Shown here piece after piece: positions 1 through 43,492 of a stretch of DNA of 43,492 nucleotides; the first letter of the stretch is position 1, and each line of letters starts with the position of its first letter. Made by a program: the position numbers and the translations under genes. Source of the DNA: Bacilli bacterium (GTDB taxonomy: Bacteria; Bacillota_I; Bacilli_A; Haloplasmatales; Haloplasmataceae). The DNA is taken from the NCBI GenBank assembly GCA_012516175.1, contig JAAYWZ010000072.1, positions 1 to 43,492 on the forward strand, written 5' to 3'. The notes below the pieces were generated by a model that was not told where the DNA came from, searched no databases, and was given only the letters and a program-made list of their open reading frames with translations.

Positions 1-1
1 A

Positions 2-1384
2 ATCTATCCCGAAAGATTCGCTAATGGTAATAAAGAAAACGACCCAAAAGATGTCCTTGAATGGGGAAGTGTGCAAAACGTTAAAAACAATATGTTCTTT
101 GGTGGTGATTTAGAAGGAGTAATCGAAAAACTTGATTATCTAGCTAATCTTGGTATTAATGGTATCTATTTCACCCCTATCTTCACATCACCAAGCAGTC
201 ATAAATATGACATAACGAATTATTTTGAAGTTGATCCGCAATTTGGGGATATAAATATTTTGAAAACACTTGTAAAAGAAGCGCATAAGCGTAGAATTAG
301 GGTTATGCTTGATGCAGTTTTCAACCATTGTAGTTTTTATCATCCGTTTTTTCAAGATGTCTTAAAAAATGGTGAAAACTCACAATATAAGGATTACTTT
401 CATATAAAGAGATTTCCTGTGTTTGAAGGCAATCCTAAAGATTTCCATTTTGATGATGAAAACAATGTGTTAAATTACGATACCTTTGCGTTTACACCAT
501 TTATGCCAAAATGGAACACAGTACATCCTAAGGTGAAAGAATATTTGCTTGATGTAGCGAAGTTTTGGATCAAAGAATGTGATATCGATGCTTGGCGTTT
601 AGATGTTTCAAATGAAGTAGATCATGCATTTTGGCGTGCCTTTAGAAAAGTTTGTGACGAAACGAAACCCGACTTCTTTATTGTTGGTGAAAATTGGGAT
701 GATGCCTACGCTTGGTTACAGCCAGACCAAATGCATTCAGTGATGAATTATGAGTTTATGTTTCCCGTCTGGAGTTTCTTTGGTCATAGATCAATAAAAG
801 CTACTGAATTTAAAAATCAAATTAATAAACTCTTATGCTTATATCCAAAAAATATTAGTGAGTATTTATTTAATCTCCTCGATAGTCATGATACAACCAG
901 AATTCTTAATATCTGCCAAGGCAAAAAACAATTAATGAAGTTAGCCTATGTCTTTCAAATGACTATTGGGGGAACACCAGTTGTTTATTACGGCGATGAA
1001 GTAGGCTTAGCAGGTGGACATGACCCAGATAACCGTAGATGCATGATTTGGGATGAAAAATTTCAGGACCTAGATATGTTTAAACATATTCAAAGGTTAA
1101 TAAGTTTAAGAAAAACATATCCACTAATGCGAGAACTTGATATAAAATGGGTAGATACAAATGATGCTACGAATCATTTAATCTATAAAAAACAAACAAA
1201 AGATGACACCCTTTATATTGTCATCAATAATCAAAATCAACATTTAAACCTTATGCATGAAGAGTTAGTTGGCGATTTCTACGATGTATATAACGATAAG
1301 ATTATTACTATTAAATCTAGTTATATCGTTAACCCATATGGATTTTTAATTTTAAAAAAATTAAATAATAAAAAAGATAAATAA
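2..1384 (+). CDS. Cyclomaltodextrinase/neopullulanase-type GH13 alpha-amylase (5' end outside window)
   Basis: Hydrolyses cyclodextrins, pullulan or maltodextrins in the cytoplasm. The frame is open from base 2 and begins IYPERFANG, a sequence typical of GH13_20 enzymes just before the barrel, so the N-terminal domain and start codon lie upstream; the GTG at 71 is internal. The four GH13 regions are intact: DAVFNH, WRLDVSNEVDH (nucleophile Asp), VGENWDD (acid Glu) and LLDSHDTTR (stabiliser Asp). A C-terminal beta domain follows. It is convergent with the glgP operon and shares an intergenic hairpin with it. Exact substrate preference cannot be read from the sequence; maltogenic amylase is an equivalent name. 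Confidence 0.9.
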   Translation: MYPERFANGNKENDPKDVLEWGSVQNVKNNMFFGGDLEGVIEKLDYLANLGINGIYFTPIFTSPSSHKYDITNYFEVDPQFGDINILKTLVKEAHKRRIRVMLDAVFNHCSFYHPFFQDVLKNGENSQYKDYFHIKRFPVFEGNPKDFHFDDENNVLNYDTFAFTPFMPKWNTVHPKVKEYLLDVAKFWIKECDIDAWRLDVSNEVDHAFWRAFRKVCDETKPDFFIVGENWDDAYAWLQPDQMHSVMNYEFMFPVWSFFGHRSIKATEFKNQINKLLCLYPKNISEYLFNLLDSHDTTRILNICQGKKQLMKLAYVFQMTIGGTPVVYYGDEVGLAGGHDPDNRRCMIWDEKFQDLDMFKHIQRLISLRKTYPLMRELDIKWVDTNDATNHLIYKKQTKDDTLYIVINNQNQHLNLMHEELVGDFYDVYNDKIITIKSSYIVNPYGFLILKKLNNKKDK

Positions 1385-1460
1385 TTAGATGAAATCGATA
1401 AAATGATAAAATAATTAACTAAGCAAAATGTAAAGTTAATATTTAAATAAAAAAAACTAT

Positions 1461-1556
1461 AAAAGAGGCTATAATGATGTAATCCCCTTTCTGTTGGATA
1501 GTACATTTTTCTTTGTACTATCTACTTAAAGGGGATTATATCAAATGGCCTCTTTT
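1461..1556. terminator. Long imperfect hairpin between convergent genes, probable bidirectional terminator
   Basis: Three nested complementary arm pairs: 1461-1469 with 1548-1556 (AAAAGAGGC/GCCTCTTTT), 1480-1490 with 1528-1538 (TAATCCCCTTT/AAAGGGGATTA) and 1497-1505 with 1514-1522 (GATAGTACA/TGTACTATC), the last with an 8-base loop. The outer arms end in A or T runs on both sides, as expected where transcripts from both strands stop. At about 96 bases it is much longer than an ordinary terminator. Confidence 0.6.
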
Positions 1557-1568
1557 ATTCTATATTTA

Positions 1569-3989
1569 TTATAAAGAGAGGTGTTCAAGTTTCCAAATTT
1601 CCCCAGCATATTGAGTGATTGTACGATCACTTGAGAAGAAGGATGAATTCGCAATATTTATTAAAGCCATTTCTAACCATTTATCTTGATTCTTATATAA
1701 CTGATTAGCGTATCTTTGAGCTTTGGCATAAGCTTCAAAGTCTTTTAATACAAAGAAGTAATCACCACGGTTTATCAAATTATCATAGATATCGATAAAC
1801 TCTTTTTGATCAACACTCGTAAAGAAACCGTTAATTAATTGATCAACAACTCTCTTTAAGATGGGGGTGTTTTCATAAACATCTCTTGGATTATAATCTT
1901 TATTCTTGTAATGAGCTGTTACTTCTTCAGCTGTCATCCCAAAGATAATCGCATTTTCAGGGCCAACTAAATTTACAATTTCGATGTTGGCACCATCTAA
2001 GGTTCCAAGTGTAATGGCTCCATTCATCATTAACTTCATATTTCCTGTTCCTGAGGCTTCTTTTGATGCCGTAGATATTTGCTCCGATATATTGGCGGCA
2101 TTCATGATTAACTCAGCATACGAAACATTATAGTTCTCTACAAATACCACTTTGATTTTCTTATTGACTTCTTCATCTTTGTTAACTTTTTCCGCAATCG
2201 TATTGATTAATTTAATTATCTTTTTTGCCATATAGTAACTACCAGCTGCTTTAGCTCCAAAGATAAAGGTTTGGGGATAAAATGAATCGTAGAATTCTTT
2301 ATCCTCTTTTAAAGTATTATATAAATGCATGATATGTAAGGCATTCATCAATTGCCGCTTATATTCATGAAGTCGTTTAACTTGGACATCAAAAATAGAA
2401 TTGACATCTATTTTAATGCCTTCTTTTTTCAAAATATAATCTGCAAGAATTTGCTTACGTGTTTGTTTAACTAAATAGAATTCCTTTTTCACCGTTTCAT
2501 CTTTAACATAATCATTTAATTTACTTAAACGATTAATGTCACTTTCCCAACCCTCACCGATGTATTTATTTAAGAATTCCATTAATTCGGGGTTAGTATG
2601 ATATAACCAGCGGCGATGAGAAATACCATTTGTTTTATTATTAAACTTATTTGGGAATAATTGATTAAAATCTTTCATTTCCACTTCTTTTAAGATTTTC
2701 GTATGTAATTCAGCCACACCATTTACACTAAATGAGCCTACGATACATAAATGTGCCATATGAATAAGGTTATTGCTTATTATCGCTAAAGAATTTACTC
2801 TTGGATCATCTTTACCATATTTATCAATAAGTACTTCTCTAAATCGAGCATCAATTTCCTGAATGATTTGATAAATTCTTGGTAACAATGGCGCAAAGTA
2901 ATGAACAGGCCATTTTTCTAAAGCTTCCGCTAATATCGTATGATTTGTATATGCACAAGTTTTTGATGTAATCTCCCAAGCCTTCTCAAAGGTATAATTT
3001 TCTTCATCCATTAAAATGCACATTAATTCAGGTATAAGTAATGTGGGATGGGTATCATTAATATGTAACGTTACTTTTTCAGCGAAATTTTCTAAAGTTC
3101 CATATGTCTTTTTATGTTCAATAATAATCCGTCTTAAACCAGCACAAACAAAGAAGTATTGTTGTTTTAATCGCAATATCTTACCTTCATCAGTAGAATC
3201 ATCAGGATATAACGACTCGGAGATTTTTCTTACACTTGCTTCATAAACATCTGCATCGATATTCTCGGGATACTTACCGTAAGGTTCTGCTTTCCAAAGC
3301 GTTAAGGTATTGGTTGCCTTTGTTTTATCACCAACGATTGGTATATCATATGGTATAGCTTTTACATATTGGGCATTAACTAATTTAATAACTTTTTTAC
3401 CATTAACAATTTCTTCTTGAACTTCACCATAGAATGGTACAATTACTGCTTCATCTTCTTTACAAATTTCCCATGCATAACCATGTTCGAGCCAATCTTC
3501 AGGCAACTCAACTTGATATCCATTGACAAATTTTTGGGTAAAAAAACCTTTTTGATAACGAACACTCACACCATGACCCGGATAAGAAAGCGATGCTAAT
3601 GAGTCTAAGAAACAAGCAGCAAGTCTTCCTAAACCACCATTTCCTAGTCCGGCATCTGTTTCAGCATCTTCAACATCATTAATATTAATCCCTAATTCGT
3701 CAAAAGCTTCTTTAACAACTTTATATATACCTAAATTCATCAGGTTATTCGTAAGTAATCTTCCCATTAAAAATTCCATTGAGAAATAATATACTTGTTT
3801 CAATTGTTTTTCCTTAATAGTCTTATGTGTTAACTCCCAATTAGTCATTATTAATTCTTTAACTAATGAGGCTAATGCCATGTATTGTTGATAGGGAGTA
3901 GAGTCTTTTAAATCGACTTGATAATCGTTGGCTAGTTTTGCGGTAAATGCGGAAATAAAGGCATCTTTATCTTGAAATATTTGAAGCAT
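1569..3989 (-). CDS. glgP: Glycogen/maltodextrin phosphorylase
   Basis: Releases glucose-1-phosphate from the non-reducing ends of alpha-1,4-glucans with pyridoxal phosphate as cofactor, in the cytoplasm. At 806 residues it has the usual length of bacterial GT35 phosphorylases. Landmarks are the N-terminal YYFSMEFLMGR block, the substrate/PLP pocket GNGGLGRLAACFLDS, HINDTHP, and the PLP site EASGTGNMK with the Schiff-base lysine at about residue 652 followed by GTLDGANIEI. The start ATG is preceded by a purine-rich GAGAGGAAGTGG. It is the last gene of a three-gene operon with two GH13 hydrolases, 26 bases behind the preceding gene, which fits phosphorolysis of stored or imported maltodextrin. 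Confidence 0.96.
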   Translation of the reverse strand: MLQIFQDKDAFISAFTAKLANDYQVDLKDSTPYQQYMALASLVKELIMTNWELTHKTIKEKQLKQVYYFSMEFLMGRLLTNNLMNLGIYKVVKEAFDELGININDVEDAETDAGLGNGGLGRLAACFLDSLASLSYPGHGVSVRYQKGFFTQKFVNGYQVELPEDWLEHGYAWEICKEDEAVIVPFYGEVQEEIVNGKKVIKLVNAQYVKAIPYDIPIVGDKTKATNTLTLWKAEPYGKYPENIDADVYEASVRKISESLYPDDSTDEGKILRLKQQYFFVCAGLRRIIIEHKKTYGTLENFAEKVTLHINDTHPTLLIPELMCILMDEENYTFEKAWEITSKTCAYTNHTILAEALEKWPVHYFAPLLPRIYQIIQEIDARFREVLIDKYGKDDPRVNSLAIISNNLIHMAHLCIVGSFSVNGVAELHTKILKEVEMKDFNQLFPNKFNNKTNGISHRRWLYHTNPELMEFLNKYIGEGWESDINRLSKLNDYVKDETVKKEFYLVKQTRKQILADYILKKEGIKIDVNSIFDVQVKRLHEYKRQLMNALHIMHLYNTLKEDKEFYDSFYPQTFIFGAKAAGSYYMAKKIIKLINTIAEKVNKDEEVNKKIKVVFVENYNVSYAELIMNAANISEQISTASKEASGTGNMKLMMNGAITLGTLDGANIEIVNLVGPENAIIFGMTAEEVTAHYKNKDYNPRDVYENTPILKRVVDQLINGFFTSVDQKEFIDIYDNLINRGDYFFVLKDFEAYAKAQRYANQLYKNQDKWLEMALINIANSSFFSSDRTITQYAGEIWKLEHLSL

Positions 3990-4015
3990 ATTCTTTCCAC
4001 TTCCTCTCTAAATTA

Positions 4016-6097
4016 TTAATATAACTTAAAGATTTTAATCTCACCAGGTTGTAAATTTACGACAAGATTCTGATTATCATTAACTTGATAGCCATCTATA
4101 TCATCATAACTTGAATATATTAAAGAAAGGTTTTCTTTTATGTATTCATTAATTAAAGCAAGTTTTTGCTTTTTTTCAAAAGGATTTATATTCACAAACA
4201 CTAATAGATAGTAATTATCACCTTTAAGAGCATAACTAATACTATCTTTTTTATTTGGTTCAACATTTATCGGAATAAAGTTATTAGGATCAGTAATTGT
4301 ATCTAAGTATTCTTTACGAATACTTGCGACTTTTTCAAGATTATCAGGAATATCCCAACGCTTTTCATGTAAATAGTGGAAAGCGTAACGATCAAATAAC
4401 GCCAGTTTGCCATAGTATGGATCATCTGGATCTAACATATCTAAATCATTACCACTAACATCAAGTCCAGTATTCATGGGTTGTGGTTCATAAACTTCTT
4501 GACCAGAATTGATAAATGGCACACCATTAGGGACAAACATATTTAAAATGGTAAGCATTTTGGCTAGCACTTCTCTACCTTCCCGCGCAGCCAATCTTGG
4601 TGTATCATGGGTCTCACCACACGCAAAAACAGGGCATTCTAATTTAGGAACTTGATAAATAAAATCATATAAGTGCTCTTTATAGCGTGGTTCATGCCAG
4701 AAACCATCACCAATAATCATGTTGTAGCCAAGATTTTTCGCCTTTTCCGCATTAGCAGTTGAAAGTTCTTCCGCAATAAAACAGAAATTTGGATCAATTT
4801 CCCTTGCTTTCCTAATAATCATATCTAGCAAATCACTTGAAAGAGCATGACCCATATCAATCCTTGCACCATCAATTCCAAAGCGTTTTTGATAATATGG
4901 AATAATATCAGATAATGTATTCCATAACTCTATATTTGGTTTTTCCCCTTGATATAAGTTACATTTGATAGTATCAAAAAGAATATAAGGTGGTACATCT
5001 TCACCAGGTTTTAAATATTTCTTTAATTCATGTTGTGTTAAAACAGGATGGTCTAAATACATTCTAAAGAAAGTAACATCGGACCAAGGTGGTTGGGGGT
5101 CATTAATTTGATCAGAAAAGGCTGGCGCAATCTGAATATTATACTCTTTTTTGATTAAGTCTGAAAAACTTCCTTGAGGATTTTTCTTATATTCTAAAAC
5201 TAATTCTTCATATTTTTTAGCGTCTAAAGTTTTGGGGTCATAAGAGAAACGTCTTATATGGTCCCTAACAGATTTTGATTTATATACTTCATGTAAAACT
5301 TCAGGATTCGGTGGTGTGAGTTTTCCTAAACTAGGTACTGTAGGTGGGTAATAGTTTGGAAATTCATCACACTTAATCCAATAAAACCAATCGGGATGGT
5401 CAATTATAAAATCATTTTCAATCGCATTTGTTCGGGGTATGATGTCAATCATCACTTTCATTCCAAGAATATGACATGCTTCCACAAAAGCTTGAAATTC
5501 ATCTTCGACAGTTAAGTCATCTTTCGTAATTGGATCTTTTAAGTTAGGATCGATCTCATAGAAATTAGATACACTATAAGGTGACCCTAACTCCCCTTTT
5601 TTATCTTTTAAAGAGTATTTCGATATCGGCAACATATAAACGACATCGATACCCATTTTTTTAAATAATGGTAATAGTGCTAGCGTCTTTACAAATGTAC
5701 CTGTATCTTTTAAACCATATGTGTTTATATCATCTAAAGTACCATTGCCATCATGATCCCAGGCTGTCGAGGTACGAATCATCATCGAATAAACAACGCT
5801 CTTTTTTATCCATTCGCCACCACTAATATTAGTTTCAATTATTTGATGGATCGGTTTACTATAATCAACATTCTCGTTGCGTTGAGGTAAGATATAAGAA
5901 CGGATGACTTCATAATAAAAATTATATGGATTAACAATTAATTCTCCTGAACTAGTTTTAATCATTTCTTCGCCTTGATAATTCCAAGCGTTCCATAAAT
6001 CAGGTACAGTATAGTTATAAGGCTTATGGTTATTATATTTCTTTAAAACATTCATTAACTGTACTAATTTGCTTGTTTTTTCTAGCCCTTCAGCCAT
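4016..6097 (-). CDS. Divergent GH13 (alpha-amylase superfamily) glycosidase, cytoplasmic
   Basis: A 693-residue protein without signal peptide. A (beta/alpha)8 barrel of GH13 type is shown by GARIDMGH (nucleophile Asp at about 414), FIAEELSTA (acid Glu) and CGETHDTPRLA (stabiliser Asp), so the catalytic triad is present. Region I is unusual: IDIIPRTNA in place of the DxxxNH seen in most amylases, followed by HPDWFYWI, an arrangement reminiscent of GlgE-like or glucanotransferase-like members. A putative calcium-type loop DHDGNGTLDD lies near residue 115. The C-terminal beta domain ends at the stop. It sits between alpha-glucosidase and glgP in one operon with a strong AAGGGGAG ribosome site, so an alpha-glucan substrate is likely; the exact reaction is not known. 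Confidence 0.8.
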   Translation of the reverse strand: MAEGLEKTSKLVQLMNVLKKYNNHKPYNYTVPDLWNAWNYQGEEMIKTSSGELIVNPYNFYYEVIRSYILPQRNENVDYSKPIHQIIETNISGGEWIKKSVVYSMMIRTSTAWDHDGNGTLDDINTYGLKDTGTFVKTLALLPLFKKMGIDVVYMLPISKYSLKDKKGELGSPYSVSNFYEIDPNLKDPITKDDLTVEDEFQAFVEACHILGMKVMIDIIPRTNAIENDFIIDHPDWFYWIKCDEFPNYYPPTVPSLGKLTPPNPEVLHEVYKSKSVRDHIRRFSYDPKTLDAKKYEELVLEYKKNPQGSFSDLIKKEYNIQIAPAFSDQINDPQPPWSDVTFFRMYLDHPVLTQHELKKYLKPGEDVPPYILFDTIKCNLYQGEKPNIELWNTLSDIIPYYQKRFGIDGARIDMGHALSSDLLDMIIRKAREIDPNFCFIAEELSTANAEKAKNLGYNMIIGDGFWHEPRYKEHLYDFIYQVPKLECPVFACGETHDTPRLAAREGREVLAKMLTILNMFVPNGVPFINSGQEVYEPQPMNTGLDVSGNDLDMLDPDDPYYGKLALFDRYAFHYLHEKRWDIPDNLEKVASIRKEYLDTITDPNNFIPINVEPNKKDSISYALKGDNYYLLVFVNINPFEKKQKLALINEYIKENLSLIYSSYDDIDGYQVNDNQNLVVNLQPGEIKIFKLY

Positions 6098-6125
6098 AAT
6101 TTTTACTCCCCTTCATCCAAAACTA

Positions 6126-7835
6126 TTAATTATCGATTTTTTTTCGATATACTAATGCTTCATATGGTCTTAAAATCAACTCTCTCCTTATTTCTTGACC
6201 TTCATAATTACTTATAATTAAATCAAAGTTATCTATGTTTATTTCTTCAGGTATATTCACTTCAACAATATTTTCGAAGAAGTTACATAATACAATATAT
6301 ATTTCATCATCTAATTCTCGTGTATATATAACGATATTTTCATCATCTTCTAAGAAAAGGTTAAATTTACCGTATATTAATGTCTTGCTGTTTTGTCTAA
6401 TTTTTAATAATTTTTGATAATAATGATAAATTGAATCTTCATCTTGAAGATTATCTTTAACATTTATATATACATAATTTGGATTTACACTAATCCATGG
6501 TTGTACTTTTGAGAATCCTGCATAAGGTGAATCATCCCATTGCATGGGTGTTCGCGCATTATCACGACTGCGTTTATGTATGCGGTCCATAATTTCTTCA
6601 TGACTGGCAATTCCCTTACCAACTGTTTCACGATAAAGAGTAAAAATCTCAACATCTCGATAATCTAATAATGATTCAAAGGCTACATTAGTCATACCAA
6701 TTTCTTCACCTTGATATATGATGGGTGTCCCACCCATCATATAAAGCGTTGTTGCCAACATTTTCGCACTCAAATTATGATACTTAGGTGAATCATTTCC
6801 ATAATGGCTTACTACCCGCGGTTGGTCGTGATTAGACCAATAAAGAGTATTCCAAGCTTTTCCATACATGTTTACTTGATACTTTTTAAAGGACTTCTTC
6901 AATAATGGTAATTCCAGTTTTTTATATGACCATTTACCAGGAACATGGGGTGATCCTTCTGAATCTTCATCAACCCAGCAGTGATCAAAAGTTATCAACA
7001 TGTCAAACTCATTTCGATCATATGCGCAATATTTTAACGCATCTTCGATGGTTGCTCCTCCTGCTTCACCGATTGTGACTATATCATAGCCCGCAAGAGC
7101 TTTTTGGCGCATTTCCCTAATATATTCATGAACTTTTGGACGATTACTAAATTCAAAATAACATCCCGAATATTGCCGTCCAGGCAAGGTAGGATGATTA
7201 GGAAACCCCATATTTTTATCTAAATGAGCTACAGCATCAACTCGAAAACCATCAACGCCTTGATTTAGCCACCATCTAATCATTTCATAAATATCATTAC
7301 GCATATTTTCATTAGTCCAATTTAAATCAGGCATTTTCTTCGAGAAAATGTGCATATAGTAAGAATCAGTTGTCGCATCATATTCCCATACGGAACCACC
7401 AAAAAATGATTCCCAGTTGCTTGGTAATGAACCATCTGGCCGAGCTTTTCGCCAAATATAATAATCTCGATAAGGATTATTTTCACTAGACCGAGATTCG
7501 ATAAACCATGGATGTTCATCACTAGTATGATTGAGAACTAAATCGATAATTAAGCGCATGCCACGTGCATGTAATTCCTCAATGAGTTGTTTGATATCAT
7601 CTAAAGTACCGTACTCAGGAGCGACATTATAGAAATCACTGACGTCATATCCATTATCATCCATTGGTGATTCATAAAATGGGCATATCCAAATCGCAGT
7701 GACTCCCAAATCTTTTAAATAGTCTAATTTCTTGATTATCCCTTGAAGATCACCAATTCCATCATTATTTGAATCATAAAAACTTCGAGGGTAGATTTGA
7801 TATATTACGGCTTCTTTCCACCATGCATTTCTCAT
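6126..7835 (-). CDS. malL: Alpha-glucosidase, oligo-1,6-glucosidase family (GH13_31), probable exo-alpha-1,4 specificity
   Basis: Cuts terminal glucose from malto-oligosaccharides. Opens with the family signature WWKEAVIYQIYPRSF and has IIDLVLNHTSDEHPWF (region I), GFRVDAV (nucleophile Asp200), TIGEAG (acid Glu) and YWSNHDQPR (stabiliser Asp). Length 569 matches Bacillus MalL and trehalose-6-phosphate hydrolases (550-570). The residue after the nucleophile is Ala201. In this subfamily Val at that place goes with alpha-1,6 cleavage, and Ala or Thr with alpha-1,4 cleavage (established from isomaltase/maltase comparisons), so an alpha-1,4 preference is inferred. First gene of the operon, preceded by AGGAGAGG, a sigma-A promoter and a palindromic operator. 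Trehalose-6-phosphate hydrolase is the main alternative but less likely. Confidence 0.92.
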   Translation of the reverse strand: MRNAWWKEAVIYQIYPRSFYDSNNDGIGDLQGIIKKLDYLKDLGVTAIWICPFYESPMDDNGYDVSDFYNVAPEYGTLDDIKQLIEELHARGMRLIIDLVLNHTSDEHPWFIESRSSENNPYRDYYIWRKARPDGSLPSNWESFFGGSVWEYDATTDSYYMHIFSKKMPDLNWTNENMRNDIYEMIRWWLNQGVDGFRVDAVAHLDKNMGFPNHPTLPGRQYSGCYFEFSNRPKVHEYIREMRQKALAGYDIVTIGEAGGATIEDALKYCAYDRNEFDMLITFDHCWVDEDSEGSPHVPGKWSYKKLELPLLKKSFKKYQVNMYGKAWNTLYWSNHDQPRVVSHYGNDSPKYHNLSAKMLATTLYMMGGTPIIYQGEEIGMTNVAFESLLDYRDVEIFTLYRETVGKGIASHEEIMDRIHKRSRDNARTPMQWDDSPYAGFSKVQPWISVNPNYVYINVKDNLQDEDSIYHYYQKLLKIRQNSKTLIYGKFNLFLEDDENIVIYTRELDDEIYIVLCNFFENIVEVNIPEEINIDNFDLIISNYEGQEIRRELILRPYEALVYRKKIDN

Positions 7836-7868
7836 CTTATCCTCTCCTATTACACTTACCTAATTTTT

Positions 7869-7897
7869 ATCTTATTATAAGGAAAAATGAAAGTCAA
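7869..7897 (-). promoter_or_regulatory. Sigma-A promoter of the malL-GH13-glgP operon
   Basis: On the minus strand TTGACT (7892-7897), a 17-base spacer and TAAGAT (7869-7874), located 34 bases before the alpha-glucosidase start codon. A second TATAAT overlaps the spacer but has no matching -35 box. Confidence 0.6.
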
Positions 7898-7911
7898 AAA
7901 CTAATTTGTGT

Positions 7912-7923
7912 GTAATCGATTAC
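7912..7923. promoter_or_regulatory. Perfect palindrome GTAATCGATTAC, likely LacI/MalR-family operator
   Basis: A 12-base perfect palindrome with the central CG typical of LacI-family operators (cre and MalR boxes), 14 bases upstream of the -35 box of the maltodextrin operon. That position would suit activation or repression by a sugar regulator. No regulator gene of this family lies in the window. Confidence 0.5.
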
Positions 7924-8103
7924 CGCTTTTCATCTCATAATTCATATCCTTATATGAAATTCTGTATGACAAATTTGAAGTAAGAGATAATATACAAAAA
8001 AATATCGCTTACTCGATAATACGATATCTTTTAAATCTTAGTAATATGTCGAAAATATCGACTATTTTGATAATATTCCCCAATAATTATTAGTTGCATT
8101 ATC
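7924..8103. other. Non-coding spacer, AT-rich, with a small inverted repeat
   Basis: Together with the flanking promoter and terminator this makes a 307-base gene-free stretch. No credible reading frame or RNA gene was seen. The only structure is GTCGA-AAATA-TCGAC at 8048-8062 and a loose ATATCG...CGATAT pair around 8010-8035; either could be a regulator site, but neither is convincing. Confidence 0.4.
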
Positions 8104-8142
8104 AAAAAAAAGAGGCTTGTAACCTCTTTATTGTTACAAGCC
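8104..8142 (-). terminator. Rho-independent terminator after the pullulanase-like gene
   Basis: Directly after the TAA stop: a perfect 10-bp stem GGCTTGTAAC (8133-8142 on the minus strand) with GTTACAAGCC (8114-8123), 9-base loop, then a run of seven T on the minus strand (8104-8110). Confidence 0.9.
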
Positions 8143-10212
8143 TTATTTTCTTCTTTTTCTACCTTTTAATAGTAAGTATATGCCCAGTGCACCTAATGCA
8201 TATTTCGCATACTTGCGATAATCAGGTTTTTCCTTTTCAATAACAGTAATTTCGCCAACCGTCTTTTCATTAGAATATAGGACCATAGTGGATAATTCTG
8301 GCACTATAACTTCATTACCAGAAAATTTCTTTAAGACTTCCGTTCCAGCTTTTTCCTCATCGACAATAATATTCCAGATACCAAAGTGGGGTAATCTGAA
8401 TTTCACTTCACTGGAGTTCGCATTAAAGATGACAACGATATCAGCGTAACTATCACCATTCGCGTTATCAGTAATATTATAGGCAATAGTATTAGTAACT
8501 GGAGAACTAATAAACTTCAAATGATTTCTAATCATTTCTGCTTTAGTCATTCGAAATGCAGGATGTTTTTTCCTTAACTCGATTAAACCACGATAATATT
8601 CAAATAGCTCAAAATGGTCATATTTACTATTCCAAACAATCTGATTGATAAAGTCTGGTGATTGGAAAGAATTATCATCACCATTCTTCGTCCTTAACAT
8701 TTCTTCACCCGCCATGAAGAAAGGGATACCTTGGCTTAATAAAACAATCGCATTAGCCATTTTCGCCATTTTAATGCGGGTATTCATGTCTAAATCTTCA
8801 GTAGTTTCAGCAATTTTATCAAATAAACACAAGTTTTCATGATAAGATGCATAATTAACTACTTGGTTAGGTTGACTAGCCCAAGGTTCTTTAGAGTAGA
8901 TAACTTTTTCATAATTTACCTCAGGATGTTCTATACCACCCACCACCGTAGATTTAATTGATTCTTCAAAGCCAATACCACCATTGACAAAGCCTGGTTC
9001 TTTAGCGTATTGCGGATCACCCTTAATCCCATCACGACCATCATCATTGAAGGCAGCAACTCTAGGTAAGCGTTTAATATTCTCTCTAATAGCTTGTTTC
9101 ATTCTTGGTAAGATACTCTCACCTTTAGTGATGCCATGCCCAAAAATCATAATGGTGGGGTCAATCTTATCAAGTTCACTCCTAATAAGATTCATCGTTT
9201 CAATATCGATTAAGCCCATTTGGTCAAAACAGAAACCATCAATATGGTATTCTTTTGCATAAAACTTAACGCAATCAACAAGATATTTTCTAACCATAGG
9301 GCGTTCTGTCGCTAGTTCATTCCCAAAACCTGAACCATTCGCGAAGTTACCATCTTCAATCATGCGATAAAAGTAACCAGGAAAGGTTTTATATAGGGAT
9401 GATTCTTTAGTAAAATAAGTGTGACTGAAGACCATATCCATAATAACACGGATCTTGCTTTGGTGAAGAGCTTTGACTAACTCTTTAAATTCCCTAATCC
9501 TAGTTACTCCATCGATGGGATTAGTTGAATAAGAGCCTTCAACACAAAAATAATTGGTAGGATTATAGCCCCAATTATAATCAGGAGTATCTTTTGTTTC
9601 ATCTATGGCACCAAAATCAGTCACTGGTAATAAAAGAACATGTGTTATACCTAATTCAATTAGATGATCTAACCCTGTAGTAAGTCCTTCGGGACTACGT
9701 GTGCCATGTTGCACTAAACCTAAGAACTTACCAGGGTGTAATACATTTGCGGTCTTATGAATTGTTAAATCGCGAATATGCGCTTCATATATTATCGCAT
9801 CAGTTGTATTAATTAAAGTTGGTCTTTCATCTTCTAAGAAACCTTCGGGATTAGTTCTACTTAAATCAACCACCATTCCCCGTTCGCCATTAACACCACA
9901 AGCTTTCGCATAGATATCAATAGTTTCAAACTTACCTTGCGGTGATTCAATCTCATAAGTATAAAAAACCCCATGTAAATCATCTTTTACTTCGACAAAC
10001 CAAGTACCATTAACGTCTTTTTCCATCTTTATTTTGTCATAGGGTTTACTCTTATATCCTTTATCATATAAAAACAACGTTACTTTCGTTGCGATTGGGC
10101 TCCAAACCCGAAAAGTAGTTTTTTCTTTCGTATAGATAGCGCCTAAATCATCACCATCATAGTAATATTGGTCATTAAATTCATCGGTATCAAAGATCCG
10201 TGGATTAATCAT
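8143..10212 (-). CDS. Pullulanase-family (CBM48 + GH13_14) protein with degenerate active site and hydrophobic C-terminal tail
   Basis: Homologous to type I pullulanases, which debranch alpha-1,6 links. An N-terminal carbohydrate-binding CBM48 domain (residues about 20-120) is followed by the pullulanase hallmark YNWGYNPTNYF. The catalytic regions are altered: region II reads GFCFDQMG (the near-invariant Arg is Cys328; nucleophile Asp330 kept), region III reads FGHGIT (acid Glu replaced by His359), region IV reads YHEN (stabiliser Asp replaced by Glu459) and region I reads DMVFSH (Asn to Ser). There is no signal peptide. The last 25 residues hold YALGALGIYLLL then KGRKRRK, a short membrane-seeking tail. 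The frame is intact and it has its own promoter and terminator, so it is expressed, probably as a non-catalytic or altered protein. Confidence 0.85.
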   Translation of the reverse strand: MINPRIFDTDEFNDQYYYDGDDLGAIYTKEKTTFRVWSPIATKVTLFLYDKGYKSKPYDKIKMEKDVNGTWFVEVKDDLHGVFYTYEIESPQGKFETIDIYAKACGVNGERGMVVDLSRTNPEGFLEDERPTLINTTDAIIYEAHIRDLTIHKTANVLHPGKFLGLVQHGTRSPEGLTTGLDHLIELGITHVLLLPVTDFGAIDETKDTPDYNWGYNPTNYFCVEGSYSTNPIDGVTRIREFKELVKALHQSKIRVIMDMVFSHTYFTKESSLYKTFPGYFYRMIEDGNFANGSGFGNELATERPMVRKYLVDCVKFYAKEYHIDGFCFDQMGLIDIETMNLIRSELDKIDPTIMIFGHGITKGESILPRMKQAIRENIKRLPRVAAFNDDGRDGIKGDPQYAKEPGFVNGGIGFEESIKSTVVGGIEHPEVNYEKVIYSKEPWASQPNQVVNYASYHENLCLFDKIAETTEDLDMNTRIKMAKMANAIVLLSQGIPFFMAGEEMLRTKNGDDNSFQSPDFINQIVWNSKYDHFELFEYYRGLIELRKKHPAFRMTKAEMIRNHLKFISSPVTNTIAYNITDNANGDSYADIVVIFNANSSEVKFRLPHFGIWNIIVDEEKAGTEVLKKFSGNEVIVPELSTMVLYSNEKTVGEITVIEKEKPDYRKYAKYALGALGIYLLLKGRKRRK

Positions 10213-10243
10213 CGTTTCACCTACTTTTTCAGTCTATATATTA

Positions 10244-10272
10244 ATATTACACAAAATCACCTTTTTTTTCAA
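10244..10272 (-). promoter_or_regulatory. Sigma-A promoter of the pullulanase-like gene
   Basis: Minus strand TTGAAA (10267-10272), 17-base spacer, TAATAT (10244-10249), 31 bases before the start codon, which has a TAGGTG ribosome site. Confidence 0.6.
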
Positions 10273-10309
10273 TAAAAAGTAAATAATTTAGTTTTCGGGA
10301 TACAAATGC

Positions 10310-10759
10310 TTATAAGTCACGTTTCATCAAATAGGCATCTTCACCATTTTCATAATAGCGTCTTCTTACGCCGACAATTTCAAATAGATGCTTTTTGTAG
10401 AAATTTAAAGCTTTAATATTACTTACTCGTACTTCTAATGTTATATTACGACATCCTAATTCCTTTACATAGTTTATTAAAAATTCCATCATTTTATCGC
10501 CATAACCACGTCCCTGATAATTAGGATGGACAGCTATTGTGGTTATTTGCACATCCTCAAAGATAATCCAGATGCCAAAATAGCCAATAATTGTATTATC
10601 GAGTATCAACTTATAATACTCACTATAAGGGTGATGTTGAAAGTCATATATGAATAAATCAATTGGATACGGATAAAGAAAAGCCCTATTCTCAATTTCC
10701 ATTATCGCATTGAAATCATTCACATCTTCAACTCTATGAATTGAAACATTATCACTCAT
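10310..10759 (-). CDS. rimI: Ribosomal protein S18 alanine N-acetyltransferase RimI
   Basis: GNAT-fold acetyltransferase of 149 residues that modifies the N-terminal Ala of protein S18, or acts as a related protein N-acetyltransferase. The acetyl-CoA loop is visible as VHPNYQGRGYGDKMM, preceded by the ITTIAV beta-4 strand and followed by ITLEVRVSNIKALNFYKK, the classic RimI block, then YYENGEDAYLMKR. The start ATG overlaps the tsaB stop (ATGA), so the two are translationally coupled. The tsaE-tsaB-rimI order is common in Bacillota and supports the name. Confidence 0.92.
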   Translation of the reverse strand: MSDNVSIHRVEDVNDFNAIMEIENRAFLYPYPIDLFIYDFQHHPYSEYYKLILDNTIIGYFGIWIIFEDVQITTIAVHPNYQGRGYGDKMMEFLINYVKELGCRNITLEVRVSNIKALNFYKKHLFEIVGVRRRYYENGEDAYLMKRDL

Positions 10760-11409
10760 TTTAAATTCAGTTCCGCCTCAGCTTTCCGCTTATAACTAGG
10801 GACAAAAGTATGAACATTATCTACTAACGTTAATGTCACATTAAACACACATTTAGGATTAAAATAATCTGATACCTTTAAGTAAGTAAATTGAGTGTCA
10901 GTTAAGTTTACCTCACCTAATCCCACAACTAAAACATCTTCTGATATATTCTGCTTTACATTTTCCAATAATTCAGAGAAACTATATAATTGGTCTGGAT
11001 AAATGGGGACTAACCTATTTTGCTTAACATGATATAAAGCTCCGAACACATTTCCACGACGAGCATCTATGATGGGCATAATATACATCCCTTTATCAAT
11101 AAAACTACTAGCCATGAGTTCTAGAGTAGATACTTTATATAAAGGGATGTTTAAAGCATAACTTAGGGTTTTCGCAACCGTTACCCCAATCCTTACACCA
11201 GTATAACTACCTGGTCCTTCAGTTACAATTAACCGATCTATTTCACTAATATCAAAGTGATTTCTCGCAAGTAAATTATCTAAATTAGGCATTAAGAGAG
11301 TTGAATGATCCCGCTTTATGATTTCATAATGATAATCAATGACTTTATCATCTTCTGTTAAAATAAGGATTAATGCTTCTGTCGATGTATCAATCAATAA
11401 ACTTTTCAC
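10756..11409 (-). CDS. tsaB: tRNA threonylcarbamoyladenosine biosynthesis protein TsaB
   Basis: Non-catalytic partner of TsaD in the complex that makes t6A37 on ANN-decoding tRNAs. The ASKHA fold is shown by LLIDTSTEALIL at the N-terminus and GPGSYTGVRIGVTVAKTL. I chose the GTG at 11409 (VKSLLIDTST) because TsaB proteins begin directly with this strand and because GAGGTG lies 8 bases upstream; a longer in-frame start at 11487 would add 26 residues lying wholly within tsaE. This gives 217 residues. It overlaps tsaE by 20 bases and rimI by 4. tsaD is not in the window. Confidence 0.93.
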   Translation of the reverse strand: MKSLLIDTSTEALILILTEDDKVIDYHYEIIKRDHSTLLMPNLDNLLARNHFDISEIDRLIVTEGPGSYTGVRIGVTVAKTLSYALNIPLYKVSTLELMASSFIDKGMYIMPIIDARRGNVFGALYHVKQNRLVPIYPDQLYSFSELLENVKQNISEDVLVVGLGEVNLTDTQFTYLKVSDYFNPKCVFNVTLTLVDNVHTFVPSYKRKAEAELNLK

Positions 11410-11857
11410 GTTTGAGCACCTCACAGATATTTTCATACTTTTCGCCTTGCGGATTGAATTGGAATATTCGTTTATTTCCTTCAGCATAAATGTAAATCTC
11501 TAATCTTTCCTTTGGTAATTGGCTCATAATCTTTTTTGCCCACTCAATAACGGTAACACCATCACCAAAGAAATATTCATCAAATCCTAAATCTTCATTT
11601 TCATTTTCAATGCGGTAAACATCCATATGATATAAAGGTAATTTCCCATCATACTCTTTAATAATGGTGAATGTAGGACTATTGATTACTGATTTTACTC
11701 CTAAAGCTTCACCTAACCCTTTCGTAAAAGTGGTTTTACCTGCGCCTAAATCACCTTCTAAACAGATTACAGCGGCGGGAAATAATAGTTTTCCTAAAGC
11801 ATGGGCTAGTTTATAGGTATCTTCTAAAGAATTTATTTCAACTTGATACTTCTTCAT
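11390..11857 (-). CDS. tsaE: tRNA threonylcarbamoyladenosine biosynthesis ATPase TsaE
   Basis: P-loop ATPase that drives turnover of the TsaB-TsaD complex in t6A synthesis. Walker A is LEGDLGAGKTTFTKGLGEALG, followed by the family block SPTFTIIKEY, YHMDVYRIE and VIEWAKKI. I chose the second ATG (11857) because AAAGG sits at proper spacing; the ATG at 11866 would start inside the ribosome site. 155 residues, normal for TsaE. First gene of the tsaE-tsaB-rimI operon, with a sigma-A promoter just upstream. Confidence 0.95.
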   Translation of the reverse strand: MKKYQVEINSLEDTYKLAHALGKLLFPAAVICLEGDLGAGKTTFTKGLGEALGVKSVINSPTFTIIKEYDGKLPLYHMDVYRIENENEDLGFDEYFFGDGVTVIEWAKKIMSQLPKERLEIYIYAEGNKRIFQFNPQGEKYENICEVLKREKFID

Positions 11858-11885
11858 AATAATCATCCTTTTCTAAACTTCTTAT

Positions 11886-11915
11886 ATTATAACGCAAACT
11901 TTCTCCCAAACGCAA
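11886..11915 (-). promoter_or_regulatory. Sigma-A promoter of tsaE-tsaB-rimI
   Basis: Minus strand TTGCGT (11910-11915), 18-base spacer and perfect TATAAT (11886-11891), 28 bases before the tsaE start. Confidence 0.6.
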
Positions 11916-11947
11916 CAATTATCCCATAAAGCTCACATACATAAGTG

Positions 11948-11973
11948 AAAAATTACTCCCTTATGGGAGTAAT
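11948..11973 (-). terminator. Terminator overlapping the 3' end of cwlD
   Basis: Stem ATTACTCCC/GGGAGTAAT (11965-11973 with 11952-11960), loop ATAA, then a T run. The cwlD stop codon lies in the loop, so coding and terminator sequence overlap. Confidence 0.85.
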
Positions 11974-12644
11974 TCGTCCATATAAAGATTATTGATGCAT
12001 TTGATGATACCAAGAAAGAGTGCATAAGCAACTTTATCCTGATAATGTGGGTTATTTAAGTCCCTAGCTTCATCGGGATTAGAAAGGAATCCGATTTCAA
12101 CTAATACACCTGGTTTAGTCACATTCTTAAATAAATATAAAGTTTTTACTTCTTTAGCTTTTCTAGTGGTATTCTGTAAATATTCAACTAAGCTTTCTTG
12201 GATACAATTCGCTAAGATCTTATTCTCAGGATAACTGTCATAATAGAATGTTTGTGCCCCCCGCCATCTCGTATCAGGTATAGCGTTCATATGAATCGAG
12301 ATAAACAAATCCGCGTCTGACTTATTGATCATTTCTATCCGCTTATCTAAATCCCGCTTCTTCTTAGTGCCATTACCAGGTGTCACAAAGTCACGATCAT
12401 CAGTTCTTGTCATCAAAACTTTGACACCAGCAGTTTCTAGATAAGTGCGTAGCCTTAGTCCAATAGTTAAATTTAAATCTTTCTCAACAAGACCATTAGC
12501 TTTCGCACCACCATCATAACCTCCATGACCAGGATCAATATAAACAACATATTCATTCATTTTCTTTGCAGGGGCACTATTAACTGGTTGGACATTAAAC
12601 AAAAAGAAAAACATTAAGCAAATAATCGTAGTCTTGATAATCAT
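11961..12644 (-). CDS. cwlD: N-acetylmuramoyl-L-alanine amidase, CwlD type
   Basis: Exported zinc amidase (Amidase_3) that cuts the lactam-to-peptide bond of peptidoglycan; CwlD in Bacillus makes muramic-delta-lactam in spore cortex. A signal peptide covers about residues 1-23 (hydrophobic ICLMFFFLF, cleavage near NSA). Zinc and catalytic motifs: IDPGHGGYDGGA, the Glu in VEKDLNL, SIHMNA and VLVEIGFLSNP. WRGAQTFYY and the 227-residue single-domain layout without cell-wall binding repeats resemble CwlD more than autolysins. It implies a peptidoglycan wall or spore cortex, which argues against a wall-less mollicute. A general amidase role is the alternative. Confidence 0.85.
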   Translation of the reverse strand: MIIKTTIICLMFFFLFNVQPVNSAPAKKMNEYVVYIDPGHGGYDGGAKANGLVEKDLNLTIGLRLRTYLETAGVKVLMTRTDDRDFVTPGNGTKKKRDLDKRIEMINKSDADLFISIHMNAIPDTRWRGAQTFYYDSYPENKILANCIQESLVEYLQNTTRKAKEVKTLYLFKNVTKPGVLVEIGFLSNPDEARDLNNPHYQDKVAYALFLGIIKCINNLYMDELLP

Positions 12645-12696
12645 GTTATCACCTACTACTATTATTTGTTAATGTTTTCGAGATAAACGATGTAAA

Positions 12697-14037
12697 TTAA
12701 TCCTTTAGACGTTTAGATAGAATTTCTGTTAATGCTTCAAAACCTGGTTTGCCTAATAAGGCAAACATGTTTTTCTTGTAAGCTTCAACGCCAGGTTGAT
12801 CAAAGGGGTTTACTCCTAATAAATAACCACTCATCGCACAACTCTTTTCAAAGAAGTAAACTAAATAACCAAATCCATAAGCATCTAATTGTTTTAAATT
12901 AATTACAAGATTAGGAACACCACCATCAACATGAGCAAGTACTGTGCCTTTAAAGGCATTTTTATTTACAAAATCAACAGTTTTTCCAGCAAGATAATTT
13001 AATCCATCTAAATCAGTGGCTTCTTCTTGAATAGCCAACTCATGTTTTGGTGCTTCAACATTAATAACTGTCTCAAAGATAAATCTTCTTCCTTCTTGAA
13101 TATATTGACCTAGAGAGTGTAAATCCGTAGAGAAATTAGCGGATGCTGGGAAGATACCTTTATTGTCTTTACCTTCTGATTCACCAAACAACTGTTTCCA
13201 CCATTCACCAAAGTATTGAAGACTGGGTTCATAATTTATAAGTAGTTCAACCGTTTTGCCTTTATTATAAAGAATATTACGGAGTACCGCATAAAGATAA
13301 CTGTCATTTTCTTCTAAGTATGGTGAAGCATAATCAACCATCGCTTGATATGCACCAGCAAGCATTTCTTTAATGTCAATACCCATAACCGCAATTGGTA
13401 AGAGACCAACAGCAGTTAAGACAGAGTATCTGCCACCGATATCATCGGGTACGACAAAGGTTTCATAACCTTCTTCCGAGGCAAATTTCTTTAAAGCACC
13501 TTTAGTTTTATCAGTAGTAACATAAATTCGCTTTTTAGCTTCTTCTTTACCATACTTTTCTTCAAGTAATTTCTTTAATACTCTAAATGCAATGGCTGGT
13601 TCTGTAGTTGTACCTGATTTAGAAATGACATTTAAGGAGAAATCAGTATCTTTAAGAACATCCATTAAATCATGTAGATAACTAGATGAAATATTTTGCC
13701 CAGCAAAGAGGACTTTAACATCATCTTTTAATTGATAAAAATGATGACTTAACGCTTCAATGGCTGCTTTTGCTCCTAAATAGGAACCGCCAATACCAAT
13801 TACTACTAATACTTTTGAATCACGACGAATTTTTGCCGCAGCTTTTAAGATGCGGTCGAACTCTTCTTTATCATATCGTTCTGGCCAATCAAGCCAACCT
13901 AAGAAGTCACTACCTGGTCCCTTCTTATCATGTAATAAAAAATGACATGTTTGGACAATGGACTTATAATTTAAGATTTCTTGTTCATTAATAAAAGTTA
14001 ATGCATTACGATAATCTAACTTAACATACTTTTTCAT
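12697..14037 (-). CDS. pgi: Glucose-6-phosphate isomerase
   Basis: Interconverts glucose-6-phosphate and fructose-6-phosphate in glycolysis. The family motifs are [27 protein letters not shown] (phosphate loop), [12 protein letters not shown], catalytic Glu in FGESEGKD, and [17 protein letters not shown]. The start at 14037 is preceded by AAAAGGTG at 8 bases; an in-frame GTG at 14046 overlaps that site and is less likely. It starts 5 bases after the S1-domain gene, an arrangement (yugI near pgi) also known from B. subtilis. 446 residues, normal length. Confidence 0.97.
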
Positions 14038-14042
14038 CGCTA

Positions 14043-14396
14043 TCACCTTTTGCTTGTAAGTTTTTCCACCATGTTCTTTAAGTTCGCAAAGCCACTTGGT
14101 GTTTCTTCAATCGCTTTGGTTTTCTTTTTGCGGTTTTCTAAAAACCTAGTGTAATAATTTTGAGCTTGTTTCAAACTAAGTTTTGCGGTTTTATTTTCAT
14201 AATCAATTTCGAGAACTTTAACACGTACCACATCACCAATTTGAACATAATCACTTATGTCTTTTACGTATTCATCTGTTAATTCCGAGATATGAATCAA
14301 TCCATTGAAGTCCCGTCCTAAACTGACGAACACACCATATGGTTGAATACCAGTTACTCTACCTTTGATGACACTCCCTTCTTTGATTAAAGCCAT
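14043..14396 (-). CDS. yugI: S1 RNA-binding domain protein, general stress protein 13 (YugI) family
   Basis: Small ribosome- or RNA-associated protein. A single S1 domain fills residues 5-75: [48 protein letters not shown]; a basic tail follows. The start ATG (14396, MALIKEG) is set by GAGGTG upstream and by the usual N-terminus of the family; a start 9 codons earlier is possible but has no ribosome site. Co-transcribed with pgi. Polypeptides with one S1 domain of this type occur in Bacillota as YugI/GSP13; function beyond RNA binding is unclear. Confidence 0.88.
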
Positions 14397-14462
14397 ATCA
14401 CACACCTCAATATCTAATATCACTTAAATTATATCATAAAGCCAGCAATTATCGTACCTTGA

Positions 14463-14493
14463 ACAAAAAAAATCGCGAATAAAGTCGACGATT
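14463..14493 (-). terminator. Terminator after yumC
   Basis: Minus strand hairpin AATCGTCGA-CTTTA-TTCGCGATT (14471-14493, five perfect pairs at the base and a wobble) followed by eight T. The stem overlaps the yumC stop codon. Confidence 0.6.
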
Positions 14494-15478
14494 ATTGCTT
14501 CGAACTAGTAAAAGGAACTGTCTTTTTATAGGGGTAGAGATATTGATAAATACTATTAATCGCGATGGTAGCTTCACCAAAACCACAAGTGATCATTTTA
14601 ACTTTGCCAGGGTAAATACAAGCATCACCAGCAGCATAAATTCCCGCAATATTTGTTGCTTGTTTTGAGTCGACCAGTAAGGCACGATCTTCTAAAGTTA
14701 AGTCCCAAGATTCGATTGGTCCAAGTGAGCTTAAGAATCCATATAAAACAATGACTTCATCAACAAGAAGGGTTTGTGTCTCATTCGTTTCCACATTATT
14801 TAGATAAACTTTTTTAACTTTGCCGGCCCTTCCTTCAAGGGCTGTTGCTGTAAAAGGAGTTAATACCTTAACAGTAGAATTCAACATTTCTTGGACACTT
14901 TTTTCATGAGCGCGAAACTCATGACGTCGATGAACCACTGCTACTTCTTGCGCTACAGTTTTTAACATATTAGCCCAGTCAACGGCAGAATCCCCACCAC
15001 CAAAGATAACGATACGTTTGTCTCTAAAGTTTTCCATGTTATTGACAAAATGATGGATATTAGTAAATTCTTCTTCATTTTCTAATCCTAAGGTACGTGG
15101 TTGAAAAGCACCTTTACCTGCAGTAATTAAGACTGTTTTAGAATAGTGGCATAATTTATCCGTGCAAATCTCTAAGAGATTTAACTCCTCATTTCTTCGT
15201 AAATACTCGACGCGTTCACCTAAGACAATCTCAACTGCATCTTTAACATTTTCAAGTTGGGTACTTAGATTACTGATTAATTCTTCAGCTTTAATTTGTG
15301 GAAATCCAGGAATATCGTAGATGAATTTTTCTGGATATAATGCCTGTAACTGTCCACCAAGATGGGGTAAAGCATCAATGATTTTCACCTTTAAATCCCG
15401 TAAAGCCGCATAATAGGCCGCATACATCCCTACTGGTCCTGCCCCAATAATTGTTAAGTCAAACGCTTTGTTGATCAT
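14492..15478 (-). CDS. yumC: Ferredoxin--NADP(+) reductase, thioredoxin-reductase-like (YumC type)
   Basis: FAD flavoprotein that passes electrons between NAD(P)H and ferredoxin or flavodoxin. FAD site LTIIGAGPVGMYAAYYA near the N-terminus, then LGGQLQALYPEKFIYDIPGFP, the NAD(P) site IVIFGGGDSAVDWANM followed by VVHRRHEFRAHE, and AGDACIYPGKVKMITCGFGEA at the FAD C-terminal block. There is no CxxC redox pair, which separates it from thioredoxin reductase. The start at 15478 (MINKAFDL) is preferred over 15487 since the latter overlaps AAAGG. In this anaerobe it could link the ferredoxin pool fed by PFOR to NADPH. Confidence 0.94.
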   Translation of the reverse strand: MINKAFDLTIIGAGPVGMYAAYYAALRDLKVKIIDALPHLGGQLQALYPEKFIYDIPGFPQIKAEELISNLSTQLENVKDAVEIVLGERVEYLRRNEELNLLEICTDKLCHYSKTVLITAGKGAFQPRTLGLENEEEFTNIHHFVNNMENFRDKRIVIFGGGDSAVDWANMLKTVAQEVAVVHRRHEFRAHEKSVQEMLNSTVKVLTPFTATALEGRAGKVKKVYLNNVETNETQTLLVDEVIVLYGFLSSLGPIESWDLTLEDRALLVDSKQATNIAGIYAAGDACIYPGKVKMITCGFGEATIAINSIYQYLYPYKKTVPFTSSKQ

Positions 15479-15506
15479 GCTCTCCATCCTTTACACTGTA
15501 AGATTA

Positions 15507-15995
15507 TTATTTAGTATGCGCAATTCTTCCTGCCGCTGCCGCCGCAATTGCACCCACAATATCATCAAGGAAAGTGTTACAACGTTCATGGTTTTTACTC
15601 TTGTCATTGATATCTTTTAAGATACCAACCTTTAATTTATCAACATAACCATAATTGGTTAAGCCAATGGATCCATAAACATTTATGATTGAATAAGCTA
15701 AGACTTCATCAATACCGTATAAACTATAATCATTCATTAGAATTGACCGTAATGGCTCCTTAATATGACCTTGTTCTGCCATCATATCAAGATTAATACC
15801 AGTTAACACCGCATTGATGACTTCTCGTTTTGACAAAACATGATTAACATGTTCTAAACAGTATTCTAAAGTAATATCATCATAATATTGAGTTTGAATT
15901 TCTAAGGTAATCTTAGCGATATCCTCTAAGGTAACACCTCTTTGGGCTAGTAGGTCAATCGCTACTTGTTTAAGTTCATTATAATCTACTTTCAT
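15507..15995 (-). CDS. yutG: Phosphatidylglycerophosphatase A family protein (YutG)
   Basis: PgpA-family protein of 162 residues. The family block is seen as GSIGLTNYGYVDKLKVGIL and the Asp/Asn-rich metal motif near NTFLDDIVGAIAAAAAGRI. In B. subtilis YutG lies in the same yum/yut neighbourhood as yumC, yutI, yutF and yutD, as here. PgpA enzymes dephosphorylate phosphatidylglycerophosphate, but this soluble Bacillota branch has few membrane segments and its role is uncertain. The start at 15995 follows AAAGGTGG; a GTG at 16007 overlaps that site. Confidence 0.82.
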   Translation of the reverse strand: MKVDYNELKQVAIDLLAQRGVTLEDIAKITLEIQTQYYDDITLEYCLEHVNHVLSKREVINAVLTGINLDMMAEQGHIKEPLRSILMNDYSLYGIDEVLAYSIINVYGSIGLTNYGYVDKLKVGILKDINDKSKNHERCNTFLDDIVGAIAAAAAGRIAHTK

Positions 15996-16061
15996 TTTTT
16001 CATCCACCTTTCAAATATCTCTTATTCTATCTGCATATAATTAATTGAAGGGATTGATATT

Positions 16062-16502
16062 ATGGAAGATAAAGAACTTAGTCTAATTCAGTATTTTAAC
16101 TACGACTTAGAAGTTCTCTTAGATGAATTTAATAATTACTATTCTCTTAAGTATAATCAACTTCCACTTTATATTCAAGCCCTCTATTTATATTTTTCAC
16201 ATCTTGCGGAAAATAGTTTAGAATTATTAATAAAGAATCAATTTAACTATAAACAAGCTTATGATATTGTCAATGTCCCCCGAATTTATAAAAAACACTT
16301 TACCGAAGCAGAAATCCACAGTTACTTAAAAAGTTATCGTCCCCGTGGGGAAATCTTTTACGGTTTAATTGGTTATCCCTTATACTTCTTTGAAGCTTTT
16401 CTTGATTATATCAGATATGAACATGAAAAACGAATTCATAAAATACTTACGAATATCCCCATCATCGAGGACAATTTACGGTTAATTCGTAAACTATTAT
16501 AA
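16062..16502 (+). CDS. Hypothetical protein, possible remnant or short relative of YutH
   Basis: A 146-residue protein, alone on the plus strand among minus-strand genes, with ribosome site AAGGG 9 bases before ATG. No signal peptide or clear membrane segment; rich in Tyr, Leu, Asn and Glu and probably all helical. I do not recognise a family with certainty. It lies between yutG and yutI, the place of yutH in B. subtilis. The C-terminal pattern with SYRPRGEIFYGLIGYPLYFFEAFLDYI followed by a helical end is loosely like the end of CotS/YutH kinase-like spore proteins, but the kinase N-terminal part is absent. That link is a guess. Confidence 0.6.
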   Translation: MEDKELSLIQYFNYDLEVLLDEFNNYYSLKYNQLPLYIQALYLYFSHLAENSLELLIKNQFNYKQAYDIVNVPRIYKKHFTEAEIHSYLKSYRPRGEIFYGLIGYPLYFFEAFLDYIRYEHEKRIHKILTNIPIIEDNLRLIRKLL

Positions 16503-16529
16503 AAAAGTTTCCAAGTATAACTTGGAAAC
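16501..16529 (-). terminator. Terminator after the NifU-like gene
   Basis: Perfect 9-bp stem GTTTCCAAG (16507-16515) / CTTGGAAAC (16521-16529), 5-base loop, followed on the minus strand by six T (16501-16506). The plus-strand gene ends in the same T run, so the convergent 3' ends are fused to one hairpin. Confidence 0.85.
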
Positions 16530-16532
16530 ATA

Positions 16533-16763
16533 TTAAGAGACTTGTTCAACCGCAATGACTCCTGGTACTTCTTCCACCAAGATTTGTTCGATTACATCGT
16601 TAATTGTTGAACCAGCAGCACTACAACCAACACATGCACCTAATAAACGGACATACACGATGCCATCTTCAAAGCGAAGAAACTCAACATCGCCACCATC
16701 CCGTTGAATATAAGGACGAATTTTACCGAGGATTTCAATGATTAGTTTTTCTGTATCGCTCAA
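16533..16763 (-). CDS. yutI: NifU C-terminal-domain iron-sulfur carrier (YutI)
   Basis: A 76-residue Nfu-type protein that carries or delivers Fe-S clusters. The core is IRPYIQRDGGDVEFL and the cluster motif CVGCSAAGST with its CxxC, ending in VPGVIAVEQ. There is no ATG at the N-terminus: three in-frame TTG codons follow AAAAGGAG. The third (16763, LSDTEK) has correct spacing of 9 bases and is chosen; the first overlaps the ribosome site. Works with the SUF system 5 kb away. Confidence 0.92.
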   Translation of the reverse strand: MSDTEKLIIEILGKIRPYIQRDGGDVEFLRFEDGIVYVRLLGACVGCSAAGSTINDVIEQILVEEVPGVIAVEQVS

Positions 16764-16907
16764 TGACAACAACTCCTTTTCATTGTACCTTTTTATTATA
16801 TAGCGGATACTTTAAAAAGTCTACTAAAATACATAGGGTAAATCTAAACCTACTTTATTTTATGTTAATAAGTAAGATAAATACTTTTTATTCACTAGCA
16901 ATACCTA

Positions 16908-16941
16908 GTAAAAAAGTGCTTATTCTCGCAATAAGCACTTT
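16908..16941 (-). terminator. Terminator after yutF
   Basis: Perfect 11-bp stem AAGTGCTTATT (16914-16924)/AATAAGCACTT (16930-16940) with 5-base loop and a T run on the minus strand (16909-16913). It follows the yutF stop directly. Confidence 0.88.
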
Positions 16942-17700
16942 TTATATATCTAACTCTAATAAATTCTTGACAATAATCGTGGGTTTAATGGGAAAATGTT
17001 CAATCTCTTTAATGGTCATAACTCCTGTTTCCACAAAGATGCTTTCCATACCAAAATTGTGGGCACCTAAGATATCAGTATAATAATTGTCACCAATCAT
17101 CATCACTTGTTCCTTAGGCAGATTTAACTTTTTAAGACCATAGATAAACATCTCTTGTTGGGGTTTACCCATATAAAGAGCTTCAATACCCGATGAAAAC
17201 TCTAATACTTTAGTAAGAGCACCATTACCTGGTGCTACACCATCGGCTTTTGATAGGCGATGGTCGCTATTAGTTGAGATAAACTTAGCACCATTTAGAA
17301 TTTCGCGGAGAGCTTTGGTATATTTAACATAGTTGATTTCAAAATCAATACCAATAACAACATAATCTGCATCTTTTTCAACAATTTGAAGATTATTTTT
17401 TTCTAATTCTTCCCTTATACCATTCATCCCTATTAAATATACTCGGGCATTTGGTTTCTCTTTTACGATGTAATTGGCGGTAACTTCACTCGAAGTAATG
17501 ATGTTCTCTTTTGTTAGTTCATATCCTAATGAAATTAGGTGTTCATAAATGGTATCCGTTGTCCGTGAAGAATTGTTAGTTACAAAGCAAAATTTTATAC
17601 CCTTGTCGTTACACTTCTTAATAAAGTCACGACAAGTGGGAATCACTCTTTCTCCTAAATAAGCGACTCCATCTAGGTCAATTAAGAATCCCTTATTCAT
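16942..17700 (-). CDS. yutF: HAD-superfamily phosphatase, NagD/YutF type
   Basis: Class IIA HAD hydrolase, 252 residues, dephosphorylating small phosphorylated metabolites. Motif I is GFLIDLDGVAYLG (nucleophile and acid Asp), motif II FVTNNSSRT, the C2 cap lies between about 80 and 170, and motifs III/IV are the Lys in MGKPQQEM and VMMIGDNYYTDILGA. Overlaps yutD by 8 bases; yutF-yutD is a conserved Bacillota pair. True substrate not known. Confidence 0.92.
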   Translation of the reverse strand: MNKGFLIDLDGVAYLGERVIPTCRDFIKKCNDKGIKFCFVTNNSSRTTDTIYEHLISLGYELTKENIITSSEVTANYIVKEKPNARVYLIGMNGIREELEKNNLQIVEKDADYVVIGIDFEINYVKYTKALREILNGAKFISTNSDHRLSKADGVAPGNGALTKVLEFSSGIEALYMGKPQQEMFIYGLKKLNLPKEQVMMIGDNYYTDILGAHNFGMESIFVETGVMTIKEIEHFPIKPTIIVKNLLELDI

Positions 17701-17965
17701 TTTTGACCCGTTTTAAAATAAAGTACGGACAATTATAGTTACAGGACTCATTTATGTAATCAGGTATGTTTTTTACATAATTGGGAGAACTGGGATCCTT
17801 AGTGGTAAAACCCTTTAATCTAAGGATATTCGAGGAAATATCACCGACGATTACATCGTATTTGTCTAACGCTTCTGTATATTTTTCACGGAAGACTTGC
17901 TCATTAAAAGCTTCACGGTATTCTTTAACTATTTCAAAGACTTTTCCATTGACTATTATCATCAT
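17693..17965 (-). CDS. yutD: YutD-like DUF1027 protein
   Basis: Small protein of 90 residues of the YutD family, found widely in Bacilli; function unknown. The family pattern is visible: VFEIVKEYREAFNEQVFREKYTEALDKYDVIVGD (residues about 8-41), GFTTKDPSSPNY, and a C-terminal CNYNCPYFILKR with two Cys. The start at 17965 has AAGG 6 bases upstream; a TTG-type or GTG extension of nine residues would run over the promoter -10 box. Its -10 box lies 16 bases before the start codon, so the leader is very short. Confidence 0.88.
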   Translation of the reverse strand: MMIIVNGKVFEIVKEYREAFNEQVFREKYTEALDKYDVIVGDISSNILRLKGFTTKDPSSPNYVKNIPDYINESCNYNCPYFILKRVKNE

Positions 17966-17980
17966 TAATAACCTTAGCCT

Positions 17981-17989
17981 ATTATAACA
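17981..17989 (-). promoter_or_regulatory. Extended -10 promoter of yutD-yutF
   Basis: Minus strand TGTTATAAT, an extended -10 element (TGnTATAAT) with no good -35 box. Confidence 0.55.
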
Positions 17990-18023
17990 CAACTTGGTTT
18001 ATTTATAAATATAATTGTTCCTT

Positions 18024-18716
18024 TTACTCATCCGCCTGTTTATTATCACCGATTGGGGGAATAACAACGCCACTTCCTCCTACAAAATAATAATTAGGGA
18101 TACTTCCCTGAATTATTTTAATTAATAGGGGAGTATAAGTTGTTACGGTGATTTCCTCAGTTTGTAAGGGAATCGCTACTTGAAACTTAACAGTAGTCTT
18201 GATACTTACCTCGATTAAACTATTATTGATACCATAAGCTTTGGCAGTAGAGACAACATCAGTATGAACACTACCAATCATACGTAATTTAATATGTAAT
18301 TTGGGACCAAAATTGCTTAAGTAGGGATTATTAAAGATGACTCCAAGTGGTATGGTTAAATAATGGAGTTCATGGCTTTCATCATTTTGGATATTTAATA
18401 GATGAGTTTGCATCTCTTTAGCCATTTGGGAAATAAGTAAGTTCACTTGATGCACATCGACAATAACGCCACTAACGGTGCCATTACTCCGAGTTTGAAT
18501 CGTAATAATGTTATCAGTATTAATATTAGGAACGATTCTCGTACTGACAGCATCATTAATAACCACCGAGGCATAGAACTGCGCCTTCTCACTGGCATAC
18601 ACAATAATTGGAGAACGAAAATATGCTTTAATCAAAAATAAGACTAATATAATTAATAGAACAAATAAAAGACAAACTTTTTTTACTGTTAGTTTTTTTC
18701 GTCTTCGTCTATACAT
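18024..18716 (-). CDS. yunB: Sporulation protein YunB homologue
   Basis: Membrane-anchored protein of 230 residues. A basic start (RRRRKK) is followed by one transmembrane helix (VCLLFVLLIILVLFLI, residues about 14-29) and an extracytoplasmic domain. Family landmarks: VINDAVS, GVIVDVHQVNLLISQM, IPLGVIFNNPYLSNFGPKLHIKL and TYTPLLIKIIQGSIPNYYFVGG. In B. subtilis YunB is made in the mother cell under sigma-E control and is needed for normal sporulation. The order yunC-yunB matches that genome. Starts 1 base after the yunC stop, so one transcript. Confidence 0.87.
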   Translation of the reverse strand: MYRRRRKKLTVKKVCLLFVLLIILVLFLIKAYFRSPIIVYASEKAQFYASVVINDAVSTRIVPNINTDNIITIQTRSNGTVSGVIVDVHQVNLLISQMAKEMQTHLLNIQNDESHELHYLTIPLGVIFNNPYLSNFGPKLHIKLRMIGSVHTDVVSTAKAYGINNSLIEVSIKTTVKFQVAIPLQTEEITVTTYTPLLIKIIQGSIPNYYFVGGSGVVIPPIGDNKQADE

Positions 18717-18717
18717 A

Positions 18718-19026
18718 TCATTCTAGCTTCGTTAACGCATCCCTAACTAACATTCCTACATAAATACCGCGCTCTTTGGCGGCATCTGTAACCTTTACTA
18801 AAGGTGCATTAAGTAATTCTTCAATGGTTTTAACACCAGAAGCGCAACCACATACAACACCGCGTTCTTTTAAATGGGGTAAACTATCAAACACATCAAC
18901 ATCGATAGCACGGCAACTAATAAAACCAACATCATTCGCAATAATCAATAACGTTGTTTTAGGTAGTTTAATCGTATAAGTATAAAACTGCTTGTTATTA
19001 ACAAAAATACGATCTACTCTAAACAT
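18718..19026 (-). CDS. yunC: YunC family DUF1805 protein
   Basis: 102-residue cytoplasmic protein of the DUF1805 family, function unknown. The pattern YTIKLPKTTLLIIANDVGFISCRAIDVD, VCGCASGVKTIEELLNAPLVKVT and ARERGI-like AKERGIYVGMLVRDAL is characteristic. Start fixed by GAGGAGGG 5 bases upstream. First gene of a pair with yunB. Three Cys are present; metal binding is possible but not shown. Confidence 0.86.
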   Translation of the reverse strand: MFRVDRIFVNNKQFYTYTIKLPKTTLLIIANDVGFISCRAIDVDVFDSLPHLKERGVVCGCASGVKTIEELLNAPLVKVTDAAKERGIYVGMLVRDALTKLE

Positions 19027-19128
19027 AGAATCCCTCCTCTAAACCATTATATGCACTCCTACTAACCATTTATTTATGATGTATAGAAAAAGGTATCAGG
19101 AAAACACTATTTTTGAGGAGGTATTATA

Positions 19129-19602
19129 ATGAAAGTTGCCGATTGCATGACTCGAAGCGTAATAACTCTAAAACCCCATGACACAATCTTAGATGCAAGT
19201 AAGAAGATGAATGAACACGGGATTGGTTTCATCCCCATCACCAATAATGATAATACACCTGTTGGTGTAGTCACAGACAGAGATATCATCATAAGAGGGA
19301 TTGCACAAGGAAAAAAAGAAAATAGTAAGCTTGAAGATATCATGTCAACAAATGTGATTACCATTAAGCCAGATGATGAAGTAGGTTTAGCTGCTCATTT
19401 AATGAGTGATCACCAAATTCGTCGTTTAGTAGTCGTCGATGATGAAGGTAAACTTGTTGGTGTTCTCGCTTTAGGTGATCTCTCCACAAAAAAAGAAAGT
19501 GACACCATGGCTGGTGAAGCACTTTCACACATTTCCGAGATCTCTACTGATAAAGAATCTAATCCCCATCATGGAACAAAGGTGTGGGAGTTTCCGTTAT
19601 AA
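19129..19602 (+). CDS. CBS-domain-pair protein
   Basis: 157-residue cytoplasmic protein made of two CBS motifs: DCMTRSVITLKPHDTILDASKKMNEHGIGFIPI with VGVVTDRDIIIRG, then DIMSTNVITIKPDDEVGLAAHLMSDHQIRRLVVVD with VGVLALGDLS. Such Bateman modules bind AMP, ATP or other nucleotides and often sense energy state; similar stand-alone proteins are stress-related in Bacillota. A strong GAGGAGG ribosome site precedes the ATG. Its last 44 bases overlap the end of the convergent cyclo-ligase gene. No partner is identified. Confidence 0.9.
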   Translation: MKVADCMTRSVITLKPHDTILDASKKMNEHGIGFIPITNNDNTPVGVVTDRDIIIRGIAQGKKENSKLEDIMSTNVITIKPDDEVGLAAHLMSDHQIRRLVVVDDEGKLVGVLALGDLSTKKESDTMAGEALSHISEISTDKESNPHHGTKVWEFPL

Positions 19603-20119
19603 TTATATCCATGGGGATATCATAGGAATCCGTTGGTAATTCGGGAACTAACTGAAATGCAAAACATACTCCCACTTTAGTATGGGGATAATCGGCTAAA
19701 TAGCGGTCATAGTATCCCGCTCCAAATCCTAACCGATAACCTTTAGAGGAAAATGCAATGCCTGGGATGAACATGATTTCAATGGCATCCTTAGGCATTT
19801 TTTCATTACTGTTAGGTTCCATCACATTAAATCGCCCTAGATGGTAATCATCTAAGTCTTTAATGGGAAAAAAAGCCATTGTATGTTTATCTAATACTTT
19901 AGGTAATACAATCGTTTTTCCCTGATTTAGTAGCTCCTGAATCAGTGGTCGTAAGTCTACCTCATTTCCCAATGGTAGATAGAAAGCTAAGGTATCATAT
20001 TTACTTAAATCGAAGGTCCGCTTAATATTGGCGATGATTATATCTGAACGCTCTTCTACATCCTTTTTTGTAAGTTGGTTACGAAGTGCTAGGAATTTTT
20101 CCCTTAATTCTTTTTTCAT
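19559..20119 (-). CDS. 5-formyltetrahydrofolate cyclo-ligase
   Basis: Converts 5-formyl-THF to 5,10-methenyl-THF with ATP, recycling folate. Landmarks: basic N-terminus MKKELREKFLALRNQL, YLPLGNEVDLRPLI, MEPNSNE, MFIPGIAFSSKGYRLGFGAGYYDRYL (the signature) and VGVCFAFQLVPELPTDSYDIPMDIIITE. The start at 20119 (MKKEL) lies 1 base after the stop of the MFS gene; seven extra codons upstream would overlap that gene. 186 residues. Also called YqgN/FAU1. Confidence 0.93.
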   Translation of the reverse strand: MKKELREKFLALRNQLTKKDVEERSDIIIANIKRTFDLSKYDTLAFYLPLGNEVDLRPLIQELLNQGKTIVLPKVLDKHTMAFFPIKDLDDYHLGRFNVMEPNSNEKMPKDAIEIMFIPGIAFSSKGYRLGFGAGYYDRYLADYPHTKVGVCFAFQLVPELPTDSYDIPMDIIITETPTPLFHDGD

Positions 20120-20120
20120 C

Positions 20121-21281
20121 TTACCACCCATATTGTGCAAATTGCTTACGTTTTAAGAATAGTAATATCAATGCGATAACAAGAATAAAAGCAAGTGAAT
20201 AAAAAGTAAACCCTGTACTAAGCGCAAATACAGCACCAGCATAGAATGACCCACCAACATTACCTAAAGCCATGAACCCATTATTTAACCCCATGATTTC
20301 ACCATGAGCATGGCCGTATTTAGAAATAATACTTTGGAGAATGGGTTTATATAAAGCATGGAAGGCAAAGAAGATAACTAAAATGAGAATAGTGAAGATC
20401 ATGTTTTTTGATTCAAAATACATCGCAAGACTTAAAGATAGAGAGATAAAAATGATACTAATAATTAATACATTATAATCATTATACTTTCTTTTGATAA
20501 TTGGGAAGATAACGATATTCATTATCAATCCAATTAGACCTGTTACCGCCATTATGATGCCTATAAACTTTGGACTTAAATCTAAAATAAACTTCATATA
20601 TGAGTTAAAACCATTGTTAAATCCAGTTGAAAAGAAACTAGTAATCATTGTAATGAGCAATAAAAGTGGTACTAACGAATCGCGGTATTGAAGGATGTCT
20701 TTCCAAAAATTACTTCTTACTCTTACTTTTACTTCCTTATTGCTTTCTTTTAAAAATATTAAGATAAGAACACCAGTTAAAATACTCATTATACTCTGAA
20801 ACATAAAGGCTTGATGGTAGTCTTGATTACCAATAACACCACCAATGAGATAGCCAATGGTTGAAGAGAATCCCGTTAAGGCAGTGTAAAGTGCCATAAC
20901 TTGGGTCCGTGCTTTAGGTTCAGAGACATCGATTAAGTAAGCCATACTGCTTACATAACTACTGGCGACAAAACTGCCAGATATTAACCTAAAGATGATG
21001 ATAATCCAAGGATTTATCGAAAACCCAAAACCTAGTTGAGCTAATCCATATCCTAAACACCCAATAATAATACAAGGTTTTCTCCCAATCCGGTCAGAAA
21101 TGCGTCCCCAAAAGGGTGACATCACAAAATTCGCAAAACTCATTGTCGCAAATAACGCTCCTAATAAGAGCGAACCATGACCAATACTACTTACAAGTTC
21201 TGGTGTTACGGGGTGTGCAAGATTGTTCACTAAGTATATTAAAGTTATGAAGATAATCATTACTGTAGCTTTTTTATTCAT
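20121..21281 (-). CDS. Major facilitator superfamily transporter, drug-efflux type
   Basis: 386 residues with about 12 hydrophobic helices, thus an inner-membrane secondary transporter. The TM2-TM3 loop has the MFS motif FWGRISDRIGRKP and a C-terminal half repeat is recognisable. Closest in style to TetA/NorA-like or sugar-efflux DHA1 exporters. Substrate unknown. It has its own promoter and is translationally close to the folate cyclo-ligase behind it. Confidence 0.85.
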   Translation of the reverse strand: MNKKATVMIIFITLIYLVNNLAHPVTPELVSSIGHGSLLLGALFATMSFANFVMSPFWGRISDRIGRKPCIIIGCLGYGLAQLGFGFSINPWIIIIFRLISGSFVASSYVSSMAYLIDVSEPKARTQVMALYTALTGFSSTIGYLIGGVIGNQDYHQAFMFQSIMSILTGVLILIFLKESNKEVKVRVRSNFWKDILQYRDSLVPLLLLITMITSFFSTGFNNGFNSYMKFILDLSPKFIGIIMAVTGLIGLIMNIVIFPIIKRKYNDYNVLIISIIFISLSLSLAMYFESKNMIFTILILVIFFAFHALYKPILQSIISKYGHAHGEIMGLNNGFMALGNVGGSFYAGAVFALSTGFTFYSLAFILVIALILLFLKRKQFAQYGW

Positions 21282-21312
21282 ACTAACCTACTCCGTTATT
21301 ACAATCACTAAT

Positions 21313-21341
21313 ATTCTACTATAAATGCCGATAATTTGTAA
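21313..21341 (-). promoter_or_regulatory. Sigma-A promoter of the MFS gene
   Basis: Minus strand TTACAA (21336-21341), 17-base spacer, TAGAAT (21313-21318), 32 bases before the start codon. Confidence 0.55.
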
Positions 21342-21366
21342 GATATTAAATTTCCTATTTAATCAC

Positions 21367-21404
21367 AAAAGAACTGTATACAAAAGATTGTATACAGTTC
21401 TTTT
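21367..21404 (-). terminator. Terminator of the suf operon
   Basis: Stem GAACTGTATACA (21371-21382)/TGTATACAGTTC (21389-21400), extended by A/T pairs, 6-base loop, T run on both strands. Follows the sufB stop. Confidence 0.88.
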
Positions 21405-21405
21405 T

Positions 21406-22821
21406 TTACCCAATCGAACCTTCCATATTGAGTTTTAATAATTGATTTAACTCTACCGCATATTCCATCGGTAATTCCTTCGCAAATGGTTCAATGAAGC
21501 CCATGATGATCATTTCCGTCGCTTGTTCTTCTGTTAAACCCCGACTCATTAGATAGAACAATTGGTCTTCAGAGACTTTTGAGACCGTTGCTTCATGTTC
21601 TAGTGTAGCATCACTAGTACTGATGATGTTAGTCGGGATAGTATCGGATTTTGATATACCATCGAGAATAATCGTATCGCACTCAACGTGGGCTTTCGCA
21701 TTCTTCGCATTTTTACCAATATTCACTAACCCGCGGTAGTTAACAATGCCACCACCTCGAGAAATCGACTTCGAGATAATGGTAGATGAGGTATTAGGAG
21801 CTAAATGTATCATCTTTGCTCCTGCATCTTGATTTTGACCTTTTCCAGCGAAGGCAATGGAAATGGTTGTACCTTTGGCGCCTTCACCTTTTAAGATGCA
21901 GGCAGGATATTTCATATTTATCGCTGAACCTATGTTGCCATCAATCCATTCCATTAAACCATTTTTCTCAACAATAGCACGTTTTGTGACGAGGTTAATA
22001 ATATTATTAGCCCAGTTTTGTACCGTAGTATAGCGACAATAAGCACCTTCTCTAACAAAGATCTCTACTACTGCGGCATGGAGGGAATCCTTGGAGTATA
22101 TGGGAGCCGTACAACCTTCAACATAATGAACAGAAGCACCTTCATCAACGATGATGAGGGTTCGTTCAAATTGTCCCATTTGCTCGGAATTAATTCGGAA
22201 ATAGGATTGAAGTGGCTTTTCTACCTTTACTCCTTTAGGCACGTAAATGAATGACCCACCACTCCAAACGGCTGTATTTAAAGCCGCAAATTTATTATCA
22301 GTAGGCGGAACGGCTTTAGTAAAGTATTCTTTAAAGAGTTCAGGGTAACGTTTTAAAGCTGTATCGGTATCAAGGAAGATTACTCCTTGTTCCTCTAATT
22401 CCTTTAAGGCGTTATGGTATACTACTTCTGATTCAAACTGGGTAGAAACACCAGCGAGGAATTTTTGTTCCGCTTCAGGAATACCTAACTTATCAAAGGT
22501 TTCCTTAATCTCAGTAGGGACATCATCCCAACGATTTTCTGATTTCTCTGTAGGTTTAATATAATATGTATATTCATCATAGTTAATATCGCTTAAATCA
22601 GGACCAAAACTAGGGTTAGGAGCCTCTTTAAAATATTGATATGCTTTCAAACGGAGCTCTGTCATCCATTCTGGTTCCTGTTTTGTTTTTGATATTAACT
22701 TAACAACCTCTTCATTTAAACCCTTACCAGTATCGAAGATGGGTTTCGTCTCGGTACGGAAGCCGTACTTATATTCCCCTACAATACTGTTTATCTCCTT
22801 GTGGGTATCTTTTTCTGCCAT
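21406..22821 (-). CDS. sufB: Fe-S cluster assembly scaffold SufB
   Basis: Core scaffold subunit of the SufBCD complex, which builds [4Fe-4S] clusters. Right-handed beta-helix protein of 471 residues, standard size. Motifs: [39 protein letters not shown] (the Cys), [17 protein letters not shown], and the C-terminal [21 protein letters not shown] with the conserved helices. Ribosome site AAGAGGTG. Last gene of sufCDSUB, 11 bases after sufU. Confidence 0.98.
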
Positions 22822-22832
22822 GTTTTCACCTC

Positions 22833-23297
22833 TTATTCTTCATCTTTATGATACGGGCAATTTAAATGTTTTTCAATTGCTTTGCTTAGGGCATTCCACG
22901 CGATGGTAGCACATTTGAAGCGTTGCGGGAATTGACTTACGCCTTGATATACAATCGCATCGCCCATATCGAGGTTTTCGTCAAATGCTTCCCCTTTTAC
23001 CATATGAACATAATTATCGATAACTTTTATCGCATCTTCAATTTTCATACCCTTCACTGTTTCACTCATAACCGAAGCACTGGACATCGAGATGGAACAA
23101 CCAACCCCATCTTGATAGATTTCTGTGATACGTCCATCTTCTACTTTGATTTGAATCGTTAAATCATCACCACAAGTAGGGTTTTTAATATGGACTGTAT
23201 AAAATGATTCATCACCTTTTAATCCCTTATTGCGGGGATTTTTATAATGGTCCATGATTACTTGTCGATATAGTGTTTCGAGATTTCCATAAGCCAT
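22833..23297 (-). CDS. sufU: Sulfur transfer / scaffold protein SufU
   Basis: NifU-N domain zinc protein that takes sulfur from SufS and passes it to the SufBCD scaffold in Gram-positive bacteria. 154 residues with [27 protein letters not shown] (first Cys), [17 protein letters not shown] (second Cys) and [15 protein letters not shown] (third Cys), plus the SufU-type insert. Three conserved Cys and Asp are present. Located between sufS and sufB as usual in Bacillota. Confidence 0.96.
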
Positions 23298-23311
23298 TTT
23301 CTTTACCCCTT

Positions 23312-24517
23312 CTATATAAATGAATCAAAGAATGCTTTCGCTTTATGTATAGCTTGGATAAAGCGGTCAATATCTTCTTTAGTGTTATAGAAATAAGTAC
23401 TTGCCCTAATAGTCGCCACTTGATTTAAGCAACGCATGAGGGGTTGGGCACAATGATGTCCAGCCCGAATTGCGACATTTTCTTGATCAAAGACAGTAGC
23501 GGCATCATGGGGATGAACACCATCAATATTAAAGGAAACAATACCTGTATCTGTTTTAGGATTATAAATGGTAATCCCATTGATATTCTTCATTTCCTGT
23601 AACATATAATCCCGTAAGATATTGTCTTGTTGCATGATAAAATCATAACCAATTGAATTAATATAATCGATGGCCGCACCTAAACCAATCGCCCCACCGA
23701 TAATCGGTGTTCCTGTTTCAAATTTATAAGGGGTTTCCTTAAATGTTGCACAGGATAATTCCACCGTATCAATCATGTCGCCACCAAACTCAACTGGTTC
23801 CATCGTTTGCAATAAGTGGTGTTTTCCGTAAAGAACACCAATACCAGTTGGTCCACACATCTTATGCCCTGAAAAGGCAAGAAAATCACAATCTAAGTCT
23901 TTCACATCGATGGGCATGTGTGGTGCTGCTTGTGCACTATCAACAATCACAATTGCCCCTTTTTCGTGGGCTAAGCGAATAATCTCTTTAATTGGTGTAA
24001 TATAACCCATCGCATTCGATATATAGTTTAAGGCAACAACTTTTGTTTTATCAGATAAGACTTTCTTAAAGTTTTCGACGGTTATCCGCTTGTCCTCATC
24101 TAACGGTACAAAAACTAGTTTAGCATTTTTCTTACGGGCTACATTTTGCCAAGGTAACATCGAGGAATGATGTTCTAGTTCTGATGTGATAATCTCATCA
24201 CCTAACTCAATGATTTGCATTCCTAAACTAGATGCAACTAAATTAAGGGCACTAGAAGTCCCACGGGTAAAAACAACTTCTTCAAAGCGGCAATTTAAGA
24301 GTTTGGCAACTTTTTCCCGTGCACCCTCATATAATTCTGTTGCTTCATGACTTAAACGATACACTCCTCGATGAACGTTTACGCCTAAACGTTCATTATA
24401 GAAGTTTATCATATCAATAACGGGTTTTGGTTTTAATGATGAGGCAGCGTTATCTAAATAAACAAGGTCGCTATTAACAAGGATGTAAAAATCCTTCCTA
24501 ATACTGTGTACATCCAT
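23312..24517 (-). CDS. sufS: Cysteine desulfurase SufS
   Basis: PLP enzyme that removes sulfur from cysteine for cluster synthesis. 401 residues, group II. Motifs: VYLDNAASSLKP, NVHRGVYRLSHEAT, FTRGTSSALNLVA, ELEHHSSMLPWQ, VDSAQAAPHMPIDVKDLDCDFLAFSGHKMCGPTGIGVLYG (Lys in GHK carries PLP) and the catalytic-Cys loop in RAGHHCAQPLM. Ribosome site is weak. Starts 13 bases after sufD. Confidence 0.97.
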   Translation of the reverse strand: MDVHSIRKDFYILVNSDLVYLDNAASSLKPKPVIDMINFYNERLGVNVHRGVYRLSHEATELYEGAREKVAKLLNCRFEEVVFTRGTSSALNLVASSLGMQIIELGDEIITSELEHHSSMLPWQNVARKKNAKLVFVPLDEDKRITVENFKKVLSDKTKVVALNYISNAMGYITPIKEIIRLAHEKGAIVIVDSAQAAPHMPIDVKDLDCDFLAFSGHKMCGPTGIGVLYGKHHLLQTMEPVEFGGDMIDTVELSCATFKETPYKFETGTPIIGGAIGLGAAIDYINSIGYDFIMQQDNILRDYMLQEMKNINGITIYNPKTDTGIVSFNIDGVHPHDAATVFDQENVAIRAGHHCAQPLMRCLNQVATIRASTYFYNTKEDIDRFIQAIHKAKAFFDSFI

Positions 24518-24530
24518 ATTATCATCGCTT

Positions 24531-25745
24531 TCAACTTACTGATAATTTTTTCTCAATAGTTTTAATAAAACTTGCTCTAATATTTTCTGATGTTAGTAAT
24601 TCTAATACTGGAGTTAAAAATCCATAGATGATGAGTTTTTCTGCATCACGTTTTGATAAACCACGGCTCATCAGATAATAGAGTTGATCTTCATTAACTT
24701 TGCCGATAGCAGCACCATGACCAGCATTTACATCGTATTCATCAATCAATAAAAATGGATTGGCATTTACCTTTGCATTATCAGAGAGGTTGATAATGCT
24801 TGTATGTTGTTGCGAATTAGAACCATTCATGCCTTGATGAATCTTGCCGATCCCATCCACAAATAAATAACCCTTATCTTTGACAATACCATGGTTGTTA
24901 ATAAAACCAACACTATAAGGGGCTAAATGTTCCATATTTACCAAAACAACATGGGTGTTATCTTTATCAGTAAATAGAACATTTCTACTTTCTGCGTAAG
25001 AATTACGACCAATTAATTTTATATGATTCTTAGCAAAGGTATTCCCATCATTTAATTGGCCTAAGGCATAAACTAAACTAGCGTCATCCTTCACATAACC
25101 ATAACGACCGATATAAGAAGTTGTTTCATCACTTAAACGGTCAATACCAATGTAGTTTAATTTCGCATTATCATTAACGATAGTTTCACTAATATAATTG
25201 AAATTAACTGGTCCTAAACTTTCTAAACTTTCTACAAGGGTTAATTCGCTATTTGCTTCTAGGTTAATGAATGTTTCGTGGGCAAGGTCACGACTACTAA
25301 TGACATAAACCTTTAAAGCATCTTTAATAACACGATTCTTGGGTACATTGATATATAGAAAACTATTTAAATGCATTTTATTTAAGGTAACTAACTTGTC
25401 TTCATCAAAAGTAGCTAAGTGTTCCTGAATGATATTTAATACTTCTTGATCATTTTGCTCTAAAGCATCAAAGTAACTACTTACTTTAATACCAGCAAAA
25501 TTATCATTTAAATTCGTATAAATAATATTACCATCTTTTAGTACCACGATGTTTTCTTGATCATCAATTCTACTACTAATATTATTGGGTAAGATAATAA
25601 CCTTTTCTTCTTTAACTAAAGTGGTATTTATATTATTAAACGCAAAACTCTCCATCTTAATCTTACCAAGGCGCGGATATTGCGTCTTGTCTAGATGAAC
25701 CGACTGCTTATCCTTGAGTTTCTCGAGCTCTGAATCATAAAACAT
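24531..25745 (-). CDS. sufD: Fe-S cluster assembly protein SufD
   Basis: SufB paralogue that forms the SufBCD scaffold. The C-terminal beta-helix block is clear: MEHLAPYSVGFINNHGIV, GIGKIHQGMNGSNSQQHTSI, NPFLLIDEYDVNAGHGAAIGKVNEDQLYYLMSRGL. The N-terminal half is divergent. I start at the ATG 25745 (MFYDSELEKL) because GGAGGAATC precedes it; a longer frame runs 15 codons upstream into the SufC stop region. 404 residues. Confidence 0.94.
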   Translation of the reverse strand: MFYDSELEKLKDKQSVHLDKTQYPRLGKIKMESFAFNNINTTLVKEEKVIILPNNISSRIDDQENIVVLKDGNIIYTNLNDNFAGIKVSSYFDALEQNDQEVLNIIQEHLATFDEDKLVTLNKMHLNSFLYINVPKNRVIKDALKVYVISSRDLAHETFINLEANSELTLVESLESLGPVNFNYISETIVNDNAKLNYIGIDRLSDETTSYIGRYGYVKDDASLVYALGQLNDGNTFAKNHIKLIGRNSYAESRNVLFTDKDNTHVVLVNMEHLAPYSVGFINNHGIVKDKGYLFVDGIGKIHQGMNGSNSQQHTSIINLSDNAKVNANPFLLIDEYDVNAGHGAAIGKVNEDQLYYLMSRGLSKRDAEKLIIYGFLTPVLELLTSENIRASFIKTIEKKLSVS

Positions 25746-25762
25746 GTAGATTCCTCCAATCG

Positions 25763-26593
25763 CTATTCTAATGCCTTCCGCGTCGCGCATTCACCAAGTA
25801 AAGCAGGACGTAATTGCTCATCTTCCACAATAACTCGTTCATCTTCGATGCCTAATTCATCTTTAATCCAATCATAGCCTTCTCTATCAATCTTTTCGAT
25901 TAATTCAATGCCACCACTCTTAACGATTCTACCTTTCATCATTACATGGACTTTATCTGGCTTGATATAATCGAGAATTCTTTGATAATGGGTAATCATT
26001 AAACAACCAAAGTTTTCACTACGCATCGAATTAACCGCATCGCCAACAATCCTGAGGGCATCTACGTCAAGTCCAGAGTCGATTTCATCTAATATCGCAA
26101 TATTGGGCTTCAACATTAGTAATTGTAAGATTTCATTGCGTTTCTTCTCGCCACCAGAAAAGCCATCATTTAAATAGCGGTGAGGTAGATCACTATTCAT
26201 CTTTAGCTTTTCAATTGCCCGGTCATAATCCATAATAAAGCGATATAAAGGGATAGTTTGACCAGTGCGAGCTTGGATTGCGGTTCTGATAAAATCTGAA
26301 TTGGTAACCCCAGGTACTTCTTGGGGATATTGCATCGCTAAGAATAAACCCTTACGTGCCCGTTCATCGACAGGCATCTCAGTAATATCTTCTTCATTTA
26401 ATAGTATTTGACCTTGTGTAACTGTATATTTAGGACTCCCCATAATTACAGAAGCTAATGTTGATTTACCAGTACCATTGGGTCCCATGATAACATGGAA
26501 CTCACCACCTTCTACAGTTAAATCAACACCTTTGAGTATTTCTTTATCTTCTACACTAGCATGGAGATTCTTGATTTCTAGTTTCGGTTTCAT
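25763..26593 (-). CDS. sufC: Fe-S cluster assembly ATPase SufC
   Basis: ABC-type ATPase subunit of SufBCD. Walker A GPNGTGKSTLASVIMG, Q-loop AMQYPQEVPGV, signature FSGGEKKRNEILQLL, Walker B NIAILDEIDSGLDVDALRIV, H-loop MITHYQRILDYI. At 276 residues slightly longer than the usual 250-260 because of a C-terminal extension. First gene of the operon, with AGGAGG and a sigma-A promoter upstream. Confidence 0.98.
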   Translation of the reverse strand: MKPKLEIKNLHASVEDKEILKGVDLTVEGGEFHVIMGPNGTGKSTLASVIMGSPKYTVTQGQILLNEEDITEMPVDERARKGLFLAMQYPQEVPGVTNSDFIRTAIQARTGQTIPLYRFIMDYDRAIEKLKMNSDLPHRYLNDGFSGGEKKRNEILQLLMLKPNIAILDEIDSGLDVDALRIVGDAVNSMRSENFGCLMITHYQRILDYIKPDKVHVMMKGRIVKSGGIELIEKIDREGYDWIKDELGIEDERVIVEDEQLRPALLGECATRKALE

Positions 26594-26622
26594 GTCGTCC
26601 TCCTATAAAGTCTCTAGCCTTT

Positions 26623-26652
26623 ATTATACATAAATCCTCAATGTTTTTCCAA
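26623..26652 (-). promoter_or_regulatory. Sigma-A promoter of the suf operon
   Basis: Minus strand TTGGAA (26647-26652), 18-base spacer, TATAAT (26623-26628), 29 bases before the sufC start. Confidence 0.55.
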
Positions 26653-26695
26653 TAATATACTAAGGAATTGTGAAATTTTAATCATATAAAATTAT

Positions 26696-26732
26696 ATAAA
26701 AAATCCTCTTATCGGTATGATAAAAGGATTTT
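26696..26732 (-). terminator. Terminator after the small orphan gene
   Basis: Minus strand AAAATCCTTTTATC/GATAAGAGGATTTT (26700-26713 with 26719-26732, one wobble), 5-base loop, six T. Confidence 0.85.
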
Positions 26733-26738
26733 CTTGCC

Positions 26739-26921
26739 TTAGGGCATATATATTTTTACCTTTTTTCTTTCATTATTTTCAGGTTTAAACTCTTCGCCTA
26801 ATTCAACATCTTCCCGAATATCTTTATTTACTTGTAAATCCTTATCAATCGAATAATCAACTACAATGCTTTTTGATTTATCTTTTTCTTGTTCGGAATT
26901 TTGCATCTTTAATTCTTCCAT
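26739..26921 (-). CDS. Small hydrophilic protein of unknown function
   Basis: 60 residues, rich in Lys, Glu and Asp, no membrane segment, no cysteine, likely disordered. Family not recognised. It is a real gene by its signals: a strong ribosome site TTAGGAGGTAACC before the ATG, its own promoter upstream and a perfect terminator downstream. It lies between the suf operon and the esterase gene, transcribed alone. A regulatory or stress role is possible but unsupported. Confidence 0.65.
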   Translation of the reverse strand: MEELKMQNSEQEKDKSKSIVVDYSIDKDLQVNKDIREDVELGEEFKPENNERKKVKIYMP

Positions 26922-26971
26922 GGTTACCTCCTAATATTTAACTCATTTTTATTATTACCTATATCTTTGAT

Positions 26972-27001
26972 TTTATAAGTAATTAGGAGATACCATGTAA
27001 A
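26972..27001 (-). promoter_or_regulatory. Promoter of the small orphan gene
   Basis: Minus strand TTTACA (26996-27001), 18-base spacer, TATAAA (26972-26977), within the 90-base gap behind the esterase gene. Confidence 0.45.
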
Positions 27002-27010
27002 TCAAATTTA

Positions 27011-28627
27011 CTATAACTTTATTTTAAATGGTACTACAGGTACATCTAACTTATTAAATAAATTTGCATCATGATTCATTGCTGCATAACCATAAGCGAT
27101 ATATTGAACTTCAGCTAAGTTATCATAATTGATGATAACTTTATTACCATCGATTACACCAGTAACATCTACTCTTGTGCCATTCTTCTTAATTACTTGT
27201 AACATCTTAATCTTGCTGCTACCCTTAGTCTTTAAACCTGCTTCAGCATGATTAAAGTAGAGGTGAACCTCACTATCTACAATTTCATGATGGGTATACT
27301 CAGGTGCTAAATAATCAGTACTATATTGATATATCAAGGTCAACATCGCTTTTGCAGTTCTTGTACCAACAGGTGCTTTATCTAAAGGATGAACAGGTTG
27401 GCGATCATAGTAATCGCCATAATTCCAGGTTAAATCAACATCATGAATGGGAATAATCGCCCGAGTTTCTGGGTTGTCTTTCACAACACGATGTTGGGTT
27501 AATAAGAAGTCAGGATACCAATCTTGAGTGATATCACTGCGGGGAGCTAATTGAATAATCGCAAATGGCAATTCAGGTGTTCTAAACTTTTCACTATAAT
27601 CTTTAATTAACGCATTTAACGCATAGTAATAGTAGCCAGGTACTTTACAATCATTTTCACCTTGATACCAGATAAATCCCTTAATGTTATAGTTTATTAG
27701 TGGAGCAATCTTATGATTATACATAGCGGATGCTTGATTATAGTTTTGTTCCCAAAAGGCAGTGTTTTTACGCCAATTATTCCAAGTTGATGGAGTTTTA
27801 TAAGCACCAATTGATTGCACATATGTTTTGACTTCTGATGTCTTATCAATGATTTCTCTACTCATCCAAGTATGAATGCTACTTCCACCTTTTGAGGAGT
27901 TAATAATTCCCACTGGCATATTTAGATGATTATATAATGTTAAAGCATAGATATAACCAATACCCGAACAGTTCGCAACATTATCGCCACTAGTGGCTTT
28001 AGCCCAATAACCACCTTGAACATCAAATTCAGGGTAATATGAAAAATCAGCATTATTATTATCAAAGGGGGTAATCTTTTGATAGAAGATTCGAAGATGT
28101 TCATAATTAGCCGTATTCAGATAATAGCGACCATTAATGATATATCTTAACTCAACATCCATATTAGATTGACCACCAGCAACCCACACTTCTCCTACAA
28201 CGACATCACTAACCGTAATCTCATGGAGGATGTCACTGATGACAAAATGGTATGTATCAAATGAACCTTTTAAAGAAGCAAACTCAACCAACCAGTTTCC
28301 TTCCGCATCGGTAGTTATTTTATCATTATATATGATTTCTTGATCCTTATCACGAATCATCTTAACTGTGATAATAACTCCTGGTTCTGCTTTACCCCAG
28401 ACCCTAATGGGTTTATTTTGTTGGAGGATCATATTATCACTAATAACAGATGGTAATATCGGTTCTTTAGTTGGAGTTACACCTACATCTTCAGTGGATG
28501 TTTCTGTCGTGGTTGTTAGCTCCTTTGTAGTTGTTGCTTTTTTAGTAGTTATTGTATTCTTATCTAGGTTACAACCAGTTAGTAGGATTAGTACACTGAG
28601 GATTACTATAATTAGATATTTCATCAT
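27011..28627 (-). CDS. SGNH-family sialate O-acetylesterase-like lipoprotein
   Basis: Exported esterase (SASA family) anchored as a lipoprotein. The signal peptide ends in the lipobox LLTGC at about residue 20, followed by a Thr-rich linker. An N-terminal beta domain (VISDNMILQQNKPIRVWGKAEPGVIITVKM) precedes the hydrolase: VAGGQSNMDVE (nucleophile Ser block), SSKGGSSIHTW, WYQGENDC, and HDVDLT...HPLDK near the C-terminus carrying the His. It would remove acetyl groups from sialic acid or other glycans outside the cell. Start by RBS AAAGGTGAG; GTG at 28633 is an alternative. Two neighbours on each side have their own promoters, so it is a single-gene unit. Confidence 0.88.
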   Translation of the reverse strand: MMKYLIIVILSVLILLTGCNLDKNTITTKKATTTKELTTTTETSTEDVGVTPTKEPILPSVISDNMILQQNKPIRVWGKAEPGVIITVKMIRDKDQEIIYNDKITTDAEGNWLVEFASLKGSFDTYHFVISDILHEITVSDVVVGEVWVAGGQSNMDVELRYIINGRYYLNTANYEHLRIFYQKITPFDNNNADFSYYPEFDVQGGYWAKATSGDNVANCSGIGYIYALTLYNHLNMPVGIINSSKGGSSIHTWMSREIIDKTSEVKTYVQSIGAYKTPSTWNNWRKNTAFWEQNYNQASAMYNHKIAPLINYNIKGFIWYQGENDCKVPGYYYYALNALIKDYSEKFRTPELPFAIIQLAPRSDITQDWYPDFLLTQHRVVKDNPETRAIIPIHDVDLTWNYGDYYDRQPVHPLDKAPVGTRTAKAMLTLIYQYSTDYLAPEYTHHEIVDSEVHLYFNHAEAGLKTKGSSKIKMLQVIKKNGTRVDVTGVIDGNKVIINYDNLAEVQYIAYGYAAMNHDANLFNKLDVPVVPFKIKL

Positions 28628-28656
28628 ACTCACCTTTCTTGTTAACTCACCTCTCT

Positions 28657-28685
28657 ATTGTAAAATATTTTAGTAAAATTGTCAA
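28657..28685 (-). promoter_or_regulatory. Strong sigma-A promoter of the esterase lipoprotein gene
   Basis: Minus strand TTGACA (28680-28685), 17-base spacer, TACAAT (28657-28662): consensus -35 box. Confidence 0.75.
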
Positions 28686-28698
28686 AGTTATTAAAGTA

Positions 28699-28733
28699 AA
28701 AAAATAGGTTACAAAATTTGTAACCTATTTTTT
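28699..28733 (-). terminator. Terminator after PFOR
   Basis: Long inverted repeat TAGGTTACAAA/TTTGTAACCTA flanked by A6 and T6 (28699-28715 with 28717-28733) 15 bases after the nifJ stop. Confidence 0.88.
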
Positions 28734-28748
28734 ACACATAATATTTAA

Positions 28749-31700
28749 TTATTCTTGAGTGGAATAATCCATTGCGGCATAGCGTTTGTACATCGCATAA
28801 CGACGTTTAGCTTCTTTAATGTTAGCATCTAATAATTCTTGTGCTAATGCTGGGTTAATTTGATGTAATTGTGCATAGCGTGTTTCATTCATTAAGAAGT
28901 CATGGTATTTATCCCAGTTAGGTTCTTTACAATCTAATTGGAAAGGATTCTTGCCTTCTTCAGCTAAGAGAGGATTGAATCTGAATGTTGGCCAATAACC
29001 ACATTCAGTAGCTAAAGCAGCTTGATATTGGGAGTTAGACATACCGCCTTTGATACCATGAGCGATACATGGTGAGTAAGCTACGATAATGGATGGTCCT
29101 GGATAGCTTTCTGCTTCCATGATTGCTTTTAGAGTTTGGGCTTGTGAGTAACCATGAGAGATTTGGGCTACATAAACATGACCATAACTCATAGCAATCG
29201 CAGCAAGGTCCTTTTTCTTTCCAGGTTTACCAGCAGCAGCAAACTTCGCAATTGAACCAGTTTGGCTAGCTTTAGAAGCTTGACCACCAGTGTTGGAGTA
29301 TACCTCAGTATCTAGTACTAAGATATTAACATCTTCATTATTAGCGATAACATGGTCTAAACCACCAAAGCCAATATCGTAAGCCCAACCGTCGCCACCG
29401 ATAATCCATTGAGAACGTTTGATGATGTGTTCTTTGAGTTCAAGAATTTGTTTTACATCGTTATTTGCACTGTTTTCAAGCGCAGTAATGAGTTCTTGTT
29501 CGATTTCTCTTGTCACAACACTTGATGAACGGTTTTCAAGCCATTTTGTAAAGAGTTCTTGTAAGCCTGGTTCTACCTTATCGAGGTTAGCTTCCATAAT
29601 TGCTTGGATACGGTCACGAATAGTTTCGTGAGCGATTCTCATACCGAAACCAAATTCAGCGTTATCTTCGAATAAGGAGTTAGCCCATGCAGGTCCACGA
29701 CCATCTTTGTTCATAGTGTATGGTGTTGATGGGAAGCTAGCACCATAGATGGATGAACAACCAGTTGCGTTCGCAATTACCATGTGGTCACCAAATAATT
29801 GTGTTACGAGTTTAATATATGGTGTTTCACCACATCCAGCACATGCACCATGGAATTCAAATAATGGTTGTGCAAATTGTGAACCCTTAACATTATTCTT
29901 AGGTAATAAGTTATCTTTATATGTTACATTATTGAATAAGTAATCAGCATGAACTGCTTCGTGACGTTCAATTTCTTCACCAATTGGTACCATTTGTAGA
30001 GCTTTAACACCTTTTTTACCTGGACAAGCGTTAACGCACACTTCACAACCTGTACAATCTAATGGTGAAACTTGGATGCGATAACGTAAGCCTTCTAAGC
30101 CTTTACCCATTGGTGTAATGGTCACGAATTGTTCAGGTGAATTATTCATTTCTTCTTCTGTAATTAAGAAAGGACGAATAACAGCATGTGGACATACGAA
30201 AGCACATTGATTACATTGAATACAGTTTTCTTCAATCCATCTTGGTACGAAGTTGGCAATAGCCCGTTTTTCAAACTTCGTTGAACCACTCATCATCGTA
30301 CCATCAACATATTCTTCTTGAGCAAATACTGATACTGGCAACTTGTATCCATCAATGGCATTTACAGGGTCAGCAATTTCAGCAACATATCCTGGGCGGT
30401 TACCATCAACAGTTAAATCATCAGCTGGCAAGTTCTTCCAATTAGGATCAACTTTAACTTCAATTAATCCTTCGTAACCAACTTCAATTGCGCGGTGATT
30501 CATCTTAACGATAGCTTCACCTTTACGACCATAAGTCTTAGTAGCATATTTTTTCATTAACTCTTCAGCTTCAGCAAATGGCATGATTTGCTCATTGAGT
30601 TTGAAGAATGCTGATTGAAGAATCGTGTTAGTTCTATTACCTAAACCAATTTCACGTGCTAAAGATACAGCATCAATGATGTAGAATTTTGCCTCTTTTT
30701 CAGCTAGTAACTTCTTAATGCGATTTGGCATCTTTTCAACGATTTCTTCAGCATTATAAACAGTGTTTAATAAGAATGTACCACCTTTGCGAAGTCCTGA
30801 TAACATATCATATTTATATAGATAAGTATCAACTGAACAAGATACAAAGGATGGATGAGTTACGAGATAAGTAGAACGAATTGGTTTTTTACCAAAACGT
30901 AAGTGAGAACGCGTTACCCCACCAGATTTCTTAGAGTCATATGCGAAATATGCTTGGGCATATAAGTCTGTATTATCACCAATAATCTTGATGGTGTTCT
31001 TATTAGCACCGACAGTACCATCGCTACCTAATCCAAAGAAGAGTGCTTCAGTAGTTGCAGGGTCACTAATATCGATACTTTCATCAACAGGTAATGATAG
31101 ATGTGTTACATCGTCAACGATACCAATTGTGAAGTTATCATGACCATCTTTTTCGAGATGTTCATATACAGCGATGATTTGTGCAGGTGTTGTATCTCTG
31201 CTTGATAAGCCATAACGGCCACCAATAATTCTTGGCGCATTTTCTTTACCATAGAAAATACCTTTAACATCTAAGTATAATGGTTCACCTACTGAACCAG
31301 GTTCTTTTGTTCTATCAAGTACAGCAATCCGTTCAACAGTTGTAGGTAATACATTGAAGAAATATTTAGCACTGAATGGACGATATAAATGTACGCGAAT
31401 GAGACCAACTTTCTTGCCTTGTGCATTTAAGTAGTCTACAACTTCTTCAATCGTTTCAGTTACACTACCCATCGCAACGATTACATCAGTTGCATCTGGA
31501 GCACCATAATATACGAATGGTTTGTATTCTCTACCCGTTTCTTTAGAGATTGCTTCCATGTATTCATTAACGATATCTGGAACTGCTTCATAGAACTTAT
31601 TTTGTGCTTCCCTATTTTGGAAGAAGACGTCGTCGCCTTGTGCTGAACCACGCGTAACAGGACGATTTGGTGTTAACGCACGATTTCTGAAGGCTTGTAC

Positions 31701-32297
31701 AGCATCACGATCTAATAATGTATCTAGGAATGCATAATCAAGTACTTCAATTTTTTGAATTTCATGACTTGTTCTAAAGCCATCAAAGAAATGAACAAAT
31801 GGAATACGGGATTTGATTGCTGTTAAGTGTGCAACCCCAGCAAGATCCATTACTTGTTGGACTGATGATGTCGCAAGGAAAGCAAAACCAGTTTGTCTTG
31901 CTGCATAAATATCAGAATGATCCCCATAAATTGACAAGGCATGTGTCGCAATTGTTCTTGCAGCTACATGTATAACACCTGGTAATAATTCCCCTGCTAT
32001 TTTATACATATTAGGTATCTTTAATAACAATCCTTGTGAAGCTGTAAAGGTTGTTGTAAGTGCACCGGATTGTAATGAACCATGAACGGTTCCGGCAGCA
32101 CCAGCTTCTGATTGCATTTCTACAACTTTTACTGGCATACCAAATAAATTCTTCTTACCTTGAGAAGCCCATAAATCAACATACTCAGCCATTGGTGAGG
32201 ATGGTGTGATGGGATAAATACCAGCTACTTCTGTAAAAGCATAGGCAATATATGCTGCTGCTTGATTTCCATCCATGGATTGATAAACTTTGGCCAT
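28749..32297 (-). CDS. nifJ: Pyruvate:ferredoxin (flavodoxin) oxidoreductase
   Basis: Oxidises pyruvate to acetyl-CoA and CO2 with reduction of ferredoxin or flavodoxin. Single-chain 1182-residue homodimer type. Domain order: N-terminal catalytic domain (GIYPITPSSPMAEY), domain II, gamma domain, then two [4Fe-4S] sites CIQCNQCAFVCPHAV and CTGCEVCVNACPGKKG, the proximal CAGCGETPY, and the TPP site GGDGWAYDIGFGGLDHV with YSNTGGQASKAS. Ribosome site AAGGAGG and a good promoter lie upstream. It feeds reduced ferredoxin to the hydrogenase encoded next to it. Confidence 0.98.
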   Translation of the reverse strand: MAKVYQSMDGNQAAAYIAYAFTEVAGIYPITPSSPMAEYVDLWASQGKKNLFGMPVKVVEMQSEAGAAGTVHGSLQSGALTTTFTASQGLLLKIPNMYKIAGELLPGVIHVAARTIATHALSIYGDHSDIYAARQTGFAFLATSSVQQVMDLAGVAHLTAIKSRIPFVHFFDGFRTSHEIQKIEVLDYAFLDTLLDRDAVQAFRNRALTPNRPVTRGSAQGDDVFFQNREAQNKFYEAVPDIVNEYMEAISKETGREYKPFVYYGAPDATDVIVAMGSVTETIEEVVDYLNAQGKKVGLIRVHLYRPFSAKYFFNVLPTTVERIAVLDRTKEPGSVGEPLYLDVKGIFYGKENAPRIIGGRYGLSSRDTTPAQIIAVYEHLEKDGHDNFTIGIVDDVTHLSLPVDESIDISDPATTEALFFGLGSDGTVGANKNTIKIIGDNTDLYAQAYFAYDSKKSGGVTRSHLRFGKKPIRSTYLVTHPSFVSCSVDTYLYKYDMLSGLRKGGTFLLNTVYNAEEIVEKMPNRIKKLLAEKEAKFYIIDAVSLAREIGLGNRTNTILQSAFFKLNEQIMPFAEAEELMKKYATKTYGRKGEAIVKMNHRAIEVGYEGLIEVKVDPNWKNLPADDLTVDGNRPGYVAEIADPVNAIDGYKLPVSVFAQEEYVDGTMMSGSTKFEKRAIANFVPRWIEENCIQCNQCAFVCPHAVIRPFLITEEEMNNSPEQFVTITPMGKGLEGLRYRIQVSPLDCTGCEVCVNACPGKKGVKALQMVPIGEEIERHEAVHADYLFNNVTYKDNLLPKNNVKGSQFAQPLFEFHGACAGCGETPYIKLVTQLFGDHMVIANATGCSSIYGASFPSTPYTMNKDGRGPAWANSLFEDNAEFGFGMRIAHETIRDRIQAIMEANLDKVEPGLQELFTKWLENRSSSVVTREIEQELITALENSANNDVKQILELKEHIIKRSQWIIGGDGWAYDIGFGGLDHVIANNEDVNILVLDTEVYSNTGGQASKASQTGSIAKFAAAGKPGKKKDLAAIAMSYGHVYVAQISHGYSQAQTLKAIMEAESYPGPSIIVAYSPCIAHGIKGGMSNSQYQAALATECGYWPTFRFNPLLAEEGKNPFQLDCKEPNWDKYHDFLMNETRYAQLHQINPALAQELLDANIKEAKRRYAMYKRYAAMDYSTQE

Positions 32298-32331
32298 ATT
32301 GCTTCCTCCTTAGATTTTTTTACCACAGTTT

Positions 32332-32360
32332 ATTATACATCAATTGACATAAAGTTACAA
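32332..32360 (-). promoter_or_regulatory. Sigma-A promoter of nifJ
   Basis: Minus strand TTGTAA (32355-32360), 17-base spacer, TATAAT (32332-32337), 34 bases before the start codon. Confidence 0.65.
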
Positions 32361-32393
32361 TAAACGAAAACGCTTTTTTATTACATAATTCTA

Positions 32394-32424
32394 GAATTGT
32401 CTAAATAATATTATTAAACAATTC
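32394..32424. repeat. 31-bp imperfect palindrome upstream of the nifJ promoter
   Basis: GAATTGT at 32394-32400 pairs with ACAATTC at 32418-32424, and inner positions also mostly pair. It lies 33 bases upstream of the -35 box. Its TTGT...ACAA ends resemble Rex half sites but the spacing is too long (25 bases). Confidence 0.4.
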
Positions 32425-32450
32425 TTTAGATTTAACACATATTACTTAGA

Positions 32451-32479
32451 TAATAATAAAGGGCAGCAAGCTGCCCTTT
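32451..32479 (-). terminator. Terminator of the hydrogenase operon
   Basis: Stem AAAGGGCAGC (32458-32467)/GCTGCCCTTT (32470-32479) followed by TTATTATTA on the minus strand; just behind the hydA stop. Confidence 0.8.
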
Positions 32480-32485
32480 AACACT

Positions 32486-34246
32486 TTAGTTCTCTTGCGT
32501 AGGGAAGATTTCGCGTTGATGATAATGGGTATGGAGTAATTCATGTGCTAAATGGCTATTTGGTTTGCCTAAGAATTCATCATAGAGTTTCATGACATCT
32601 TTGTTCAAATGACTCTTACGTACAGTCTTGGACTTATCTTCATTATAAAGAACTTGAGCTCTTAATTTGCGATGGTCAAGACCGCTATTCCGTGTCTTCG
32701 CATTAACATATGGTTGCCCACCACCATTTACACAACCACCATTACAACCCATAATTTCCACGAAATGGTATTCCTTTTCCCCACTCTTAATCATATCCAT
32801 TAATTTCTTCGCATTAGCACCACCATGCGCTACTGCCACCCTAATCTTATGCCCAGCTATATCTAATTCTGCTTCCTTAATTCCTTCAGTACCACGTACC
32901 ACATTATAATCGATTTCTTTAAGGTCTTGATTAGATAACACATCAGCTACAGTTCTAAGTGCTGCTTCCATAACGCCACCAGTTGCCCCAAAGATGACAC
33001 CAGCACCACTATACTCTCCTAATGGATGGTCAAAATCTTCATCAGGTAAGTTATTAAAATCAATACCAGCTTGTTTAATCATCTTCGCTACTTCTCTAGT
33101 TGTTAATACAGCATCGACATCACGATTGCCATTAACTGCCATTTCTGGACGGTGCATTTCGCTCTTCTTGCAAGAACATGGCATGACTGATACCACGAAG
33201 ATATCTTTAGGGTCAATATTCATCTTCTTCGCATAATAGGACTTAATGATGGCACCAAACATTTGATGTGGTGACTTACATGTAGATAGATTAGGTATGA
33301 ATTCTGGATAATATTGCTCAATGATTCTAATCCAACCTGGTGAGCATGAAGTGAACATTGGTAATTTGCCACCATTTTGGAGACGATCAATTAATTCAAA
33401 CCCTTCTTCCATAATCGTTAAGTCAGCAGCAAAGTTAGTATCAAAGACCTTATTTACACCTAACCGTTTGATAGCAGCGACCATCTTACCAGTAGCACCA
33501 GTACCGATTTCCTTTCCAAATTCTTCAGCGATGGCTGCTCTAACTGCTGGAGCGGTTTGGAAGACCACATGTTTCTTGGGATCATTTATAGCTTCCCAAA
33601 CAAGTTCAATATGTGGTTTTTCTTTTAAGGCATCAACTGGACAGACATTAATACATTGACCACAATAGATACAACCAGCATATTCCATCTTTTCATCAAA
33701 AGCTGGACCAACATGAGTTTCAAAGCCACGGTCAATGAAAGTTAGAACACTCATACCAGCTTGTTTCTTACATACCGATACACATCTACCACAGAGGACA
33801 CATTTAGAAGTATCGCGAACAATTGATACGCTAGCGTCATCATAAATTGGTTCACGTTTCTTATAATTTTCGAAATAGATATCTTTTAACTGGAATCTTT
33901 CCGCTAAGTCTTGTAACTCACATTGACCATTACGATTGCATACTAAACATTCGATATTATGATTAGCTAGTAACAACTCTAGTGTAGTTTTTTGTGAGTT
34001 AATTACACGAGTTGTATTAGTTTTTACTACCATACCATTACGTACAGGTGTCACACAAGAAGCTTGAAGGTTACGTGTGCCTTCAACTTCCACAACGCAC
34101 ATCCGGCAAGCGCCTGTTTCATTAATATCTTTTAAGAAACATAATGTTGGTACATCAATTTGGGCAGCCCGACAAGCATCCAGGATGGTATAATTACTCG
34201 GTACTTCATATTCACGATTATTAATGGTTATTTTTACAGTATTCAT
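32486..34246 (-). CDS. hydA: [FeFe]-hydrogenase large subunit HydA (NADH/ferredoxin-linked, group A)
   Basis: Catalytic hydrogenase subunit of a HydABC-type complex that makes H2 from NADH and ferredoxin. Domains: [2Fe-2S] domain with DACRAAQIDVPTLCF, GACRMCVVEV; His-cluster region HNIECLVCNRNGQCELQDLA; two [4Fe-4S] clusters (CVLCGRCVSVCKKQAG, CIYCGQCINVCPVDAL); the H-cluster motifs L1 TSCSPGW (Cys301-Ser302), L2 MPCSCKKSE and L3 EIMGCNGGCVNGGGQP; a small-subunit-like end FLGKPNSHLAHELLHTHY. The start is set by AGGAGGG before ATG 34246; 16 codons upstream would overlap the previous gene. 586 residues. Last gene of the operon. Confidence 0.95.
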   Translation of the reverse strand: MNTVKITINNREYEVPSNYTILDACRAAQIDVPTLCFLKDINETGACRMCVVEVEGTRNLQASCVTPVRNGMVVKTNTTRVINSQKTTLELLLANHNIECLVCNRNGQCELQDLAERFQLKDIYFENYKKREPIYDDASVSIVRDTSKCVLCGRCVSVCKKQAGMSVLTFIDRGFETHVGPAFDEKMEYAGCIYCGQCINVCPVDALKEKPHIELVWEAINDPKKHVVFQTAPAVRAAIAEEFGKEIGTGATGKMVAAIKRLGVNKVFDTNFAADLTIMEEGFELIDRLQNGGKLPMFTSCSPGWIRIIEQYYPEFIPNLSTCKSPHQMFGAIIKSYYAKKMNIDPKDIFVVSVMPCSCKKSEMHRPEMAVNGNRDVDAVLTTREVAKMIKQAGIDFNNLPDEDFDHPLGEYSGAGVIFGATGGVMEAALRTVADVLSNQDLKEIDYNVVRGTEGIKEAELDIAGHKIRVAVAHGGANAKKLMDMIKSGEKEYHFVEIMGCNGGCVNGGGQPYVNAKTRNSGLDHRKLRAQVLYNEDKSKTVRKSHLNKDVMKLYDEFLGKPNSHLAHELLHTHYHQREIFPTQEN

Positions 34247-34257
34247 CGACAACCCTC

Positions 34258-34809
34258 CTAAATTCTCACAATGGCACCAATTTTTGGTGGACATGCTTCA
34301 AGGCAGGCACCGCATTTGATGCAGAGTTCTTGATTAATCACACTACGACGTTTACCTGTGCGTTCATTCGCTACATCGCCAGTCGCGGAAATTGCATCTT
34401 GTGGACAGACACTAATACATTTACCGCAACCTATACATTTATCAGTGACAACATATTGAAGGAGTTTTTGACAAACATGGGCAGGACATTTCTTGTCAAC
34501 GATATGAGCAAGATATTCATCACGGAAGTGTTCAAGCGTTGATAAGACAGGATTTGGTGCTGTTTGTCCTAGACCACATAAGGAATTGTCTTTTATATAA
34601 TGAGCTAAACTTTCTAGTTTATCTAAATCCTCTAGTGTTGCCCGGCCTTCAACGATTTTATCTAATATTTCTCTTAAACGATATGTTCCTTCCCGACATG
34701 GAGTACACTTACCGCAAGATTCATCACAAGTGAACTCGAGATAGAACCGAGCGATCTCCACCATACAGTTATCTTCATCCATGACGATCATCCCACCAGA
34801 ACCCATCAT
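34258..34809 (-). CDS. hydB: C-terminal part of split HydB/NuoF-type subunit (N3 cluster and 2x[4Fe-4S] domain)
   Basis: Carries the continuation of the upstream reading frame after an in-frame TAA. It holds SMMGSGGMIVMDEDNCMVEIARF, the NuoF N3-cluster binding loop ESCGKCTPCREG and SLCGLGQTAPNP, and a ferredoxin domain with CIGCGKCISVCPQDA and CIKCGACLEACPPKIG. A possible restart is ATG 34809 (MMGSGG) with TTAGG 4-7 bases upstream, 21 bases after the stop. 183 residues from that ATG. If not reinitiated, this region is untranslated and the complex would lack its electron relay to ferredoxin. Confidence 0.85.
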   Translation of the reverse strand: MMGSGGMIVMDEDNCMVEIARFYLEFTCDESCGKCTPCREGTYRLREILDKIVEGRATLEDLDKLESLAHYIKDNSLCGLGQTAPNPVLSTLEHFRDEYLAHIVDKKCPAHVCQKLLQYVVTDKCIGCGKCISVCPQDAISATGDVANERTGKRRSVINQELCIKCGACLEACPPKIGAIVRI

Positions 34810-34830
34810 GGAACCTAACCGTGTTAAGTT

Positions 34831-36084
34831 TTAATAACTGATTGGAGTATCAAGATATTTTTCAGGTAAGCAGCCACCTGATGGTCCACCTGTTTGTACA
34901 GCTTTAAACTTCTTACCATTAGGACACCCGCCACCAATACCATAAATAACTTCACGTAAAGTTGTACCCATCGGTACTTCTACTAAACCAGTGTTCTTAA
35001 TTTTACCACCTAAAGCGAATACTTTCGTACCTTTGGAATCTTCTGTACCAATGCTCGCAAACCATTCTGCACCATTATTTATGATTGCGGGAATATTAGC
35101 GTAGGTTTCAACGTTGTTTAGTAATGTCGGTTTACCCCAAATTCCTTTTTCTGCAGGGAATGGTGGCCGGACTCTTGGCATTCCACGTTTACCTTCAATG
35201 GACTCAATGAGGGCTGTTTCTTCACCACAAACGAAAGCACCAGCACCTAAGCGGATTTCAATATCAAAATTAAAACCCGTACCGAGGATGTTTTCACCTA
35301 AAAGACCATATTCACGGGCTTGCTTAATCGCAATATTTAACCGCTTAACCGCAATGGGGTATTCAGCCCGAACATAAATATATCCCTTAGAAGCACCAAT
35401 CGCGTAACCCGCAATGGTCATCGCTTCAAGGACGGAGTGAGGTGTACCTTCAAGAATTGAACGGTCCATGAATGCACCTGGGTCACCTTCGTCAGCGTTA
35501 CAAGCAACATATTTTTGATTAGCTTGATAACTAGCTGCAAAAGCCCATTTCTTACCTGTAGGGAAGCCAGCACCTCCACGTCCTCTTAAACGAGATTTGG
35601 TGATTTCCTCAATAACTTGTTCCGGAGTCATTTCAGTTAAGACTTTAGCTAAGGCTTTATAACCATCAACAGCGATATACTCATCAATACTTTCAGGGTC
35701 AATAACACCACAATTCTTTAAAGCAATCCGCATTTGCTTAGCATAGAACTCAACTTCATTAACTGCTTTAACAGTATCGCTTACTTCGGTAATCGCTTCA
35801 TAATATAAGAGGTCTTTAACGATTCTTCCTTTTAATAAATGTTCTTCAACAATGCGTTTCGCATCTTCAACTTTAACCCGAGAATAGAACGTCCCTTCTG
35901 GATAAACAATCACGATTGGTCCTGCTTCACATAGACCAAAGCAACCAGTCATTACCACTTGAACTTCATTTTCTAAACCAAATTCAGTGATATATTTTTC
36001 CATTTCTTGTTTAATTTCATTAGAACGTGATGATGTACAACCAGTTCCGCCACAAATCAACACATGTGAACGATATAAGCGCAT
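34831..36084 (-). CDS. hydB: N-terminal part of split HydB/NuoF-type subunit (FMN/NADH domain)
   Basis: NADH-oxidising flavin subunit of the HydABC complex. N-terminal thioredoxin-like [2Fe-2S] domain with GGTGCTSSRSNEI and TGCFGLCEAGP (residues about 10-100), then NADH/FMN motifs GRGGAGFPTGKKW, ADEGDPGAFMDRSILEG, RAEYPIAVKRL and GAGAFVCGEETALIESIEG, then the SLBB domain ending CLPEKYLDTPISY, where TAA (34831-34833) stops the frame. In homologues a Glu codon commonly stands there. 417 residues, versus about 600 for the family. Start by AGGAGGGAAACT before ATG 36084. Confidence 0.9.
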   Translation of the reverse strand: MRLYRSHVLICGGTGCTSSRSNEIKQEMEKYITEFGLENEVQVVMTGCFGLCEAGPIVIVYPEGTFYSRVKVEDAKRIVEEHLLKGRIVKDLLYYEAITEVSDTVKAVNEVEFYAKQMRIALKNCGVIDPESIDEYIAVDGYKALAKVLTEMTPEQVIEEITKSRLRGRGGAGFPTGKKWAFAASYQANQKYVACNADEGDPGAFMDRSILEGTPHSVLEAMTIAGYAIGASKGYIYVRAEYPIAVKRLNIAIKQAREYGLLGENILGTGFNFDIEIRLGAGAFVCGEETALIESIEGKRGMPRVRPPFPAEKGIWGKPTLLNNVETYANIPAIINNGAEWFASIGTEDSKGTKVFALGGKIKNTGLVEVPMGTTLREVIYGIGGGCPNGKKFKAVQTGGPSGGCLPEKYLDTPISY

Positions 36085-36094
36085 AGTTTCCCTC

Positions 36095-36466
36095 CTATTC
36101 CTCTGCTCGTTTACCAATCGTATAATCTTCAATTATCCGATTGTTAACGAGATGTTCAACGACAACTTGACGTGCTTTTTCGGGAGTCATATCTACATAA
36201 GTAACTTTTTCACCATCTTTATAAACATCAAACATTGGTTCAAGCCGGCACATGCCTACGCAACCTGTAGGAACTACTTTAATATTCTTTAACTCGCGAC
36301 GACTGATTTCATCAACAAGCGCATTTAGTACTTCCCTTGCTCCTGCTGAAATACCACATGTACCCATACCAACTACTATTCTGACATCTTCTTTAGAATT
36401 GCGTAATTCGATATTCTTTAATGCTTCCATTCGAATTTTCTCTAAATCCGCAATTGTCTTTTTCAT
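36095..36466 (-). CDS. Thioredoxin-like [2Fe-2S] ferredoxin protein of the hydrogenase complex
   Basis: 123-residue protein with the thioredoxin-like [2Fe-2S] pattern GMGTCGISAGAREVLNAL and TGCVGMCRLEPMFDVY, i.e. CxxxxC...CxxxC spacing. Such a small subunit lies between NuoE-like and NuoF-like genes of many Bacillota hydrogenase clusters and acts as an extra electron carrier. Start 36466 (MKKTIADLE) follows AGGAGGAG; a longer frame begins inside the hydC gene. 1 base after hydC, 10 bases before hydB. Confidence 0.87.
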   Translation of the reverse strand: MKKTIADLEKIRMEALKNIELRNSKEDVRIVVGMGTCGISAGAREVLNALVDEISRRELKNIKVVPTGCVGMCRLEPMFDVYKDGEKVTYVDMTPEKARQVVVEHLVNNRIIEDYTIGKRAEE

Positions 36467-36467
36467 A

Positions 36468-36953
36468 TTACTCCTCCTTTTGGTATTTTGCCAAAATCTT
36501 TGGCACTTCGTTAGGGACCAGCTTACCATATACATCATTGTTGATTGTGACAACGGGTGCTAAACCACAAGCTCCAAGACAACGAGTAGCAGTTAAGGTG
36601 AACTTGCCATCTTCAGTGGTTTGTTCAACATCGATTCCCAATTCTTTCTTAAACCGATCTAAAATCGCTTGGGAGCCTTTAACATAACATGCTGTACCTA
36701 AGCAAACACCGATTAAGTTATCACCAACAGGTTCCGTAGAGAACCGTGAGTAAAAGGTGACGACACCATAAATATCCGCTACTGAAATACTTAACTCTTT
36801 TGCGATGTATTTTTGTACTTCAAGCGGGATGCAACCAAAGATTTCTTGGGCAGCATGTAGTACAGGCATGAGACCCATGGTTTCACTGCGATTTTCATCG
36901 ATGAAGTTTTGCAGTTTGGCGAAATTTTCCTTGCTCAAATCTAACTTAGCCAT
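36468..36953 (-). CDS. hydC: NuoE-like [2Fe-2S] subunit HydC
   Basis: 161-residue [2Fe-2S] subunit of the NADH-linked hydrogenase. Family pattern: IDENRSETMGLMPVLHAAQEIFGCIPLEVQ (helical front), DIYGVVTFYSRFSTEP, GVCLGTACYVKGSQ (cluster Cys pair) and TRCLGACGLAPVVTIN (second pair). It overlaps the previous GHKL ATPase gene by 8 bases and feeds electrons between FMN in HydB and the other clusters. Confidence 0.95.
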   Translation of the reverse strand: MAKLDLSKENFAKLQNFIDENRSETMGLMPVLHAAQEIFGCIPLEVQKYIAKELSISVADIYGVVTFYSRFSTEPVGDNLIGVCLGTACYVKGSQAILDRFKKELGIDVEQTTEDGKFTLTATRCLGACGLAPVVTINNDVYGKLVPNEVPKILAKYQKEE

Positions 36954-37461
36954 TATAATCCTCCCTTATCCAATTAATTACTGGTATTTCATTTATTTTT
37001 ATTTCATTCAATATGGCTTTAAGTTCACGGGTATCTAGATGATAATCTTTAATAGATGTCTTATGAGTGAAGATAAAATCAATATCAGGATGTAAGATTA
37101 TCAGGGTAATAAATGTTTCTAGTAAATCACCAAGGGGTAAACAATCAATGGAAGTCCGATTAAACGTTGCTTTAACAATTGTACCTTTATTCAATTGAGA
37201 TTCAATTGCAAATTTACCACTAGTTAACTCAACATTATGTTTTAGTAAGGAAAGTCCTAGACCTACTTTTCTCGTCTTTCTAGTTGTATAAAATGGATCA
37301 ATAGCTTTAGCTAACTCTTCTTCAGTCATTCCCTTACCATTATCACGAATTACTACTTCGATATCATAATCAGTTTCTATCACACTAATCTCAATTAAAC
37401 TAGCATTAGCGTTAATTGAGTTTTGTGCTATGTCTAATATATGTAAAGAGATATCTCGCAT
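36946..37461 (-). CDS. GHKL (HATPase_c) ATP-binding protein of the hydrogenase operon
   Basis: 171 residues. The GHKL ATP fold is present: N-box SLHILDIAQNSINANAS, G1 DNGKGMTEEEL, F-box PFYTTRKTRKVG and G2 GLGLSLLKH. There is no His phosphorylation site or sensor domain, so it is not a complete kinase. Homologues occupy hydrogenase operons of Thermotoga and Clostridia. Probable signalling role, partner unknown. Starts 2 bases after the PHP gene. Confidence 0.85.
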   Translation of the reverse strand: MRDISLHILDIAQNSINANASLIEISVIETDYDIEVVIRDNGKGMTEEELAKAIDPFYTTRKTRKVGLGLSLLKHNVELTSGKFAIESQLNKGTIVKATFNRTSIDCLPLGDLLETFITLIILHPDIDFIFTHKTSIKDYHLDTRELKAILNEIKINEIPVINWIREDYNG

Positions 37462-37463
37462 TA

Positions 37464-38156
37464 TTAATCACCAAAATAATCAAAGAAAGCAGTAACTGAT
37501 TTATCCTTAAGTTCTAAATAGTTAATTCTTTCATTAATATTACCCAAGAAATGGGCATCAGAGTTACATATAACTTTATATTCAAGATTGATGTGTGAGT
37601 TAGCTTGTTTACTGATTTCAACACCATCAATCGGTAAATCAGGAGGGATAAATCCCAAGACCGTAATGATACTGTTGGAGTAACGGTCAATATGGGCTGG
37701 GATTACAAGACCTTTGTATATATGAACCAAATTCACTACTTCATTAATATTTAATGAGGTAGAGCTACTAAGCATCTTCATTTCTTTATTAACTACATAA
37801 TCATTTTCATTATATATAAATTGTTCACCAAAGATTTCTTCCTTATTTAATATATTTGGTAAAGCCTTATCAACTTCTTCCGCAAACCTCTCTAAATCGG
37901 ATAGTTTCCGAAAATAACATAATACATGTATCCCCTCTAGCGTTTCCACTTCAATACCGGGAATTACGATGATCGAAGTCGCTTCAGCTATTTCCAATAC
38001 TACCTTAACATTTTTAATACTATTGTGATCTGTTATCGAGATAATATCTAACCCCTTGAGGAGGGCCATGTTCACGATATTATTTGGACTCATATCCTTA
38101 TCAGCACAAGGAGATAACCCTGTATGAATATGAAGATCATAATAGCACTTAACCAT
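37464..38156 (-). CDS. PHP-domain phosphoesterase of the hydrogenase operon
   Basis: 230 residues. The PHP metal motifs are DLHIHTGLSPCADKDM (His-x-His), ITDHNSI, the Glu in PGIEVETLEG, PAHIDRYSNS and CNSDAHFLG. PHP proteins cleave phosphate esters with three metals, in e.g. histidine synthesis or nucleotide phosphatases. In hydrogenase operons its target is unknown. Start 38156 overlaps the DRTGG gene by 8 bases. Confidence 0.88.
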   Translation of the reverse strand: MVKCYYDLHIHTGLSPCADKDMSPNNIVNMALLKGLDIISITDHNSIKNVKVVLEIAEATSIIVIPGIEVETLEGIHVLCYFRKLSDLERFAEEVDKALPNILNKEEIFGEQFIYNENDYVVNKEMKMLSSSTSLNINEVVNLVHIYKGLVIPAHIDRYSNSIITVLGFIPPDLPIDGVEISKQANSHINLEYKVICNSDAHFLGNINERINYLELKDKSVTAFFDYFGD

Positions 38157-38472
38157 TCAGAATCCTCCGAGCGACTTCAGCGCTCGTTAAACTAGTAGCG
38201 ATTATATTAATGCTTTCTTGTTTAGCTTTATTTAGAGTTGCTTCTTCTAATGGAGCATCTTCACAAATAATAATGCTACTAACTTGCGTTAAGGAGGCTA
38301 CCGCAACGATATTCACATGACTTAAGACTGTACACCAAACTTGATGCGGTTTTATATGACTCATAACCCAACTTAATAAGTCACCACAGTAACAACCAGT
38401 AATCTCAGCGTCAAGATTACCTTCAACTGTTAATCGGAATGAATCATCAATTAGTAAATCTCTTACTTTCAT
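38149..38472 (-). CDS. DRTGG-domain protein (copy 2)
   Basis: 107 residues forming one DRTGG domain: EITGCYCGDLLSWVMSHIKPHQVWCTVLSHVNIVAVASLTQVSSIII, then a Rossmann-like strand-helix end. The domain is known from phosphotransacetylase and CBS proteins and is thought to bind nucleotides (family knowledge, ligand unproven). Overlaps the sensory hydrogenase gene by 1 base and the PHP gene by 8. A second copy starts the operon. Confidence 0.8.
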   Translation of the reverse strand: MKVRDLLIDDSFRLTVEGNLDAEITGCYCGDLLSWVMSHIKPHQVWCTVLSHVNIVAVASLTQVSSIIICEDAPLEEATLNKAKQESINIIATSLTSAEVARRILNG

Positions 38473-39668
38473 TAGTTACCTCCTTTTCGCATCCGACAAT
38501 CTTCAATTGTTTTTAATCCTTTAACCACATCTTCCGCAAAAGCACGACAAGATGGACTACCACAAGCACAACAGTCAATGTTTGGTAAATTCGTTAAAAT
38601 TTCGTTAATTCGTTTCATCTTTTTAATAGCTTCACGAAAATCATTGCTTAAGGTTAACACACCTTCTTCGCTAGTTACTTCATTCGCATAATAATCATCT
38701 GGTTGAATAGCGATACCAAAATCTTCTCCATCATATAATTCATTAATAAATTCGTTAACCCGCCATTTTGCGACGAAGGGGTTTTCCCGCATGAAAGTAC
38801 CCCCAACGCACCCACCAGTGCAGGAGTAAGCTTCAACTAATCTAACATTTTTTATCTTCCTGATGTCGATATGTTCTAGGACCGTATCGACATTTCTAAT
38901 CCCATCGACTGCTAAGATATCGCGATTATTGGACACATATTTAAATGCGCCAATCTTGGCAAAGAAAATACCCTTCTTTACAGCTTTCACTTCTTCGATT
39001 TTTTTATAACTGATATTGCGTACTAAATCGCTTAATAAGAACACTTGATCAATACTACTATTATCGATGTCTTCTTTAATTACGATGAAGTTAGATAAAC
39101 ATTCGCTAATATAACTAATACCAATTTCATTTTCAGGGATTTGGTATTTCTCACTAAAAAAGCGGCGATAAACCTTCCCCGCAATCTCGAAAGGTGGGTT
39201 AAATGGTAAGAGATTTGGTAATAGTTGTGGATACTTCTTCGTTACTAAGCGTGTGACACTTGGACAATGCGTTAAAATATATGTTTTATCATCATTCTTA
39301 ATATAGTCTAGGATTCTATCAACCATAAAGGCATATATACCAGATAATTCTATAACTTCATCGAAACCATAATCTTTAAGCGTAGCACAAATACCACCAA
39401 GATCATCCTTATTATTTAATAAGCCATAAATCGCTATAGGTAAGATAGCGACATTTAGCTTATATTTACTTAAATTAGCGAAAGAATCACTATAAACTTT
39501 ATAAGCATTCTTATGGCATTCAATGATGCAGTTACCACAATAAATGCATCGTTCTTTAAATAACTGTGCTTTATTATCAACAATCCTTATGGCTTCCATT
39601 GGACAACTACGCATACATCTAGTACAGCCAATACAGCGTTCATTGTGAATATCGACTAAGTTTTTCAT
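38472..39668 (-). CDS. Group-D-like putative sensory [FeFe]-hydrogenase (HydS-like), PAS-less
   Basis: 398 residues. Two [4Fe-4S] sites CIGCTRCMRSCPMEA and CIYCGNCIIECHKNA, then the H-cluster domain: L1 THCPSVTRLV (Cys135), L2 YISECLSNF (Cys190, with Asn193 where a Lys is usual) and L3 EAYSCTGGCVGGTF (Cys283, Cys287), so all four cubane ligands remain. C-terminus: CCACGSPSCRAFAEDVVKG, a [4Fe-4S] domain typical of HydS proteins; the usual PAS domain is absent. HydS-type proteins sense H2 or redox state for hydrogenase control. The start ATG overlaps the upstream stop (ATGA). Confidence 0.82.
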   Translation of the reverse strand: MKNLVDIHNERCIGCTRCMRSCPMEAIRIVDNKAQLFKERCIYCGNCIIECHKNAYKVYSDSFANLSKYKLNVAILPIAIYGLLNNKDDLGGICATLKDYGFDEVIELSGIYAFMVDRILDYIKNDDKTYILTHCPSVTRLVTKKYPQLLPNLLPFNPPFEIAGKVYRRFFSEKYQIPENEIGISYISECLSNFIVIKEDIDNSSIDQVFLLSDLVRNISYKKIEEVKAVKKGIFFAKIGAFKYVSNNRDILAVDGIRNVDTVLEHIDIRKIKNVRLVEAYSCTGGCVGGTFMRENPFVAKWRVNEFINELYDGEDFGIAIQPDDYYANEVTSEEGVLTLSNDFREAIKKMKRINEILTNLPNIDCCACGSPSCRAFAEDVVKGLKTIEDCRMRKGGN

Positions 39669-40081
39669 ATAATCACCCAAGCTAATTTAACAACCGTCCC
39701 CTGAGGACTAGATGCAATCTCAAATACATCAGCATTCTTTTTCATATTTGGTAACCCCATTCCAGCACCAAATCCTCGCTCGCGAGCAGATAGTGGTGCG
39801 GTTGAATACCCCTCTTGCATAGCTAGTTCGATATTGGGTATCCCTGGTCCTTTATCGGCTATTTCTAAGCGAATTTCATTATCATCGATTAAAAGAACCA
39901 TTTTCCCACCATAAGAGTGAATTACGACATTCATTTCCGCTTCATAAGAACATATAACAATCCTTCTAATTAATTGGGGATCTAAACCGATTTGCGTCAA
40001 GTACTTCTTGATTTCACTCGAGGCAACACCCGCATTATGATAGTCTTCGTGATAAACTGCAAACTCAAAAGATACTGTCAT
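39665..40081 (-). CDS. Anti-sigma-factor-like GHKL ATPase (RsbW/SpoIIAB fold)
   Basis: 138 residues with an RsbW-like HATPase_c_2 fold: N-box ICSYEAEMNVVIHSYGG, G1 DKGPGIPNIELAMQEGYS, and G2 GFGAGMGLPNMKK. Serine kinases of this fold phosphorylate STAS antagonists and bind sigma factors. No STAS or sigma partner is encoded here. Member of the signalling module of the hyd operon; 4 bases after the first DRTGG gene and coupled to the HydS-like gene. Confidence 0.87.
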   Translation of the reverse strand: MTVSFEFAVYHEDYHNAGVASSEIKKYLTQIGLDPQLIRRIVICSYEAEMNVVIHSYGGKMVLLIDDNEIRLEIADKGPGIPNIELAMQEGYSTAPLSARERGFGAGMGLPNMKKNADVFEIASSPQGTVVKLAWVII

Positions 40082-40085
40082 AATT

Positions 40086-40436
40086 TCACCTAATCTGTAG
40101 CGGCCTTATTCCAGCTTGATAGAGGATGCCACTTACTTCAAATAGTGTCAATTTTGTAGAGATGAGTGTTAGACTATGTTTCTTTCCTAGTTCAATTATT
40201 TCTTTAGGAATTAATTTACCTCGCACAAAAATAATGCAGTCGATATCTAGCATTTCTGCGGTTCTTAATGACTGCTCATTAACTAAACCAGTTATCAGAA
40301 TACAGTTTGGATCATTGATGAATGCTAGACAATCACTCATCAAATCACAGGCAAATGCAGTTAAGTAATCTTTATTCTCTTTTAGCGGTGTAAGGGATTC
40401 TCCTTGGATTAATTGGCTAATCGCTTTTATCTTCAT
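40086..40436 (-). CDS. DRTGG-domain protein (copy 1), first gene of the hydrogenase operon
   Basis: 116 residues, a second stand-alone DRTGG domain, recognised by AFACDLMSDCLAFI, CILITGLVNEQSLRTAEMLDIDCIIFVRGK and the end TLFEVSGILYQAGI. It is diverged from the copy at 38149. Its start is preceded by a weak GAGTGATAG site. Being first in the operon, it lies right behind the promoter and the Rex-like operator. Confidence 0.78.
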   Translation of the reverse strand: MKIKAISQLIQGESLTPLKENKDYLTAFACDLMSDCLAFINDPNCILITGLVNEQSLRTAEMLDIDCIIFVRGKLIPKEIIELGKKHSLTLISTKLTLFEVSGILYQAGIRPLQIR

Positions 40437-40446
40437 TCTATCACTC

Positions 40447-40464
40447 TTGTGAAAAAATTCTCAA
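40447..40464. promoter_or_regulatory. Rex-type operator TTGTGAAAAAATTCTCAA
   Basis: Matches the Rex site TTGTGAA-N4-TTCACAA of Bacillota with one mismatch. It lies between the -10 box and the start codon of the hyd operon, where binding blocks transcription. Rex senses NADH/NAD+ and represses fermentation and hydrogenase genes when NADH is low. No rex gene is in the window. Confidence 0.7.
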
Positions 40465-40473
40465 TCCCTATTT

Positions 40474-40501
40474 ATTATATTATAAATGTGAATAAAATCA
40501 A
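40474..40501 (-). promoter_or_regulatory. Sigma-A promoter of the hydrogenase operon
   Basis: Minus strand TTGATT (40496-40501), 16-base spacer, TATAAT (40474-40479), directly in front of the Rex-like site. Confidence 0.65.
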
Positions 40502-40534
40502 CCTTTTTCCATAAATTTTGTAAAAATTAGCACA

Positions 40535-41200
40535 TTATCCTTTAATTAAATTTAGCAATTCATTATATAAGCTTAGACTTTCTTCATTAAATTTGTGAAA
40601 AGCATGCGGATTAAAAATTGTCTTTTTAACCTTAGCAGGTTTATTTGATAACACATGGATATATTGTCCTAAGTAGACTGCCATTTCTACGTTGTGGGTT
40701 ACAAGTATCATGGTCTTTTTAGTCTTTTGATATAGTTTTACTAACATCTCGCATAATGACCAAGCAAGAAAATAATCTAATGATTTGAAAGGTTCATCAA
40801 GTAAAATCAAGCGACTTTCAGCGATAAATGCTCGAATTAAGGCAATCCTTTGTTTCTCCCCACCACTTAATTGGGAGGGATATTTATCCCGTAAATCGCT
40901 CACATGAAATTCCTCAAGATACTGATTAATGATACTTTGATTTGCATTGATAATCTCTAGATTCTTATATACAGTTAAGTAAGGAAATAACCGATCCTCC
41001 TGAAATACATAACCGATTTTATTAGTGGTAGGAATGATTTTACCTTCATAGGTAGCTAAACCAGCAATACATTGAAGTAAAGTAGTTTTACCACAACCAG
41101 ACGGACCAATAATGCAGTTTAACTGATTATCTTGAACTTCAATATTAAAATCGTCAAAAACAATTACATTTCCATATGCTTTACTTAACTTAATTTCCAT
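40535..41200 (-). CDS. ABC transporter ATPase, NitT/TauT type
   Basis: 221-residue ATPase for an importer. Walker A GPSGCGKTTLL, Q-loop YVFQEDRLFPYLTV, signature LSGGEKQRIALIRAFI, Walker B LILLDEPFKSLD, H-loop VTHNVEMAVYLG. Shorter than typical SsuB/TauB (about 250) by a trimmed C-terminus. The start at 41200 is chosen over a GTG at 41206. Overlaps the permease gene by 11 bases. Ends 34 bases before the hyd operon promoter without a clear terminator, so readthrough is possible. Confidence 0.9.
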   Translation of the reverse strand: MEIKLSKAYGNVIVFDDFNIEVQDNQLNCIIGPSGCGKTTLLQCIAGLATYEGKIIPTTNKIGYVFQEDRLFPYLTVYKNLEIINANQSIINQYLEEFHVSDLRDKYPSQLSGGEKQRIALIRAFIAESRLILLDEPFKSLDYFLAWSLCEMLVKLYQKTKKTMILVTHNVEMAVYLGQYIHVLSNKPAKVKKTIFNPHAFHKFNEESLSLYNELLNLIKG

Positions 41201-41936
41201 CGTCACACTTCCATTTCAGGAGTTTTTTCGAGGATAACTCTAATAAATAATCAGCAAACACGATAATGATTATTAATATCAGAGTCCAAGCAAAAACCCC
41301 ACTAGTTTCAATATTGAGGTTTTCCCGTCGCATCATTACGCCAATTCCATGTTTAACTTGAGCAATTACTTCGGCCATCACAATGACCTTTAAACATAAA
41401 CCAAAGGTTTGCTTTAATGAGAGCATGAATCTTTCTAATAAAGGATAGTAATATAAATATTTAATCTTCTTCTTAACATCAAAGTGATACACAATCGCTA
41501 CTTCTCGAAACTTCTTATCCACATTAATGATTTGATCTAAGAAATTTTCATATAAGATAGGAATAATTACTAAACTTGGGAGAACATAAACCGTCTTTTC
41601 ATTACCAATCGCGATTATTAAGATTAAAAGAATCGCAATGGTTGGTATAGTCTTCATAATACTCATCCAAGGCTTAATCATTAGTCTTCTCTTTTCCTTA
41701 GTTGCAATAATCGCAAGAGTTAGACTAATGATAATACTTAAACTATATGTAATCATGGTTTTACCTAGTGTATTACCAACACTGATTAATAAAGTATCTC
41801 TTTTAATACTCTTAATATAATTAAAGATACTAGTTAGACTTGGAATAATAACTTCATTATCTACTATTACGCTACCAAGCACATAACAACTGATTAAAAT
41901 TAGAATTGCAAGACCATACCAACCTAATTTTCTCAT
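41190..41936 (-). CDS. ABC transporter permease, NitT/TauT type
   Basis: 248 residues with about six transmembrane helices (for example IILISCYVL near the start and TLILIIIIVFADYLLEL near the end). The coupling EAA loop reads EVAIVYHFDVKKKIKYLYYYPL in place of the usual EAA...G, yet the position fits BPD_transp_1. Overlaps the binding protein gene by 4 bases (ATGA). Confidence 0.88.
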   Translation of the reverse strand: MRKLGWYGLAILILISCYVLGSVIVDNEVIIPSLTSIFNYIKSIKRDTLLISVGNTLGKTMITYSLSIIISLTLAIIATKEKRRLMIKPWMSIMKTIPTIAILLILIIAIGNEKTVYVLPSLVIIPILYENFLDQIINVDKKFREVAIVYHFDVKKKIKYLYYYPLLERFMLSLKQTFGLCLKVIVMAEVIAQVKHGIGVMMRRENLNIETSGVFAWTLILIIIIVFADYLLELSSKKLLKWKCDDGN

Positions 41937-42883
41937 TCTTCATCGCTCCAATAAAAACTTTCATCTGGAAGTTGGTTACCGATTAATTCTCTATTAAATT
42001 CTAATACGATATTAAAGAAGGTATTTATTAAAGTTTTGGAATCTTTAGCACTTACGAAACGAATATTTGAACCTGGAATCGAATTCTTAATAACAGTTTG
42101 TGGCATATTTTGATTTAATTCAGTTGCGATTTCCTCATAATATTCGCTAGCTATGTCTTGTTCATTATTCACAAACTCAACACTGCTCTTAACTTCATCA
42201 ATAAAATTCTTAACAAACTCACGATGTTTATTCGCAAATTCCTTATTCACGAATAACGCTGCTTGGGGATAATGATCAATACCAGTTATTTCTTTATATT
42301 CGAGTTGTAAGTCGATGATTGTTGTAATACTCTTCTTAGTTTTAACCATGGATAAGGCTGGTTCAGCAATTAACACATGTTTGTAAGTACCAGCAATAAA
42401 ACCACTATTTATGACACTAGCATCAACAAATTCAATATTAATATTGCGTTCACCGATTACCTTTCTCAAGATAATCTCTGGTGTGCTTCCACCGCCAATA
42501 GCTTGAATAGTTTCCCCTTCTAGACTGTCAAGAGTTACCTCTTCACTACTAATTAAGTAGAGATTGCCCATTGTTAGTGTGGCAGCATATAGATAATCCG
42601 AACTCTTTAAATATAGTTTTGCTCCTACATTAGTTGGCGCAATTATAAAATCATGGGACTTTGTGGTGAATGCACTGACTAATAAATCAGCACCATTTAC
42701 CACATCATATTCGATAGTATAATCAGTGAGTTTGTCTATATCATGTATCATCTTGACCATACCTAAGGTAGGGGCACCTAAAGGCATGCGAACTTTAACA
42801 GTATACTCCTTCTGCTTGTTTGAACAACTAACTAATACAAACATACTTAAAATACTAAGTAAAACTAATGCAAACTTCTTCAT
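41933..42883 (-). CDS. ABC transporter substrate-binding lipoprotein (NMT1/SsuA-like)
   Basis: 316-residue lipoprotein with lipobox LVSC at residue 20. Then a periplasmic-binding fold type II of the NitT/TauT class: VRMPLGAPTLGMVKMI, FIIAPTNVGAKLYL, IQAIGGGSTPEIILRKVIG, HVLIAEPALSMV, PQAALFVNKEFA. Similar proteins bind sulfonates, nitrate, bicarbonate or thiamine precursors; the substrate here cannot be told. First gene of the importer operon; GGAAGGA ribosome site. Confidence 0.88.
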   Translation of the reverse strand: MKKFALVLLSILSMFVLVSCSNKQKEYTVKVRMPLGAPTLGMVKMIHDIDKLTDYTIEYDVVNGADLLVSAFTTKSHDFIIAPTNVGAKLYLKSSDYLYAATLTMGNLYLISSEEVTLDSLEGETIQAIGGGSTPEIILRKVIGERNINIEFVDASVINSGFIAGTYKHVLIAEPALSMVKTKKSITTIIDLQLEYKEITGIDHYPQAALFVNKEFANKHREFVKNFIDEVKSSVEFVNNEQDIASEYYEEIATELNQNMPQTVIKNSIPGSNIRFVSAKDSKTLINTFFNIVLEFNRELIGNQLPDESFYWSDEE

Positions 42884-42936
42884 TGGACATCCTTCCTTAT
42901 TTGTTCATTTTTTCACTATTATTGTATATGATTTTC

Positions 42937-42965
42937 TTGAATAAAAATGTCACATATGTTACAAT
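42937..42965 (+). promoter_or_regulatory. Sigma-A promoter of the Crp/Fnr-family gene
   Basis: TTGAAT (42937-42942), 17-base spacer, TACAAT (42960-42965), 20 bases before the start codon. Confidence 0.65.
42948..42963. promoter_or_regulatory. Palindromic operator TGTCACATATGTTACA inside the promoter spacer
   Basis: 16-base palindrome with one non-matching pair, spanning the spacer and reaching into the -10 box. A bound regulator would exclude RNA polymerase; autorepression by the Crp/Fnr protein is the simplest reading. Its outer TGT/ACA ends resemble CRP-class boxes. It also lies between the divergent ABC importer and the regulator, so it could act on both. Confidence 0.5.
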
Positions 42966-42985
42966 TTTGTTGAGTAGGTGAAAAA

Positions 42986-43492
42986 ATGAACAATATTCCT
43001 TACAAAAAATTCCATCTTGAATTCTTTTATGAACTGAATCGCATGCTAAAAGTAGGAAATATTATGTATAGCATCCGAAAATATCCTAAAGATCAAGTGA
43101 TATTTCTTAGTGGTAGTCGTTGCCAACATGTTGGAATCGTCACCAAGGGTGAGGTAAAGATTGAACATCTTACTGAAGCAGGTACACGAATATTAATCAG
43201 ACAACTTAAGCAATACGATATCTTTGGGGAAATCCTTTTATTTTCCCCAGAATCTTTATATCCTTATGATATTGTTGCCAAAACTAATTGTGAAGTTCTT
43301 TTTATTTCTAAAGAAAATCTATTGAATATCCTTAGTCAAAATGTAACAATCCTTCAAAAATATTTGCAGCATATCGCGGAAAGTTACCATCAGCTTAACA
43401 AGTTGGTTAAACTAAAATCTCAAAAAACACTTAGACACAAAATTGCTTTTTACTTTCTTTATTATGAACACCTAACTAATAATCAACTTAAT
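42986..43492 (+). CDS. Crp/Fnr-family transcriptional regulator (3' end outside window)
   Basis: 169 codons visible from ATG 42986, preceded by TAGGTG. The cyclic-nucleotide-like beta-barrel is shown by VIFLSGSRCQHVGIVTKGEVKIEHLTEAGTRILI (residues about 38-71), QYDIFGEILLF, and CEVLFISKENLLNIL; then the long dimer helix QKYLQHIAESYHQLNKLV. The helix-turn-helix lies beyond the window. Only two Cys are present in the visible part and not the N-terminal cluster of FNR, so oxygen sensing through an Fe-S cluster is unlikely. The ligand is unknown. Confidence 0.85.
   Translation, partial: MNNIPYKKFHLEFFYELNRMLKVGNIMYSIRKYPKDQVIFLSGSRCQHVGIVTKGEVKIEHLTEAGTRILIRQLKQYDIFGEILLFSPESLYPYDIVAKTNCEVLFISKENLLNILSQNVTILQKYLQHIAESYHQLNKLVKLKSQKTLRHKIAFYFLYYEHLTNNQLN

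Follow-up and report, generated by a model that had tools for sequence, protein, structure and literature searches.

The window analysed here, a 43,492-nucleotide stretch from a Haloplasmataceae genome (Bacilli bacterium, assembly GCA_012516175.1, contig JAAYWZ010000072.1), carries a homologue of type I pullulanases, with a rimI-like gene, tsaB and tsaE on one side and a set of glucan genes on the other (Table 1). The encoded protein scored 750 bits against the type I pullulanase model, exceeding the equivalog cut-off of 504.5, and its closest solved structure was 6jeq (E 3e-174). The initial annotation had described an intact frame with retained CBM48 and fold motifs and no signal peptide, and all of this held: the frame is open over its whole length, the CBM48, the pullulanase all-beta domain and an unaltered YNWGYNP motif are present, and by inspection the pullulanase domain starts at the N-terminus. 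Structure prediction across five orthologues had a mean pLDDT of only 36.6.

Table 1. Features of the pseudo-pullulanase gene and its surroundings, with GlgB relics found elsewhere (coordinates refer to the window unless a locus is named)
Feature	Position	Strand	Details
Pseudo-pullulanase ORF, type I pullulanase/GH13_14 homologue	8143..10212	-	689 aa, TIGR02104
CBM48 domain, aa 23-102	9907..10146	-	PF02922
Family-specific motif YDKGYKSKPYDKIKM, aa 49-63	inside CBM48 domain, 9907..10146	-	
Conserved region I, aa 255-264	9421..9450	-	N263S, V260M
Conserved region II, aa 324-336	9205..9243	-	R328C, L331Q; nucleophile D330 kept
Conserved region III, aa 354-361	9130..9153	-	acid/base E359H, W361I, Y357F
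Conserved region IV, aa 452-460	8833..8859	-	stabiliser D459E; H458 kept
Pullulanase all-beta C-terminal domain, aa 561-621	8350..8532	-	
Hydrophobic and basic C-terminal tail, aa 668-689	8146..8211	-	Haloplasmataceae only
Intrinsic-terminator-like hairpin just past the stop codon	8109..8129	-	
Promoter-like site TTGAAA-17-TAATAT between rimI and the gene	10244..10272	-	consensus match only
rimI-like GNAT, tsaB, tsaE, conserved upstream neighbours	10310..11866	-	
GlgB relic loci	L069:2680-4428 (G000:C52); L070:2423-4159; L071:4145-5764	-	540-583 aa

Residues N263, R328, D330, E359, W361 and D459, invariant in all 31 other pullulanases, read S, C, D, H, I and E in the window protein, with L331Q and N222F in addition. 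Only the nucleophile D330, on which the initial annotation was silent, is kept from the Asp/Glu/Asp triad of GH13 enzymes, and both the motif II Arg and the motif III Trp (YGEGW) are replaced. Several near-invariant positions of the cleft or its vicinity are altered as well (N222F, Y357F, W361I, Y516F). The register was checked with point mutants of 6jeq, of which 6jhh differs at the Asp aligned to D330 and 6jhi at the Asp aligned to E459. This alignment, together with the 31 pullulanases, bore out Cys328, His359, Glu459 and the Asn to Ser change in region I as read by the initial annotation, whose motifs occupy the equivalent positions in 6jeq, although its count of three hallmark losses did not agree with the four it listed. 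As judged from these comparisons, the window protein belongs to the GH13_14 sequence family but does not have the catalytic features expected of the enzyme. An error in sequencing is a very unlikely cause, because an independent MAG of a sister species (G001, 91% identity) carries the same changes, and we rejected faulty assembly on the same ground. The window's remaining GH13 genes, taken as controls, retain their catalytic residues, so that the loss is specific.

Orthologues were present in all eight sampled Haloplasmataceae genomes, including a Haloplasma contractile MAG and the named isolate Inordinaticella fortuita 4B. Seven were full-length, 60–91% identical to the window protein and ended in the same C-terminal tail; the eighth, from G004, is cut off by a contig end near residue 313, and in it region I is kept while about ten residues around 288–298 are missing. 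Among these seven full-length orthologues, which come mostly from draft MAGs and are a small sample, the active site is intact in two (G006 and G007) and damaged in five, with a type of damage that depends on lineage (D330N, D330H, E359H, D459E or D459N). The window and G001 proteins share N263S, R328C, L331Q, E359H, W361I and D459E; G002 has R328C, D330N, W361F and D459N; G005 has lost the nucleophile (D330H) and carries D336E and W361S; and G003 has D459N and W361S. Across 70 positions near-invariant in the 31 other pullulanases, 11 were changed in each of the window and G001 proteins, seven in G002, four in G005, two in G003 and none in G006 or G007, while in a leave-one-out control the outgroup pullulanases had 0–8 changes, typically one or two and never at the triad. 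Sites altered in any member were concentrated in the four catalytic motifs (13/21 versus 4/49 elsewhere; Fisher p = 6e-6).

The orthologues formed a monophyletic clade (support 100/99) in which the intact G006 protein branches first and the intact G007 protein is nested with dead copies. Because the damage differs by lineage and G007 sits among dead copies, the tree implies, provided that loss is irreversible, that catalytic residues were lost independently at least three times: in G005, in the window's genus, and once or twice in G002 and G003. Four tsa-operon proteins, taken as a proxy for the species, gave a tree with partial resolution, which was left out of this count.

Between the window and G001, the pseudo-pullulanase had a dN of 0.045, a dS of 1.1 and the lowest omega (0.040) among ten genes compared, below tsaD (0.058), pgi (0.067) and phosphorylase (0.068); with dS near saturation these pairwise values are approximate, and their ranking carries more weight than the values themselves. 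Under a codon model, omega was 0.059 across the seven orthologues and 0.049 across the five dead copies, compared with 0.040 for tsaD, 0.070–0.089 for tsaE (0.070 alongside the dead copies) and 0.109 for tsaB. The dead copies are under strong purifying selection, with omega of 0.04–0.05, close to that of tsaD. The window protein combines lost catalytic residues with a remainder under purifying selection, which is how a pseudoenzyme is recognized.

Conservation along the protein is inverted relative to active enzymes, with the CBM48 and C-terminal domain exceeding the catalytic motifs. Among the orthologues, it was high at residues 31–60, within the CBM48, and 151–180 (both 0.89) and at 571–660 in the C-terminal domain (0.82–0.86), and low around motif I (241–300; 0.72–0.75) and after motif III (361–390; 0.67). 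Outgroup enzymes had the opposite pattern, with the C-terminal domain among their least conserved parts (0.18–0.33) and the catalytic motifs the most conserved, a comparison limited by the greater overall divergence of this active outgroup. The C-terminal domain and the residues onward to 650 are unusually conserved in Haloplasmataceae, and 59 residues invariant in the orthologue clade but rare in other pullulanases are densest in this domain and the CBM48. Taken together, the alignments and codon models show repeated loss of catalytic residues with purifying selection retained. The window protein is probably a cytoplasmic type I pullulanase homologue that has lost alpha-1,6 hydrolysis and is retained for some non-catalytic role. 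The pseudoenzyme already proposed by the initial annotation gains support from the repeated independent losses, the low omega and the inverted conservation. Debranching activity would be absent from the window and G001 proteins and from those of G002 and G005 at least, and the non-catalytic role would be located in the CBM48 and C-terminal domains.

The C-terminal end, YALGALGIYLLL-KGRKRRK, was found as the initial annotation gave it, and a search for the same tail in the window's own genome and 395 genomes of the class confined it to the pseudo-pullulanase ortholog group, the sole outside match being a partial C-terminal domain match to a G006 paralogue. Its 15-residue hydrophobic stretch had an unfavourable summed insertion score of +3.2, and 15-residue anchor stretches of secreted relatives had negative, favourable scores, both on a biological membrane-insertion scale. 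The tail appears too short and too polar for a normal membrane helix, which makes a spanning anchor unlikely and upholds the earlier remark on its shortness; it is less favourable to the membrane tethering proposed with it, and a peripheral membrane or partner contact is possible. These secreted pullulanases, which are anchored at the C-terminus and come from Haloplasmataceae and related Bacilli (L046, L047, L049, L016 and L017), have a plan similar to that of the window protein, with C-terminal domain, short linker, hydrophobic stretch and basic end. Unlike it, they carry a signal peptide (judged by inspection) and an intact active site, and their hydrophobic stretch has 19 or more residues, with an anchor core that scores as membrane-inserting. 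Phylogenetically they form the sister group, so the tail may derive from an anchor of this type that was shortened, in a protein that lost its signal peptide.

The gene sits between rimI and tsaD in G002, G003, G005, G006 and G007, and in four of these the tsaD frame overlaps it or starts within about 15 bases. In the window's genome (G000) and G001, tsaD lies on another contig (G000:C97 and G001:C311), apart from tsaE-tsaB-rimI; G001:C311 also has GH13 genes. A YunB sporulation-protein homologue is encoded at 18024-18716(-) of the window, and G004 too has a related gene close to its tsa operon. Only in the window and G001 is the gene followed by a glucan operon (alpha-glucosidase, a maltosyltransferase related to 1gju, and phosphorylase), which lies 307 bases away beyond the terminator-like hairpin. 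The position next to a functional alpha-glucan operon noted by the initial annotation stands as far as adjacency and intact catalytic residues are concerned, but the hairpin and the restriction to this genus speak against a single unit, and membership of the gene in the operon was rejected on the hairpin and synteny. Promoter-like sites such as that upstream of the gene are not rare by chance here (22 found versus 14.5 expected).

Within the operon, the protein encoded at 4016-6097(-) is related to the Thermotoga maltosyltransferase (1gju, E 2e-143) and has intact catalytic residues. The operon genes (window 1569-7835) had a dS of 0.34–0.42 between G000 and G001, compared with 1.0–1.5 for their neighbours, which reflects either strong codon bias or recent exchange. 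Upstream of the operon lies a palindrome around GTAATCGATTAC (7906-7925(-)), resembling a LacI-family (MalR-like) operator.

In the window's genome, neither a glycogen synthase GlgA above cut-off nor a second pullulanase was found, and the branching enzyme GlgB was present in degenerate form only. Relics of GlgB occurred in three genomes (G000, G001 and G004), in none of which GlgA scored above cut-off. Their nucleophile Asp is replaced by Asn (RLNN/KLNN), motif IV HD reads HT in G000 and G001, and the interval between motifs I and II is shortened, with an open frame and an omega of 0.106 (G000/G001). The relic follows MGDG-synthase-like and RecX-like genes, the position of intact GlgB in G002. 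Given the lack of a GlgA above cut-off and of a second pullulanase and the genus-limited adjacency to the glucan operon, synteny does not tie the window protein to glycogen.

These results bear on the tether put forward by the initial annotation, in which the dead barrel and CBM48 would bind glycogen or maltodextrin while the tail keeps the protein on the inner membrane to serve the phosphorylase and maltosyltransferase encoded nearby. The CBM48 is retained and among the best conserved parts, YNWGYNP is intact and the adjacent glucan enzymes have intact catalytic residues, but without a GlgA above cut-off, with GlgB degenerate, with the operon beyond a hairpin and adjacent in one genus only, with residues of the cleft region lost and with a tail unfavourable as a membrane helix, we consider this tether unlikely; binding of maltodextrin by the CBM48 would still be possible. 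A role in the t6A/housekeeping operon tsaE-tsaB-rimI-tsaD rather than in glucan metabolism, for instance as a partner of TsaD or RimI, would fit the placement between rimI and tsaD in five genomes irrespective of their glycogen genes. We regard it as improbable, as the protein is still conserved in the window's genus, where tsaD has been relocated, and the gene there has promoter-like and terminator-like sites of its own; to our knowledge, GH13 folds have no link to t6A.

It is quite improbable that the protein has stayed an enzyme in which His359 or some other residue serves as the acid, or one with a novel substrate or a transferase activity. The window protein does keep D330 and has ionisable residues in E459 and H359, so that residual or altered activity is possible for it, as it is for G003, which has only D459N and W361S. 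Other lineages, however, lose the nucleophile (D330N, D330H) while E359 stays, and no one new chemistry would suit all of them, yet the same remainder is conserved in every one. A slowly decaying relic, in which catalysis was lost recently and the frame is not yet broken, would be expected to have lineage-specific losses under relaxed constraint on the active site, as are observed, but it is already disfavoured and very improbable given the low omega of the dead copies over several genera, open frames in 7/7 full-length orthologues, and a C-terminal domain far better conserved than in the active, overall more divergent outgroup.

For a pseudoenzyme retained for a non-catalytic job in binding, scaffolding or regulation, we propose that the ancestor was bifunctional, combining active debranching with binding via the CBM48 face and the C-terminal domain. 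Debranching could have become dispensable through the presence of other pullulanases or once the glycogen pathway was lost, so that the binding role alone was kept. The resulting scaffold or sensor might bind a protein partner, a malto-oligosaccharide or both, which is the weakest step of this scheme, and the tail, being short, basic and hydrophobic, would provide an auxiliary contact with a partner or the membrane periphery rather than as a spanning anchor. More tentatively, GH13 alpha-1,6 enzymes, namely the pullulanase and, in three genomes, GlgB, may have been converted in parallel to selected non-catalytic proteins in Haloplasmataceae, which would reveal a non-enzymatic CBM48-GH13 function independent of glycogen synthesis.

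The window protein resembles type I pullulanases of GH13_14 (TIGR02104; 6jeq, 2wan and AmyX 2e8y) in its CBM48, GH13 barrel and all-beta C-terminal domain and in YNWGYNP, and differs from them in the replaced acid/base, stabiliser, motif II Arg and motif III Trp, in its family-specific C-terminal tail and in constraint that has moved off the active site. Annotation as a TIGR02104 type I pullulanase can accordingly mislead about activity. We found no paper on a pullulanase pseudoenzyme in the literature searched. Close relatives, the isolate Inordinaticella fortuita 4B among them, carry one orthologue in intact and in independently inactivated forms, a natural mutational series that would allow non-catalytic function to be separated from catalysis.

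Non-catalytic uses of the GH13 fold have been described elsewhere. The heavy chains 4F2hc and rBAT are animal membrane glycoproteins in which this fold serves as a non-catalytic structural subunit paired with amino-acid transporters, and the catalytic residues of rBAT are less conserved than the remainder (PMC8537225), but they belong to another, alpha-glucosidase-like branch of GH13. The closest functional analogue, on our best reading, would be the plant isoamylase ISA2, a GH13 debranching homologue without catalytic residues that was already dead in the green lineage's common ancestor, forms a pair with ISA1 and is selectively kept for reasons described as not understood (PMC12510319). As no second pullulanase was found in the window's genome, an ISA1-like partner of that kind is lacking there. 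Both ISA2 and the window protein are GH13 debranching-enzyme homologues that lost catalytic residues and are kept by selection; ISA2 belongs to another GH13 branch, whereas the losses in Haloplasmataceae are repeated and lineage-specific, with some orthologues intact.
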